From the NCBI GenBank assembly GCA_017506865.1, contig JAFCMP010000072.1, positions 124,001-188,000 of the forward strand: DNA of 64,000 nt, written 5' to 3'. Below the pieces are notes generated by a model that saw only the letters and a program-made list of their open reading frames with translations, had not been told where the DNA came from and did no database searches. The stretch comes from Tribonema minus. Taxonomy: Eukaryota; Sar; Xanthophyceae; Tribonematales; Tribonemataceae. Each line of letters starts with the position of its first letter. Within the stretch, counting starts at the first letter, position 1. The translations under genes and the position numbers were made by a program. Positions 1-64,000 of the stretch are shown in pieces.

Positions 1-1281
1 GACAATGCGCGATGCTATTGCGGAAGTGGTTGCTGTTCTAGTCATTCGCAAGCACAGCTGCCTTTGCCGCAAGTGCAGACTGTGACCACGCATCAAATGC
101 CAGCAATGTCAGCATGAATGAGTGATCTTCTGGAAACGCTCCTGTCGTGAACATTTTTGGTCAACGGTGGCCGGCAGGAAACGCGCTCTGTTTGGAGTGC
201 AGGTTGAAGTTGAAGAAGAGTGCACACAGTAGCTCGAGATGCGTAGTCTCATTGCATGCGGTCCTGTACAATCACAGGGTTGTGTTGGTCATGCAGTTTC
301 CAATCAGCCACTGTCAGCCAAGCGGGGGGCCAAAACACAAGCTGCAAGACTCCGGTTCCGCAACACATGTGTATCAAGACTGTGTTGACCACTGGCCGAA
401 TTTGTCAAGCAGAGCGCCTACACAGACCGCAGAAAACCTTGTTGCGAGTATGTCTGCCATCCAAGACTTTCAAGGCCAGTCTAATATATGTCCCAGCACC
501 AACTGAGTGAGTGCCGCCTGATGGCAACTTGAAGTTGGTGAACGGTGCAGGGAGGTTGTGCACAGGGCTTGCTCCAGCAACATTGCTGCCCACAGTGAGG
601 TGCTCATCGTTCAACAAGCTGCGTGGCAAACGCTGCTTGCTGGCCTAGTTGCTGGCTCCGTACAAAATGCCCTCGTCTGCTGCGCTCCGCTGCTGCTTGC
701 CCCTGCCGGCCTGCTTGTTCGGCGTGTGCGCTGCCCGTTGCCGTCACGTGCAGTCGGCCCGTTGCCGTCACGTGCAGTCGAGTACTGCTGGAAACTGCTA
801 CGAGCCGCTTCCTTTGCTGCCGAGCCACGCTGCACATGCTTGGTTCGTAATGGCAACTTCGTACTTCGCGAGTCACGATCAACACGGGGCTGCAGATGGG
901 GTGCTGCGTTGCGTGGACCGGTCTAGAAATCCAGGAAGATGCCCGCCATGGCCTTCTCCAGATGTTCCGGAGATAGCTGCGACGATTGCGCAAGGGATTA
1001 AGTGCACTCGCTTAGATGACACCAGGGTTTAGCACAAACGGGAGTGATGTGTGCTGGCAAATGATGCTGCATTGTGTTCAATGCGCCATTGTATTAACTG
1101 CGCCATAAAAGCACACGAGCAACTTGGCATGGTGGCGCTTGCAGAGCATCAAAAGAGCACTAGAGTTGCCTGAGTAGGACAGGTAGGCGCTGTGTACCTA
1201 GTAATTGAGCAGCATATGGCTGCCCTGTATAAGCCATTCACAGTTCAAGGTGTGGCGCAGACGCCAAGGTTGTGTTCTCCT
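1..1281. other. Intergenic, no gene recognised
   Basis: No convincing exon was found on either strand. Composition is balanced, unlike the GC-rich coding exons of this genome. A near-duplicated 19-base unit containing CGTTGCCGTCACGTGCAGTC lies near 735-780. One exact copy of the dispersed motif ACTTGAAGT lies at 527-535. Confidence 0.5.
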
Positions 1282-1888
1282 TTATGAACAAGCCATCAAG
1301 AGCCAGAAGGCCAGCAGCACCGCAGTGGCAATACGCAGCTGTGCACTTTCCATATATGAGCGCAGCCGCATTCCTCCTATGGCAACACATGCACGAACTA
1401 ACAAGCACTTACAATGTCGTCGCCGTTCAGGCGCGCCTCAAAGCTAGCTCGCTTGTAACTTTCTGCGGGTGGCGAGAGGCAGCAAAAACATCATGAAATT
1501 AGTGATGCCAGCAGTGGTTTCAACCGTGCAGAGGGCTCACATTGCCTGAGCACACACACTGTGCCTGAGCAAAAGGGGACACATTTATTCTCGCCAGGGA
1601 TTGCTGTTCGTGTGATCTCCTAGATACCGCAAAATTGCTTACGATCAAGTAATAGGCAGACTCACCGACAATGAACATGCGCAGGTACTCCGCCACCATC
1701 TTGACGGCGTCAGCGCTGATCTTCGTTGCCTTCTCTTCATCGGTAGCCTGCTGCTCCCAATGGTGCTTCAACAAAGCCTTGATCAGCGATGGCTTGAAGC
1801 TAGGACCAGCCTGTGCTGCGACTTTGCTGCTGACACCGCCGCCTCCGCCCTTATGCGAGGGCGCGTCGTCCTCTGCCCCCGAGCTCAT
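1282..1888 (-). CDS. CENP-X / MHF2 histone-fold protein
   Basis: This is a small histone-fold subunit that pairs with CENP-S (MHF1), acting at the inner kinetochore and with FANCM at stalled forks. Exon 1 (1888-1666) begins at the Met of MSSGAEDD and carries the family core: FKPSLIKALLKHHW, then ATKISADAVKMVAEYLRMFIV. It ends at a GTGAGT donor. Exon 2 (1462-1413) follows a strong pyrimidine tract with CAG, keeps phase, and reads ESYKRASFEARLNGDDI, matching the family helix that begins VEA. It ends at GTAAGT. A third exon, 1338-1282, is phase-compatible and ends in TAA. It reads LRIATAVLLAFW where the family usually has LEKVLPQLLLDF, so that exon is the weak part. The predicted length is about 109 residues against about 80 in animals; the excess is a Gly-rich N-terminus. 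Family assignment is firm, the last exon tentative. Confidence 0.72.
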
Positions 1889-1955
1889 CCGCGCACTACT
1901 GTAGCTTTTGCGCCAGGCTTGACAGTACACACATCGTACACGTTGAGGTCACTGT

Positions 1956-2183
1956 ATGTACGCTGCGGGCTTTGAAATCGCTTGCGCTCGAGGACACACG
2001 CAGTACTTGCAACAATCGTGGATATACAGGAGGCGCCGGGCTCAAAGAAACGCCAACAACAGGGGCAAGCACTCTAAAGCCTTAGGCATCTTGCGCTCGC
2101 TCGGCACGGTCGAAGAAACGAAGGAGCAGCTGCTTCAACTAGAGAAACAAGAAGCAACTCATGCTGAACCCCAATGCGCAGGT
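1956..2183 (+). CDS. Possible exon, basic then coiled-coil, unassigned
   Basis: An open frame starts at ATG 1956, just 68 bases from the divergent CENP-X start. It encodes an Arg-rich stretch (RRRRAQRNANNRGKHSKA) followed by a heptad-like acidic helix (GTVEETKEQLLQLEKQEA). A GTAATG donor-like site follows at about 2184. It could be a 5' exon of the gene at 2727-3431, but its phase does not fit that exon directly, so a further exon would be needed. The divergent spacing suggests a shared promoter with CENP-X, if real. No family was recognised. Confidence 0.25.
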
Positions 2184-2726
2184 AATGGCCGTCGCAACCT
2201 CGCCTTGCTGATTGTTGAGAGTGACCTTGCGCCTGTCTGCATGCCATCCTGAAGTGGTGTAGCACCACCTGTGGCGATTCAACACACACACTTGGCTGTC
2301 TTCTTGAAGAGGCACTTAGGCTGTGAGGCACAGCGGACTCGTTGCTTGCGTTCCTGTCGTGTTACTGTAGGCAACGGCTGGCTTGTCTGCGTGATGCTGG
2401 AAGTGGTTGCTCTCATGGACTGCACGTTGTATCATGCGTTTCCGGCTTGCTTGCTGCTTGACGCTGTGACCTGAGCAAAATTATACCTCAGGCTGCGTAA
2501 GATCTTGCAATTGTCGGGCATGCTGCATCAGTACTCGCATGTTGCACACGCCACACGATCCAATCACGCCTTGCTTGCAACTACGGCACTGTTGCCATTT
2601 GATTGAATCACCCTCCTGGCGGCCTTTTCCATCAGCACATGTGCATGTGCCCCTTCATCAGCAACATCATCCAATACAAGAGCATTGATTGAAGGCATTG
2701 TCGTTTGACTCTCATCTACTGCGCAG

Positions 2727-3431
2727 GAGTACGTCCCTCCCATGCCCATCTTCAACGGGGACCTGCAATCTTGTGTGATTCTGGGCTTTCAAGGCCAGAT
2801 GTTTGACCGCAACATGGTTGATGACAACGACCTCTTCAACCCCGCCGCATTCCCAATGCAGGATGCAGGTACGCAATGCAGGTCACTCTGCGATGGCAAT
2901 AGCGATTTTGTGTACAATGTGAGGTGCTGGTTCATGCACCACCTTTATTGTCAGGGTTTGTACACGACCGCTGGGCGCTTGCTCGTTGTGGCGCGAATGG
3001 CTGCAACATTGCGACAGCATCCACGGCGACAGTGGACACGCGTCACTGCAGACCCCTTCTCCCCTCTGCACATCATTCTCCAGCCCCCCTCCCCCCCTCC
3101 CCCCCCCACCCCCCACCCCCCCCCCTTCTCAGACTTCCTGGAGATCGAGGCCACCGAGGAGATGAACGCGGAGCTCGCAGAGCTGGAGGAGCTCGAGCGG
3201 CAGCAGGAGCTGACCGAGCTGCTGCACAAGCGCCTTGAGGCGCTGCGCCGCGCGCGCCTGCGCCGCTTCGGCGCCGAGCAGACCCCCGCCCCCCGCGCCG
3301 CCGCCGCCGCCGCCTCCGCCGCGGCGCTGGGCGCGACGGACGCCGTCGCCGTCAGCCGCCACGCCAACAACGCGCGCCGCGCGCCGCACCTGACCAAGTG
3401 CGGCATCGTCAAGCAGCCCTCGCGGCGCTGA
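2727..3431 (+). CDS. Unidentified acidic coiled-coil protein, C-terminal exons
   Basis: Two exons join in phase. Exon a (2727-2868) follows a CAG acceptor and ends at GTACGC. Exon b (3133-3431) follows an almost pure C tract ending TTCTCAG and runs to TGA. Together they give about 145 residues. The first part is acidic and Asn/Asp/Phe-rich (VDDNDLFNPAAF). It is followed by a strongly helical Glu/Leu segment (ATEEMNAELAELEELERQQE), a basic Arg-rich helix, a poly-Ala stretch and a basic C-terminus (KCGIVKQPSRR). The 5' end is not located; any earlier exon must end in phase 0. No known domain was recognised. The extreme GC content of exon b and the open frame support coding. Confidence 0.5.
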   Translation, partial: EYVPPMPIFNGDLQSCVILGFQGQMFDRNMVDDNDLFNPAAFPMQDAGTQCRSLCDGNSDFVYNVRCWFMHHLYCQGLYTTAGRLLVVARMAATLRQHPRRQWTRVTADPFSPLHIILQPPSPPPPPTPHPPPFSDFLEIEATEEMNAELAELEELERQQELTELLHKRLEALRRARLRRFGAEQTPAPRAAAAAASAAALGATDAVAVSRHANNARRAPHLTKCGIVKQPSRR

Positions 3432-4734
3432 GTGGTGCTGCGCCGCGCTGCTGCTGCGTAGAGCCGCGGTGCTCTCTGCACTGCTGGCAGCAGCAGCGGT
3501 GAGGAGGTGTGCGGTGGGGCGGCGACGGGATCGCCCGCAGCGGTGTTGTTCTCTACGGCTTTCTGGCTCCGGGGGGGGGGGGTTTGGTCTTGCGCACGCG
3601 TGTGTAGTGGTGGTATGTGGGGTGTGATCGCACTGTTTGTCTAGACGGATTTCCCCCTAGGGCTGTACAGGGCTGCGGAACGCTTGACCGCTGAGACGCG
3701 CGCGTGCGGCGCTAGAGGCACCCATGTACAGTCGGCCTGTGTGTGTGCGTGTGCTCGGGTTACGACAGTCTGAATCTGTAGGTAGTAGCGCGCGCGGTGG
3801 AGAGTGCTTTGAAGCACGCCTGGTGTTGCGTCTTCAAGTACGTGGGCAGAGCGCTGTGTGGAAAAAGAAAACAAGGTCGGGGTAATGTGGCATAGATGGC
3901 GGACAGCAGGTAGCTTTTGTAGACACCCTGAAAAAAGACACACTGGTAAATATGCATGTGTGCACAGTTATGCATGCACTATAAAAAGACTTGTACCACT
4001 TCTTTGTTACACAGCGGGGAGTCTGTCATTGTGTGTCTGTCTGCGTCAGTGCATGTGCATTGAAGTGCCATCAATGTATATGCAACGCAACACCATGCTT
4101 TCGCTCTCATGATGCAACAGCGTAGCCCAAACAAGTCTCCCGCCTGTTGAGCGCGGGGTGATGCGCCTGGTGTCACAGCTCGGCAACTCATGCCCCAAGT
4201 CCTGCCTTCTGAGCATCAGACAGCATGTGCTACTGAGCGCCTGGAATGCTTTAGCAGCGCGCGCACGACTGTGCTGCTGATGTCAGACAAGTGCAGGCTA
4301 TGTAAGGCTGAACCATGGAGTTGAACGTTGACAGGTCAGGACCATGTGATATCATGCATGTTGCAAAGTTGATCAATGACAGTCAGCAGGTCCATGTGCG
4401 AGCATGCAGGCAATGCTCATCGGGTACTACTAGAGCGTACGCAAGGGGGGTCCACGCTTCATCAAATCTGAGAAGCTCAAGCAATATAAAGACCACAACT
4501 TGTGTTGAAAGCAGGGTTTCAAACACGAAGGCATGCCGACAGAAGATACAATGGGTTTACAAGGACAAAAGAGAATAAGATTTGTGATGCTGGCGTCACA
4601 GACTGTGACAAATGTGGTGTTTTTTAACACTGTACCTAAAGTCAGTAAAGCGTCTTACTTCTCTTGTGGTAACAATCTGTGCTTCCTTACATAGCACTCC
4701 TGTGTGCGAGCTCCAATTTTATGTATGCTGTTCT
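3432..4734. other. Intergenic / 3' flanks of convergent genes
   Basis: This lies between the ends of two convergent genes. It holds a run of G near 3570-3581 shortly after the upstream stop, alternating GT/CA-rich stretches near 3730-3760, and no open frame with coding character. Confidence 0.45.
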
Positions 4735-6190
4735 CTACAGCTTGTCTTCGTCCTTGTCCACTTGAAGTAGGTCCGCCTCGAACTCCCCAATGTGTTTTTC
4801 TTGCAGGCTGCCCGTTCTCCCCTTGAATGGCTTCAGCACCTCCCCCTTCAGCCGCGGACGCACAAGCAGCAAAGTCAGCAGGTTCATTGCATTGAGATGT
4901 GACTTCCACCACATGGCAAAGCATGCAGCATGAGTTTCGAGTGGCAGTGAACAATGAAGTTGAGTGAGCTGCTTGCGGTAATGGCAGGTGGTCTGCCTTT
5001 GCAGGGAGTGACTTGCCAAGCTGAGCAAGGCCTTCGAACGGGCTGCAGCATCAGCGGTGGGGCACCTATTGCAGGAGCTGCAGACAAAAAAAACTTTGTG
5101 TGAGTGCGGTCACAGTGCATCCATTGCACCATCCCGGCTGCTCACAGCTGGTGGCGACGGGCTGCCGCGCAGCAGCAAACTGATTGTGTAACTGAGTGTC
5201 GACCACGCACTCAGCCATGCGAAGCTCTTCGAGCTGCGCACAAACATTGACACACAAGCCTTAGCCCGCAGTCGCTAGGAGGCGCTGAGCAAAGAGGGCG
5301 CAGCCTGCACGCAAGGCGTTGCCCTGCCGTGATGTCACTGCAACTGTTAACGAGTAATGTGAGCAGGGATGTGTCAGCTCATCATGAGCCGATGCACACA
5401 TGGTCCGCTCGCCCGCCGCCGGCGCATGTTGCGCTGCAACGACACGTCTGCTAGCACTAATGCTGCCTTTTGCCACCTACCATTTACTGAAGTTCAATCA
5501 TTACTGCTTGCTTACCCTGATGTGCGCGTCCGGATGGGGATTGCCCGCCGCGTGCAGAGTCTCGGTGGAGTCCAGCACCACGTCCCCCCTGTACAAGAAG
5601 GAGCCCCCCCCGCCCTTGTACGTGACCTTCCATCGCGCCGAGAACAGGATCTTGCCCGCTGTTATCGACCCCGGCTTGAGCAGCCAGTACCCCTTCCCCT
5701 CCCTTTCCCCGTCTGAGGACACGTACTCCACTGTCCCCTTGCCAGGCTCGTCGACGAAGCCTTTGAAGGTGAGCTTTCCCTTGCACAGAGACTCTCCTTC
5801 CCGTATCTCCCGTATGCGCCATACTCCCCTGATGGTTTTAATGGGAATGGCATCCACGATCTGCTGAGTATAGCTCTTGGGCGGGGGCAGAGGTTCGAGA
5901 GCTGCGTGAGCTTGCTGCCGCTGCTGCAGCACCGCTGCTGCGGACACACAAATGCCGAGAGCTGTTCTTCTGCTGAAGGTGTGTGCGCCATTGCCGTTGT
6001 CACTGTTGCTCATGCGCAGAGACACAAGCGTTGCTGAAGACATTGGCGATTGACGCAGTGGTAGTGATGATTTAATTGCCTGACATTGTGCTAGGCTGCC
6101 TGGTTGGCTCTGCAACACGAGGCCGCAGCAGCACTGAGAAGACAGGGCAGCTATACTCAGCCATCGTGTCAGCAAAGCGCAGGACGGCAT
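4735..6190 (-). CDS. Probable plastid-lumen protein, conserved family
   Basis: Two exons are proposed. Exon 1 (6190-5516) ends at AGG|GTAAGC in phase 0. Exon 2 (4845-4735) begins after AAG and ends in TAA. The mature core reads like a conserved beta-barrel plastid protein: IRGVWRIREIREGE, then GKLTFKGFVDEPGKGTVEY, GYWLLKPGSITAGKI, SARWKVTYKGGG, YRGDVVLDS. Exon 2 adds GEVLKPFKG and EKHIGEFEADL, which looks like the closing strands. The N-terminus has Cys/Leu-rich hydrophobic stretches and then SRRTALGICVSAAAV with AHA, resembling a twin-Arg thylakoid-lumen signal. The start is uncertain: ATGs at 6262, 6196, 6190 and 6043 are in frame. I chose 6190 because a signal-like hydrophobic stretch follows. 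The role is unknown; lumenal location is inferred. Dispersed ACTTCAAGT motifs cluster just upstream (6247-6306). Confidence 0.6.
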
Positions 6191-6246
6191 CGGCATGTAC
6201 GGCAGCACCCTCACACACATGTGTACTGCTTCAACCAAAATCGCGC

Positions 6247-6307
6247 ACTTCAAGTCCAGCACTTGAAGTTACACTTCAAGGTAAGTGAAGTTCACACCTT
6301 GAAGTTG
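6247..6307. promoter_or_regulatory. Cluster of ACTTCAAGT-type motifs upstream of plastid gene
   Basis: Three full or near-full copies (6247-6255 ACTTCAAGT, 6261-6269 ACTTGAAGT, 6273-6280 ACTTCAAG) and a related CTTGAAGTT at 6298-6306 lie in 60 bases. They sit immediately upstream of the likely start of the minus-strand plastid-protein gene. The position suggests a promoter element, but copies also lie in introns elsewhere, so it may simply be a dispersed repeat word. Confidence 0.3.
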
Positions 6308-7440
6308 GTGTTGGATTTGTTTGCGATTTGCAAGTATCGCCCCCAGTCGCCAGCTGTGTACATGTGCGTGTACCTGCTTCTACTTTATCCCAACTATGTT
6401 GAACGGGCTCAAAATTGTTTTGAGAGTGGGCACTGTTGTGGTTATTGCTGCAAGTATGTCACTTGTGGGTTGTTGGAGGTGGCACTCACCTGTTTATAAG
6501 CCGTTACATGGCGATACATCATATTAAAGTCATCTTAGCACATACTAAGTAAACTGCGTGCCTGCATGTCATGCACTAAACTTGACCAATGATGGCGGAG
6601 GCATGCTGCAGCCGTGCCCTGCACCATGATGCATTACCATGCCTTCAAGTTGAAAGCGACATAATGTGCATGAGATCAGGGACAGGGAGTCACAGGCATG
6701 GGGCTCATGAGGCAAGTAATAGCGATATTTCAGCAGACATTTGCTGGCACTGTATTGCAATGGCAGTGCAGAAGTGCGGTTCGACGTATATACATACCCC
6801 CGGCAGCAGTGCGCGCAATTGACATGATGCCATGATCCACTGCTGCCTGTGCGAAATGTTGTGCGCGAGCCACTGCTGCCTCTTGCCTACACCGGCCGTC
6901 GTATGTATGATTGAAGCAACATTGATTCATTGCCATCCGCAGCTATGCACTGGCACAAAGCCACGGTGCCAGCGGATTGGGTGCTTGCCATACTGCTCGT
7001 GAGCTGTCCAGGCTTGCTTGATCACCCACCAGCGTAGTACACATCCTCACCATCCTCCTCCTGCAACACATCAGACATGCGCCACAGCAGCAGCAATTTC
7101 AGCGACGCAGTACAGTGTATTTGTAGTGATAACGACGCCGGCAAGTCAAATATTGCTGATACTTTGGGATTTGCCTACTGATGCCCCCATGTCGAGGGGC
7201 CAGCAGGCCTTTCCGTGGGTATGAGTTTATGGCCAAGGCTCGCGTGGTGCAGCCCCTTGTGACCTTTAAGCGCAATGCCAAATTTACTCGAGAGTGCAGC
7301 GGGATGATGGATGTTTCACAGTCCTGCAATGAGCATGTGGAGACCCTTGCTTGCGCTGCAAGTTGCGCATTGCCATGAGCTTGCAAGCGACGTGACTTCC
7401 CGCTGCTTGTAGCAGCAGATGAAGTTACACTTGAAGTCGT
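6308..7440. other. Intergenic, no gene recognised
   Basis: This AT-balanced stretch has no coding-like GC island on either strand. Open frames here are short and compositionally unlike the confirmed exons. One ACTTGAAGT copy is at 7429-7437, at the edge of the following GC-rich repeat tract. Confidence 0.45.
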
Positions 7441-7449
7441 CAACCGGTG

Positions 7450-8060
7450 ACGCACCTTGCGCATGGGCTGCCAGGGCCGCCGCAGCGCCGGGCTGTGCGG
7501 AGCCCACGAATTGCCGCTGCCGCCGCCCGCCGCCCCCGCATCCCCCTTCTCAAAGCCCCGCCACGCTCCTGCGCGCCCTTCGTCAAAGCCTGCGGGAACC
7601 CTCGCATATTGCTCCACCCGCCCCCGCCCCTGCAGTTTTACGCCCGCCTCTTCGAAGCCCCTCTGCACCCCGACATCCCCCTCGCCAAACCCCCACGCAT
7701 CCCCCCAAATCGCCCATCGAACTCCCCTCGCGCCACCTCTGCGCGTCCCTCGTGATAGCGCGCCTGCCCCCCCCCACCACCTCTCCCCTGGAAGCCCCTC
7801 AGCCCCCCTTCAAAGCGCTGCGCCCGAGCCTCCCCTTCCAGAAATCTCCCACAGGGCCGCTCCAGAGGCTCGCGCGCGTCCTCCTGCCCCTCTTGAAAGC
7901 GCCACCGCGCCTCAGCACCCCCCCCTTGACGCCCCCCTGTACCCCCTCAGCCCCCCCCCTCACCCCCCCATACCCCCCGTCCCAGCCCCCCTGCACCCCA
8001 GCAGCGCCCCCCAGGAAGTCTCCTCGGGGAGGCGCTGCCAGCTGCTGTGCGAATCTGGGC
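7450..8060 (-). repeat. GC-rich degenerate tandem tract, G-F-x-x-G on minus strand
   Basis: About 600 bases are highly C-rich on the + strand, with a recurring word around TTCAAAGCCCC, TCGAAGCCCC or TTGAAAGCGCC every 25-70 bases. Read on the minus strand this gives repeated Gly-Phe-acidic-Gly units (GFEKGDAG, GFDEGRAG, GFEEAG) and Gly-rich blocks such as GGWDGGYGGVRGGAEG, but the units fall in different frames. It may be a decayed Gly-rich coding exon like the one at 57.6-58.0 kb, or a non-coding minisatellite. Pro-rich frames on the + strand look like shadows of the same composition. No intact gene model could be built. Confidence 0.4.
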
Positions 8061-9004
8061 TGGCCCGTGATGGGTGAGTGGATGATGCCGCTGTCGTGAA
8101 GGGGCTGCGCGCGGTAACGCGTGTTGAAGTTGTCTGCGTCAGCGCTCAGATGGGTGGTGGCGTTTGAAAGGGCTACGGAGCAGTGCACAATGATACGCGC
8201 AGCCCTGCTGACAAACCAACATGTGATACCTAGCATATTTTGCTGGCATGCGGAGGTGAACATTGGCAGGTGTTGTATACATAGCCTCAAACTCATACAA
8301 TGCTCAAAGAGTGACGTTGTGTTCATATGATGCATGGTGTGCAGAACAGAGGTGCGTCATGTACTGTCAAACTCTTGCGCCGATGTGCCCATGGTCCTTT
8401 AAGTACTCCGAAGCATGTACAGCAATAATATGTAACTTCAGAAGTACTACATAGTCACGATGGTGTGTTCATACCTGGTTGGCAAGAGGCGCGTGTGCTG
8501 CATCTGGTGCACCCTGGGGCTGGACTGGGACTTGTGCATAACCTGCATTGGGTAAAAAAAGCATAGCCAGGATGGTAAAGGATGGTCAGCGTATGGTGGT
8601 GGTAGAAACACGCACACACCAACACATACCACAGCGACAAGACTCCCTGTTTTTCCGCACACCCTCTCTGATAGGGGGTGCTGTGCTTTGCAAACGTTGC
8701 CACACCCATACATCTGCATTCGCCTGCATGCCATTAGGTCCAGTGTCAGGGGTCAGGAATCGCCGCTCAGGCGGTCATTCCATCTATAGACTTAAGTCAT
8801 TGAGCGTTGCTGCAGCACTTCCGGCAATGCGGCTCGGGGAAACGCTCAGCGCTTGCCTTTCGACTGTGTGGCGTATTTGCGGAGTTTTGAAAGATGCACA
8901 TCGTCAGGGAAATGGAGGTGAACAGACATATGCAGGCGGCGTTGAGATGCAGGAACATGACCAGGGAAACGAAGTTGAACATACTTTGAAGTGTCCATCA
9001 GTGC
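8061..9004. other. Intergenic, no gene recognised
   Basis: Balanced composition and no exon-like GC island. Nothing supports a gene, RNA or repeat, apart from a short Pro/Thr-coding chance frame on the + strand. Confidence 0.4.
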
Positions 9005-10589
9005 TCAGCGCCCACCTTCATCCACGGAGCACCGTGCCGCCGCGCCCTGCTCCGCAGCGTCACCGCCCGCGGCCGTGGCGGCGCGCTGCTTGTTCCTCTT
9101 CCTGCTGGTGTGGATCGCGGACTGGTCCATGAACGGTATGCGGTGCTGCGCGAGAAGGCCCTGCAGCGCCTCGACGTACGCCTTGAGGTTGCGCCTCTCC
9201 GCGGCCGCGTTCTGCGTCTCGGTGAGGCGCTTCTCGCGCAGCGCGTCGCACTGCTCGGACGCGTCGCGCGCGCTCACGCGCGCCAGGCGCGCCGTCGCGA
9301 ACAGCGCCGCGACCTCCGCGATCAGGTCCTGCGCGTGAGCGTCGCGGCCAGCGAGGTTGGAGGGGCGGGCGGCGCGTGAGCCGATGTTATAGAAGTACAA
9401 ACTCTTTGGCAGGGGCACATTGCACTTGGGGAGCGACTGGGGGGGCAGAATGCGCGCCGCATGCGCTTCGTGGCGAGTCTTGTGTCACGCAGAGAGGCGC
9501 AGCCGATCGAGTCAGCGCAGAGGAACATTTTGTTGTCGTTGTCAAGTGACACTGCGCACATTGCTCCGCTACATACAAGGTAACCTCATCACAGCGCTTT
9601 GACCTCACAAACGGCCCCCACATTCCATCATGTCGGGCCAACAAATTGCATCGCGTGGGCCCCACTCGGGCACTGCAAACACACGTGCCCGTGCGGCCGC
9701 CACACACCTCATCCGTTGCGTCGGCAAACTCGGCGGCGGCGGCCTTCCCATCCAGCTCCAGGCGCCCCTGCTCCACCGCGGCGCGCAGCCCCTCCCGCAG
9801 CGCCGCCAGCGGCGCGCAGCGCGCGCAGCGTACCGCACCCCCCTCGCCCCCCCCCGCGTGCGCCGCTGCCGCCGCCAGCGCCGCCGCCGCCGCCCAGTGC
9901 CGCCGCAGCTCGCCGTCCGCGTCCGCGAGCCGCGCCTGCAGCTCGTGCGCCGCCGCCTGCGCGCCGTCGCACGCCGTCTGAGCGCTGCGCGCCTCAGCGG
10001 CGCGCGCCGCCGCGCCCGCGCGCGCCGCATGAAGATCCGCGCGCGCCTGCTGCAGCTCGCCGTGCAACGCGCGCAGCGCCGCGGCGTGCCGCTCCGCGCG
10101 CGCCGCCGCCGCAGCCGCGGCCGCAGCCTCCGCCGCCGCCGCGGCCGCCGCCTGCTGCGCCTGCGCGTCGCGCAGCTCGGATGCCTGCGCGCGCAGCTCG
10201 CGCGCCGCTAGCACGGCGGCGTCGCGCTCGCGCTGAGCGCTGACTACGTGAGCGCGGCTGGCCGCCGCGGACGCGCTCGACCGCTGCGCCATGTCCACCG
10301 CGCGCTCCACTTCGCTGCGCAGGAGCCGCACCTCCTCCGCCGCCGCCTGCGCGCCGGCCTCCCAATTTGTGTCCGCGTGCGCTGCGCCCTGAGAACACTG
10401 CTGCTGCTGCTGCTGTTGCGGCAGCGCGCTGGCCCGCTCCTGCAGGGTCGTGGCATGCGCTTCAGCGACCGCCTGCTGCTCCGCCTGCTGCTGCAGCGCT
10501 CCGCGTTCAGTGGTGGGTGCTGCTGCAGGCGGCGCCCGTGGCGCGTGTTGGCCCGCGTGTGGGCCGTCGCTGGGTAGTGTCATGTCCAT
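9005..10589 (-). CDS. Ala/Gln-rich coiled-coil protein
   Basis: Two exons are proposed, 10589-9708 and 9436-9005, for 437 residues. Exon 1 starts at MDMTLPSD, has a short disordered Pro/Ala head, Gln runs, and then a long heptad-like coiled coil (EEVRLLRSEVERAVDMAQ; ELRAQASELRDAQAQQ) interrupted by poly-Ala, and ends GAG|GTGTGT in phase 0. Exon 2 follows a C7 tract with CAG, also phase 0. It starts SLPKCNVPLPKSLYFYNIGS and continues as a less repetitive, probably conserved helical region (RRNLKAYVEALQGLLAQ; HRIPFMDQSAIH) with a basic tail. The order, a repetitive coil followed by a conserved C-terminal segment, suggests a structural or centrosome/flagellar-type scaffold, but I recognise no family. 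A possible donor (AAG|GTGGGC) overlaps the last codons, so the true end may lie further downstream. Confidence 0.62.
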
Positions 10590-11800
10590 GGCAGCAGATG
10601 CTCGATGGCGCGCGGGTGATGCGCGCGACCCTCGCGTTCAGCTGAGTTGCGACGCCTGCGTGCATGCAGGACTCATGTCCAGTAATGAAGTCCTGAGAGT
10701 CAATGGTGCCTGCATAGCCACGAACAGCAGCAGCGAGCATGTTCAGAGCAAGCGCGGGGCTTTGGAATCGCCGCTTGCAATCTGCAGGGCATCCTGTATC
10801 TTGCAAGAATTGGTCGCTATGAAACTGGGCGACTTACACCTTGTGGTGCAATAGTATACGCTTCTACTGCGAAACGCCAACATCCTTGCTCTCACCCATC
10901 AGAAAATGACGATTGGTGTTTTCGCGATACGTTTTGCAAGTTCAGCTCAACCACTTTGACATGCTGGCGTCGTACTGCCAGTCGCACTGAGTTGAGTTGC
11001 GGCAGGTGAAGTAGGTTCAAGCACAACAGCGCGTGCCCCCTTGTACCGCAGCTAGTGCTTTGTGGCGAAAGCTCATCTTGCTGCTTCAAATAACGCAGAT
11101 GTAGACTATGCACGTCGCCTGCCTGTGTCAGGCTTCCTCTGCTGCAGCTGTTGCAGGCTGGCAATATGCGAGTCCTATCGGTACATCGGCGCAGGCCTAT
11201 GTTCTCACACCCACCTCATGCATAAGGCATAGTTGCACTCCAAAAGCGACTGCAACGTCAGCGCCACCACCCTGCGCCTCGCACCTCCAAGTTCAAACGT
11301 CGCTGGTGAAAGTTCGAACTTCAAACGTTGCCGGTGACCCCGCAAAACTGGCAGCAGCGGCAAGCCGGCTCTTTCGATGACATGCCGGCTTCAAAGGCTG
11401 GTGCCGGTATCAACATACGCCCTGGCGTTTTGGTGGAGAAGGAAGGCACATCAGCACACTTGGGCAAGGTGGGCGGATCTGGCGCTGATAGTATCCACCG
11501 GAATGGATTTGCTGATGAAAAGTCCATGTACTTTGAAAGCCCAGGCTGCTGCACATTAAGCGATGGTACGAGGTGACTTACCTATGACATGCAAGTTGCT
11601 GGTGCTTGTCAGCTTTGGCGCAGGGTCGTGCTTGCTGTGGATTTGTTGGTGCTGGTAGAAGTTGGAATGCATGAGAGAAGGAGTTCTTGCATGGCGCCGG
11701 AGTAACAGGCAGAAGAAGTTCTTGCATGGCGCCGGAGTAACAGGCACTTGACGAATGGTGCACTCTGGCACTCCGGGCACTGCAGGCTGACCGAAGCACT
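10590..11800. other. Intergenic with a 30-bp direct duplication
   Basis: No gene was recognised. A 30-base unit beginning AGTTCTTGCATGGCGCC occurs twice, at 11682-11711 and 11717-11746, without visible mismatch, indicating a recent local duplication. Several inverted AAGTTCGAACTT-like words lie near 11290-11330. Confidence 0.45.
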
Positions 11801-11810
11801 CAGGCAGATG

Positions 11811-12850
11811 CTATCGAAATTCGAGCAGCGCTGTAAGGCGAATAGAAGCCGAGCTGCAGGCACGCGGCTGAGCGTGACAGCGCTGCGCAATTGCGATGAT
11901 GCCCCCCGCTGCCTCCTGCTCAAGCTCACCGTCCATGCTGAAGCTCACCGTCCATGCTCTGTACGCAAGCCGATCACCGCCTTGCAAGCAGCATCGCGCT
12001 CTCGCCGACTGCTGCGCTGGGCTCAGACGCGCACGCGCGTGCGCTGCCTCCGCGCGCGCCTGCTGAACCTCGCCGTCCTCGCAGCGCAGCGCTGCACGCA
12101 GGTCGTCCGCCTCCCTGTCATCAGCATTGAGCGCTGAACACGTGCTGTCGTGCTGTGCCTCCCCGTGATGCAGCTGAGCGCTGCTGATCTCGTGGGCCTT
12201 CACCAGCTGCCTTCACATCTCCTCCAGGTCATGCGACTCGGGCGCTGAGATCCTTGCGAACTGCAGCAACGTCCACCCTGTGCGACACCTGCGCATCCGC
12301 ACCCCGGGCCTGCACCGCGCCACCTGTTCAGAAGCTGCATCGCGGGCGCGGCGGCGCCGTGGGTGATGCTCAAGCGCGCTCTCGCACCCCCTGTATCATC
12401 GCGGCACCAGCAGTGGCAGCGCTCCACCACCGCGGTGCACACGTCAGGCGGTCGGCAAGGGCGCGAGCTACGGCGTCAGCCTGCGCGGCATTCGCGTGTT
12501 CGGCAAGGAGTGCTACGATCACTGCGCGGCGGGGCGCCTGCTCGATGCTAGAGGACACATGAATGCTGTCCAGCACTGCGGCCGGGCGGTCCTGCGCGCG
12601 CCTGCAGCAGCGCTGCGCGGCGCTTTTGGGGAGAACGGGCCTGCGCAATCGCACCCTCTCCGAGCACGTCTCCGCCGCAGCGACAGTGGATTGGTGGATA
12701 GCATGGATAGCATGTGACGCGCGCCACGCATGGGCGCACGCGACGTGTGTGGCCGTCACGCATTGTGTGGGCCTGGAGAGCGCCGCGTTCAACTGCCACA
12801 CTTCCGCATTGCCGCGCGCGCCAGCGGCGGCGCAGTGGCAGCCGCGAGCG
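11811..12850 (-). pseudogene. Decayed coiled-coil gene fragments
   Basis: This GC-rich island has fragments in several minus-strand frames and no continuous model. The best piece (12160-11880) reads DLRAALRCEDGEVQQARAEA and then MDGELEQEA. This resembles the coil of the intact gene at 9.0-10.6 kb (ALRALHGELQQARADLHAA; DADGELRRH), and the DNA words CGCGCGCCTGCTG and CTCGCCGT are shared. Frame changes and stops interrupt it. A tandem duplication of AAGCTCACCGTCCATGCT is at 11921-11958. Most likely it is a degraded relative of the neighbouring coiled-coil gene. The GC composition fits former exon sequence. Confidence 0.4.
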
Positions 12851-13097
12851 CAGCACTTAAGCGCGGCAGCAGCAGTGGCGGCGGCGGCGGAAGTAGCAGC
12901 AGCAGCAGCAGCAGCAGCAAGTGAGTGTGCTCAGCAACGGAGGAGAAGGTCGTGGGTGACAGAGCACTGGCGCCGGGGGCAGGGGAAACCGGGGGGGTGG
13001 GGGGGGGGGGGGTGGGCGGGCGCGTCGTCCGGTAGGTTGGCGCCTTCCAGTGCTGTGACAGAGAAAGGCGCCGCCACTGACGATGCAGTGAAGGGGG
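12851..13097. repeat. Simple-sequence tract (AGC)n and G-run
   Basis: An imperfect GCA/GGC trinucleotide tract (about 12865-12922) is followed by GGGG-rich sequence at 12988-13018. It has the look of repeat expansion at the edge of the fragment zone and no coding model. Confidence 0.5.
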
Positions 13098-13229
13098 ATG
13101 GCACAGCGGCAGCGCGCGGGGAGCACCAGTAGGACAGCGGCAGCGGACCAGCGGCTACACCTCCGCCGCCGGTGCAGCAGCGTTTGCAGGCAGTGCCACC
13201 GGTTCACTATGCCGCTGCGTGCGTTGTTG

Positions 13230-13703
13230 CCTTCAACGCCGCCGCCGCAGCAACAGCAGCAGCAGCAGCAGCACCTTGACAGTCCGCAGCGGCGTCGCAC
13301 CGCACATAGGATGGCGTGCCGCAGTCAGTTCCAGCGCACGACGGCGCAGCAGCAACACCAGATGTCTAGTCCGCAGAGCAGCTGCCGCACTCCGGTGTCA
13401 GCGACTACATCAAGCAGCGCGTCAGGGCGACCCCCACTGTGGGCACCCCCACCCATTGCCGCATCAGCAACAAGCAGCTGGCAGTGTTCGTGCAGCCGCC
13501 AATCCGAGCGACGTTCTACGCTGCACGCGCAGCTGCTGCCTGGGGCCATCCAGTGCACCAGCATGGCGCTGTACTTCTCTGAGGAGGTCAACGACTTGTG
13601 GGTACTTGGCTTCATGACGGATACGCAGGCGTACAGAGCCAATGCGCCGCCGTGCAATGAAGGCCGTGTCTACATCGCGTACATAGACAGTGTTGCCCAC
13701 TAG
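13230..13703 (+). pseudogene. CBP/p300-type acetyltransferase (KAT11) fragment, arm 1
   Basis: This is a fragment of the catalytic domain of a CBP/p300/HAC histone acetyltransferase. Near 13404 it reads SDYIKQRVRA, then SNKQLAVFVQPPIRATFYAA. After frame changes it continues ALYFSEEVNDLWVLGFM and then NEGRVYIAYIDSVAH, the hallmark acetyl-CoA-site segment of the family (compare QRRVYISYLDSV). A stop follows at once, and the rest of the domain is absent. The left part carries CAG runs and a start-like MACR. Shifts in frame and the missing domain halves show it is not functional. It forms a tail-to-tail inverted pair with the fragment at 13721-14260. No intact KAT11 gene lies in this window. Confidence 0.68.
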
Positions 13704-13720
13704 CCTACTAGCATCTCCTG

Positions 13721-14260
13721 CTATGTACACAGCTGCATCTCCTGGTGCGCGGCCACGCGCCTGCTGCATGGTTGTGAGTGGGCAACACTGTCGATGTACG
13801 CAATGTACACGCGGCCACGGTTGCACGGCGGCGCATCCGCTCGATACTCCTGCGTGTATTTGATGAACAACAGCACCCACAAGCCGTTGACCTCCTGGGA
13901 GAGGCACAGCGCCTGGCTGGTGCACTTGCTGCGCGCCGGCAGTGGGTCCCTTTCCGCAGCACAGAACGTCGCCGGGATGGGCGGCGGCACACGCATCGCC
14001 AGCTCCTTGTTGCTGACAAGCCTGACGGCAATGGGTGAAGTGCCCGCCGGCTGGGTGGCCTTGACGCGATCCTCGATGTAATCGCTTACATCGGAACGCG
14101 CCAGCTGCTCTGCGGAGTACAGGTATTGCTGCTGCGCCGTCGTGCGCTGGCGCCGCCCGTGGCACGCCATGCAGCGTGCGGTGCGAGGCCGTCGTCAGCT
14201 GCAGCGGTGCTGCTGCGCTGCGGCGGCAGCAGCGGCGGCGGCGGCGGCGGCGGTGCGCGG
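13721..14260 (-). pseudogene. CBP/p300-type acetyltransferase (KAT11) fragment, arm 2
   Basis: This is the inverted partner of the fragment at 13230-13703, and better preserved. One frame of 149 codons runs from 14170 down to 13721: MACHGRRQRTTAQQQ, SDVSDYIEDRVKA, VRLVSNKELAMRVPPPIPA, KYTQEYRADAPPCN, RGRVYIAYIDSVAH. It continues past the point where arm 1 stops, with SQPCSRRVAAHQEM, equivalent to the RPKCLRTAVYHEI segment of p300. Then it stops; the C-terminal half of the acetyltransferase domain is missing, so it cannot be a working enzyme. Outside the frame, homology to arm 1 continues into the CGCACCGCAC region. The arms look roughly 75-80% alike by eye. Confidence 0.7.
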
Positions 14261-15486
14261 AGCGGTACTGAGAAATGGCTGCGCGGCCTGCGATTGCATG
14301 TTACAATAGGCGTTCACTCGCCGCTGGCCGTGGTAATGGTGCGCATGGTGAGGCTCAACTGTCCTGCCTTCTGCGCATGACCGCAACACCGAGGAGGCGT
14401 CGCGCCGCACACTCCCCGCATGCACACGACATGCGATGCCGCGCATGCACCCGCGCTCAAAACATTGCATGCAGTTGATCAACCACGGCGTTGAATGCGC
14501 GGTGTGCGGCTGTGATTCGCTGCAGCCGATGACGGTGCATAAAGTAAGCTGATCACACAGAAATGCATTTGCGCATACTGCTGGAGCTCTCATTGTCTGT
14601 ATGAATGCAATGGCCTGAAACCTGAAACCTACTTGTTCTCCAATGTAGATGTGATCTGATGCATGCAGGTGCACTATCTGTTCTGGCTGATTTTGCAGTG
14701 AGTTAACCTTGCAGCACCTATCGCTGGTGTTGTGATTGTAAACAAATAATGCATGCACATGCGCATGTACTGCTTGGGGACTGGTGGCATGATCATGGGT
14801 GGCGTTGTTGTATGCAGACTGACACAATTCACATTCGATGGACAGATTGCATAGCGCTCTGGTGCACAAAGAGGTCCTACTGATGTATGGTCCAGGTGCA
14901 ACCAGCTGCAAGTGTTTTGATTGGCAACACTGCTGGCAAGCAATGCGCAATCAGCTGCCTCTGGTTGTTCCCCTGCATGTTTATTTTAAGTCCATCAATG
15001 TGTACACTACACTGCTATATAGGTGCCGTACCATGGCAAGTGGTGACGCTCATCATCACAATTGGCAGCAGCTGGCAAATGGCAGTGTGCCAGCCGACTT
15101 CAAGTTGTCCACAGCGCCGTCTGCATTGGGCATCAGCTATTTGACTCAAAATCACAAAGCCACGCGCCACGTGATTACAATAAAGGTCAACATCTGTCTT
15201 CCTGACTTTGATGAGAGCCGCACCATTTGCTTCTAGGGCTAAGATTGCAACACGCATAGTCTCTCCCATTGGCTACTGATGTGGTGGATGGGGATGGGCG
15301 TAGTCTCAGCATGTTTGCTCGCCAATACTTCAGTGTACCCGAAGCTAGGGCTGTTAGGTTTGAAGTAGATGCTCAGCGCTCGCCTTCACCCGACGCTGTC
15401 GCCTCCATTCCTGCTCTTGCACATCCGAGTCCACAGCAGCTGAAAGGCATGGCATGACCACTGCAAGTCATTACTATCCACCTTTA
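14261..15486. other. Intergenic, no gene recognised
   Basis: A long minus-strand open frame (14950-14195) crosses this stretch, but it is Cys/His-rich, ends in the poly-Ala shadow of the neighbouring arm, and shows no family resemblance. I regard it as chance. One ACTTCAAGT copy is at 15097-15105. Confidence 0.4.
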
Positions 15487-15928
15487 CAAAAGCGTCGGTG
15501 CAGTCCATTCACCAGCACATCCCAACTGCTGCCTGTTGTTGCTCTCATGACATAACTGTGACCCTGCAGCCAGGAAAACCCGGGATGCCATTGCCGCCCT
15601 AGAGCGCCAGCAACCGACAACGAGCTGCGCATCGCGCTGGCTGCTCAGGTGGAAGAGGGGCAGCAGCACATCGGCGCTGCTGAGCACAGTGCCGCCGCTG
15701 CGGAGCACAGCGCCGCCGCTGCGGCGGAACGTCGCGCCGGGTTCGCTGCCGTGGCCGCAATGCTGCTGCGAAAGACGTGGGACGCGGCGGATAGTCTGAG
15801 CGCGCTGCAGGCGGCACAGGCGAGTCACGCAAACCTCGAGGCGGCGCGCACAGCCCTCACATCTTCGCATCAGGCGCTGCTGACGATGGCGCAGGGGGCG
15901 CGCGCCGAGGTAATGGAGCTGCACACCG
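15487..15928 (+). pseudogene. Coiled-coil gene fragment, arm 1 of inverted pair
   Basis: This arm carries an exon piece with intron-like sequence on its left: a TGTGACCCTGCAG acceptor-like site at about 15560-15570, then ARKTRDAIAALERQ. After a frame change it continues ELRIALAAQVEEGQQHIGAA, AEHSAAAAEHSAAAA, ERRAGFAAVAAMLLRKTWDA, ADSLSALQAA and SSHQALLTMAQGARAEV. It is a heptad-rich coiled coil with an Ala/Glu/His triplet repeat. The parent gene is not in the window. The inverted partner lies at 16001-16605. Confidence 0.6.
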
Positions 15929-16000
15929 CTGCTGCTCACAGGCGCATTGCCAAGGACGCAGCCATCGCCAGCCTGCGGCGCGACGCCGGCCGCAGCAACA

Positions 16001-16605
16001 GTGTGCAGCTCGGGCACCTCGGCACGTGCCCCGCGCGCCATTGTCAGCAGTGCCTGATGCGATGTTGTCAGGGCTGCGTGCACTGCCATAAGCTTCGCGT
16101 GGCTCGCCTATGAGGCCTGCAGCGCGCTCAGACTATCCCCTGCATCCCATGACTTGCGCAGCAGCATTGCGGCCACGGCAGAGAACCCCCCCGCGCGACG
16201 CTCCTCCGCAGCGGCGGCGCTATGCTCCGCAGCGGCGGCGCTGTGCTCCGCAGCTGCGTGCTCCTCAGCAGCGGCGACGTGGTCGTGCCCCTCTTCCACC
16301 TGAGCGGCCGGCGCGGCGACGAGCTGCTGCACGTCTTTCAGCTGCGCAGCCAGTGTGGCAGTCTGCTCCTCGGCAGCGCTGACATGCTCCTCCGGCAGTG
16401 GCGTCTAGCTCGGCAGAGGCGATGTGCTGCCCTTCTTCCACCTGAGCGGCCAGCGCAACGCGCAGCTCAGTGGCGGCTGCCACATGGCGCTCCAGGTCGG
16501 TAATGGTTTCCCGGGCTTTCCTGGCTGCAGGGTCACAGGTCTCATGGGAGCGGCAACAGTCAGTAGCTTGAGGTGTGCTGATGACTGGACTGCACCAAAA
16601 CTTCC
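16001..16605 (-). pseudogene. Coiled-coil gene fragment, arm 2 of inverted pair
   Basis: Read from 16605 leftwards, it repeats arm 1: the same intron-like lead with GTGACCCTGCAG, then ARKARETITDLERHVAAA, ELRVALAAQVEEGQHIASA, a second internal copy of AAQVEEGHDHVAAAEEHA, AEHSAAAAEHSAAAA, RRAGGFSAVAAMLLRKSWDA, GDSLSALQAS, and TTSHQALLTMARGARAEV. It differs from arm 1 by an extra internal repeat unit, frame changes and stops. The two arms face each other across about 70 bases. Shared intron-side sequence shows the unit was copied as DNA, not from spliced RNA. Confidence 0.6.
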
Positions 16606-17600
16606 AGACACACACGCGCGCAAGCGCACGCGCGCGTGCACTCGTCCTCACTCTCTCCCTGTCTTCCCACTGCCCCCTTCTCGCTCTCTTTACACACACA
16701 CACACACACTCACACGCGCGCCTATAACCTCAAGAAAAACAAAGACACTGCTAGCTCCTGGACAGAGGACGGTCCGAGAAGGAAGGAGCGATATGGCCCC
16801 TTAGCCCCGAGAGAAGGAGAGAACACAAAACAGTGTACTCCAGCAGCTTGTTCTGCTTCAGATTGCCACCCGTCATCAGAGCACCCGGACACAAGACCTG
16901 CGTGCGAAGGCAGAAGGGAAGGGTGGTGTACTTCAAGGAGTACGCCTAGCCGACGCCTTTTAATCTAAAGAACTGTCACAGTACCTGCCGGATCGGGTCC
17001 AGAGACCAAAAGGGCGTCGTCGTCGTCGTCCCGCTTATGCCATCTCGGTTTCTCATGCAGGAGGTGTTCGCACTTGCCTGCTCGGTCCAGGCCGAAGAGC
17101 GCCCGCGCCTCGAGAGATGGGAGCACAGTGGTACCCAGAGCGCCCCCTGCACGTCTTGCTGGGCGTAAGCAGAGCGCCATGATCTAGGCAACGCCTGCTG
17201 CTCAAATCACTTTCAAAGCATCGTCGCAGGCGCCCAACCAGCAGGTGGAGGGGGCCAGAGGCATCCAGACTCAAAAGTGCGTGTCGAACGGTGCCCGCAC
17301 CAAGCAGTGGTTCCACTCAGAGGAGAGTCAAGAGAGATAGCCCTGAGCTCGTGGGTGTTTCTCTTTCTTTCTCGATCGCGACGAAGTTTGAAATTCCTGG
17401 GTACGTTGGTACTCTCCCTGAGATTAAATCACCCGACGCCTCACCTTTTTACCTACGCACGCGCGAGCGAATTGACAGCTGTTATCAGGTCGGTCTGCTC
17501 TAGAAACCTTATGACGCGAGCGGCGTCAAGCGCCGTGCTGTAGCCACGGCGCTGTCCAAGAGAGGTGCACAAGAACCCTACATTGGCCTGTGAGAACGAA
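16606..17600. other. Intergenic with (CA)n microsatellite
   Basis: A short CA/TG dinucleotide repeat lies at about 16690-16712, near CGCGCA-rich sequence at 16615-16640. No coding-like island and no recognised gene. Confidence 0.45.
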
Positions 17601-17699
17601 GTGCGAACTACATCACGCTGTCGGTCGGCACGCTGACCAGCTGCAGCAGCGCTGATGATGGATTTGCGCTATAGTGCTGCCTCCCTTGGCTGACGCAGC

Positions 17700-18790
17700 G
17701 CTGCTGCCGCCATCTTGGTGAGACCATGGCGCTGCTCCAAGAAAATTTGTGCCTGCCGAAAAAAAAACGCCCTCTTTCGCAAGAACAGGAGGTTGCGTCG
17801 TATTGCTGCACGCGCGACCGCATCCTTCTGGCAGTCCATTCAGCAAGCAGCGAAGCTCCCTGCTGCACCAGCACGCGTCTCATCTCAATGTGTGTCAGGC
17901 GCAGTCTGTGTGAGAGAGTGGCTGGTAGCGAGACTGAGGAATTCGAAGAGGCCCCCGGATCGGGGGGCCTGTTGGCCAACTTCGGGGGATCGCGCTGGTT
18001 TGGCCAACAGCGTCGCGTGATTGCACTGCAATTCACGCAGCACTTTGCATGTATGTGTGTGGACGACAGCAGGGGCTGCTTTTTGTTTTTTTGTACATTG
18101 CCTTTGGGGATTATCACCCAGAACTTCTAGTTACTTTAGCGACAACACATGGCTGGACAGTCAGGTTTTTGAAGTACAGCGCGCGGGGGGGGATGTAATC
18201 GGCAGGTGCTGTTCACCACGCATTTTCCGATGTCCATGATCATAGATGAATGAAATGGCTGCTTTACAATATTTAGCAAACAACACAACGGTGAACTGAT
18301 TTATTCCGAAGTAATTTCACCCATAGACGAATCAAGTTCCCTGCTGCACCATGTCCTCTGAAATATCTAAGTGCACACCTGGTCGTCAGGCGCAGTCTGT
18401 GAGGCCATGTCTGCGTGCGATGCCCCCCCCCCCCGCCCCGTCCCGGAGGGGGGGGCAGGGGGGGGCAAACCTACTAGTAGTCGGCAGGCCCCCGCACAGC
18501 ACATCTGACTTCACGGGGGCTAACCTTTTGCGAGGTCAAGCACGCATTAATTTGAAATCTGTGTGTGTGGATAAGAGCAGGTGCTGCTGTTGTACAGGCC
18601 GTCGCTGTGCGCGAAGCGAGACGCCCCCCCGGAGGGTGGGGGAAGGGGGGGGGGGGCATTCTAGGCGGGGTCTGGCACGGCAAACCTTATACTTGTCAGC
18701 TCATTGGTGGATAACATATCTTTAGTTTCAGTAAAGTGCATGCGGGCTAAGTTGACGCCCCCCCCCCCCGGGGGGGGGGTGCATCAGCGG
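17700..18790. repeat. Diverged tandem duplication with C-run/G-run palindromes
   Basis: Two diverged units about 485-500 bases apart share CCCTGCTGCACCA (17858 and 18339), GTCAGGCGCAGTCTGTG (17894 and 18385) and a GTGTGTGGA...GAGCAGG..TGCTG block (about 18056 and 18560). Each unit contains sequence able to fold as a C-run against a G-run: 17949-17970, 18422-18456, 18623-18657 and 18758-18779. The last is a perfect loopless C12G10 palindrome. No open frame of interest crosses these. The origin is unknown. Confidence 0.5.
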
Positions 18791-19039
18791 TGCAGACGCA
18801 GATCTCGAGTTAACTTACAATGAATCAATTACGTGAACGAATGAAGGTGCTGCTTCGTACATCACTCAAGCGTAAATCACATTAGGTGTGTGTGAAGATC
18901 AGAGAACTGTTCCATCTCGCACGTTCACGTCCGTTCACGTACCCAGGACTCGACCCACTCGCAGTGGGTCCTCTCCCGCAATGTTGAAGTTTGACCATCA
19001 GAGAAGCAAAAATCTGGACAGGCTCGGTCGACTTGTCAA

Positions 19040-19490
19040 AAGCGGAACAGGGGCTGACCGACCAGATTGTTCAGATGTCCCTTTTTCACAATCAGGGTCT
19101 TCATCAACGCATTCAACTGGGGCATTCCTCTCTCTGGCAGGCGGTGATTGGGGCCGTCAGCGAGACCTTCAGGCTGGCACGCAAGCGCAAGAGAACGCCC
19201 GGTCAACGGACGAGGAGTTCACCAAGGTGCGCAAGCGCCTCAACGACGAAATGCAGTTGGCGCAGGCGGAGAGCAAGCACACACTCCCGAGTTGAAGCCT
19301 CGTGCAGCAGCTCAGGGCAAACGCCCTGGAACCGCTAGACCTGGACACCGTCAAATCAATCAGGCAGAGGCGGAAGGGCCAGCGTGTGCCTGCTGTCGTC
19401 GAAGTGGACCGAGGGATGGCGGCGGCGGCGGCGGGTGCCGTCATCATATCCAGGCAAAAGCGCAAGCGCTTCCGCTGCACCGTGCTTGAA
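19040..19490 (+). pseudogene. Fragment of the 54-58 kb coiled-coil gene, arm 1
   Basis: This is homologous to exon 3 (55625-55949) and its upstream intron in the intact gene further right. It reads, across frame changes, QAVIGAVSETFRLARK, then ARSTDEEFTKVRKRLNDEMQ, then LEPLDLDTVKSIRQR. The parent reads QAVIEAVSEAFRLAFQAQ, VRSAEEEFAKVRKRL and LQPLDLDTIASTRLR. The intronic lead TCAGGGTCTTCATCAACGCA is also shared with the parent intron, so DNA including an intron was copied. Frame changes make it a pseudogene. It is the inverted partner of 19484-19915. Confidence 0.66.
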
Positions 19491-19915
19491 GTTGGGGCAC
19501 GATCACAGTGCTCAGCTGCCACACTGCCGCCGCCGCCAACGCCATCCCTTGGTTCACTTCATCCTCAGCAGGCGCGCGCGGGACCTTGTTCCTCAGCCTC
19601 GTTGACACAATGGTGTCCAGGTCTACAGAGGTTGCAGGTTGTTTGCCCAGAGCTGTCGCAAGAGGGCTTCAACTTGGCAGCAGTGCTTTTTTGGCCTCCG
19701 CCTGCGTTCCTGCTTGTCGTTATTCACGCGCTTGCGCACCTTTGCAAACTCCTCTTCGGTTGATCGTACGTTCAGGTGCGCCTGGCGTGCCTGCCTGAAG
19801 GCCTTGCTGACGGCCCCAATCACCGCCTGCGGGTAAGAGCAGTGCCCCTGTTGGATGCACTGATGAAGACCCTGACGGTTGAGACCCATCGCGTTGGAGA
19901 AAAGACAAACTTCTG
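19484..19915 (-). pseudogene. Fragment of the 54-58 kb coiled-coil gene, arm 2
   Basis: On the minus strand it reads AVIGAVSKAFRQARQAHLN, VRSTEEEFAKVRKRVNNDKQ, CQVEALLRQLWANNLQPL, then after a frame change DLDTIVSTRLRNKVPRA. It matches exon 3 of the intact gene and also its two flanking introns: the TTCTCCAACGCGATGG and AACCGTCAGGG words upstream and CTGTGATCGTGCCCCA downstream. It is closer to the in-window parent than arm 1 is. It overlaps arm 1 slightly at the centre, where both read the shared 3' flank in opposite directions. Confidence 0.68.
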
Positions 19916-22286
19916 ATCTATTCTTGCACAGGGGACTTGAAACATCAACATCTCAACTCAAGACCCGCATGCTCTAGGTGCCGCATACTGGACATCGAAC
20001 AGTGGGTAGAATTTGAGCATTGACGCAAGGTAGCATCAGTAATACTGATTCTCCACACGCAGATTCCAGTACACAGGCAATGTGGTCGATGCCAGGTAGC
20101 TTATGATGCTGGAAGTTGCTGCGGTTGCGTACACCACGAGAGGTATGTGTAAGTACCTGCATGGTGGTGACACGGTTAGATGTATGTATTTGCAGTTTTG
20201 TTTGTTGTTAGGCTTGTGATGTATTTACTTCTTCTGTTCGGTCATATCTCAGAACTCTTGGCATTTTGATTGATATCACAGTCAGAGATTCAACTAACAG
20301 ACTCATGAGGCTGACTGCTGGTCTGAATCTGGTGCATCTTGAACTCTCTTGCTCACAACCGAGCTTTGGGGGCCTGAGATCCTAGTGTGAGACAAGCAGA
20401 GGAGACTACTGAGGCCAACCCAAGAACCCCATCATGGAGTCCACAAGTAAGATGACAATGCTGCTCTCTGTAGAGTCACCATAGGCTTGCATCCCGTTGT
20501 AGTGGTGCTTTGATTCTGACCATCCGACGTGTCTGCAACAGGTGATGAAGGATCGTACTGTACTCTGTCGTCAACAAAAGCGGTACAAAGATGTGGCATC
20601 CAGGGTGGTCATGGCTGGGCGTCTATACAACCAAAGTCAGTAGCGCAGTTTCAACAGGATCTAAATGACTGAACAGCACAACGCCTTCAGAGCAAGCAAA
20701 GCACTGATTACCACTCGATGCCGACGTTTTTGGACTCTGCGGCATTCGAACTGGTATAAACAAAAGTAGATGTTAGCCTTTTGAGTCAACTGAGAGGTAT
20801 GTAGGTAGCTTGTGACAATCACACTTCAACTGGAGATGACGTTGTAGGGGAATACAAGATCTCTGCAGCACCAAACAATATGAGAGCTGGAGGTGCATGG
20901 ACAAGGCCAGTTAGACGCACAGTGACCGAGGCCACCCAACAGCATTAACTGTGGCTCCTCCGGCAGCATCATCAACACCTCCTGCCCCATCAGCAGCCCA
21001 GGCTGCAGATGATATCGTGAGCTTCATACATAACCTCACTTGAACAGCAGAGACAAGCAAGATCAGTGCATACCACAACCTTTTGGAACCACAGACCTAT
21101 ATGGTTGTTGGCGACAGCAGTAAATTGGCTCACACAGCGCTGAAGTGCGTTACATGCTGTGCAGCATAAATTTGATTCATGCCTGCAAATGCACAGCATT
21201 GCAACATACACCTTCAACCTGCAATTTTCCGTGTTTGACGCCTGCGGTGCACAAAGTCAGAATGCTTCAAAGCCAATTCTGGTAGTGTACATACTTGTGG
21301 ACTTGTATTTACATCATAAGATCGATAGCCTACTTCATCACATGAGAGACAGATCAAATGCACCAAAGTCTGCATGGTGCTGTCAGTACAATGCCTGCTA
21401 TGATGTGCGCAAGCTGGTCATACATTAGCACATAAGGAACCCCTTCTCCTCGCGTCAGCCACATTCTTCGTTGGCACTGCCAAACTGCCCATGCTGAATG
21501 CTCTAAACTGAGGAACAACAAGAGATGCATGCCAATGCCATTCACGTCCCGAGAACAAACATGCGACATATGCTGGCTGCTTATGCACTCGAATTTAATG
21601 GCGACGCAGCAAACGAAGTGCAAGTAAATGTCAAGAGGAGACGTCATAGCAAAGAACACGATGAGTGCAGGTAGTTGCAAAATGCTTCATTCATGGCAGT
21701 CCCTTGCACATGGTCCGGTATTAAGGGCTGAACACGAGAGGACAGGGGCTCCCTGCAACTGGTGGATGTGCAGCACCAGTACGTCCCAGTACTGCAAAGC
21801 GCTGTTTCTTGGCAGAGCCAATGGCAGCGACGCCATGCACCTGCAGGGCAGTGCGCGGCGTTGTTACAGACTTCTGCAATGCCCAGCAATCCCCACAATC
21901 CCCCTTCGAGTGTATGGCCTTTGTTGTTTGTGCTTGAAGGTGCTGAGCCTCTCTCTTCGTGGCGAATTGGCAAATGGGGGTGCACTGCGGATCGTGCTTG
22001 GACAACTGCATGTCGTGTTGGGGGGTACGGGTGCTGAGCAGCGCTGTGCAACCACTATTGCAGGCGCTTCTGACCCCATCAGTTTGTCAGAGGCAGCATC
22101 AGTGGCAGGGCCACATTGCTCAACATTGTGTGAGGCTCCGCTGTCTTGCCATCTGCGCATGACACCCGCGGCATTGAGGAGGCTCTCAGCAATGCGTTCC
22201 ACAGCGACCAGCGCCGCACTTCCCCACTTCACAGTCTGTTGCCATTTGCAAGTTGAAGAAGAGCATTGCGCTGTACCAGCATGTGC
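19916..22286. other. Long AT-balanced stretch without recognised gene
   Basis: About 2.4 kb with the lowest GC content of the window and no coding-like island. Several chance open frames occur on both strands near 21.6-22.3 kb. They lack the codon composition of confirmed exons and no domain was recognised. No repeat or transposon ends were seen. Confidence 0.4.
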
Positions 22287-23306
22287 TCAATCAGGGTCCT
22301 CCTTGCCGAGCTGCCCCCACTGCTCATACAGCTGAGCAATGTCGTCTTCGTCAATGTCCTCAAAGTCCATCTCAGGCGGCCGCGACTCGGCCACGGCCTT
22401 CGCCGGAATCTTCGACGCGAAGTCCGGGGCGGCGCACAGCACTATGCACGCGTCCATAGCCGCCGCCGCCTGTGCTGCACGCGGCGGCGCCGCCGCTGCC
22501 GCCGTGGCTGCGGCGCTCTCCGGGGCCAGCGTTATCGCGCCCAGCGGGCGCAGCAGCGCTGTCGCCGGTACATTGAGCTCGAGAACCTGCAACAGAGCAC
22601 AGCAGGCAGCAGGGCTTGAGCATGAGTACTGCCTGTAGGCAGTGGCGCGTAGCTGCTTCGTGCTGTGAGCGTGAGTGTTGCGCCGAGCGCAAAATTCCCG
22701 ACATTGCGTTAGTGGCAACGGGGGCAGTGGAGGCCTGCAAGCCACGCCCTGCCAGCTCAGGCGCCTTGCGAATGACAGTGACCGAGCTCGTCTTTGAGAA
22801 TACTGCTTGTCTGATGAATATGATGGGATGAAGAAAATGTCACTGCACACCATCACACGGGAGATAAGAACACACTACAGACTCCTCAGACCAGTGGCCG
22901 TCCAGCAGCACCTGCGGATGGTCACCGATCCGTAGCGCCGCACGCTGTCCAAGGGCGCACACTGCTGCAGCGCCCTACAACATGCACGTACGCACGGTCT
23001 GCGTGCTGATGGACGACCACCCCTTCACCGCTCCCCCCCATGCGAATACCACAACTCCCCAACAAGTGGCCGCCGCCGTGCCCAGCGCATGTGAACAACA
23101 TTTGTTTCCATTATCTGCGGCTGCAAGCGGGCAGCAGCGCTCACCTCCGGCCACGCGCGCACGAGGTCCAGGAGCGCGTCGCGCGGCGGCGGCGCCGTCA
23201 GCGCGAGCGCGGCCTTGCACCACACCGCCAGCTCCGCGAGCGTCGCGGGCGCTGCCTCGAGGTGCTTGACGATGGACGCGCGCGCGGCGGCCACTCGCGC
23301 CATCAC
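22287..23306 (-). CDS. Unidentified protein with acidic tail, 3' exons
   Basis: Two exons join in phase 0: 23306-23145, after a CTCTGCGCAG acceptor and ending GAG|GTGAGC, and 22586-22287, after TCTGTTGCAG and ending in TGA. They give 153 residues. The first part is a compact helical segment (ASIVKHLEAAPATLAELAVW; DALLDLVRAWPE), which resembles a small winged-helix or helical bundle by pattern only. Next comes VLELNVPATALLRPLGAI, a poly-Ala stretch, and a markedly acidic end, MDFEDIDEDDIAQLYEQWG. A 5' exon must exist upstream because the first exon begins at an acceptor in phase 0. I found no convincing candidate, and no family is recognised. Confidence 0.5.
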
Positions 23307-24190
23307 CTGCGCAGAGCGTCAGTTGTGGCACGTGTAGAGTGTGTGGCGGTGATGAAGCGTGTCTGTGTGTTGTTGTAGGTGCTGCGTTTCGCGCGAGTGG
23401 AAGGCGGTGATGCAGGCACTCTGCTAAGGTGCGGCACAGGGCATGGCCCCCTTGGGTGCCTTCGGGTACGCAGTTTGCAATCACTTTTTCAGACCTGCAT
23501 GAAACCCTGCCGTCGGCACGTGCATACAAACCTGGAAAAGCAACTTCAACAACACATGCACAACCTTCAGCTTCAACTGCCACACAAAGCCCAACTCAGA
23601 ATGGTGCTCAGATGCTATGAATTGCCACCATGCTTGCTTTGCATGGAATGCGGGGCGTGTGCCAGTACCTACATTGCTGCATCATCACAGTAGGTTTCAT
23701 GGGGGGCAAGGTTGGTGATTGATGATTAAAGCTCAGCGGTGATGCCAACGCCCATGCAAATCGTAATGAGGCAATGCAGCTTTTGCACATTAAGGTAATT
23801 CACATGTCAATCTGGTGTTCCTGGTCATGATCAAAGTCACAAGTAGTTCTTCACAGCCAAGTGTGCTGCTGCTTCTCCCCGCTTCACGCAAGTGTGAAGT
23901 CGCGGCAACACATGCCAGGCTTATCAAAATTGCGCACCGGTGCGTCAGCTGTTCCATCACAATTACTCTGACACATGGTGGCATTGACATTATAGAGTCA
24001 CAGTGCACAGCAAACCAGCAAGACTTGTCAAAGCCGTCGGCGCCAACTCACTGAAGTACTACTCCAGCATACAATTGTTGTTGTGTGCTGTAGATACTTC
24101 ATTGCGCGCCAAACTGCAGCTACTCCTACTCTGGGACCTGTGGCACCATGCGGATGGCACACATGAGCTACCGCAGTGCATCCCACCCTG
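23307..24190. other. Intergenic or intronic, no exon recognised
   Basis: Balanced composition. It should contain upstream exons of the 22.3-23.3 kb gene, or the 3' end of the 24.2-26.8 kb gene, or both. None could be chosen with confidence. Confidence 0.35.
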
Positions 24191-24195
24191 CGCAC

Positions 24196-25165
24196 CTGAC
24201 TCTGCGAATGCGCCCGTCGCCGCGGCTCCGGCTCTGACTCCGACTCCGACTCCAACTCCGCCCCCGACTCCGACCTTGACCCCGACTCCTCCTTGACCTT
24301 TGCCATACCGCCAGCGGCAGCAGCAGCAGCAGCGCCTGCACCGCCGCGACCACGGCTGCGTCCGCGGCCACGCACAGGAGGAAGCCGCATCTCCAATAAG
24401 CGCCGCATGCGAGCGCTGTCCAGCGGCAGGTACCGGTGCTTTGTCAGGTCCGCGTCGCGGACAAACTCGTGGAAGGACTCGGCGGGGGCGTAGCCGGCGG
24501 CGGCAGCGGCGGCGGCGGCGGCGACAGCGGCATCCGCACCAGCGCGCCTGTCCCCGCTCGCGCCGGTCTCTGCGTCATCCTTCTTGAGCTGCGCCGCCCG
24601 CGCGGCAGTCGCATCAGTGCGCGCTGCCGCAGCGGCGGCGGCAGCGGCAGCGGCGGCAGGGGCGCGCGGCACCGCTGGCTCGCAGGTCACGCCGCAGGGG
24701 AGATCGGGGTGGAGGCGCCGCCGCTGCGCCAGGATGGGACCATCCAGGGAGCGGATGCGCGACGCATCCAGTCGCAGGGCGCGCGCGCGCCGCTTGTTGG
24801 CAGCCACGCGCGCTTCCCCGTCGGAGTCGCTGTCGCCGCTGCCGCTGCCGCCGCCGCCGAGCTCCCCAACGCGTATCGGTTGGACGAACACGTCGCCCAT
24901 CGACGTCGCCTGCACCAGCTGCAGCTCGCCGCCGCCGCTGCGCACGAACAGCGCGCCGCCGTGCCGCACGTAGCGCGTCGCGTCGGGCGCGGGGAACGCC
25001 GCCGTCAGCGGCCGCGCGCTGGCGGCGTCCGCCTGCGCCTTGAGCGACAGCCCGACCGCCATCTGCCAGCCCGCGCCGCCGGACGGCTGGTGCGGCGCGA
25101 CGTAGTGGAACAGCGCTGCGCGCGTGGTGCGCCCGTACGCGAGCACGCCCTGCGGCAGCGCTCCC

Positions 25166-25196
<31 letters not shown>

Positions 25197-26789
25197 TGCC
25201 GCCGCCGCCGCTGCCGCCGCCGCCGCTGAGCTCGCCGTCCACCCAGCGCAGGCGGTCGCAGAAGCCGCCGCCCGCGGCGGCGGCGTCCCAGCGCAGCACG
25301 GGGTCGCGGCCGTAGCGCGCGTCCATCTGCAGCACGTGCTCGTCCGTGCTGATGTACAACGAGTGCGCGCACGCGCGGCTCTGCAGCAGCGCGCGCACGC
25401 GCGGCACGACGAACGTCAGCGCGAGCGGCTCGCGGAAGTACGGCAGCGGGTCGAGGTAGACGTCCGCGGACGGCTTGGCGCGCAGGTCGACGCGGCGCGC
25501 GCGGTAGTCGGCCGTCGCCCACACCTGCAGCGGCGGCGGCGGCGGCGCGCGGCAGCAGAGCGGGAGCAGATGGTAAGTCGGCTGCTGAGAGTGCGGTCAG
25601 AGGCGCTTCGCTGGCGCCGCGCCCGCAAGCGGCATGGGTGCAGAAATGACGGGGAGATAATGGCAGCGCGCACCCGCAAGCGCATCGGTCAGGGCGGAGA
25701 AAAGTTCGCTGCACGTGCCTGTGCAGGGTGGCGAACGCGTGCCACCCTGACCGCCGCGAAGGCATCGAGCACACCTGATCACTCGGGACCACCGCATCAA
25801 CCACCCACACGCCCATTACACCACCCTCATGCTCCTTGTGCCGATGGGGGCTGAGCGGCAGCGCGCAGACAGCCCGCAGCAATGGCTCCTCCCAGCCAAC
25901 GCGGCTCCTCCGAGCCGTTGCAAGCAAGAGCGCCAGCTGACTCACTTGCATGGGATGCGCCGCAAACTCGCACGTCATCTCCTGCAGCGCCCGCCGCCGG
26001 TGCGCCGCCGCCACCTGCGTCGCCCCGTCCTGTATAGCGGCGGGTCTGCCGTCCCGCAGCGGCGGCGGCGGCGGCCGCACCCCGCGCGCGCCGCGCCCCT
26101 CGCGCCACTCGTACAGCCTGCCGCTCTCGTCGATCAGCGCCGCCATGCCGCGCGCGTGCGGCGACGCGGCGACGTGCACGATCCGCTCATCCAGCACCAG
26201 CTTCTCCACGGGCGTCACGGCGAACGCCGCCGCCGCCGCCGCCTCCGCAGCCTCCGCGCCTCCAGCTGCTGCCGCCGCCGCAGCGCCCGCCGCAGCACAC
26301 GCCGCGCCCTCTGCTGGCGCCGCGCGCACGAGCGTCGCGGTGCAGTTGTAGCGCGCGAACGCGTGCCAGGGCCCCAGCGCGGCGCCGCCGTCCATGCGCT
26401 GCCGCTTCAGCGGCGCGAGCTGCTGCACGGCGCCGCCGCGCAGCGCCGCCGCGCCGCGCAGCGCGCCCGTCGCGCCGCACAGCACGCGCACCTCGTCCAG
26501 CGCGCGGCCGCCCACGGCCGCCAGCAGCGGCGCGCCGCAGCCGCAGCCGCCGCCGCCGCAGCCGCCGCCGCCGCCGCTGCGGCCGATGAGCTCTAGCCTG
26601 TCGCCGGAGAGGTCGAGGTCGACGAGGGCATCCGGAGCGCGCCAGTTGTGGCGCGGCGCCTGCACGGCGTCGTCCTCCGCGAGCGCCTGCGCGAGCAGCG
26701 CGGTCGGCACGTTGACGTCGTGGTGCTCGGCGACGAATGCGCGCGCGGCGTGCCACGACGGCCGGCCCGAGTCGGGCACGGCGCCCCAC
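24196..26789 (-). CDS. Large beta-propeller-like protein, TAF1C/Rrn6-like
   Basis: Two exons join in phase 0: 26789-25946 (after a C-run and CGACAG; ends CAA|GTGAGT) and 25524-24196 (after CTGCAG; ends CAG|GTGCGC). They encode 724 residues and the protein is incomplete at both ends. Across the junction it reads FAAHPMQ|VWATADYRARRVDLR, then HSLYISTDEHVLQMDARYGR and DPVLRWD. This is the HPR..W...ID/DLR and LDxRxP..PVLxW pattern of propeller proteins, notably the Pol I pre-initiation factor TAF1C/Rrn6. An earlier blade reads IVHVAASPHARGMAALIDE. Long Gly and Ala runs interrupt the propeller. The C-terminal part has ESFHEFVRDADLTKHRYLPL, an RGRGRSRGRGG basic patch and an acidic Ser/Glu tail. The paralogue choice is tentative; a generic WD-like protein is the alternative. 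Confidence 0.5.
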
Positions 26790-27081
26790 CTGTCGCGCGC
26801 GCGCACGGGGGGGGGGCAGTAGCAACGGCAAAAATGGGGTTGTTTGGGTGACAGTCGGCGGCGCTCATTTGTTGTGCCTGAGGGCAATGCATGGGGCAGC
26901 TTTTGCGTTGAGCACTTGTGTTGAGGACACAATTTTCCTATCATTGCTATCTGAACGGCTGTCCACGAGAGCATCAACTGCAGGAGCCACCTGGGTGGGC
27001 TGCTGGCGGACAACCGCCGTGAACTGATGGCCTGACACTAGTGTTAGCTTCATGTATCCAATTAATGTCGGCTGGTCAAGA

Positions 27082-27501
27082 TCAGATTGTGATATCTTCA
27101 GCACCTGCTGCTGTGCATGCGCGGCAACGCAATTGACTCAGTATGTACCTGCGGTGAGTTGGAGGCCGGGAAAAGCCATAGGCTGCGGCGTTGCGATGGA
27201 GTAGCCTCGGCAACGAGGTCGCCGTGAGCAGCGGATCTGACTCCAGATGGAAAGACGCATCCGTACGAGTCAGCCACCCCGGAACATTGCCTGTGAGAAC
27301 AACACGGGATGAAAACCTTTTCTTCCCGTCGCCGTCGTCCGCGTCGTTTGCTGCTGCTGCTGCTGCCTTCTCCTGCACCTTGGCATGCTTCAACATGGAG
27401 CACACGAAGCACTCCAGGCTCCAATCGTCCAGGAAGTTGTTTCGCGAGCCGCATTTTAGACATTTGCGGTTGCGAGGCAGCGCCTTCACGTACTGCTGCA
27501 T
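27082..27501 (-). CDS. Small CxxC zinc-finger exon, ArfGAP-like by pattern
   Basis: An ATG at 27501 opens MQQYVKALPRNRKCLKCGS, followed by a second Cys pair in LECFVCSMLKHAK, giving Cx2Cx13Cx2C. An Ala and Asp/Lys-rich stretch follows (AAAAAANDADDGDGKKR). The lead LPRNRKCLKCGSRN resembles the start of ArfGAP zinc fingers, especially AGFG-type, but the spacing is three residues shorter than their Cx2Cx16Cx2C and the downstream Arg finger is not visible. The frame probably splices within the coded region; GTGCAG after HAK and GTGGCT after VPG are possible donors. It could be the first exon of the gene at 24.2-26.8 kb or an independent small gene. The functional call is weak. Confidence 0.35.
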   Translation of the reverse strand: MQQYVKALPRNRKCLKCGSRNNFLDDWSLECFVCSMLKHAKVQEKAAAAAANDADDGDGKKRFSSRVVLTGNVPGWLTRTDASFHLESDPLLTATSLPRLLHRNAAAYGFSRPPTHRRYILSQLRCRACTAAGAEDITI

Positions 27502-27789
27502 GGTGCTTCACAGGCGGCACCCGAAGTGCCCACCAAACTAGTGGCGGCATGCACCTAGCTGAGCGACACGTATCCAGGATCAAGGCGGCGGCCTTCTGGT
27601 GAAGAGCAGCAGGCGCTGAATCTGCATGCCCGCGCTTCAGCGCACACCACAAGTCACCACAGCATCAACTTCAAATGGAGGAAGTTTAGAGTTGATGTTA
27701 CAGTTGGTCAACTGTAACACGCTGGCGATGAAGAGATAAGAGCAGCTGCTCAAAAGCTCTCGCAGTTGGTCACATGCGAACGCTGCAGC

Positions 27790-27903
27790 ATGGAGGCGAA
27801 GGACTTGAGCTGGCTGATCCTGCTGGTGATCTTGGCGGCGCTGGTGGCATATGTCTTGAGGAAGCGAATATGCCGTTCAGACGATGACGACGATGACATC
27901 GAG
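27790..27903 (+). CDS. Single-pass membrane protein, first exon
   Basis: ATG 27790 opens MEAKDLSWLILLVILAALVA, a textbook transmembrane helix, followed by the basic stop-transfer YVLRKRICR and an Asp run (SDDDDDDIE). It then meets a strong GAG|GTAAGC donor at 27903/27904 in phase 0. Topology predicts a short N-terminus outside or in the lumen and a cytosolic acidic tail. The remaining exon or exons were not found before 30 kb. The protein is too short and generic to name. Confidence 0.45.
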
Positions 27904-30004
27904 GTAAGCACTGAAATCTCGTGCTCTTACAATGACGTACAGCTGCACGCACCATCAGTGCCTCAGTTCAACTGATAAGATCAAGTACTCCGGACGAGCG
28001 ATCCACCAACAACACCTTACATCTACAAGACTTTGGCATGGATCGCAAGCAAACATCAGTCACTGTCAGTGCCGATAAGCTGACTCACTGCTCCTAACTG
28101 GAAGGTTGCCTCCAATGCGGCTAATGGCACAGCGACACACGGCGCTAGCAACTTCAGCGGTAGAATGCGGATCGCAGGACTGGCGATTGCAGGGCACAGT
28201 TTGGTCAACGCCTTCCCAATTGTGGAGGCGGAGAGCTACTGGGGGCGTTCACTTGACAATTACTCCCTCCGTGCCTGAAGTGCAGACACACTTATGATCA
28301 GGCCTGAAACGTCCCATGCCATCGAAGGGTACAACAAGGTCCGCGGCGTTTTGATCCAAAAGTGTATCTGTGATGGTTCACTTGAGTTTTGGCCCTACAT
28401 ATGGCGGTCATAGAATCTCTACTCACTCACATGCATATCAACGTTTTTGGCTGTTGATCAGAAACACTGTCAGAAGCAAATGGCTGCGTGCGTGTTCTTG
28501 GTGTCAACTTCTTCTACATCTGCTGGCTTTTGATTTGAAATAACATACTGCACCACTGAGTTGAAATCTTAGACTGGTTACTGGGTCTTTCCATGCCGAC
28601 CGGGTGGCTGATCCTCCGCTGCCAGGACATAGCAGTTGTAAGCGCTGTGCTTTGGAGCCAGCGAGGGTACGCGGAGCTCTTGATCGACGATGACGTCAGG
28701 CCCTTGAGCTCCAAGCTGCTTCTATGATCTGTTGATGGGCACAGTAAGCCTGCTGCTAAACATCCCTGCATGTGACCATAAGCTATCGCAGGCTCAGGTG
28801 CACACTAGGCCTTCAGCCAATACTGTTGCTGTCACTGTTTCAGTTTTGCGGGCAATGCCACCAATGGCCCTCTCAGCTGCGCACGACAACCTCCCGCTTC
28901 ATGCTGCACAGTGCCCGGACAACAAGGCCGTTCCTGACCGCTGCTGTTGCGGGTTGCAAAAGTGCATCAAGCCCAGCACTTTGGTGTCAGCCACTGATGC
29001 AGCGGGGTGCAACACACGAATCATCATCTTCGATGTTGCTTGCGGTGCTCTTGCTCTGTGGCAGGTTGACGGCGAGATGCGCACAAGGATTAGACATGGA
29101 AATCTGTAAATACACTAAACTGGCGACGCGTCGCTTCACTGATAGATGCATCAGGGTCTCGTCTTTGTCCATGCATTATGGAAGTCCATGCATTATGGAA
29201 GCAAGTTTTTTCAACATAGGTAAGTCAAGCAACACCCAGGGCTTAACTAGCAGCATCCTGGATCAGTATCAGTCCACCGCAGCCATTGCCTGCATTGTTG
29301 TGCTTATGACCTGCGTCGACCGTCATGCCAAAGCATCTACATTGTGCGGCTGCGCCAGGTTTAGAGGCTGCTAGCTGCTGCTTGCATTGAACAAGCACTT
29401 AAGAGGCAGTTAGTGGGGCTCCACCAGGCCAGCCCCAAGCCTGTGACCTCATTTCCTGATGGGTGCGCAAATGAGCAGCTTTGGTGGTACTGCATGCTGC
29501 TGTACTTTTTATTAATTCTCGCTCAGGGCGCGAAAAAGCCCAGATGATTGGCATCTAGCTGTAAGGAATCTACATGTCGTATGACAGTCTGAAAGTGTCG
29601 CAACGACAACCACTCAAACGCCGCCGCCGCCAAATGGCATCCCGGGGTCCTCCCCTACTGTACTTTTATTAATGCTGCAGTACTTGTGATGCTAGAGGCA
29701 CCTGATCTCGTGAGTCATGGCGCTAGAAAATTGCTTCACCTCGGGGAATCCGATCCGGGGTTATGAGTTGCACCGAGACTTCCCCGGGAATCCGCCGAGG
29801 TGGATCACCTCCGAGAATCCACCTGTGTGTGCCCCGCTTTAGCTGTGTGCCTCTGGCGTCCAACGGCACCATGGTGGCGCTTTGCATCAGATGCGTGCGG
29901 CCATTGGCGTCTGCAGCACTTCCACTGCGCTGCGAGCAAACATCAGGGAGCGAACAGGTCCCCCTGGAGCAAGGCAGGGTGCACTGCAGTTCGCGAAGGC
30001 AATC
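27904..30004. other. Intergenic/intron, short direct repeat
   Basis: No exon was recognised. A 17-base unit, TCCATGCATTATGGAAG, occurs twice in tandem at 29168-29184 and 29185-29201. Three chance frames near 28.7-29.4 kb lack coding composition. The receptor kinase starts at 30005. Confidence 0.4.
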
Positions 30005-33000
30005 ATGGCTGCCTTCTTGGCAGCTGCACGGCGCAGGCCGGGCCGGCAGGTTGCGCTCGCGCTTGTGATGATCGCTGCAGTCGCTGCCACAACGCAGCTA
30101 CCTGGGCAGGCAGCTACCTCAGCGCTAATCAAGAGTGCACCTAGCGTGCAAGGCCATCATGACGTGCTCAACACAGCAGGATACAGCAGCAGCATGCACT
30201 TGCAGCAGCAGCCTGATTCTAAGTCGTCCCTAGAGGTGAGTAGTGCCCAGTGCCATGTGCAGTACATGACCGTTTGTTCATCAAATCGACCGCACTGCAC
30301 ATTTGTCTACTTCAACTGTATGTGAGGTTGGATCAGTTGAGGTGATTGACAGCACTCCGTTGTTGCTGTACAGACCCGGTTGCCTCTGTCTCTTAGCCGG
30401 TTGTCTGGATTTTTCAACAATGCTGTGTTGACCTGTATACAAAGCAGCACCCATGCTGCAATTGGGGTGCAGTATCCCTGCTCGTATACGGACTTCAAGC
30501 ATTTATTGACAATGAGTGTTGCACGCATGAAACCTGGTATTGCCGCAACCATGATGCTGTCATGATCGTAACATCGCACTTGCTGTTTGGGCCTTGCCTA
30601 CGCACCGCAGGAGCACCACCAAGTGAGCCTGGCGCATGCCGCCTGCCACCACCACCTGGACCTGTGCCGGGCGAACACTTTGTGTGCGGCTTGCATCAAC
30701 GTGGTAGGCGCGGCTGAGCAACTGCTGACCTGCAACGACGACTTTGGACTGCGCAACGGCCGCGACATTGGCGCATCGGCATGCGACGCGCAGCGCAACA
30801 CCGTGCTGAGGGATCTGACCCAGTGCTGGTGAGCTGAATCACAGCGTCATTTTGCAGAAGTACCTAGCACCACAGGTCACTATTGGTCATCGCAATTCGA
30901 ATGCGCACAGGCTGCGAGCTCAAGCAGCACGCGCGTTTAGCATTGCATCCATGAGCTCATGTAGTGCTCTACAAGAGGGTCTACTAAATTAAGCTCGGGT
31001 GCAGCAAGCCAAAGGCAACATGCACAATGTCACATCGCTCACTGCTTGTTGTGAACGCATTCCCACCAGCTTAACAAAAGCACTCGAAACTATGCAGACA
31101 GCACAACACAGAAACTCACTTTTCTAGAACTGGCGAAATGAAGGGCGAGCATGATATGTACTTGTGCTCGATGCTCAGCACAGCAGTATCTGTAACAGCT
31201 GCAGAGGCAAACTTGCGGCAGTTTCACAGATGTTCCGCAGGGCTCAGGGCATGTACCTTGCTCGCGCGCAATTTGAGTGGACTGTCATCAAATGAGGTAC
31301 ATTCCGCCATCACCGTGTGCGCGTCTGCAGGCGTATAGGTGCTGCAGACAGGCATCATGAATTCACGCTCACAAGGGCACTATGTTCAAGTGGTATTCAA
31401 TGCTTGTGCTGTCACGTTCTGGCGTTCCATTGACTAGTTGCATTGATTAAATATATGTTCCATCTGCGGTAACACTTGCATCATGCAAAGTGCACGCAGG
31501 ATCCACACAAGATGCCTGCCATATGCTGACTTGAAAGAGGGTGGTTGACGGGGGCGAGTTCAACTGCTGACAGCAATTGACGACGACTCACACATGCCAT
31601 ACACCTGCATCTGCCGTGACTTCAGGACGAAGGCCTGCTCTGATGCGGCAGCGCCTTTGCGCACGCTGCTACAAGACAGCGCTCAACACAACATGAGATT
31701 CGATGGCAACCAGCTGGGGCAGTCAGCGGACGAGCGGCCAAAGCCGATTGATCTCAGAAAGCGGCCGGCCGGTGATGCGGGTGGCAACAGCAGCGGCAGC
31801 AACAGCAGCAGTGACAGCAGCAGCGACAGCGGCAGCGACAGCAGCAATGACAGCGACAGCGGCAGCAGCAGCAGCGGTGATGGCGGCGTCAACGGCAGCG
31901 GCGATGCAGAGGATGGCACTGCAACACCGGCTGATGGCGGGCAGCAAGGTAAGCAGCAGTGCTCATCTACAGACAGGCATTGTTTTGCAGACTTGCAGCT
32001 GCAGCGGCGAGCTGGTGTGATTCGGTTGGAGAGGCAGTATAGGCCAGCAACGCAGACTACTGAAGCACCACGACCGCCACCCAATTCGCTGTGGTATGAG
32101 AGGGGCACAACACGATTGTCGTCAGCGTGCTGTTCTTGGAGCATGCACCCATGTGTCTGCGGTAGTCGCCTTGAAATCAGCAGTCACGCGCGCACACACA
32201 CACTCAGCCGCTTCAACTCATATCTCTGCTTCCTCCCGTGATCGCATCGCCAGGCGGCGCACAGGCGCCGACGCGCAAGCCAGCTCCGCCTGACGCATCG
32301 CCCAAGCCCACGCCGCAGCCGACAAAGCCCCCAAAGCCCACGGCAGCACCCACAGCCCCACCAATCACCGCGAAGCCCACCACATCAGCGCCCACTCCCG
32401 TCCCCACGCCAGACCCCACCTCAGTACCGTCTGCCCTACCCACGGCAGCGCTCAGCACCACAAGGCCCACAGCTCTTGCAACGGCTGCGCCATCTGCGAC
32501 GCCGCCGGCGCCGCCGACGGATGGCGACGGCGACAGCACCCTGCCGCGCGATGGCGTGTACACAGCTCAGTTCGTGGCGACGTTTGCGGGCCAGGCACCC
32601 GCGGCATTGCCCGTTGACGCGCTACGGCGCGCGGTCAGCGGCGAAGTCGCAGCAGCGCTCGGCGGCGGCAGCAGCGCGCCGTCGTACGTCGTCGTTGTCG
32701 GCGAGCCCATCGCCGCGCGGCGGCAGCGGCAGCTGCGGCGCCTGCGCCGCCAGCGCCGCGCGCAGGAGCAGTCGTCGGTGGTGGTGGTCGCCTTTCAGGT
32801 CGAGCAGCTGCAGGGGCTCGCGGCGGCGCGGCGCGTGGCGGACGCGCTGGCGGCGCCGCGCAGCGCGGCGGCGCTCCTCGCGGCGCTCGCCGCGGAGAGC
32901 CCCGCCGTCACCGCCACCAGTGCCAGCGTGCGGCTCAACGGCGATGGCATCGTGCTCGCGGCGCCCGCGGAAGGCGCCAACGGCGGCGGCGGCAGCAGCA

Positions 33001-33422
33001 GCAGCGGCGGCAAGGCGCGCCTCGGGGTCTACCTGGGCATCGCCGCCGCTGCCGCCGTCGCCGCCGTCGCCGCGGCGTGGGCGGCGCACCAGTGGTGGCG
33101 GTGCTGGCGCCAGGCGCGGCCGCGGCGCGACAACCGCAAGGGCGGCCGCATGCGCGGCTTCGATGCGCCGCGCTTCTGCCGCGCGCGCGGCGACTCGGAC
33201 GAATTTGATCTGGAGATTGTGGAGAGCGGCGGCGTGTGCGCGCCGCGCCTTTCGGACCCGCCCAAGACGCAGCGCGCGCTGTCCTTCCCCACGCCGCTAT
33301 CGTCGCCGCCGCCGCCGCCGCACGTGCTGCTGGCGGCAGCAGCGACGGACGCGCGCGCGCCGCCGCCGTCGGACCCGCCGACGCTGCGGCAGTCCGCGTT
33401 CGCGCGCGCGGCGCCGGAGCCC

Positions 33423-33453
<31 letters not shown>

Positions 33454-36400
33454 AGTCTGCGCCCGCGACGCCGCGCACTGCGGCGACGCTGTCGGAGTGG
33501 GAGATGCTGCTGGTGACGCCGCCGACGCTGGCACGCGCCAAGTCCGTGGAGACCGCCATGTCGACGCGCTCGGCGGACGCCACGCCGTTCTTCGCCGCCG
33601 CCGCCGCCGCCGCCTCCTCCTTTGCCGGCAATGACAAGCGCTGCAAAAGTCTTCCGCCGACGGCGCGCGCGCGCCGCGCGAGCTTCGCCGCCTCCGGCGC
33701 TGCCGCTGGCGGCACCCCCACCGTCGCCGCCGGACAGCACGACCTCAGCACGCCGCCGCCGCCGCGCCGCCTGCTGCCGTCCAGCTCCAGCACCACCTCC
33801 ACGAGCGATGATAGTGGCGACTGGGGCGGTGGCAGCAGCAGCAGCAGCAGCGGCGGCGGCGGCGGCAGCAGCAGGGTTGCCCTGGCGTGTCATGGTCGCG
33901 CCAGGTCTTGCTCCGCCGCGACTGCCGCCATGCGCACAGCTGCCGCGTCCACCGCCGGCGTCCGCTCAGACACCGCTAGTGCCGCCGCAGGTCGCGGCAC
34001 CCCGCTGTCGCCGCGTCGCAGGCGCAAGTCCGCCAGTGCTGCCGCTGCCGCCAGCAGCGCAGCAGCCGCTGCCACGCGCAGCAGCGTATATGGCAGCCCG
34101 TCGCCGGTGCACCGCTTGCAGCGCGCCCTGTCCAGCAGCGCTGTGACCGCACCCTGCACTGGCGTCGCAGCCGCATCCACTGACGCAGGGCTCAGCAGCG
34201 CGGTGCCGCCATGCAGCCCGCAGCGCGCCTCTGGCGGCGCCGTCAGCGCTGGATGCCGCCAGGCATCAGTGTGCCGCGGCCGCAGCGACAGCAGCACCAG
34301 CCGCAGCAGCAGCAGCAGCACCAGCCGCAGCAGCAGCGGCAGCAGCAGCGGCAGCAGCAGCAGCAGCGGCGGCAATAGCTCACCATCTGCGACGCCGCTG
34401 CGCCGCTCCCTGCCGGCGACGTCCGCGGCGCGCGGCGGCGGCGTGACGGACGCCCCTGACGCGCTGCGCCGCGCCAGCGCTGCGAGCATCATAGCGGCGA
34501 CGCTCAGCGCGGCCGGCGCTGATGCGGACGACACACCCGCCCAGCTCGCAGCGCTGCGCTCCGGCGACACGGACATTTCTGACGGCGGCGACGACGATGG
34601 CAGCGTCGCCTCCTCCGCCGGCAGCTCCGGGCGCTATCACGGCCTGCGCGCCTCGCGGTTTGCGAGCGAGGCGGCGACGAGCGCTGCCGCGACGACGACG
34701 GGCACCGGCGCCACGGGCAGCAGCGCAGGTATGCTGAGTAGTGTATGTGCTGGTCAGGCGCGGTGTCCTAGTAAAGGTCATCAGTGGCGAGCCTGGGTTA
34801 AAATTGGTTTGAAGATAGGCATAACATGAATATCTGCTTAGACACACAGTGTTTTCTTCTTGAACGCACAATACTTCGAAGTATCGCTTTGATTTAGATG
34901 GCTTCCACTCGTGCTGCAAACTGCAAGCGCAAATGCTATACTTGCTGCCCCACACACCCGTACATATGTACGCAGCGCAGCTTGCATGCCTGCACAGAAA
35001 TCACAGATTCTCAACCGCCGTAGTGCACATGTCGTTTCCCAAGGACAGCGGCTACGCACCCTTTGCTTGCCACTGACAGACGACACTGATCTGTGATCTG
35101 TCACTTTGCTGGCACATACTTTGCGGCAGACCGACAGGAGGCCTGTCTGTGTGCTGCGGCCACAGTATCTTGGCATAGTAGCATTTCTTCGAGCATAACT
35201 CAACCCTATTCCTAACTACTGTACCCTCTCCTCATCGTCCGCTGCTGTGCACTGCTGCACGCAGGCGCCATCACGTGGGACGCCGTCGCGCGCGCCGTGC
35301 GCGGCAGCGACGACAAAGTTGAAGACGGAGAGTCACTGCCGGATCTTCTGAGTGAGGAGGTGGTGAGGGGCATGCAGGGGGCGCTGGAGGCACTGCAGGC
35401 GCCGCCGCAGTCGGTGACGCGCCTGCGGGCGGCGCCCATCGGCAGGGGCGCGTTCGCCAGCGTGTACAAGGTGCACTTCAGGGGGCAGGAGTGCGCGGCA
35501 AAGGTGAGTGACGGTCTTGCGCTCGCCCCGCCCCCGCAACGCTCTGTTATTGCTAGCTAATAAAAATGTCACCAGTAGCCGCACTGATTCGTGCCTCGAA
35601 GTAGATTCGATGGCAAGCAGGCCCAGGAGCGCCGTTGACTGGAGTTCCTCTGAGACGACGCTCCGCAGTCAGCTGTGTAGCTCGCTCTCATCCTGCGCAC
35701 TTGCGACGACACCTGTTGTGAAACGTGCGACCATCGCGGCTGACGGCAGCGCTCCTCGCCGCGCATCAATTGCCCGTCTCCGCCGCCGCAGGTGGTGAGC
35801 CTGGCGGACATGACGCCGGCGCAGATCCAGCGCGTCATGATGAACTTTGCGCGCGAGGTGTACATACTCACGCGCCTCGTCAGCCCCCGCGTCGTGTCGC
35901 TGCACGGCTGCGTGAGCTCCGTGGGCGAGCTCACGCTCGTCATGGAGGTGATTACTGTGGTGTGGCAGTGATCCACTATTTTAAAAGTTACAGATGCTTC
36001 ACTTGTAAGTTGTTGATGCTTACAATGTCATACACCAGTGTGGGCCCATTGCAGAAGCAGAGGGTGAGCATGTGTGGCCTTTGCTTCCAGATCATGCCCC
36101 CCCTCGCAATGCCTGCTGAGAGCAGTGTGGAGCGTATGAGTAGCACATGGTGCAGCGCACGGCGGTGCAGCGCGCACGCCCATCACCAATCGCCTTTGAC
36201 GGTCGCACGTGTTGCTTGCGGTATCGTTGTCGGCGGAGCTGGTGCATCTGCTTTGTCGCCTGCTCCGGCGGATGCATGCAGGCTTCAAGTTGCAGTGCTG
36301 CCGATTCCCAGCGTGCGCATCTGTATGATCTGCCTGTCACCTGTAGGCAAACGTCACGAATGCACTGGCGTTGTGGCAACACTTGGCTGATTATAAGCCT

Positions 36401-38286
36401 GTGGCCACTGATCCGCGAAAGTTTGAAAGGCCATGGCCACATCGCAGCGCTCCGTCGCTCATTCTATTGCTGCCCCCCCCCCCCCCCCCCCTCCAACCCT
36501 ACGCCCCGCCCCCTGCTGAGCAGTACATGCGGCGCGGCAGCCTGCGCAAGCTGCTCAACTCGCTGGAGCTGTGGGCGGAGGTGACGCCGCGCATGCGCCA
36601 CCAGATGCTGAGCGATGTGGCGGAGGGCATGCAGTACCTGCACTACAACGGGATCTACCACAGGGACTTGAAGAGGTGAGTGGCGGTAGTATGCGTGCAG
36701 CAGGGCGCTTAGAGGCTAGTGTGTGGTGACAACTGAAAACTGGCAGAGAACTTCAAGCCAGGCATGCAGTGCAGCTCAGAGAATCGTGTAGGCTGCTGTG
36801 TCTTGCGTGTTCCCTGGTGCTGCTATCCGGCGGAACGGCGTGCGCGTGGCATGGCTCAACACGCGTGAAGGCGCATGCATGCATGTCATCCTGGACGTCC
36901 ACCTGAAAGCCCTTCAAGGGACTAGCACCACCACGCAAGCGCACTCCCACCAACCGCTTGCTCGCGCTCGCGTCTCCGCGCGCCGCCGCCGCCGCCGCCG
37001 CCGCCGCGCGCAGCCACAACGTCCTCATCGGCGACGACTTCCGCGCCAAGCTCAGCGACTTTGGCCTCAGCCGCACGGCCTCCACTATCACATCCTTCTC
37101 TAGCGGCCGCTGCGGCGGCGGCGGCGGCGGTGGCACTCTGAATTGGATGCCGCCGGAGTGCTTTGACGCAAGCGCGGCGGGCGCCGACGCGCCGAAGCGC
37201 GACGTGTACTCGTATGGGATGGTCGTCTGGGAGGTGCGTGCGTGCGTGAGGCGACTAGCAGTAGCGGCTGCAAGCAACGACGACTGCACGTGCCCTAAGA
37301 GTTGAAGTACTGTCTGGAGAGCGCCTACGAGAGTTGAAGTTGTACTTCAAGTGCGGCGTGATGTGATTGCGGTAACGTCTTTCTCGCCGCACGCGCTAAT
37401 GCATTGAATCACAACTCATACGGGTCGCGGTCATACCTCAAGTACCTGGAAGAATGACTTTCATCGTGAACGTCAGTTCACCGGGTCCACACGTCGAATG
37501 GCGACAACTACTCATGCGACACGGTGGTTGGGGCGGGTGCACACCTGCATGCGATGCGCGCCAAGCGCTCACAACAATCTGCCTGACGGCGTTCACTGAG
37601 GGAGTGTCATTCATTGCCCAGGGCACTGCTAGGCACGTCCGCTGGCAAACTCCCGCAGTGCAGGTCAGACTTGTCTGACATATGCTAGAGATATCACAAA
37701 TGAGATGCGGCTCAGCGACACGCGACTGCAAAGGTGTGATGGCCCTGTACGCTGACGTCGCATTCGTCACAGTCTCCTGAGCGTCACATTATCCATGCGC
37801 ACTTCAAAACTGCTGCATCGCCCCTGCACCGTCGCCGCTCCAAGCCTTCCACTGCTCGCTCGTGGCTCTCATTACGAGGCCACTACACATTTCAATCGCC
37901 AACATCGCACACGTCACCAAGCCTGATGCTCACAGCCCCCCCCCCTACCCCCTTACCCCCAGGTCCTGGCGGGCGAGGCCGGCCCCGAAGCCAACACACC
38001 GTGGGGGCGCACCCCCCCCGCCCAGCTCATCGCGGCCGTCCTACGCGGCGAACGCCCGGCGCTGCCCGCGTGCTGCGACGTGCGCGGCGACGCCAACGTG
38101 CGCCGCGCCCCGCTGCACAGGGGCATCATGGCGGCGTGCCTCGCGGCCGCGCCCGCGGAGCGGCCGACGTTCGACGAAATCGCGCGCACGCTCGACGAGT
38201 TCGGCGGCGCGTCCATCGACTCTGACTCTGACTCGAATGAGTCTGGCTCGGACTCTGAGTCGGATGATGAGCTGCGGTCAGAGTGA
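30005..38286 (+). CDS. Receptor-like protein kinase (TKL-type), about 1445 aa
   Basis: This is a probable plasma-membrane receptor kinase with nine phase-consistent exons: 30005-30235, 30611-30828, 31626-31948, 32254-34728, 35265-35503, 35792-35947, 36524-36675, 37014-37233, 37963-38286. A signal peptide starts the protein (RQVALALVMIAAVAATTQ). A Cys-rich module follows (about 78-170; CHHHLDLC, CAACINVVG), then a Ser/Asp-Ser tract and a Pro/Thr-rich stalk (about 259-350). Next is an alpha/beta-like domain (about 358-500) with a very basic loop (RRQRQLRRLRRQRR), a transmembrane helix (about 515-537), and about 600 disordered Ser/Ala residues. The kinase has IGRGAFASV, K1162 in AAK, REVYIL, HRDLKS-HNVLI split by an intron, DFGLSR, a Gly-rich insert in the activation segment, WMPPECF, DVYSYGMVVWE and a C-lobe Arg in ERPTF. 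All catalytic motifs are present, so it should be active. The tail is Ser/Asp/Glu-rich. Confidence 0.85.
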
Positions 38287-39575
38287 ACGCTCGACGAAAC
38301 CGGCGGCGGCAGCGGCCGCGCTTGGCGTGGCGGCGGCGGCGGCGGTGCTCGTGCTGCAAGGTTGTTCGTGCCTCGATGCCGCGCGTAGCAGTGGTGGTGG
38401 CGTCGACGCGTGAGCCTTGCAGTGCGTGGGCGCTGGGTGCAGTGTTAGGGATCGGTGATGAGCCGTGCTGTTGTAGATTGGTGCAAGAGCACCGTTGGTG
38501 CGGCACGCGTGGCTAGTGCCTTCTCTCGGCTGTTAGGGCCAGCTGCAAATAATAGGAAATTGCCCTCCCAGCTGCACAGCGGCTTTGCAGCACGCGCCGC
38601 AACAGTTTGAGGTGAGAGGTGGTGCAGGAGTTTGCGTTAGGTTTACATGTAGACAGCTGCGCTGCGCCCTTTTCGATCCGCTACACCTACGGAGCTCTTC
38701 AGGCGCCCTGTTAGATTGGTTTTGACCTCCAGTATCATCGTACAATGACATGCCCCAAACCCAGCCTGCAGCATGGGTCGTGGTTGCAAGGTAGTGAGCT
38801 GAGGGAGTCAACTTGTAGCGATGAGCATCGGGGCTGTCTTGGTATGCTGAGAAGGCACACACGGCGCGCACAAGCAAAGAGAGGGGGGCTTTACACTTTT
38901 TTTCAATGTGCACACAAGTACGACATGAGGGTCATCAATCCTTTTCGAGGGCTGCCTTCAGCCTTGACAGTTTCCTGCGAGGTGCTAACCTGCTTCCTTG
39001 CGCATCACACTGGTGACAGCCAGCGGATGCTTCCGCTGATAATGACAACACCATTTTATGAATGGCATGAGCTAGACCGTTTGTGGAGCATAGCACGACG
39101 CGGTGACGCTTGTCCTCTGACGTGTTGACGCTTGTTTCTCCGCTTGTTGGCATGTTTTGTGGGCTCTATGTTGGCTGGCGGCATCTTTCACTGGTAGAAC
39201 AAGTACGCTGTCTGCATCAGTGCGCACAGAGAACATCGCGCACAAGCTCAATGGGAGCATGGAGTTGAGTATGATATGGTGCAGAACAGTGTGTCCGCCC
39301 TCAAGCGACAGTGAATCAAGAACTACATTGGGTCTCCCATGCGCGCATGCATCAGCCTCAGCGCGATATCGCCTTGTTGAAGTTGAAGTGGACCAGCCTC
39401 GTGGTCCGCCCTTCAGCGAAAGTGAACAAAGGACTATGCATTGGGTTTACCAAGCGGCGTAGGCAAATCACATTGGCACACGTAAATGAGGCGATGATGC
39501 CTCCAAGTCACTTCTGCCTCCTGTTGAAGTTGAAGTGGAACAGAACTTCGTTCCGCCAATTTGGCACTAATAACC
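38287..39575. other. Intergenic between kinase and deacetylase
   Basis: No gene was recognised. GTTGAAGTTGAAGTGGA occurs twice (about 39377 and 39521) with related flanks, including CAGCCTCGTGGTCCGCC and CAGAACTTCGTTCCGCC, so it is a weak diverged duplication about 145 bases apart. Confidence 0.4.
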
Positions 39576-42500
39576 ATGGCCTCGTGGTTGCTGCTGTGCC
39601 TCCTGGCGCTGTGTGCGCAGCTTGCAAAGGGCATGTCTATAGCATCCCCGCCTCGGACGCTGCCCACCACAATTGCAAGCTCTCCGCGATGGAGCACAAA
39701 GTACTGGTCAGAACATGGTGACAAATTCTACCAAGAACAGTTCGGGGAAGCCAAGGAGGATCAGCTGCCAGTGGTGTATCATGACTGCTATAACATCGGT
39801 AAGCGTCGCATAGATGATGGCTTGGCCAACTGTATAAATTGCTGTGATGATGTGTTGACGAGTCGTGCTTTCGTCAGACGAATCTTCTTCTCAGGTGTGC
39901 ATGACGATTACAGTGGTTGACAATATGGGTCAACAGAGTCGCCCCAACACAACCAGTGATTGTCGATTAATACTCTGGCCAATGTCACTGTCACAGACCT
40001 GGTGCAAAACATAGAGCTTTTGTCAAAACTCACCAACATGCGTTGTGATCAGTTACGACAGGCCTCTAGCAAGGGGGATGCTGGGAGTAGAGTACACGTT
40101 AAAGCAATTTACCCGAGAACAGATGCAATTTAATATGTAGCAACGTCACTCACAACTTCACCTACTACTGCAATTCTCATCCCAAGAATCCGAACAAGTT
40201 GCATGCCTCCCTTGCCCCCCCCCCCCGGTTCTCGCCTCGCTCACCTCTTCCTGCAGGGTTCTTCGGCCTTGAACGGCTACACCCCTTTGACTCGTTCAAG
40301 TTCAGGCGCATCAGAGACGGCTTGGTGGCGGCCGGCATAGTCAAGAAGGACGCCACTGTCACCCCTAAACCCGCAACCCGCCGCGCCCTGTCTCTAATCC
40401 ATACACCAGAGGTAAGAGCTTGATCAGGGACACAATAAACGCCTGGTGCACATCTCTCATGCTTATTATTTGCTGATGGTTGGTAGCAGCCGGTATTGGT
40501 ATCTGTTTGCTGATACTGGTCTCTGATGCATTAGCCAAATGGGCTGCGAACTGGCGGCCATGTGCACATGCGTGGACGGTTCACGGATGCCCCGCCGCTC
40601 GCGTGCGGCGACTTCGCATTGCCACGCGCCATTCCATCACCACATCGTGTAACCTGTGCATGCAAGTGCTGACAACTCTATACCCTACCATTCGAGACTG
40701 CCTCTTTTAACCATCCTGCACATCTCAACGCCGAACAATGCCACAACCCCCCCCCCCCCCCCTGCCCCCCCCCCAGTACCTGGGCTCCCTCGATAGCCCG
40801 GCGAACATGGCGCGCATCGCCGAGTTCCCGCCCCTCGCCTTCATGCCCGCGTGGATGGTGCGCTCCAAATTCACGGAGCCCAACCTGCACCACGTCGGCG
40901 GCACCATTCTGGCGGGCAAGCTGGCGCTGGACCGCGGCTGGGCGGTGTCGCTGGGGGGGGGGATGCACCACGCGCACGCCTCGGGGGGCGGGGGGTGGTG
41001 CGTCTTCGCGGACGTCGTGCTGAGCTACCAGCACCTGCGGCTCGCGTTCCCGGAGAGGGTGGCGCGCGTGCTCATCGTGGACCTCGACGTGCACCAGGTG
41101 AGCGACGCGTGCGCGGGGGTGGTTACTCCATGCTTTTGGGGGGGGGGGCGGGGGGGTACTTTCTCGCGCACGCCTTGCTGGGGGAGGGTGCCATAAGGCT
41201 TCTAAACCTGCCGCAGGGTGCGGAGCGTTGCTGCGTGAGGGATCAGCGGGGATGGTTGCATTGCGCATGACTGACATTGTGGGAGCGTGTCTCGGCCGTG
41301 TTTGATAAGCCCGCTGGACTTGCCGCTAATGTCTGAGTGGCGCTGCTCGCAAGCGCGATGTTGCGGAGCTGGGTCTGAGCAGAAGCAGTGGGTAGTCGGC
41401 TTCGTTGTAACATCATTTTTTTTCTTCTTCGAAACCACGTACACCAAGCTTGCTAGCTACGATACATCTGCGACATGCCGTGTGACTGACAGGTTAGCGT
41501 GGGCGTCGCCATCATTGATCTGCATCTGCAGCAGTGCTAGCGACTCCCTGTGGCAACAGTCACGCGTGAAACCATATGGGGCGCTCACAGCACCCCACCG
41601 AATAGAGCCGATAATCTGTATGATAATCTGCTCCCATGCATCTGATCTGTACAAGTACTATGTAGTAGAGCCTTGCATGCGCAGCACTGCCACCAGACAA
41701 CCACACCAACAGAAGCCGTTGATCAGACACCACCGCCTGCTCATTCTATGCCTTAGGACACTCATTGCAGTACATACATGTCATGGTGCCAAGAACATGA
41801 TAGCAGCCAATGCCTCAGGAAAATCTGTCTGGAAGATCGACTTTGTCTCCTTGGGAGCGCCATCGCTGCACTCAATGGGCTCTCATCCGCATCCATCGTG
41901 TTCTCCACAGGGCAATGGGCACGAGCGGGACAAGCTGACCATGGGTGACACTGGCGCAACCGTGTTTACGCTGGACGCATTCAGGTGAGCGCGGACGCGC
42001 ACAGAGCGGGGTCCAATTAAGTTGAGCGTTGCGATGGCCCTGACTCTAATCCTGATCCTAGCCCTAACTAAGTCTACCCCCAACCCTAATGACAGCGAGC
42101 ACGTCACACTTGAAGTTTTGCCACGGTTGGAGAGAGCGAGGTCGCAGCGAGCACTGTCACGCTTGAAGTTTCGCCGCGCTAGAGAGAGTGAGCACTTGCA
42201 GATAGGAGCGTGCGGATGTTTGTAGGCGAGGGACCCTTCAGGGCGCGAGCCTTCTTAGGTATTTCGGCGCGCGCGCGATTCTCCACACTACAGATGCATC
42301 TGGGCGTGCTCATTTTTGCGGTACCGGGTATGCGTACGTGCGTATCGCTGCAACCGTTCACCAATCAGCGCGCTGGGGTCGATTTGCCGCTCTCAGCGGG
42401 AACACTTGGAAGCCTCGAGCTTATTCTGGCGCTGGCTCTCCAGCGCGTGAGGTGTTGCTGCACAGGCGGCGCGGAGCGCGCGCAGCGTGTTGACGCTCGG

Positions 42501-45500
42501 CACGTCTCGTACTGCAGTCTCAAGCCTGCGGCCACGCTTCACGGCCTGCAGGGCGTTCTCATCAGGTCGCCACTTTTCGCTCCTCGGAAGTGAAGTTGTG
42601 CGTAACGGCTTTGAAGTTGCTGAAACAAAAAATGTGCATCGTGGGTGCTCGGATGTGCTTAAGTAGAATTAAAGCCGTCTTACAGGAAGGCAGAACTTAT
42701 GCTCGCAACCTGTAGTACGTGTTTTGATGCTCACAGATTCAACGCAAAACAGCATTTGATGCAGGTTAAAAAAAGCTTGAAAAACCACGCGCAAGCTGAG
42801 GTGGGAGCGATGGTCTCTTACCCGCTTTGAGCGCAGCTTACCCCTTGCTAGCCTCCTCTACACTATCGACATGGGTCCCTCGCCCCCTACCTCCGGAGGA
42901 TGAAGGGAGGGCCTTCCTTGTTTTCTAGTGGAGATGGGCGTGCGCGTTGCAAGCGGAAAGTGTCAAGAAGCTCCTAGAAGCGATGGAAAGGAGGGAACTG
43001 CCCAAGTTCACGCCGCTTCAAGCGGCAGTGTGGATTGAGCCTTCGCTCTTGCGGTCCAAGCGGGAGCAGCTGGACTATGCGGCGGCCGTGTGGCACCCAC
43101 AGTAGATTAGGCTTGCGCACAACATCTAATCGACGCGACAGGTGTCGGCATCACCCAGGCCACTGCCTTTGCCGAAGCAGCGCAAGCGACATCAGTAGAT
43201 TAGGCTTGCGCACAACATCTAATCGACGCGACAGGTGTGGGCATCACCCAGGCCACTGCCTTTACCGAAGCAGCGCAAGCGACATCAGCACATGGCGGCA
43301 GCTGGCGGCGCTGCCCAGCCTTGCCCAAGCGCGCCGCGGCGCAGTTCGGGGTCGCACGCCAGCAACGCTCGCACAGGTCGATCTACATACAGTGCGCTGT
43401 AACAGCAGGCATGCATCAACACAGAGGGCTTGCTGAGAGATGTAGATGCTACGGAGTTGTTTGCAAGCATGGCCAGGGTCGTTGGAGACGGCGAGGCACC
43501 GACGGAGATGATCACGCGCTATGCAATCGAATGCCACCTTCGTGAATATGGCCAGGCGGCATATGGCGCCCAGCAACAGCTGCGGCAAAGCGCCACCCTT
43601 CAGAAGATTGAAAACCTCCCTCGTGCTGTAGTCTACACTCAGATGCCTACGACTGTGTAGCACCCGCCCATCTGCGTGAATGCCTCTCCGTCTCTGATGA
43701 CTCTGGCCAGAAGTTCAAAGAATTGTGTAGCATCTACGTCCTGTAGCAAGCCCTCCGCATTGATGCATGCCTGCTTCCACAGTCTCTGCGACCGCCACCG
43801 TTGACAGCGTGCGTGATGCTTCTTTCTTGCTGCGCGCTAGCTCATGCAGTCCACGCCCGTGTACAGCAGCATGAGTTGATGCGCCGTGCATCGGCACCCT
43901 CTGAATGCATGTTGTCAGCTCAACACACTGCTCCCAACTCTTGCCCATAAAAAGTGGACAGCCTGCAGATGACCTCCTCATTGTTACAACAGGTCGTATT
44001 GCAAAAGTTATTGCCCATTTTTGGTCACACATATGTTGTATCTGTTCCCGCAGGCCAGTGCTGTTCCCCCAAGACACGTATGCCACGAGCGCCATCGACG
44101 TCAGGGTCAACCTCACAGGTATGTTCGTTGCGTCACTTCTGCAGCGCTCATGCAGCAGGGCGCAGTCTCAGCAGCCGCTCACAACTTTGGGTCGTGATCA
44201 GCACAGGGTTTGGAGAGTAGTTGACTGTCAAGTATACATGCACTAGCCATCGACAGTTTTGCGGAGCAGGGTGGCTGCGTGTGTCAACATCAACTTGATC
44301 TGCTGTTGAAGGGGCTTGTTGTGAGTCAACCGTCACATCAGGAGTTGTGTAGCACAACCCTGTGAAGCCCTCACTGAAGGCTAAGAAGGCTGGTACGAGG
44401 CTGGTACCGCAGGCATTTTCTTCAAACTGGTGTTGTTGAGGACATGTCGTGTTTGCAATACTATGGTGCCAACGTGGTGTCAAGGGCTGGCATGCCTAGG
44501 CTCATTGCAGCGCAAATGCGGACCCGTGGCTACATTTCAAGTGCCGTGCGGTATTGCCGACTACCGTTCAGGGTGAGCTTCATTGTGATGTTTGTAAAAA
44601 GAGTTGAGCTTCCACCAGAAGGTGCGTCTACTTTGTCGTAGCGCCCACAGCCTGCCTCCACAAGCAACATGATGCGGTACCTGCAGGATGCCGCTGTTCT
44701 TTGTCATGCTTGAAGATGTCTTCTTGGGCGAACGCCCATTGGTTGGTGCCAAGTGCAATGTACAGTGTCTGCTGCTGGTGTGTAGTCCATTCTGCCACTT
44801 GAAGCTGATGATGGAAAATTGCAATGGTTGGTCACTCACCCTGAGCAACTGCAATGAATAAGAATGGCAGCTTCAGTTCCCTTCTCAACTAGCCGGCTGC
44901 TTACCGCCCTCAGAGCTGCCTCAGCGGTCGTGATTATTCTGACTGGCAGATGCACACACTTGATGTCGGATAAAGTTCAAGTCATTCAGACACTTGAAGT
45001 ACATCAGATACCTCCGGAGCAAAGAGGTGCTATTGGTGCCAGTCGCGTAGCATTTGGGCTCAATGCAGGCTGGTTCCCCCCTTCGCCCTCAGGTTGTGAA
45101 ACGGACTCTGAGTACCTGAAGCGGATCGAGGCGGCTTTAGCAGAGGCGCTGGGTGGGGGGCAGCCGGGGGGTAAGGAGGGTGCACCGCCCTTTGACATCT
45201 GCTACTATATAGCTGGAACTGACATACTGGTTGGCGACCCCCTTGGGGGGATGAACATCAGCCCAGAGGTGAGATGAATTCCAGTGTGCAAGGGGTTTAT
45301 GCGTCATGCACTGTTCCACTTTGCCTGCTTCTGCTGCAGTCTCATTGCCAATTGGCTGATGAGGAAGGACACAATACTTGGGTGACAGGCATTGTCAATG
45401 CTCAGTTTGAGAGCCATGTGTTGTCGCAGTCCAAGCGGCTGACAACAGTGATGTCTGCGCAAAGCGAGAGGTAGTAGCGCCAGAACCCACTGCTGCAGTG

Positions 45501-46274
45501 ATTGCGTCATATGCGCTGAGACGCGCCGCAGAGCAGTGTTACGCAGCCAGCGCTGATGGCCGCATCATGCCGGCGACACACACCTTATACTGACCCCTGC
45601 ACCACTACATCAGCGATGCTCTGAGCGCCCTATCTGCTGTGCGTGAAGGTTTCTTGGTGAACTCAACGGGGGCGTCGTTGCATGCTGTCAAGGCTTGCTG
45701 ATCACATGCATCCAGTCCTATGCTGCGCACTCGCCATGTCATGCTTCAACCAGCTGCGCCTTGCCGTCATCGAATCCTGCATGACACGCGTATTGCGGCA
45801 CTGCTCTCATGAGCCAGGTCTTCCTGAGGCAAATGGTTTGCACGTTCAGGGGCAGATGCTGACATCAACATTGACCAACCTTCAGGCGCTCCACGTGGGC
45901 TGCGCAGGCAAGGCCGTACGGTGCATGTTGGTGTGCCACTGCACATTTCCTCGGCAGGCAACCTGTGCTGTGCTGCTGTGCGCACATGACCTCGACAGGT
46001 TCCATCAAACGCCATGCACATGGGATGCAGGCCTCTCACACATCGTGCGCCTGACAGTTACCTCGTAACTGACGGTTGCGTTCACGCGCAGGGCGTAGCA
46101 AAGAGGGACGAAGCGGTGTGGCGCGCTTGCGCCAATGCAGGCGTGCCACTGGTGCACCTGCTGGCCGGCGGCTACACCAAGCCGCTGTCCGCCAACACCT
46201 GCGTCAGCTCGTTTGTGAACCTGCACAAGAAGGGGCTGATGACGGTCAAGGAGACGGCAGAGAAGGGTGCCTGA
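39576..46274 (+). CDS. Class IV histone deacetylase (HDAC11 family) with signal peptide
   Basis: This is a zinc lysine deacetylase/deacylase with seven phase-consistent exons: 39576-39798, 40257-40411, 40777-41097, 41911-41984, 44054-44118, 45093-45268, 46092-46274, for 398 residues. It follows HDAC11 along its length: LPVVYHDCYNIGFFGLERLH, HPFDSFKF, GGTILAGKLALDRGWAVSLG, GGGMHHAHASGGGGWC, VDLDVHQGNGHERD, AGTDILVGDPLGG, SPEGVAKRDEAVW, AGGYTK. The catalytic residues are visible: the His pair at about 190-191, zinc ligands D230, H232 and D323, and Tyr366. Unusually, it starts MASWLLLCLLALCAQLAKG, a convincing signal peptide, plus about 35 extra residues, so it probably enters the secretory or plastid route rather than the nucleus. 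The first ATG of the frame is used. The large fourth intron holds a 93-bp tandem duplication. Confidence 0.88.
43100..43285 (+). repeat. 93-bp tandem duplication inside deacetylase intron
   Basis: Two head-to-tail copies (43100-43192 and 43193-43285) start CAGTAGATTAGGCTTGCGCA and differ at about two positions. Because 93 is a multiple of three, the frame stays open as a 31-residue repeat. The unit lies in the 2.07-kb intron of the deacetylase gene, so coding is unlikely. The near identity points to a recent event. Confidence 0.75.
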
Positions 46275-46839
46275 GCCTCAGGCGAAGTCATTCACTCGAA
46301 ACATCTTGGCGTCAACTCCTTGAAGCATGGCTGCCGCTGTCTGAAACACGCGCGCATATTGCGAGCCGGCACTTCTGCCCGCAGTGGGTGCAAATTAAGA
46401 TGGTGACAACGAGCGGAGAGACATGTGACAAGTTGGTAGCGCAAGCTGCGGCCTACATAGATTGTACGTGATGTTTCCTCATGGTCACTGTAGCGGGCCA
46501 GTATTGCAGAGCTTAAGAACACAGATCCGCGCACCTTTGGGTGTTGCTGATCCACGCCATTTTGTACATGAAACACGTTTTTCCACATTGGATCTTGCTT
46601 GAGCCGCTGAGCTCCAGCTGCATCGTCGCAATGTTTCATATGACGCCATGATGCCACGGGCTGCTAATCATTTGTGATTGACTGCACGTCCGCATGTAGT
46701 CAAGACTTGCATTGGGTGTTCAGAACACTGGTTTTGGGGGGTGGTGATAATACACCTCTGTCCATATGACACAATTGCCAATGTGACTCGCCTTTTGCCC
46801 GTGACGAGCTTCTGAGTTGCAGTAAACAGTTGCCGTGAC

Positions 46840-49800
46840 ATGCTGCGTAGCGTACGCGTCGCCACGATATCGCTACTGTTGAGAGGCAGTTCTTCTTTTT
46901 CGCAATCCCAAGCAAGGATCTCGAGACCAAGGATGAGTACCTACGCTGTGCATTGGACGTCCACAGCGCTGCGGATCAAGGTGAGCTTCTTCACACCTCT
47001 GGGCTGCTCACTGCTGAGGCCAGCGCTGTCGGACAGCAATTTGATACGATTGCTGCTTCATCATCTGCCCACTTTGAGAGACAGCAGCTCACATGAGTGA
47101 GCCTGCACGATCATTTCGTAAGATCATGTTCTGTGACGTATCTTCGTGGCGCCATTTTTAGCTGTGAGTGCGTCGTCTGCGATTGCTCCACCAGTTTGAC
47201 AGTTAAGAGGCATTCCGGTTGACGATCCAATCTGCTCAGAAGAGACATAGCCCAATTAATGGAAAAACAAATGCACCTGACTATGTCCCTTGGCGATGTG
47301 CGTTTTGGCCCGTACATCACAATCATGTGTTTGGGTACATAGGCATGACTACGGCATACCCACATGTGCTGCTCGAGACAATAAATTGCCTTGATAACAT
47401 TGGCGTAGTATTCAGCGCAGTTGCACGTCCCCTCTGGATTCCAACCGACAGCGCGAGGGTAAACGACAACCCTTGCGGCACCAGTTGCAGTTATGTCCTG
47501 ATCCGACAGTGTCGGACAACACAGTGGTAATAAACTAGGCAAATTAAATGTAACGCACGATGCCCTGCCATATCACCCCTCCCGACAGGACCCCGCGGTC
47601 AGCCTGCCCTTCTACGAGAAGAACTTCGGCATGAAGCTCGTGGACAAGATTGAGGGCGACAGCGACACGCGCTACTTCCTCGCGCGCCCGCGCGACGCCG
47701 ACGCCGCGGACTACAGCGACGCGCCGGGCTCTCCTGCTGCGCGCGAGAAACTCTTCTCCATACTGACCAACTACGTAGAGCTGTGGCACAAGCGCGGCGT
47801 GGAGGCGGACCCCAGCGTGAAGTACGACAACGGAAATAACGAGCCGAACAGGGGGTTCGGCCACCTGGCGTTCTCGGTGGCGGACGTGTACGCGTCGTGC
47901 GCGCGGCTGGAGGAGGCGGGCGTCGCGTTCCAGAAGAAGCCAGGTATGGCTACTGCTGATGTGCATCACAGTAGCGATGACCGTGCCACAGGCAGCAGGA
48001 GGAGGACGACTGGAAGCCACTGCATGCCTGCAGTGGATGCTGACGGCACGTCCGGGCGATGGAGCGGCACGCCGTGGACGGGAAGTTTGGCAGCTGACAC
48101 GTTGACGTGCAGACAGCGCTGCAGCGCTGCAAATGGAGCGCCCAATGCACGCACGCATTGCTCAATGTTGTGCTGCCGCTGCACGTGCTGGAGTGCCTCG
48201 CACAGGCCCTGCCCGCACTGCAATCCGGTCACTCCACTGACGCGACGCTGGCTGCCACCACCGACTCATCTGCGGCTGATGAAAAACCTTCATATGATGA
48301 AGTGTCAGGCTACACGCCTCACCTCTGTCGAGGCCCTGACTCGTGCCCGCTGCGGCAGGCGGACGCCGCAGTGGCCACATCCCTCGTCGCCGCGATGCTG
48401 TGATGCAATGACATGTAACGCGCACGCACATGCTCTACTCCCTCCGTTACGCCCGCCGCCGCGCAGACGAGGGCCGCATGAAGGGCCTGGCCTTCATCAA
48501 GGACCCCGACTCGTACTGGATAGAGATCGTCGCGCGCGCCGCCGACGCCGGCTTCGCCGAGGAGTTCAACCTCTCGCAGACCATGCTGCGCGTGCGCGAC
48601 CCCGCGCGCAGCCTCGCCTTCTACTGCGGCGGCGCGCTGCGCATGCGCCTCCTGTGCGCGCGCCACTTCGCGGACTTCTCGCTGTACTTCCTCATGTCGG
48701 TGCCGCGCGCGGATGCGCCGCTGCCGGGCAGCGGCCCTGAGCGCGACACGCACATGCGGCGCACTTGGCGCCCGATACTGGAGCTCACGCACAACCACGG
48801 CACGGAGCAGGATGCAGAGTTCAAACACCATACCGGCAACACGGAGCCGCTTGGGTTCAGCAGCGTGGGGTTCGTCACGGAGGATCTGGTGAGTGGGTGC
48901 GGCGGTTGCGGTGTGTGGTGCTTGCGCTTTGACATGCTGTGGTGGAGGCCGGGGGGGGGGGGGGGCTTCTACAGCCTCAAAGCAGCTGACATGCGATGTC
49001 GCTTCCACGGAGAGGCGGGGCTGTCTGGTAAGCTGCAGGCATCTTTGATCTGACATTGTCTACAAGCGGATGCGATCTTGTAATGCTAATCGTGTGATGT
49101 GATCAAGGACACGGACAGGCCCGCGAACGAATGGCGCTTCTATGGCGACAAGCCTAGACATGCGCTGGTGGTCGTGATACGCATGTTGAGTCTGCACGGT
49201 CCGCTGGCCTGCAAATGGCGGGCTGACACAGTTGGGCCTGTACTTGTACAGTTCCCAATATGCTGATGTCAAGTTCACAACGCATGTGGGTGCACATTAG
49301 AGGCACCTCCTTCCCACCTTTCGTGTGAAGCACATCGTGACCAGACAGTCAATTTCGAGCATCTCAACACGTGTATGTAGGTAAGCAAGTGCAACCACAT
49401 GCGCACGCACACCGGCGCTGGGAGTCCGCACATGATCCCGATTCCCGTGCTTCCGCAGTGGCGCAGATGATGTTTTACAGAGACCATATCAGAGATGAGA
49501 AATGCGCCATCCCCCCCTCTGCCCAGTGTCGCACATGACAGTCGAGCGAGCGCTGCGGTGTCATTGCACTTTCTACCTTTACAAGCATTGGTTGAGCACT
49601 GCCGCATCATTGACAGCACCCAAGGCCAGGTCAGCTCTGTCCGCGCGCCCCGTTGCCCCACCCTCGCCCACGACATTCTACACGGTTTGTGACCATCTGA
49701 TACTCATGTCGTCTGCTGCAGGAGGACACGTGCGCGCTGCTCAAGCACGACGGCGCCGCGTTCGCGGACGCGGCGCTGTCAAAAGAGCTCGGCGCGGTGC

Positions 49801-49874
49801 CTGGCAAGCTGGAGGTGGTGCTGGACCCCGATGGCTATGCAGTCAAGCTCATTGCCAAGGGCGCGCAGCTGTGA
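46840..49874 (+). CDS. Glyoxalase I, fused two-domain form, with mitochondrial-type leader
   Basis: Lactoylglutathione lyase converts the methylglyoxal-glutathione hemithioacetal to S-lactoylglutathione. Four phase-consistent exons, 46840-46980, 47589-47943, 48467-48888 and 49722-49874, give 356 residues. The leader is basic and Ser-rich (MLRSVRVATISLLLRGSSSF), suggesting mitochondria. Domain 1: TALRIKDPAVSLPFYEKNFG, NYVELWHKRG, RGFGHLAFSV, MKGLAFIKDPDSYWIEIV. Domain 2: NLSQTMLRVRDPARSLAFY, ILELTHNHGTE, LGFSSVGFV, DPDGYAVKLI. Metal ligands: the domain 2 Gln and Glu, with the domain 1 His and the Glu of YWIEI, form one complete site. The reciprocal site lacks its Gln (Ser), His (Ser) and last Glu (Lys), so only one active site should work. 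An AATAAA lies at 50109-50114, about 235 bases past the stop. Confidence 0.88.
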
Positions 49875-52800
49875 GGGGCGCGCGCGCGCGTCTACGAGGC
49901 AGGGGGGATCTAGGGGGTAGGGTAGGTTGGTAGGTGTTACGGCACTCTGTTCATGGTAGTGCAAATGCAAACGATGGTTGGGCGCTTGCTTGCGCTGTCC
50001 TTTGCCATGTACATGATGCACTTGCGACATCATGCCAGGTCCGGGCTTGTTGGGAGCTGGGACGGGCTGCCAGGGGAGCATGGCATAGACGTTACTCATT
50101 GTATCGATAATAAATAGTCACACACAATGGCGCGCTACTACAGTAGCAAAGCTTTCTGTGCTCGTCATTGCTGGGTCCCCCCGCTTTGTCTGTGTTTTTG
50201 CGAAAAATCGTGCATCACATGATGTGAACAGCAAGCAGCACGCATCAACACCTGTTTGGGGCGAAGCATTGCCGTGTGGGGGGGGGCCAAGGGCTGCCTT
50301 GCGCATGTCAAGTGTGGGGGGGGGCCAAGGGCTGCCTTGCGCATGTCAATCGAAGGGCCCATGTTGTCCATGGCCCGGAAAAACAAATGAGATGTGCTCC
50401 AACATCGTCTTTGAGAATGGTTCCTGGTCATGCAAGCTGAGGATGGCTGGTGACTAACCCTAACCCTAAGGTATGCGACGCTGTCACAGAGTTCCGCGTC
50501 AAGCGTGTCAGTGTCACATGGCAGTCAGCTCATAGCATGCAAGGGATATCGTGGCTGACATGCACAGGAAGACACAACAACCTAGGCAGGCATCACAAGA
50601 AAGATACTCAGCCAATCATGATCATTGCTTCAACCATTCATTTCAACTGCCGCGCTTCATTTGAACTGCTGCGCACGAACGCAGATAATGGTATCGAGAC
50701 TGCTATCGCAATTGTGCAATATTTCCATACTTTTTGATGTTCAACACATACAACCAGAGTCCTTACCAGCTGCGGGTATTGATCAACGAGCATCGCAATG
50801 CAGCGGCAGCTTCTGCAAATCCCTATGTGCTGAATGTCACAACGGCAGCAGCGGAGCTGAGCGTTGCTGCGCAGCTGCTTGCCCTCGCGCTCCACCGCCT
50901 GGGATGTGGCAACGCTCAGCCCCGCTGAAAGCAGCGTTCAGCACCTGTGACTCAACGTGCTGCTGCCACTGCGCCTGCTTCATCTGCTTCCTTGTGGCGT
51001 CATGCCGCGTTGTTGGGTGCAGCAGCGTGGCTCCGCACGCTCCTGAGGCTCGGCTCTTGCTTGTTGTCTCTTGCTTGTTGTCATGCGTGTTTTGCCTCTA
51101 CTGCCGTGCGCGTCAATGCTCAGCCGCATTGTCAGCGCTCACTCTCCGCACGCTACTGGGGCTCTTGCTTGTTGCCAACCACCGCGTTTCGCCTTCGCTG
51201 CATACGCTCAATGCTCAGCGGTGGCAGCGTGTCGCTTCCTCCACTCCGTAGCGGCGGCGGACGTGGCGCTGCGAGAGCGGTTGGCATGATTTGAATGAGC
51301 TGAGCAGTAGGTGAAGTTTGTGCTCAGAGAACAACATTTTCAGTGCACTTGTGGTAGCACGCCATGTGCGGAAATGACTTGGGCTCACCCTACTACTGCT
51401 GCCAGCCCATTCAACGGAAGTCCCCCCCTCCCATATGCCACAGTGTGAAGCACGAAGCCACCAACGAATGACACTAGCCAGCAACAGTTGGCGCGCACCC
51501 CCAGGACACCGTGCAGAGAACGTCATGGCCTCAAGCTTACCAAGACATGCACAAAAGCCCTCTGAGCCCCATGAATATGTCAACCTGCGCCAGACTGCAG
51601 CGGATCGCCATACATTGTACTTCGAAGTATCTCCACTAGAACTTGTCAGCTGCAGTGTCCTTCTGCGTTGTTCACAAAGTGTGGCCGTAAACACAAGGCC
51701 ACTGTCGCATTGCACATCAACATCTTGCCAGTCACTGGCCATAGCTCCAGTACGCTGATGAATTCTTATGGCCTCATCAATGTCGCATGGCAGCAGCAGC
51801 GCCAGTACTGCCGCCACCCTACTCCGCGCTGCTGCGGAAATCTTCAGATGTCTTGCCACCACAGCGCAATGCCACAACCCGTATGTAATGAGGTGCAGCG
51901 AGAACCATTCCCACGCGTCGCCATTGCCGCTGCCTGCATCCATGACCCTAGCATACCTACCCAAGGCTCGGCCTATTTACACGCACGCCACACTCACTCT
52001 CTCGCCTTGCCCTCCGTCTCCAGCAGCGCCAGGCACTCTAGCTAGCGCGATCAGATGAGCGCTGCTGCCGCACCCTGCGCGCCGTTCCTACAGCACGCTG
52101 CCGCCTCCACAACGCACGGCAGGCGCTGCTGCAGGTTGCACGAGAAGGGCAGCATATCAGGGTGATGCACCTGTAGTCATGTACTGGAACATGACGTTGA
52201 GCCCACAGTCGGCTCGGATGATGTGCATGTGTCACCAAAGGCTAATAACCAATGCCACGTGCGAGATGGTGGTGTGCACATGTTAAATCATGCTTGCAGA
52301 GACTGCCTGCTCAACTTTTTAGCATGCTAGCTGTGCATCACATACTATTGTCTAAAACAATGCCCGATGTACAATCTTGAATGAATGAAAGATGACACAA
52401 GCAATGCAAGCGTTCACGAGGTCAGGCGCGCACACGGACGACACATGAACGGCGGTAATGGCTTACGTTTCATGCGTCATCCCTCAAGCTGCATCGTGCG
52501 GCATGCGCGCAGACTCTCTCGCCAGCGCCCGAGCCCGCCCCTGCGTCTGCGCTAGCGCAACACCAGTAAAAGGATCTCCGAAACGCAGCCAGCCAGCCAA
52601 CACCTGCTTCAAGTCCCACCTCCCGCGCTTGCTGTGATTCGAAAGAAGGTGGCAAAGCACATGCGCCGATGATACGCTGCCTGCGTCTGCGCCGCGTCGT
52701 GACTGTGTGGTTTGCGAAGCACGAGCTTGCATCCGCTCTACTCGCATCTAGCCGGCGTAGCCAGCGCAGCGCGAGCTCAAATATCATGCGGCCGAGCTGA

Positions 52801-54345
52801 GAGTTGTTGAAGTGTCCGGACTCCTGAAGAAGTTGCCGGAAGCGTGTGTGACATCACGACTCGACTTTGCCGTTGTCATGGCGACGCGACGCAGGCGCTG
52901 CCGCGAGCTCGCGCTGCATTCCACTGGCACTGGCGCCAACAGGCAGTGGCAACGGAAGCAGCGGGTTGGCGCATACGTTTCTGTCCACTGCGGTCAAGTT
53001 GATGTTACACTCGAGAGAGGAGGACCATACCACATTGTTACCACTACACCTGCAGCAGCGGCAGCCTCGTAAAGTCCTGCTCCATCAGCTTGAATTGACG
53101 CGATGTCATGAGCTGCGTGAGAGAGGGCAAGGCCTGCAACGCATGTCAAGGTCCATCAACATGCGATCTTTTTCCCGACGCTGTGCATGCACGGCATCGC
53201 CAGTCGCCTGCTTGGGGCGACTGTGCGGCATGGCACACAGCTCACATCACCAACTTGCTTGAAGTTGCCGCCGGCCATGGATGAATCACGGCGAAGGGAC
53301 TCACCGAACTGATTGATCACGAGCATGGACACATGAGTTGACCTGATCAATCGTGAATGAGCTACAACTGCCGTAGCGGTTGTTGCCAGCAGCTCTCATT
53401 GTTTCACACATTGCTTCAGGGAGGACATGCGAGCACGAGAGCTACCACTGCACTTGGCTGGGGCGTGGTATTGGTATCGCTGAGAGTGCCGAGGGCGTGA
53501 GCAGGGACAGCGCTTGGTATCAGCGGCAACGTTAGCGATAGTTTGCAGTTGTGAGACAGGCTTGTGCCAGGTTGGGGAGAGGGTAGAGGGACAGGGAGAT
53601 CACGGAGGATAGCTGGTGGTGATTGTGGAGACTGGGGGCATTTATCAACAGCGCCAGCCTGGAGCAGGAGGTGAGTGGGGTGGCAATTTGCGACTCTCGA
53701 ATGGTCGAATTTCCGCCGCTTTTTCGGCAAGTACGGCTTGAGCTATGAGGCACAGCAGCCTGGTAATGCTTTAGACTAGTGCACCAGCAGCCAAGGGTCT
53801 TGACTCCAAGCAACTGGCAGAGTGCCAGTGCATGATACCGAAAGAAATGTGGCCTGGAAACCACGAGGGGTCGAGAACGTGATTTCAGTCTGGAAGGTAC
53901 GAGGGGCAGCTCTATCGGAGGTCTGGCGTTGTGGAATGACAAACATGTAGGGCCGAGCCGTCAATGAACTTCTGATTTCTGAGCTGAGCATGGAGCACAG
54001 AGCTGAAGCCAGGAGTGCTACAAAACTGCCAACAATTTGTACCTTATTGTGGCAGTTGGTATTTTAAAAGTTGAAGTATGGTTGACGTATTGTACCAGGA
54101 TAACCTGTGCAATTCAACTAGTCTGCAGTGTCTGTGATCAGGCCGTACCAGTGCTTTTGCACCACTGACGTGTCCGCAGCAGATGAACGAAAAGCGTCGC
54201 CAAATGCGTCAGTAAACCGCTACAGCCGCGGTGCTTACACCCCCCATCTGCGTTGCCCACTGCATCCACAACAGACACTTGGGAGGCATCGAGATCTGCA
54301 TCTGTTCAAGATAGGGGCGACGCCGAGGGCCCAGAAACAGTGAGA
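49875..54345. other. Gene-poor 4.5 kb with small repeats
   Basis: No gene was recognised. A 38-base unit beginning GTGTGGGGG is duplicated in tandem at 50274-50311 and 50312-50349. A short telomere-like run, CTAACCCTAACCCTAA, is at about 50454-50469. A diverged tandem unit of about 110 bases (GGCTCTTGCTTGTTG...CAATGCTCAGC) occurs at about 51053 and 51163. A 249-codon minus-strand frame (51964-51215) is Trp/Arg-rich, lacks coding composition and is probably chance. Confidence 0.45.
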
Positions 54346-57300
54346 ATGACAGGCGGCGGCCAAAAGGCCGCTGCCGTCGCAGGCGCAGGCACCGTCTGTA
54401 GCATTGGCATTCTGGGGGCAATCACCTGGCGCAACAACGGTGCGTCCATGACTTCACTGAATACAGTTGCTGAGCACTTCAAGTCGCCTATGATTAAGCA
54501 CACACAAAGCTTGACAGCAATGCGGGGGTGATGCAGGTATAGTGAATATAATTGAAAACCACCACAAGCTTTGGGACCATCATGCGTTCGTGCGGCATTC
54601 AGCATGGGCTGGCTACACGTCGATGGCATCTGAAGTCATCACCCTGACATTAGTGTGAAATCTCTCTTAACATACTCCAGCTCCAGCCCGAACATCCGCA
54701 AATAACGCCGAACACGCTTCTACTCTGCAAATAACGTCCAACTCTCTTCTAGTCTGGGCGTACGACGCGGAGGACGCACTGGCGCAGGCGCGTGTGGAGC
54801 TGGAGAGCTTGCGTGCAGCGGCCGCGGCGAGCGCTGCTGAGGCTGCTAGCGCGCAGTCGGCCCTTGCCGCCTCTCAGGAGGAGGCCGGCCAGCTGCGCGC
54901 ACGCGTCAGCAGCCTGGAGACAGACGCCGAGACGCACAAGTCGGCTGCTGCTGCTGCTGCTGCCGCTGCTGCTGCTGCTGCGGATGCGCGTTGGGGCGCC
55001 GCGGGACAGGGCGACCACTGCGCGAGCGTTGCGCAAGGCTGGGAGAAGCTGCGTGCAACTATCGACGCGGCACGAGAGGAGGTCGATGGGAGGGCTGCTG
55101 TGAAGGTCGGCGGGACGGTAGAGGTATGCATTGCAGAGTCATGTTGAAGTGGGCATGTCTGCATCTTGAAGTTGGGGGGGGGGGGGGGTGTGGCTTTGCA
55201 GATGTGACTTGCTCAAATGCTCATTGCATATGTAGTGCACAGATTGATGACATCGCTAAGCATACTTGAAAGTATTGGTGGTGGTAGTGGACACTGAGCA
55301 GTGGTAGTGCGCAAACACTGCAACTGTCAGCATCATATGTTGCATGCCTGGTACATATTGACCGCCTTGCCTGTGTGCTAGAGCCTGCGTGTTGAGAATC
55401 AGCATCAACTGAGGCTATTTTGCATCAGTGCTCATCCTACCCACTGTGTGTACCGCCAACACCTTGCAAGCATCACATCCAGCTGTCCAGCATTTGAGTC
55501 CAGAGTTGAGGTTGGGTTGTACGTTCTCCATTCCGCTTGCAAAATCATTCAGGTGTTTGTCATCTCTCCAACGCGATGGATCGCAACCGTCAGGGCCTTA
55601 ATCAATGCATGCTCTTACTCACAGGCGGTAATTGAGGCTGTGAGCGAGGCCTTCAGGCTGGCATTCCAGGCACAGGAAAACGTACGATCAGCCGAAGAGG
55701 AGTTTGCTAAGGTGCGCAAGCGCCTTACGATCGAGAAGCAGCAGGTGCAGGCGGAGGCGAACAAGCGCCGGTCCCAGGTTGAAGCCCTTGTGCAACAGCT
55801 CTGGGCAAACAACCTGCAGCCCTTAGACCTGGACACCATTGCGTCAACGAGGCTGAGATACAAGGTCCCGCGCGCGCCTACCGAAGACGAAGCCGACCAA
55901 GGGATGGTGGCAGCGGCGGCGGCGGCGGTGCAGCGCACGCCAGCGGAAGGTGAGAGCTGAGCGCTGTGACTGTGCCCCAGTTTCAAGAACGGTGGAGCGT
56001 CCACTGCCACAAGTGTCAGCTCTCAGCAGCAAGTGACCATGGCAGTCACGAAAAAGCACTTGGTTTGTAAACAAGCACAACAGTTCATGCTGGGCACTTG
56101 CCTGTCGAGAACTTGCTCAAACGAGAGCATGCAGCATGTAACAGACCCCTGCTCTGTGGCACTCCTGTTGGCACACAGACAATTGACCTTCGAGGGTGCA
56201 ACGCTGAATTCAAGTCCAACCGGGCACCAGACGTCCACGACCACCGCCTGACCCATCCCCCGCTTCTCACGCACGCTTCTCACGCAAGATGGTGTCAATC
56301 ATCACGCGAGTCGTCACTGCAGTTACTGAGCACTGTGTACAGTCAGCTATGCATGTCAAGCTATTACTACGGTTTACTGCATGTATCGATGTGATGTGTA
56401 CTGTCGACCTGTCTGGTGATGTGCATGTTAGCGATCCAGATGTCGCCAGTACCATGCGGCGCCGTGGTTTGTCGTACGCACTGCCTTGTCCAACGAGTGG
56501 TGTGACACTTCAAGTTAAACTTCACACAGGTGACTCTCGCTGCCATTGCGCAGTTCAGCGAGGTGTGACGGCGAGTGTTTGTGCTGCTTATGGTGCGTCA
56601 CCATTTCCGTGTCTGACCACATGCAATCATTCGCTTTGCCGCTGCAGGCGACATGCCAGAGCACAACCAGCGCTTTGGACTGCCGGTCAACCACATGCAG
56701 CCGCCGATAGCTGAGCAGGTGAGCGAGCACGGTCTTGAAGTTGTGCAGACATGCAGGCAGCACATCGTATGTTTACAAACACATGCAAAGTGGTCGCAGC
56801 GTGTGGTCATCATCTGCTCTCAAGTGTTGCCTGGGGGAGCTGTGCATGCCATAGCAGGACCCTGGTGGACAATTGCCAAAGTTGAAGTGCAAGTGCCAAC
56901 TTTTGAAAGTTGAACTAGAGCTGGTACTGCTTTGATTGATACAGTATGTCGGCCATGTCATGTGCGACCAGCACTGTGTTGCACAGTACACGCCATGCAG
57001 TCGTGCTAGTCCTGTGCAATATCATCAGAAAGAGGTCTGTAGTTGATTCCATGATCACAAGTAGCTCACTACCACCAGAGGTTTGTCGTAGACTCCACAA
57101 CACAAGTAGCGCACTACAGTACTTCAAGTACTTCGAAGTAGTAAACTTGTGCTGTCAGCATCAACGCCTCACGTTGCTGCTCGTTGCATTGCTCTTGCAT
57201 TGTGCAACGCGTGCTAAAGCAGGTCTCCGCTGCATTGCCGACACTGTTGTTTGCAGTTCAATGCTCTATTTCAACAGCCAATGCATACGCTGACAACACG

Positions 57301-58496
57301 GTGTCATGCGCAAATGAATTGCGGTTCTCACACGTATTTCAGTTGCCAAAGCAGCCGCATTGCTTCAAGAAGTGGGTACTGCAGTCAAGTCAAAATGAGG
57401 TGTTGAACAATGGTCATGCGACTGAGCACTGCGGTTTGTGCATCAGTAAATGTACATGTAAATTCTGGCTGCAAGCCTAACATCAATCAGCTGCGCTTGT
57501 GCCACAAGCCGCAAGCGCAAAACAGTATTTCAAAATACACATTACATTGCAGCCATTGCTGATCTGGAACTTGTTGGTATATGTTGTCCCGCATCAGGAC
57601 CAGCCCCCCCACCGCATGGGTGCGGCGCTGCCCCGTTCACCCAGGGGCCACCCCCATGGATTTGGCCAGCATGGGGTGCCATTCCCCCAAGGGCCTGCAG
57701 TGGGGGGGTATGCTAGAGCCCAAGGTGGCATGAATGGGGGTCACATGCAAGCCCAGGGTGGCTTCGTAGGGGGGCACGTACAAGGCGCCGTGCACAGGGG
57801 AGTAGAAGCCCAATTCCAAGACGGAAGTGAGGGGGACTGGGGGGGCAGACCTGCATGGATGCACGGATTCGAGGGGGGCTATGTGAGGGCTGAGGGGGGG
57901 GGTTATGTGGGAGGGGAGGCGGGTTTCCCGGGGGGATACCACCAGCAGGGGCCAGCGATGCACCAGGTCAGCAACACTTCCGCCTGCTTGTGATCTCTCA
58001 TGATGATTTTGTTAACTTCCAACACTCACTCGGCCAAGCTTCACATGAGGCACTGTATGCAGCTTGATTGTTACAAAGACAGCATGGGTGACATCCTTGG
58101 CAACAGTACAACACTGCCATTCTGGCATTGCAGCACCGGTGGCTGGAGGACACTGCAGCGCATGCCGATACTTGCCATGAATGTGGTATTTGTCAGCTAG
58201 AGAAAAGGCTTGTAACAGCCCACCTTACTCCAATGAAAACTGCAACAGCTGGAATGCACAATTGAACGCATTGGCAGTAGCAGTGCAGATCCGCCATCAT
58301 GAAATCATCACTGACTCAATTGACTTCCGTTTGGCATGTTCCGGGTTTGCGTGGCCTGCAGGATGGACGTCCCGTGCAGGGCCAGGGCAATGTCCGCCCG
58401 AACAATGGCCATGGGCAGCTGCGTCGTGAGGCGCCCGTGTGGCCGCCAGGTGGCAATCGGACGCCAGTTGGCATTGATGGGGTTCCCGATGCGTAG
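54346..58496 (+). CDS. Membrane-anchored coiled-coil protein with Gly/Gln-rich tail
   Basis: Six phase-consistent exons, 54346-54439, 54753-55123, 55625-55949, 56648-56718, 57598-57966 and 58362-58496, give 454 residues. The start MTGGGQK leads into a hydrophobic segment (AVAGAGTVCSIGILGAITW) that looks like a signal anchor. Next is a long coiled coil with an Ala run (ALAQARVELESLRAAAAASA; LRARVSSLETDAETHKSA; VRSAEEEFAKVRKRL; VEALVQQLWANNLQPLDLDT). After a short PEHNQRFGLPVNHMQPP linker comes a disordered Gly/Gln/His/Pro domain with degenerate units (GGYARAQGG, GGHMQAQGG, GGYVRAEGG). Such a layout suits a membrane tether or scaffold, but no family is recognised. Exon 3 and its flanking introns are the source, or a close relative of the source, of the inverted pair at 19.0-19.9 kb. 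Confidence 0.72.
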
Positions 58497-60216
58497 GGGT
58501 GTTCCCGTGCGTCACTGTATATAAAGCCACTTGTGGTCGCCCCATCAATGCTGACTATCTGAACTTAGAAAGTTTGCACGCTGTTACTGCTTTGCGCTGC
58601 TGTGCTGTGTGCCATTCCTACTGGCGCATTTGAGTGTGCCATGTTGTGCATCGCTGTTCCATGAGATCCTGCACCTGCGTTATTCTTTGTCATTGGCCTG
58701 AGGTGTCTGCACACACATCCACGCCGAAACCTTTCAATTCCTTCAGTATGACACTTGGCCACAGCAGTATGAGACGCATTGCTACATGGTTGACTGATGT
58801 TCCGCATTTGCGAAAACCAGAATGGCAGATGTATTTACGGCTTGTTGCTGCTAGAATCTACTTGTGTCTTGCAAAACCTTGAGAGTGTCTCGATGCGCAC
58901 TGACATAACTTTTGCACGACACAAGACAAATGGCATCTCCCCCCCAGCTGCCAGTGTACATAACCTTGCAAGTAGAGAGGAAGTGCGCCGTCTGCAGCAT
59001 CCGCACCGCCCGGCAGTGTGTGTGCCATCAGCGCCATTGTTGCTGTTCATGAGATTTGTGAGCGCATCGGTCGCGATCATCTCGCAGCTTGTTGCAGGCA
59101 ACATGCATGTTCAGTGGGCCCTACGAGCACTTCTAGGGTGAAGAAAGCATCCTGGGCTCTATGAGAAAAATGTTGCAGGTACCTTGCCATGCTTATGTAC
59201 ACAAACATGCTGCTACTTGCAGCTCCATCATGCTTGTGTTCTGCCAATTTAAAGGCTGCTGTCGCAGGCTGCCGATCCTCGTCAATGGGGACAAACGGCT
59301 ACTTGACAACGTAGATTTGCCATGCGTCCACAACCATTGTCAGCAGCGGATGGTGCAGCATTCACACATGGGAGTGTCAAAATCAAAAATCAGCAGCACA
59401 TGCTCCAAACCAGACCCTGGCAACGGTAGGTAGCTAACAGCAGCAAGAAAGTGATGCTCGCAGGCAGTACAGATCCTGAGAATGGCCATCTGACGGGCAC
59501 TGGAAGGTAATGCAGGGTTCAACTGGGGCCCAGTTCATGCAGTTCACTACATGTCCTGCCTTCACAGCATTGACGAAACAAGCAGCATTGACGAAAACAA
59601 GCGCCTAACATCAACGAAGCAGCAGCAGAGAGAGCACAGAGGCCACGATCGGTCAGACACATGTACGTCTCTCGCGTTCAGCAACGGTTGGCATCATGCA
59701 GGGGAATAAGGCTCATACTGGCACTGTCCTAGTCTTTGCGGGGGATACTGCCTCAAACCATGGGTTAATGCTCCACAACTTTGTCACAGTCAGCATTGTT
59801 GGTCTGTTGGCGCTGGCACACATGGCACAGCTGCAATGCTGCGTGAGCATGGACAAACACACACACTGTCTGGTCACTGCCGCGTTCTTGCCACCTGCTG
59901 TCGCTGCCTGGGACAGCAGCGGCACTGCAGCAGCGGCGCGCAAAGCGTCTCCCCTTCCTGCTGCTCAGAGGGCGCTGGATTCGCAATTTACCTGAGTTGA
60001 AGCTCGAGCTGCGAGATCAACTTGGTCATCTACTGCATGCTCGCTAGCGCCGGCATGCCTGGCCGCCCCAGATCCTCCTTCACACACACATAGAGATGCG
60101 CCGTTGTCACACCGGTCTGTACCTTCCCTTCACCGCTATTGACAAAGTCGGCACCGATGTGGCAAGATGACCCCTTCTTGCTTGAGCAACTGCCCGTTGC
60201 GCGACAACTCAAAACC
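58497..60216. other. Intergenic, no gene recognised
   Basis: Balanced composition, no exon-like island and no recognised repeat. This is the 3' flank between the convergent genes ending at 58496 (+) and 60217 (-). Confidence 0.4.
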
Positions 60217-63200
60217 TCACTCTGTGGATTGCCGCTGCCGGCGTGTCACCATCCTTGCGCTCTGCCTGGTTGCTCCCGCCGCCGCCAGCTGCACTGGCGC
60301 CGCCGCTGCTGCCGCCGCCACAGCTGCAACAGGCTGCACGACCACATCCTGCACCGCTGCCGCCGCTTGCGCCGCCCCGGGCTGCTGCGCAGCGCCCGCT
60401 ACTGTAGTAGCTGCAAGTGCAGTGGCTGCTGCTGCCGCTGCCGCTGTCGCGGCCGCCATCGCTGCCTGAAGCGGGGGTGCGGCGCCGCTGCCGCTGCCGC
60501 CGCTGTTGATGCTGTCGTCGCTGGCACCCTGAAGCTCATGAGCTCCGTGTGCCGCGGGTGCCCAAGCGACGCTTGCGTCGCCACCAGCACTGCTGCTGGT
60601 GGTGCTGCCAAACGCGCCACCCTCACCAACAGACTTCTTCCGGCCGGCGCCCACGGGCTGCGCGCGCTTGCGCTTCGGCGGCGGCGGCGGCAGCGGCGCA
60701 GCAGGCGGCGGCACGAGCGCCACCACGGGGGGCAGCAGCTGCTCAAGGCCAGGTGGCACCGCCTCCACCTCAACAGGAGGGGGCGCAGGCAGCGCCGCCT
60801 CTGCGAGTTTGTTCTGCTGCAGCATCAGGGTGGCGTAGTACGGGAGGGCGGGCGGGTCGTCTGACAGCGCAGCTGCAGCTGCGCGGCGGGCGCATCGTAC
60901 GGAGTCGGCGTAGCGCTGGCGGCAGGCTTACGGGGAGCGCGCTTCTTTTTCGGTCTGGCGGCAGCGGCCGCAATCGAGCCCGGCAGCGGCGCCGCCGCGG
61001 CGGCTGCTGCAGCGCCAGCGGTGGCGGGGGGATAGAGCACGGGCACCTCCCAATGACCCCCAACAGTGGCGCTCTCTAGATTGGGCACTGCCCCCAATGT
61101 AAGGTCAGCGCCAGCACCACCCGGCATGTACACGCCTGGTGCATCGTTGGCAGTACGCGGGGGTTCAGGCTGCTGCCGCTGGCACTGCCGCGCGCGCTTC
61201 GGCGCTGCCGCCGCCGCAGCGGGCGCGTACTGGTGGTGCTGCGCGGTGGCGGCGGCGGCAGCGGCGGCGGCGACGGCGGCGGGCGCGTCGTTCTGCTGCA
61301 GCTGCTGCTGCCACTGCATGGCCTGCATCCACTCCTGCTGCTGCTGCGCGAGGTTCTGCGTCCACGGCTGGCTGCGCGCCTGCGGCAGCAGCTGATCGTC
61401 CAGGAAGCTGTACATGCCGGCGCCAACGCCTGCTGCCGCCGCCGCCGCGGGCTCCACTGCTGCTGCCGCCATTGCCGGCGCAAGGTCCTTCTCACTCTGC
61501 ACGGAGTGTGCGCCCTGCGACAGCGCGGCATCGCTGTACTGGTGCTCCGGCCACAGCCACGAGGGAAGCGAGATTGCGGAAGGCGGCGCGCACGCCGCCG
61601 CCGGCTGCGCCGCTGCCGCCGCCAGCGGCGACTCGCAAGGCGTGCTCGCGCAGCCGTACACGGAGGACCCGTTGACGGCCGCGGCGCCGGCGAGCGCGTG
61701 CGGCAGGACCGCTGCGCTGGCAGCAGCAGCAGCAGCGCCGAGCGCCGCGGCGGCGTGCGCGACGGCGATGCCACCGCCCATGGCTGCGACGTGCACTGGG
61801 GCTCCCGGCAGCAGCAGCGCGTCGCTGCCGATGCTGAGGCCAGCGTCAGGGTCGCTGGCTGCGAGCTCCTCCATGAGCACCTCCCTCAGGAGGTCCTCAC
61901 CGGCTGCCATTGTGTGCAGCGGCAGCAGGAACTCGTCGGCGATGCCTGCGGATGCACGCGGCACAGCGCCGCAGTGTGTGAGACAGAGGTGCAAGTGCTG
62001 CGCAGGCCGCAGATGCGCATGTCGCGGTGCACTGCGCTGGGCTGCGTCGCGTCAGCTCTGCAACACGCCAGCGCTGCGTCGCAGTCCAGCTAACGGTAAT
62101 CACTCCACCGCCTGCTAAACAAGAGCAACCAGCCTCACATTGACAAGCGATGGGGTTGCCGAAGCAAGTGACTCTCCGTACCCAGAAGGTAAGGCACTGT
62201 GTTCCTGCCGAAAGACAGCCAAAAGATCAGAGTGCAGCCTTCACAGATGTCAGGCTTTGAAGCGCCGCGCTGCATCAATAGATGGCAGCGCCGGCAGCTG
62301 CCATGCCTCACCTTGTGGCAAAGCACCAGACACACCACCGCAAGCCCTGGCCCGTGCATCACTCCAACCCTACAACTATTACTTGAATACATACACATAT
62401 GGCCGAGGTCTTGCGGGTCATCACCTGCAAAATCCATGTCGCTCCCTGTTCCGTGCACAGAGTCCTGCCAGCCGCGCGCCTCTGCGCCCGCTGCCGCTGC
62501 TGCTGCTGCCAGCGCATAGGCATCAGCGCTAAGCGCAGGGGCAGCGGGCGGGGCCGGCGCGAGCGGCGTGGCGCCGCGGCCTGCCATCGACGGCACCGCC
62601 GCCGCAGCGCTACCGCCCAGAGAACTGGCCTGCTGCTGCTGCAGCTGCTGCTGCTGCTGCAAGTGAGTAGGCCACTGGCCCAGCCACGCCGGCAGCAGGT
62701 CGTCAGCCGCAGCGCTGGCACCTGGCCCATCTGCCCGCATCGTGACCTGAGCGAGAGACCGAGCGGATGCGCCGGAGACCTCGTGCTGCCGCACCCGCTG
62801 CGACGGCGCAACCGGCTGCGGCTGCGGTGTCGGCGGCAGCGGCTGCGGCGTCGGCGGCTGCGGCTGCTGCTGCGCGCGGCGCGGCGGCCTCTGCCGCAGC
62901 GTCTGCAGCAGGTCCTGCAGGTCCTCCTCCTCCAGCGCAGCGGCCGCGTGCGGCGACGGCGGCGGCGACAGCGGCGGCGGCTCGGGCGTTGGCTCGCGCG
63001 ACGGCGCGAGCCAGTCCTCGCTTACGACGCACTCCTCGGTGGGCGGCAGAATGACCTCCGTCTGCCGCCGCTTGGGCTTCTCCGCGACGAGCGCTGCCTC
63101 GAGGGCCACGCGCTGCAGCGCGGCGTCGCGCGGCGCTCGGCGGCTGCCGAGCTGTATCATGACCTCCTCCTTGACGTGGCGCAGGTTCGGGCGCCGCTGG

Positions 63201-64000
63201 CGCTTCTGCGGGAGCTCCGCCTCGGACGCGTCGCTGTCGTCGGTGACGTACTCCACCCTGCCGTAGCGCGAGATGGAGTACTGCTTGGGGCGCGGCTCCT
63301 GCTCCTGCTGCTGCTGCTGCGCCTCGGCGCTGCTGCCGTCCGCTGCTGCCGCACCGCCGAGGTCACTCACTGCTGCAGCCGCATCGCCACCAGCGCCGCC
63401 CGCAGCATCGAGCCGAACGCGCTTGTTCGTCGATCCGTCCTCGCTGCCGCCTGCTGCCTCATCGCTGACGCGTTTTCGCACAGGCGCTGTGGCGGGCGCA
63501 CTGAAACCCGGCAGGTAGGCCTCGACCGCAGCTGCTGTTGCCGCCGCCGCGGCAGGCGGCGGAACTGATGGTGCAGCTGCGCAAGCGACCGTTGCAGCAG
63601 CGGTGGCGCTGCCCGCACCAGCAGCAGCTGGGGCAAGTGCCTGGATGTCACTGTCGCCGCAGAAGTCGCTAGCCGCAGCGCCATTGCCTATTGAGAGGGC
63701 GGCACCGACGCACGAAGCACTTGCGCCAGTGCCATAAAGGCCGCTGCCAGCTCCTGCGCCACCAAGCAAGGTGCTGCCGTGACCGCCGCCGCCGCTGCTG
63801 CCGAAAGCGCCGCCGCCGCCATCGCCCGCGCCGCTGCTGCCGCCGCCGCCAGCGCCGCCGCCGATGACGCCATAGCGCCCGATGCTGGCGGCGGCCACCG
63901 CGGCGTAGATGCTGGGGGAGTAGCGGCGCGTCAGCGGCGGCAGGTGCGGCATGTCGGGCAGCTCGCGGCCCGCGCGCACGCGCAGGACGCGGAAGACGGC
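60217..64000 (-). CDS. Large Gln/Ala-rich, probably nuclear protein; 5' end off the edge
   Basis: At least 1083 residues are visible in three phase-consistent exons: 64000-62425 (frame open at the edge), 61945-60932 and 60878-60217. It is mostly disordered: Gly/Ser/Ala blocks, Gln runs, and long Pro-Gln tracts. More ordered pieces are VRAGRELPDMPHLPPLTRRY, ISRYGRVEYVTDDSDASEAE with KRQRRPNLRHVKEEV, and EDLLREVLMEELAASDPD. Basic nuclear-signal-like clusters (KPKRRQTEV, RPKKKRAP, PPPKRKRAQP) recur. The composition suits a transcription regulator or coactivator; this is inference and no DNA-binding domain is visible. The last intron, 60931-60879, would be only 53 bases (GTAAGC...GCGCAG), far shorter than its neighbours. 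It is proposed because it restores phase. A sequence error or other acceptor is possible. Confidence 0.6.

What the first reader, a model, noticed from the sequence alone, without database searches (positions are those of the whole stretch)
13230..19915. A recurrent process making inverted exon-intron fragment pairs
Three unrelated gene fragments in under 7 kb show the same tail-to-tail layout with short spacers. Random duplication rarely gives this three times. Possible causes are fold-back template switching during replication, or a locus that collects hairpin-forming gene copies. Inverted gene duplication is an established route to new small-RNA genes in plants. A cluster that gathers such hairpins against several host genes would be a regulatory system worth describing.
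Basis: inference. Interest (0 to 1): 0.75.

Follow-up and report, generated by a model that had tools for sequence, protein, structure and literature searches.

The report
Recurrent tail-to-tail gene-fragment hairpins
Broken pieces of a histone acetyltransferase gene family, and of a few other sequences, sit back to back as long inverted repeats at several places in this genome, a layout that could make gene-silencing hairpin RNA, though no RNA evidence exists yet.

Summary
Three inverted pairs (arms about 72-81% alike, spacers 56-92 nt) lie at 13.2-20.1 kb; a weaker fourth lies at 43.4 kb. Pair 1 derives from a p300/CBP-type histone acetyltransferase (HAT) gene. Pairs 2 and 3 are two pieces of one repeated coiled-coil block, so not three unrelated genes. 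Pair 4 is an unnamed sequence. The layout recurs: of 31 HAT loci found in the genome, 8 hold a close inverted pair, all 8 tail-to-tail. I read three of those outside the window; they are true hairpins from other HAT paralogues. The pair-4 sequence is paired at 3 of 4 loci. Kinase and mitochondrial-carrier controls: 0 of 174 loci, a control biased to intact genes. Where the sense strand is clear (8 HAT loci, pair 3), 9 of 9 are tail-to-tail; for pairs 2 and 4 it is not settled. Argonaute genes exist; no canonical Dicer was recognised. The arms show no selection for pairing. A recurrent, family-restricted process is supported. Hairpin-RNA silencing is plausible, unproven, and about as likely as neutral decay.

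The parts
13237..13704 (+). Pair 1, sense arm: degenerate fragment of a p300/CBP-type HAT gene (frameshifts, stop)
   Evidence: inverted self-match; match to C90:119145-120427 +; three-frame translation
13723..14251 (-). Pair 1, antisense arm: the same HAT segment; holds a stop-free 157-codon frame 71% identical to the query
12289..13236 (+). Upstream continuation of the HAT remnant (homologous to C90:119.1 kb onward), matched on the sense side only
15490..15990 (+). Pair 2, left arm: fragment of the coiled-coil block (sense strand taken as +, not settled)
15992..16603 (-). Pair 2, right arm
16692..17373 (+). Unpaired degenerate fragment homologous to C90:107.8-108.7, 114.1-115.0 and 171.7-172.5 kb (mosaic context)
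19092..19434 (+). Pair 3, sense arm: second fragment of the coiled-coil block
19473..20137 (-). Pair 3, antisense arm, longer than the sense arm
21106..21588 (+). Unpaired fragment homologous to C90:124.65-125.17 kb, 3' side of the HAT segmental duplicate
43397..43534 (+). Pair 4, left arm: fragment of an unnamed sequence, perhaps a gene (strand not settled)
43645..43782 (-). Pair 4, right arm
55301..55999 (+). Unpaired paralogue of pair 3 within the larger repeated block (about 51-59 kb)

Best explanation
These are hairpin loci born by repeated inverted duplication of gene fragments from a few dispersed, diverging families: p300/CBP-type HAT genes above all, a coiled-coil block, and an unnamed sequence. 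SHOWN: the inverted anatomy; recurrence from different HAT paralogues and different parts of the gene; tail-to-tail orientation wherever the sense strand is clear; absence from two control families. INFERRED: transcription entering from the sense side runs through the centre and makes one long hairpin RNA; an RNase III cuts it; Argonaute-bound small RNAs then repress intact members of the parent family. The tail-to-tail bias fits this reading, because that layout keeps the parent gene's 5' side upstream of the centre.
For: Inverted pairs far above shuffles. A pair 3 transcript folds at z = -35 (20 shuffles). 8 of 31 HAT loci hold close inverted pairs, 8 of 8 tail-to-tail (p 0.008). Controls 0 of 174 loci within 3 kb; Fisher p 1.2e-7, and 7.7e-7 without the window locus. 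C55, C36 and C56 read directly: arms 76%, 86% and 73% identical, from the HAT or PHD part. Pair-4 sequence paired at C72, C67 and C553 in the same orientation each time. Arms of pairs 1 and 2 are sisters. Argonaute genes present.
Against: No RNA data. G.U-forming differences are balanced between strands, 100 against 95. No consistent excess of conserved 21-nt windows: p 0.12, 0.035 and 0.12 for pairs 1-3, none in pair 4. Arms have decayed to 71-86%. Three RNase III genes were found, each with one domain; no PAZ or helicase match in the seven frames scanned. Controls are biased to intact genes (123 of 905 kinase and 150 of 213 carrier candidates scored, against 73 of 73 for HAT); they do have 1 and 2 opposite-strand pairs within 20 kb. 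HAT was chosen because the window had a pair. Sense strand is unsettled for 4 of the 13 paired loci. In five of the seven other HAT loci at least one pair rests on match coordinates alone.
Confidence: 0.39

Rival explanations
1. Neutral by-products: a fold-back or inverted-duplication mutational process acts on duplicated, pseudogene-rich families, and the pairs simply decay. No hairpin RNA function.
For: Arms 71-86% alike, degenerate, no G.U strand bias, no clear small-RNA-sized conserved windows. The surroundings are a mosaic of decayed duplicated blocks. Large inverted duplicates also exist (C90 HAT pair; C50 Argonaute pair).
Against: Orientation is tail-to-tail at 9 of 9 loci of clear sense, where a neutral process should give about half, and the controls show none in 174 loci. 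The controls are biased to intact genes, so this is not decisive.
Confidence: 0.43
2. Shrunken convergent genes: large tail-to-tail segmental duplicates (tens of kb apart) later lost the spacer and their 3' parts, bringing the arms close.
For: A continuum of spacers exists: about 44 kb (C90), 37 kb (C479), about 10 kb (C50 Argonaute), 0.5-1.3 kb (C312, C53, C479, C544), under 0.2 kb (window, C55, C36, C56, C553). The arms of pair 3 need not be sisters.
Against: Spacers near zero with arms meeting at the same gene position (C55, C36) would need very precise deletion more than once. Pairs 1 and 2 have sister arms.
Confidence: 0.12
3. The pairs are parts of a fold-back or terminal-inverted-repeat transposon that has captured gene pieces.
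For: Inverted repeats and dispersed multi-gene blocks.
Against: Each pair has different arm sequence, and the arms match parts of open genes elsewhere. No transposase family appeared in the Pfam tables of the 22 frames scanned (10, 5, 7). I did not search systematically for transposases or target-site duplications.
Confidence: 0.04
4. Assembly or library artefact (fold-back chimeric reads).
For: Artefactual palindromes are known from long-read and amplified libraries (recalled).
Against: Artefact arms would be nearly identical; these are 71-86% alike and carry indels.
Confidence: 0.01

Closest known systems
hpRNA loci of Drosophila simulans (Nmy/Dox, hp-tHMG); PMC10317233, passages seen
   Same: Inverted repeats of gene fragments, some in clusters; recurrent targeting of one amplified chromatin-gene family (HMG-box there, p300-type HAT here)
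   Different: There siRNAs and Dcr-2 dependence are shown, and hp-tHMG arms are near-perfect; here the arms are 71-86% alike and no RNA is known
Inverted-duplication origin of plant MIRNA genes (Allen-type model, recalled; mentioned in passages of PMC5511227)
   Same: Inverted fragment of a parent gene, with homology to the parent along the arms
   Different: No mature miRNA or target cleavage shown; arms of up to about 600 nt
PAI1-PAI4 tail-to-tail inverted repeat of Arabidopsis (passages of PMC3431836 and PMC13213937)
   Same: Tail-to-tail inverted copies of a gene
   Different: PAI is one locus with demonstrated methylation in trans; here many loci hold degenerate fragments. The VIM4-VIM2 repeat of the same passages is head-to-head and also makes siRNA, so hairpin silencing does not require tail-to-tail
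Mu killer (MuK) inverted duplication of maize (passage of PMC3431836)
   Same: Inverted duplication of a partial element giving a hairpin
   Different: MuK forms a perfect 2.4-kb hairpin against a transposon, with siRNAs shown
Volvox and Chlamydomonas miRNA precursors (passages of PMC5093975, PMC4817775, PMC5511227)
   Same: Hairpins, some fairly long, as small-RNA sources; in Volvox some arise from terminal inverted repeats of the Jordan transposon

Membership tests
hpRNA / inverted-duplication small-RNA locus | Inverted repeat of gene-derived sequence able to fold into one long hairpin | tested here: met
hpRNA / inverted-duplication small-RNA locus | Homology of the arms to intact gene(s) elsewhere in the genome | tested here: met
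   pair 1: C90 HAT frames of 1018 and 1009 codons without stops; pairs 2 and 3: C20, C72 and C90 blocks. Not shown for pair 4
hpRNA / inverted-duplication small-RNA locus | One transcript spanning both arms | not testable with these tools
   no RNA data available
hpRNA / inverted-duplication small-RNA locus | Dicer-dependent 20-24-nt RNAs from the arms | not testable with these tools
   no small-RNA data available
hpRNA / inverted-duplication small-RNA locus | Argonaute in the genome | tested here: met
   Piwi domain, best E 4e-21, two genes on C50
hpRNA / inverted-duplication small-RNA locus | Dicer (two RNase III domains, helicase or PAZ) in the genome | tested here: inconclusive
   three RNase III genes, one domain each, in stretches of about 3.2 kb; one weak PDB hit to Giardia Dicer, E 0.005. 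PAZ and helicase were not searched genome-wide
hpRNA / inverted-duplication small-RNA locus | Selection for pairing (compensatory or G.U-biased changes) | tested here: not met
   100 against 95 strand-specific G.U differences over seven hairpins
Known RNA family (Rfam) | Match at the gathering score | tested here: not met
   0 matches in the window
Fold-back / TIR transposon | Common terminal repeats and target-site duplications across copies | not tested
   arms are gene sequences that differ between pairs
Simple fold-back duplication | The two arms are each other's closest relatives | tested here: inconclusive
   met for pairs 1 and 2 (100% bootstrap), not settled for pair 3 (79% against, AU p 0.25)

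The most novel reading that the evidence does not exclude
The genome carries a dispersed set of hairpin-RNA genes, born again and again by tail-to-tail inverted duplication, that hold in check an amplified family of p300/CBP-type acetyltransferases (and at least one other family). This would be a chromatin-gene conflict system parallel to the Drosophila Dox/Nmy hpRNAs but in an unrelated eukaryote, with orientation set by read-through from the parent gene's own 5' side.
Probability: 0.23. Interest if true: 0.85.

Novelty: new variant of a known kind. Interest (0 to 1): 0.58.

Why it matters
How new small-RNA genes arise is usually told from single examples. A genome in which one gene family has given tail-to-tail hairpins at 8 of its 31 detected loci, from different paralogues and different parts of the gene, would let the birth, orientation bias and decay of such loci be measured. 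If the hairpins are active, it would also point to an RNAi-controlled conflict over a histone acetyltransferase family.

Tried and rejected
A known-RNA explanation: no Rfam match. Artefact: excluded by arm divergence. Hairpin-structure selection: G.U strand test negative. Conserved 21-nt cores: mixed, not convincing. Positive selection on the HAT genes: not seen (dN/dS 0.53 between the C90 copies). Different-paralogue origin of pair 3: favoured, but sister arms not rejected. Coding constraint between the arms: third-position excess in pair 2 (24, 21, 40, p 0.025), not in pairs 1 and 3, so pair 2's arms may have diverged partly as coding sequence. Sense strand from codon usage: clear for the HAT control and pair 3, ambiguous for pairs 2 and 4. 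The Fisher value printed used 177 control clusters by mistake; one search gives the right one (174). Literature: ten searches (one search found nothing), from which I saw find-passages of six papers and otherwise listings with starts of abstracts. None of what I saw described a genome-wide hairpin set of HAT genes, but most subscription papers are not in that library. The organism could not be named with these tools.
Full report
WHAT IS THERE. The window is G000:C72:124001-188000 of an unnamed 158-Mb assembly of 554 contigs; exon-by-exon matches and Argonaute genes mark it as eukaryotic. Self-comparison confirms three long inverted pairs at 13237-14243, 15497-16596 and 19092-19875, and adds a fourth, shorter one at 43404-43775. 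Aligned arms are 75.0%, 81.2% and 71.5% identical for pairs 1-3; pair 4 is about 71% over the 115 columns kept. Their inverted-repeat scores exceed 60 dinucleotide shuffles each (640, 604, 494 and 85 against maxima of 56, 46, 38 and 52). As RNA, pair 3 folds 35 standard deviations below the mean of 20 shuffles. Pair 1 folds as one long stem (no shuffles at that length).

WHERE THE ARMS COME FROM. Pair 1 matches C90:119145-120479 and its inverted duplicate at C90:166.3-167.8 kb. These lie in open frames of 1018 and 1009 codons with a HAT_KAT11 domain (E 1.3e-7 and 2e-6), a PHD finger below the curated cut-off, and, for the first, E 1e-30 to p300 structures. Pair 2 matches C20:68.1-68.7, C72:261.7-262.5 (-), C90:95.5-96.4 (-) and a short part of C8. 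Pair 3 matches C20:70.8-71.5 and window 55.3-56.0 kb. Pairs 2 and 3 therefore come from one multi-gene block found in at least four copies of about 8-14 kb, 71-85% alike by pieces. The stretch 12.3-21.6 kb is a mosaic of decayed pieces of such blocks. Pair 4 has relatives at C160, C67 and C553 and no Pfam match; whether it is a gene is not settled.

RECURRENCE. A 260-aa HAT query gave 57 matches in the genome with all 73 candidates scored. Grouped within 3 kb they make 31 loci. Eight hold matches on opposite strands: C312, C36, C479, C53, C544, C55 (two tandem units), C56 and the window. In all eight the layout is tail-to-tail; the only head-to-head adjacency is between the two C55 units. At C544 the two nearest matches share only 25 residues of the query. 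I could read three loci outside the window: C55:275 kb is one inverted repeat of 776 nt with 76% arms; C36 has 86% arms and C56 73% arms over the PHD region. They resemble the query to different degrees (33-64% by match) and cover different parts of the gene, so several separate events are needed. The pair-4 sequence adds C67 (spacer 456 nt; seen only in the DNA search) and C553 (spacer 165 nt), both in the same orientation as in the window. Controls: protein kinase, 131 matches in 116 loci, and mitochondrial carrier, 146 matches in 58 loci, have none within 3 kb (0 of 174), and 1 and 2 opposite-strand pairs within 20 kb. Fisher p is 1.2e-7, or 7.7e-7 without the window locus. Caveats: only the best 123 of 905 kinase and 150 of 213 carrier candidates were scored, which favours intact genes, and HAT was chosen because the window had a pair.

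ORIENTATION. Where the sense strand is clear (8 HAT loci; pair 3, whose + frame scores best as coding in two paralogues), 9 of 9 are tail-to-tail; for the 8 HAT loci alone the two-sided p is 0.008. For pair 2 both strands score alike, and for pair 4 both strands are open; with my preferred frames they would make 13 of 13. Distant HAT matches in the opposite order exist on C223 and C544, so the bias concerns close pairs.

HOW THE PAIRS AROSE. Arms of pairs 1 and 2 form a clade apart from the other known copies with 100% bootstrap, as local inverted duplication predicts; for pair 1 the only other copies compared are the two C90 genes. For pair 3 the right arm groups with the window 55-kb copy (79%) and the left arm sides with C20 (16 sites against 8), but sister arms are not rejected (AU p 0.25). 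Pair 3 includes sequence upstream of the exon, which points to DNA-level copying. Large tail-to-tail inverted duplicates also exist: HAT on C90, Argonaute on C50, HAT on C479.

FUNCTION. For hairpin RNA: anatomy, orientation, restriction to a few families with open members, and Argonaute genes. Against: no G.U bias (100 against 95); mixed evidence for conserved 21-nt windows; arms old and degenerate; three RNase III genes with a single domain each and no recognisable Dicer in the stretches read. A head-to-head repeat can also make siRNA (VIM4-VIM2), so the orientation argument is suggestive only. The C90 HAT genes are under weak purifying selection (dN/dS 0.53; flanks 72-84% identical). I put active hairpin silencing at about 0.39 and neutral decay at about 0.43.

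LITERATURE. Passages (not whole papers) of PMC10317233 describe D. simulans hpRNAs that recurrently target HMG-box loci and a cluster with 13 local inverted repeats, the closest functional parallel. PMC3431836 and PMC13213937 (passages) give the Arabidopsis PAI1-PAI4 tail-to-tail repeat, the head-to-head VIM4-VIM2 repeat and MuK. PMC4817775, PMC5093975 and PMC5511227 (passages) cover algal hairpins. PMC3447711 (T. brucei siRNA loci) was seen in a search listing only.

LIMITS.

Noticed in passing
C50:26483-30917 (+) and 39558-44977 (-) (L048, L049): Two Argonaute (Piwi) genes form a tail-to-tail inverted duplicate about 10 kb apart, 76-94% alike by pieces.
   Followed up: partly
C90:116589-125264 and 161525-170121 (-): An 8.9-kb inverted segmental duplicate (82%) carries two p300-like HAT frames of 1018 and 1009 codons without stops.
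   Followed up: partly
window about 51-59 kb; C20:61-75 kb; C72:255-269 kb; C90:90-104 kb: A dispersed multi-gene block, 71-85% identical by pieces, in at least four copies.
   Followed up: partly
whole genome: p300/CBP-type HAT sequences are amplified: 57 matches in 31 loci.
   Followed up: partly
C90:119810-120038 / 121834-122084 and C90:164659-164899 / 166811-166999: Inverted matches 1.8-2.0 kb apart at both C90 HAT copies, starting in the Ala/Gly-rich linker; probably low complexity, not counted as hairpins.
   Followed up: no
window 43100-43285: 93-bp tandem duplicate, 98% identical, just upstream of pair 4.
   Followed up: no
window 40738-41196: Histone deacetylase exon (PF00850, E 5e-15).
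   Followed up: no
C72:269603-270676 (-) (L042:8603-9676): DNA repair REX1-B homologue (PF14966, E 7e-18). An earlier count gave a wrong position for it; this one is right.
   Followed up: no
L028, L029, L030 (C379, C46, C516): Three RNase III paralogues with one RNase III domain each, split over two frames; no double-domain Dicer seen.
   Followed up: partly
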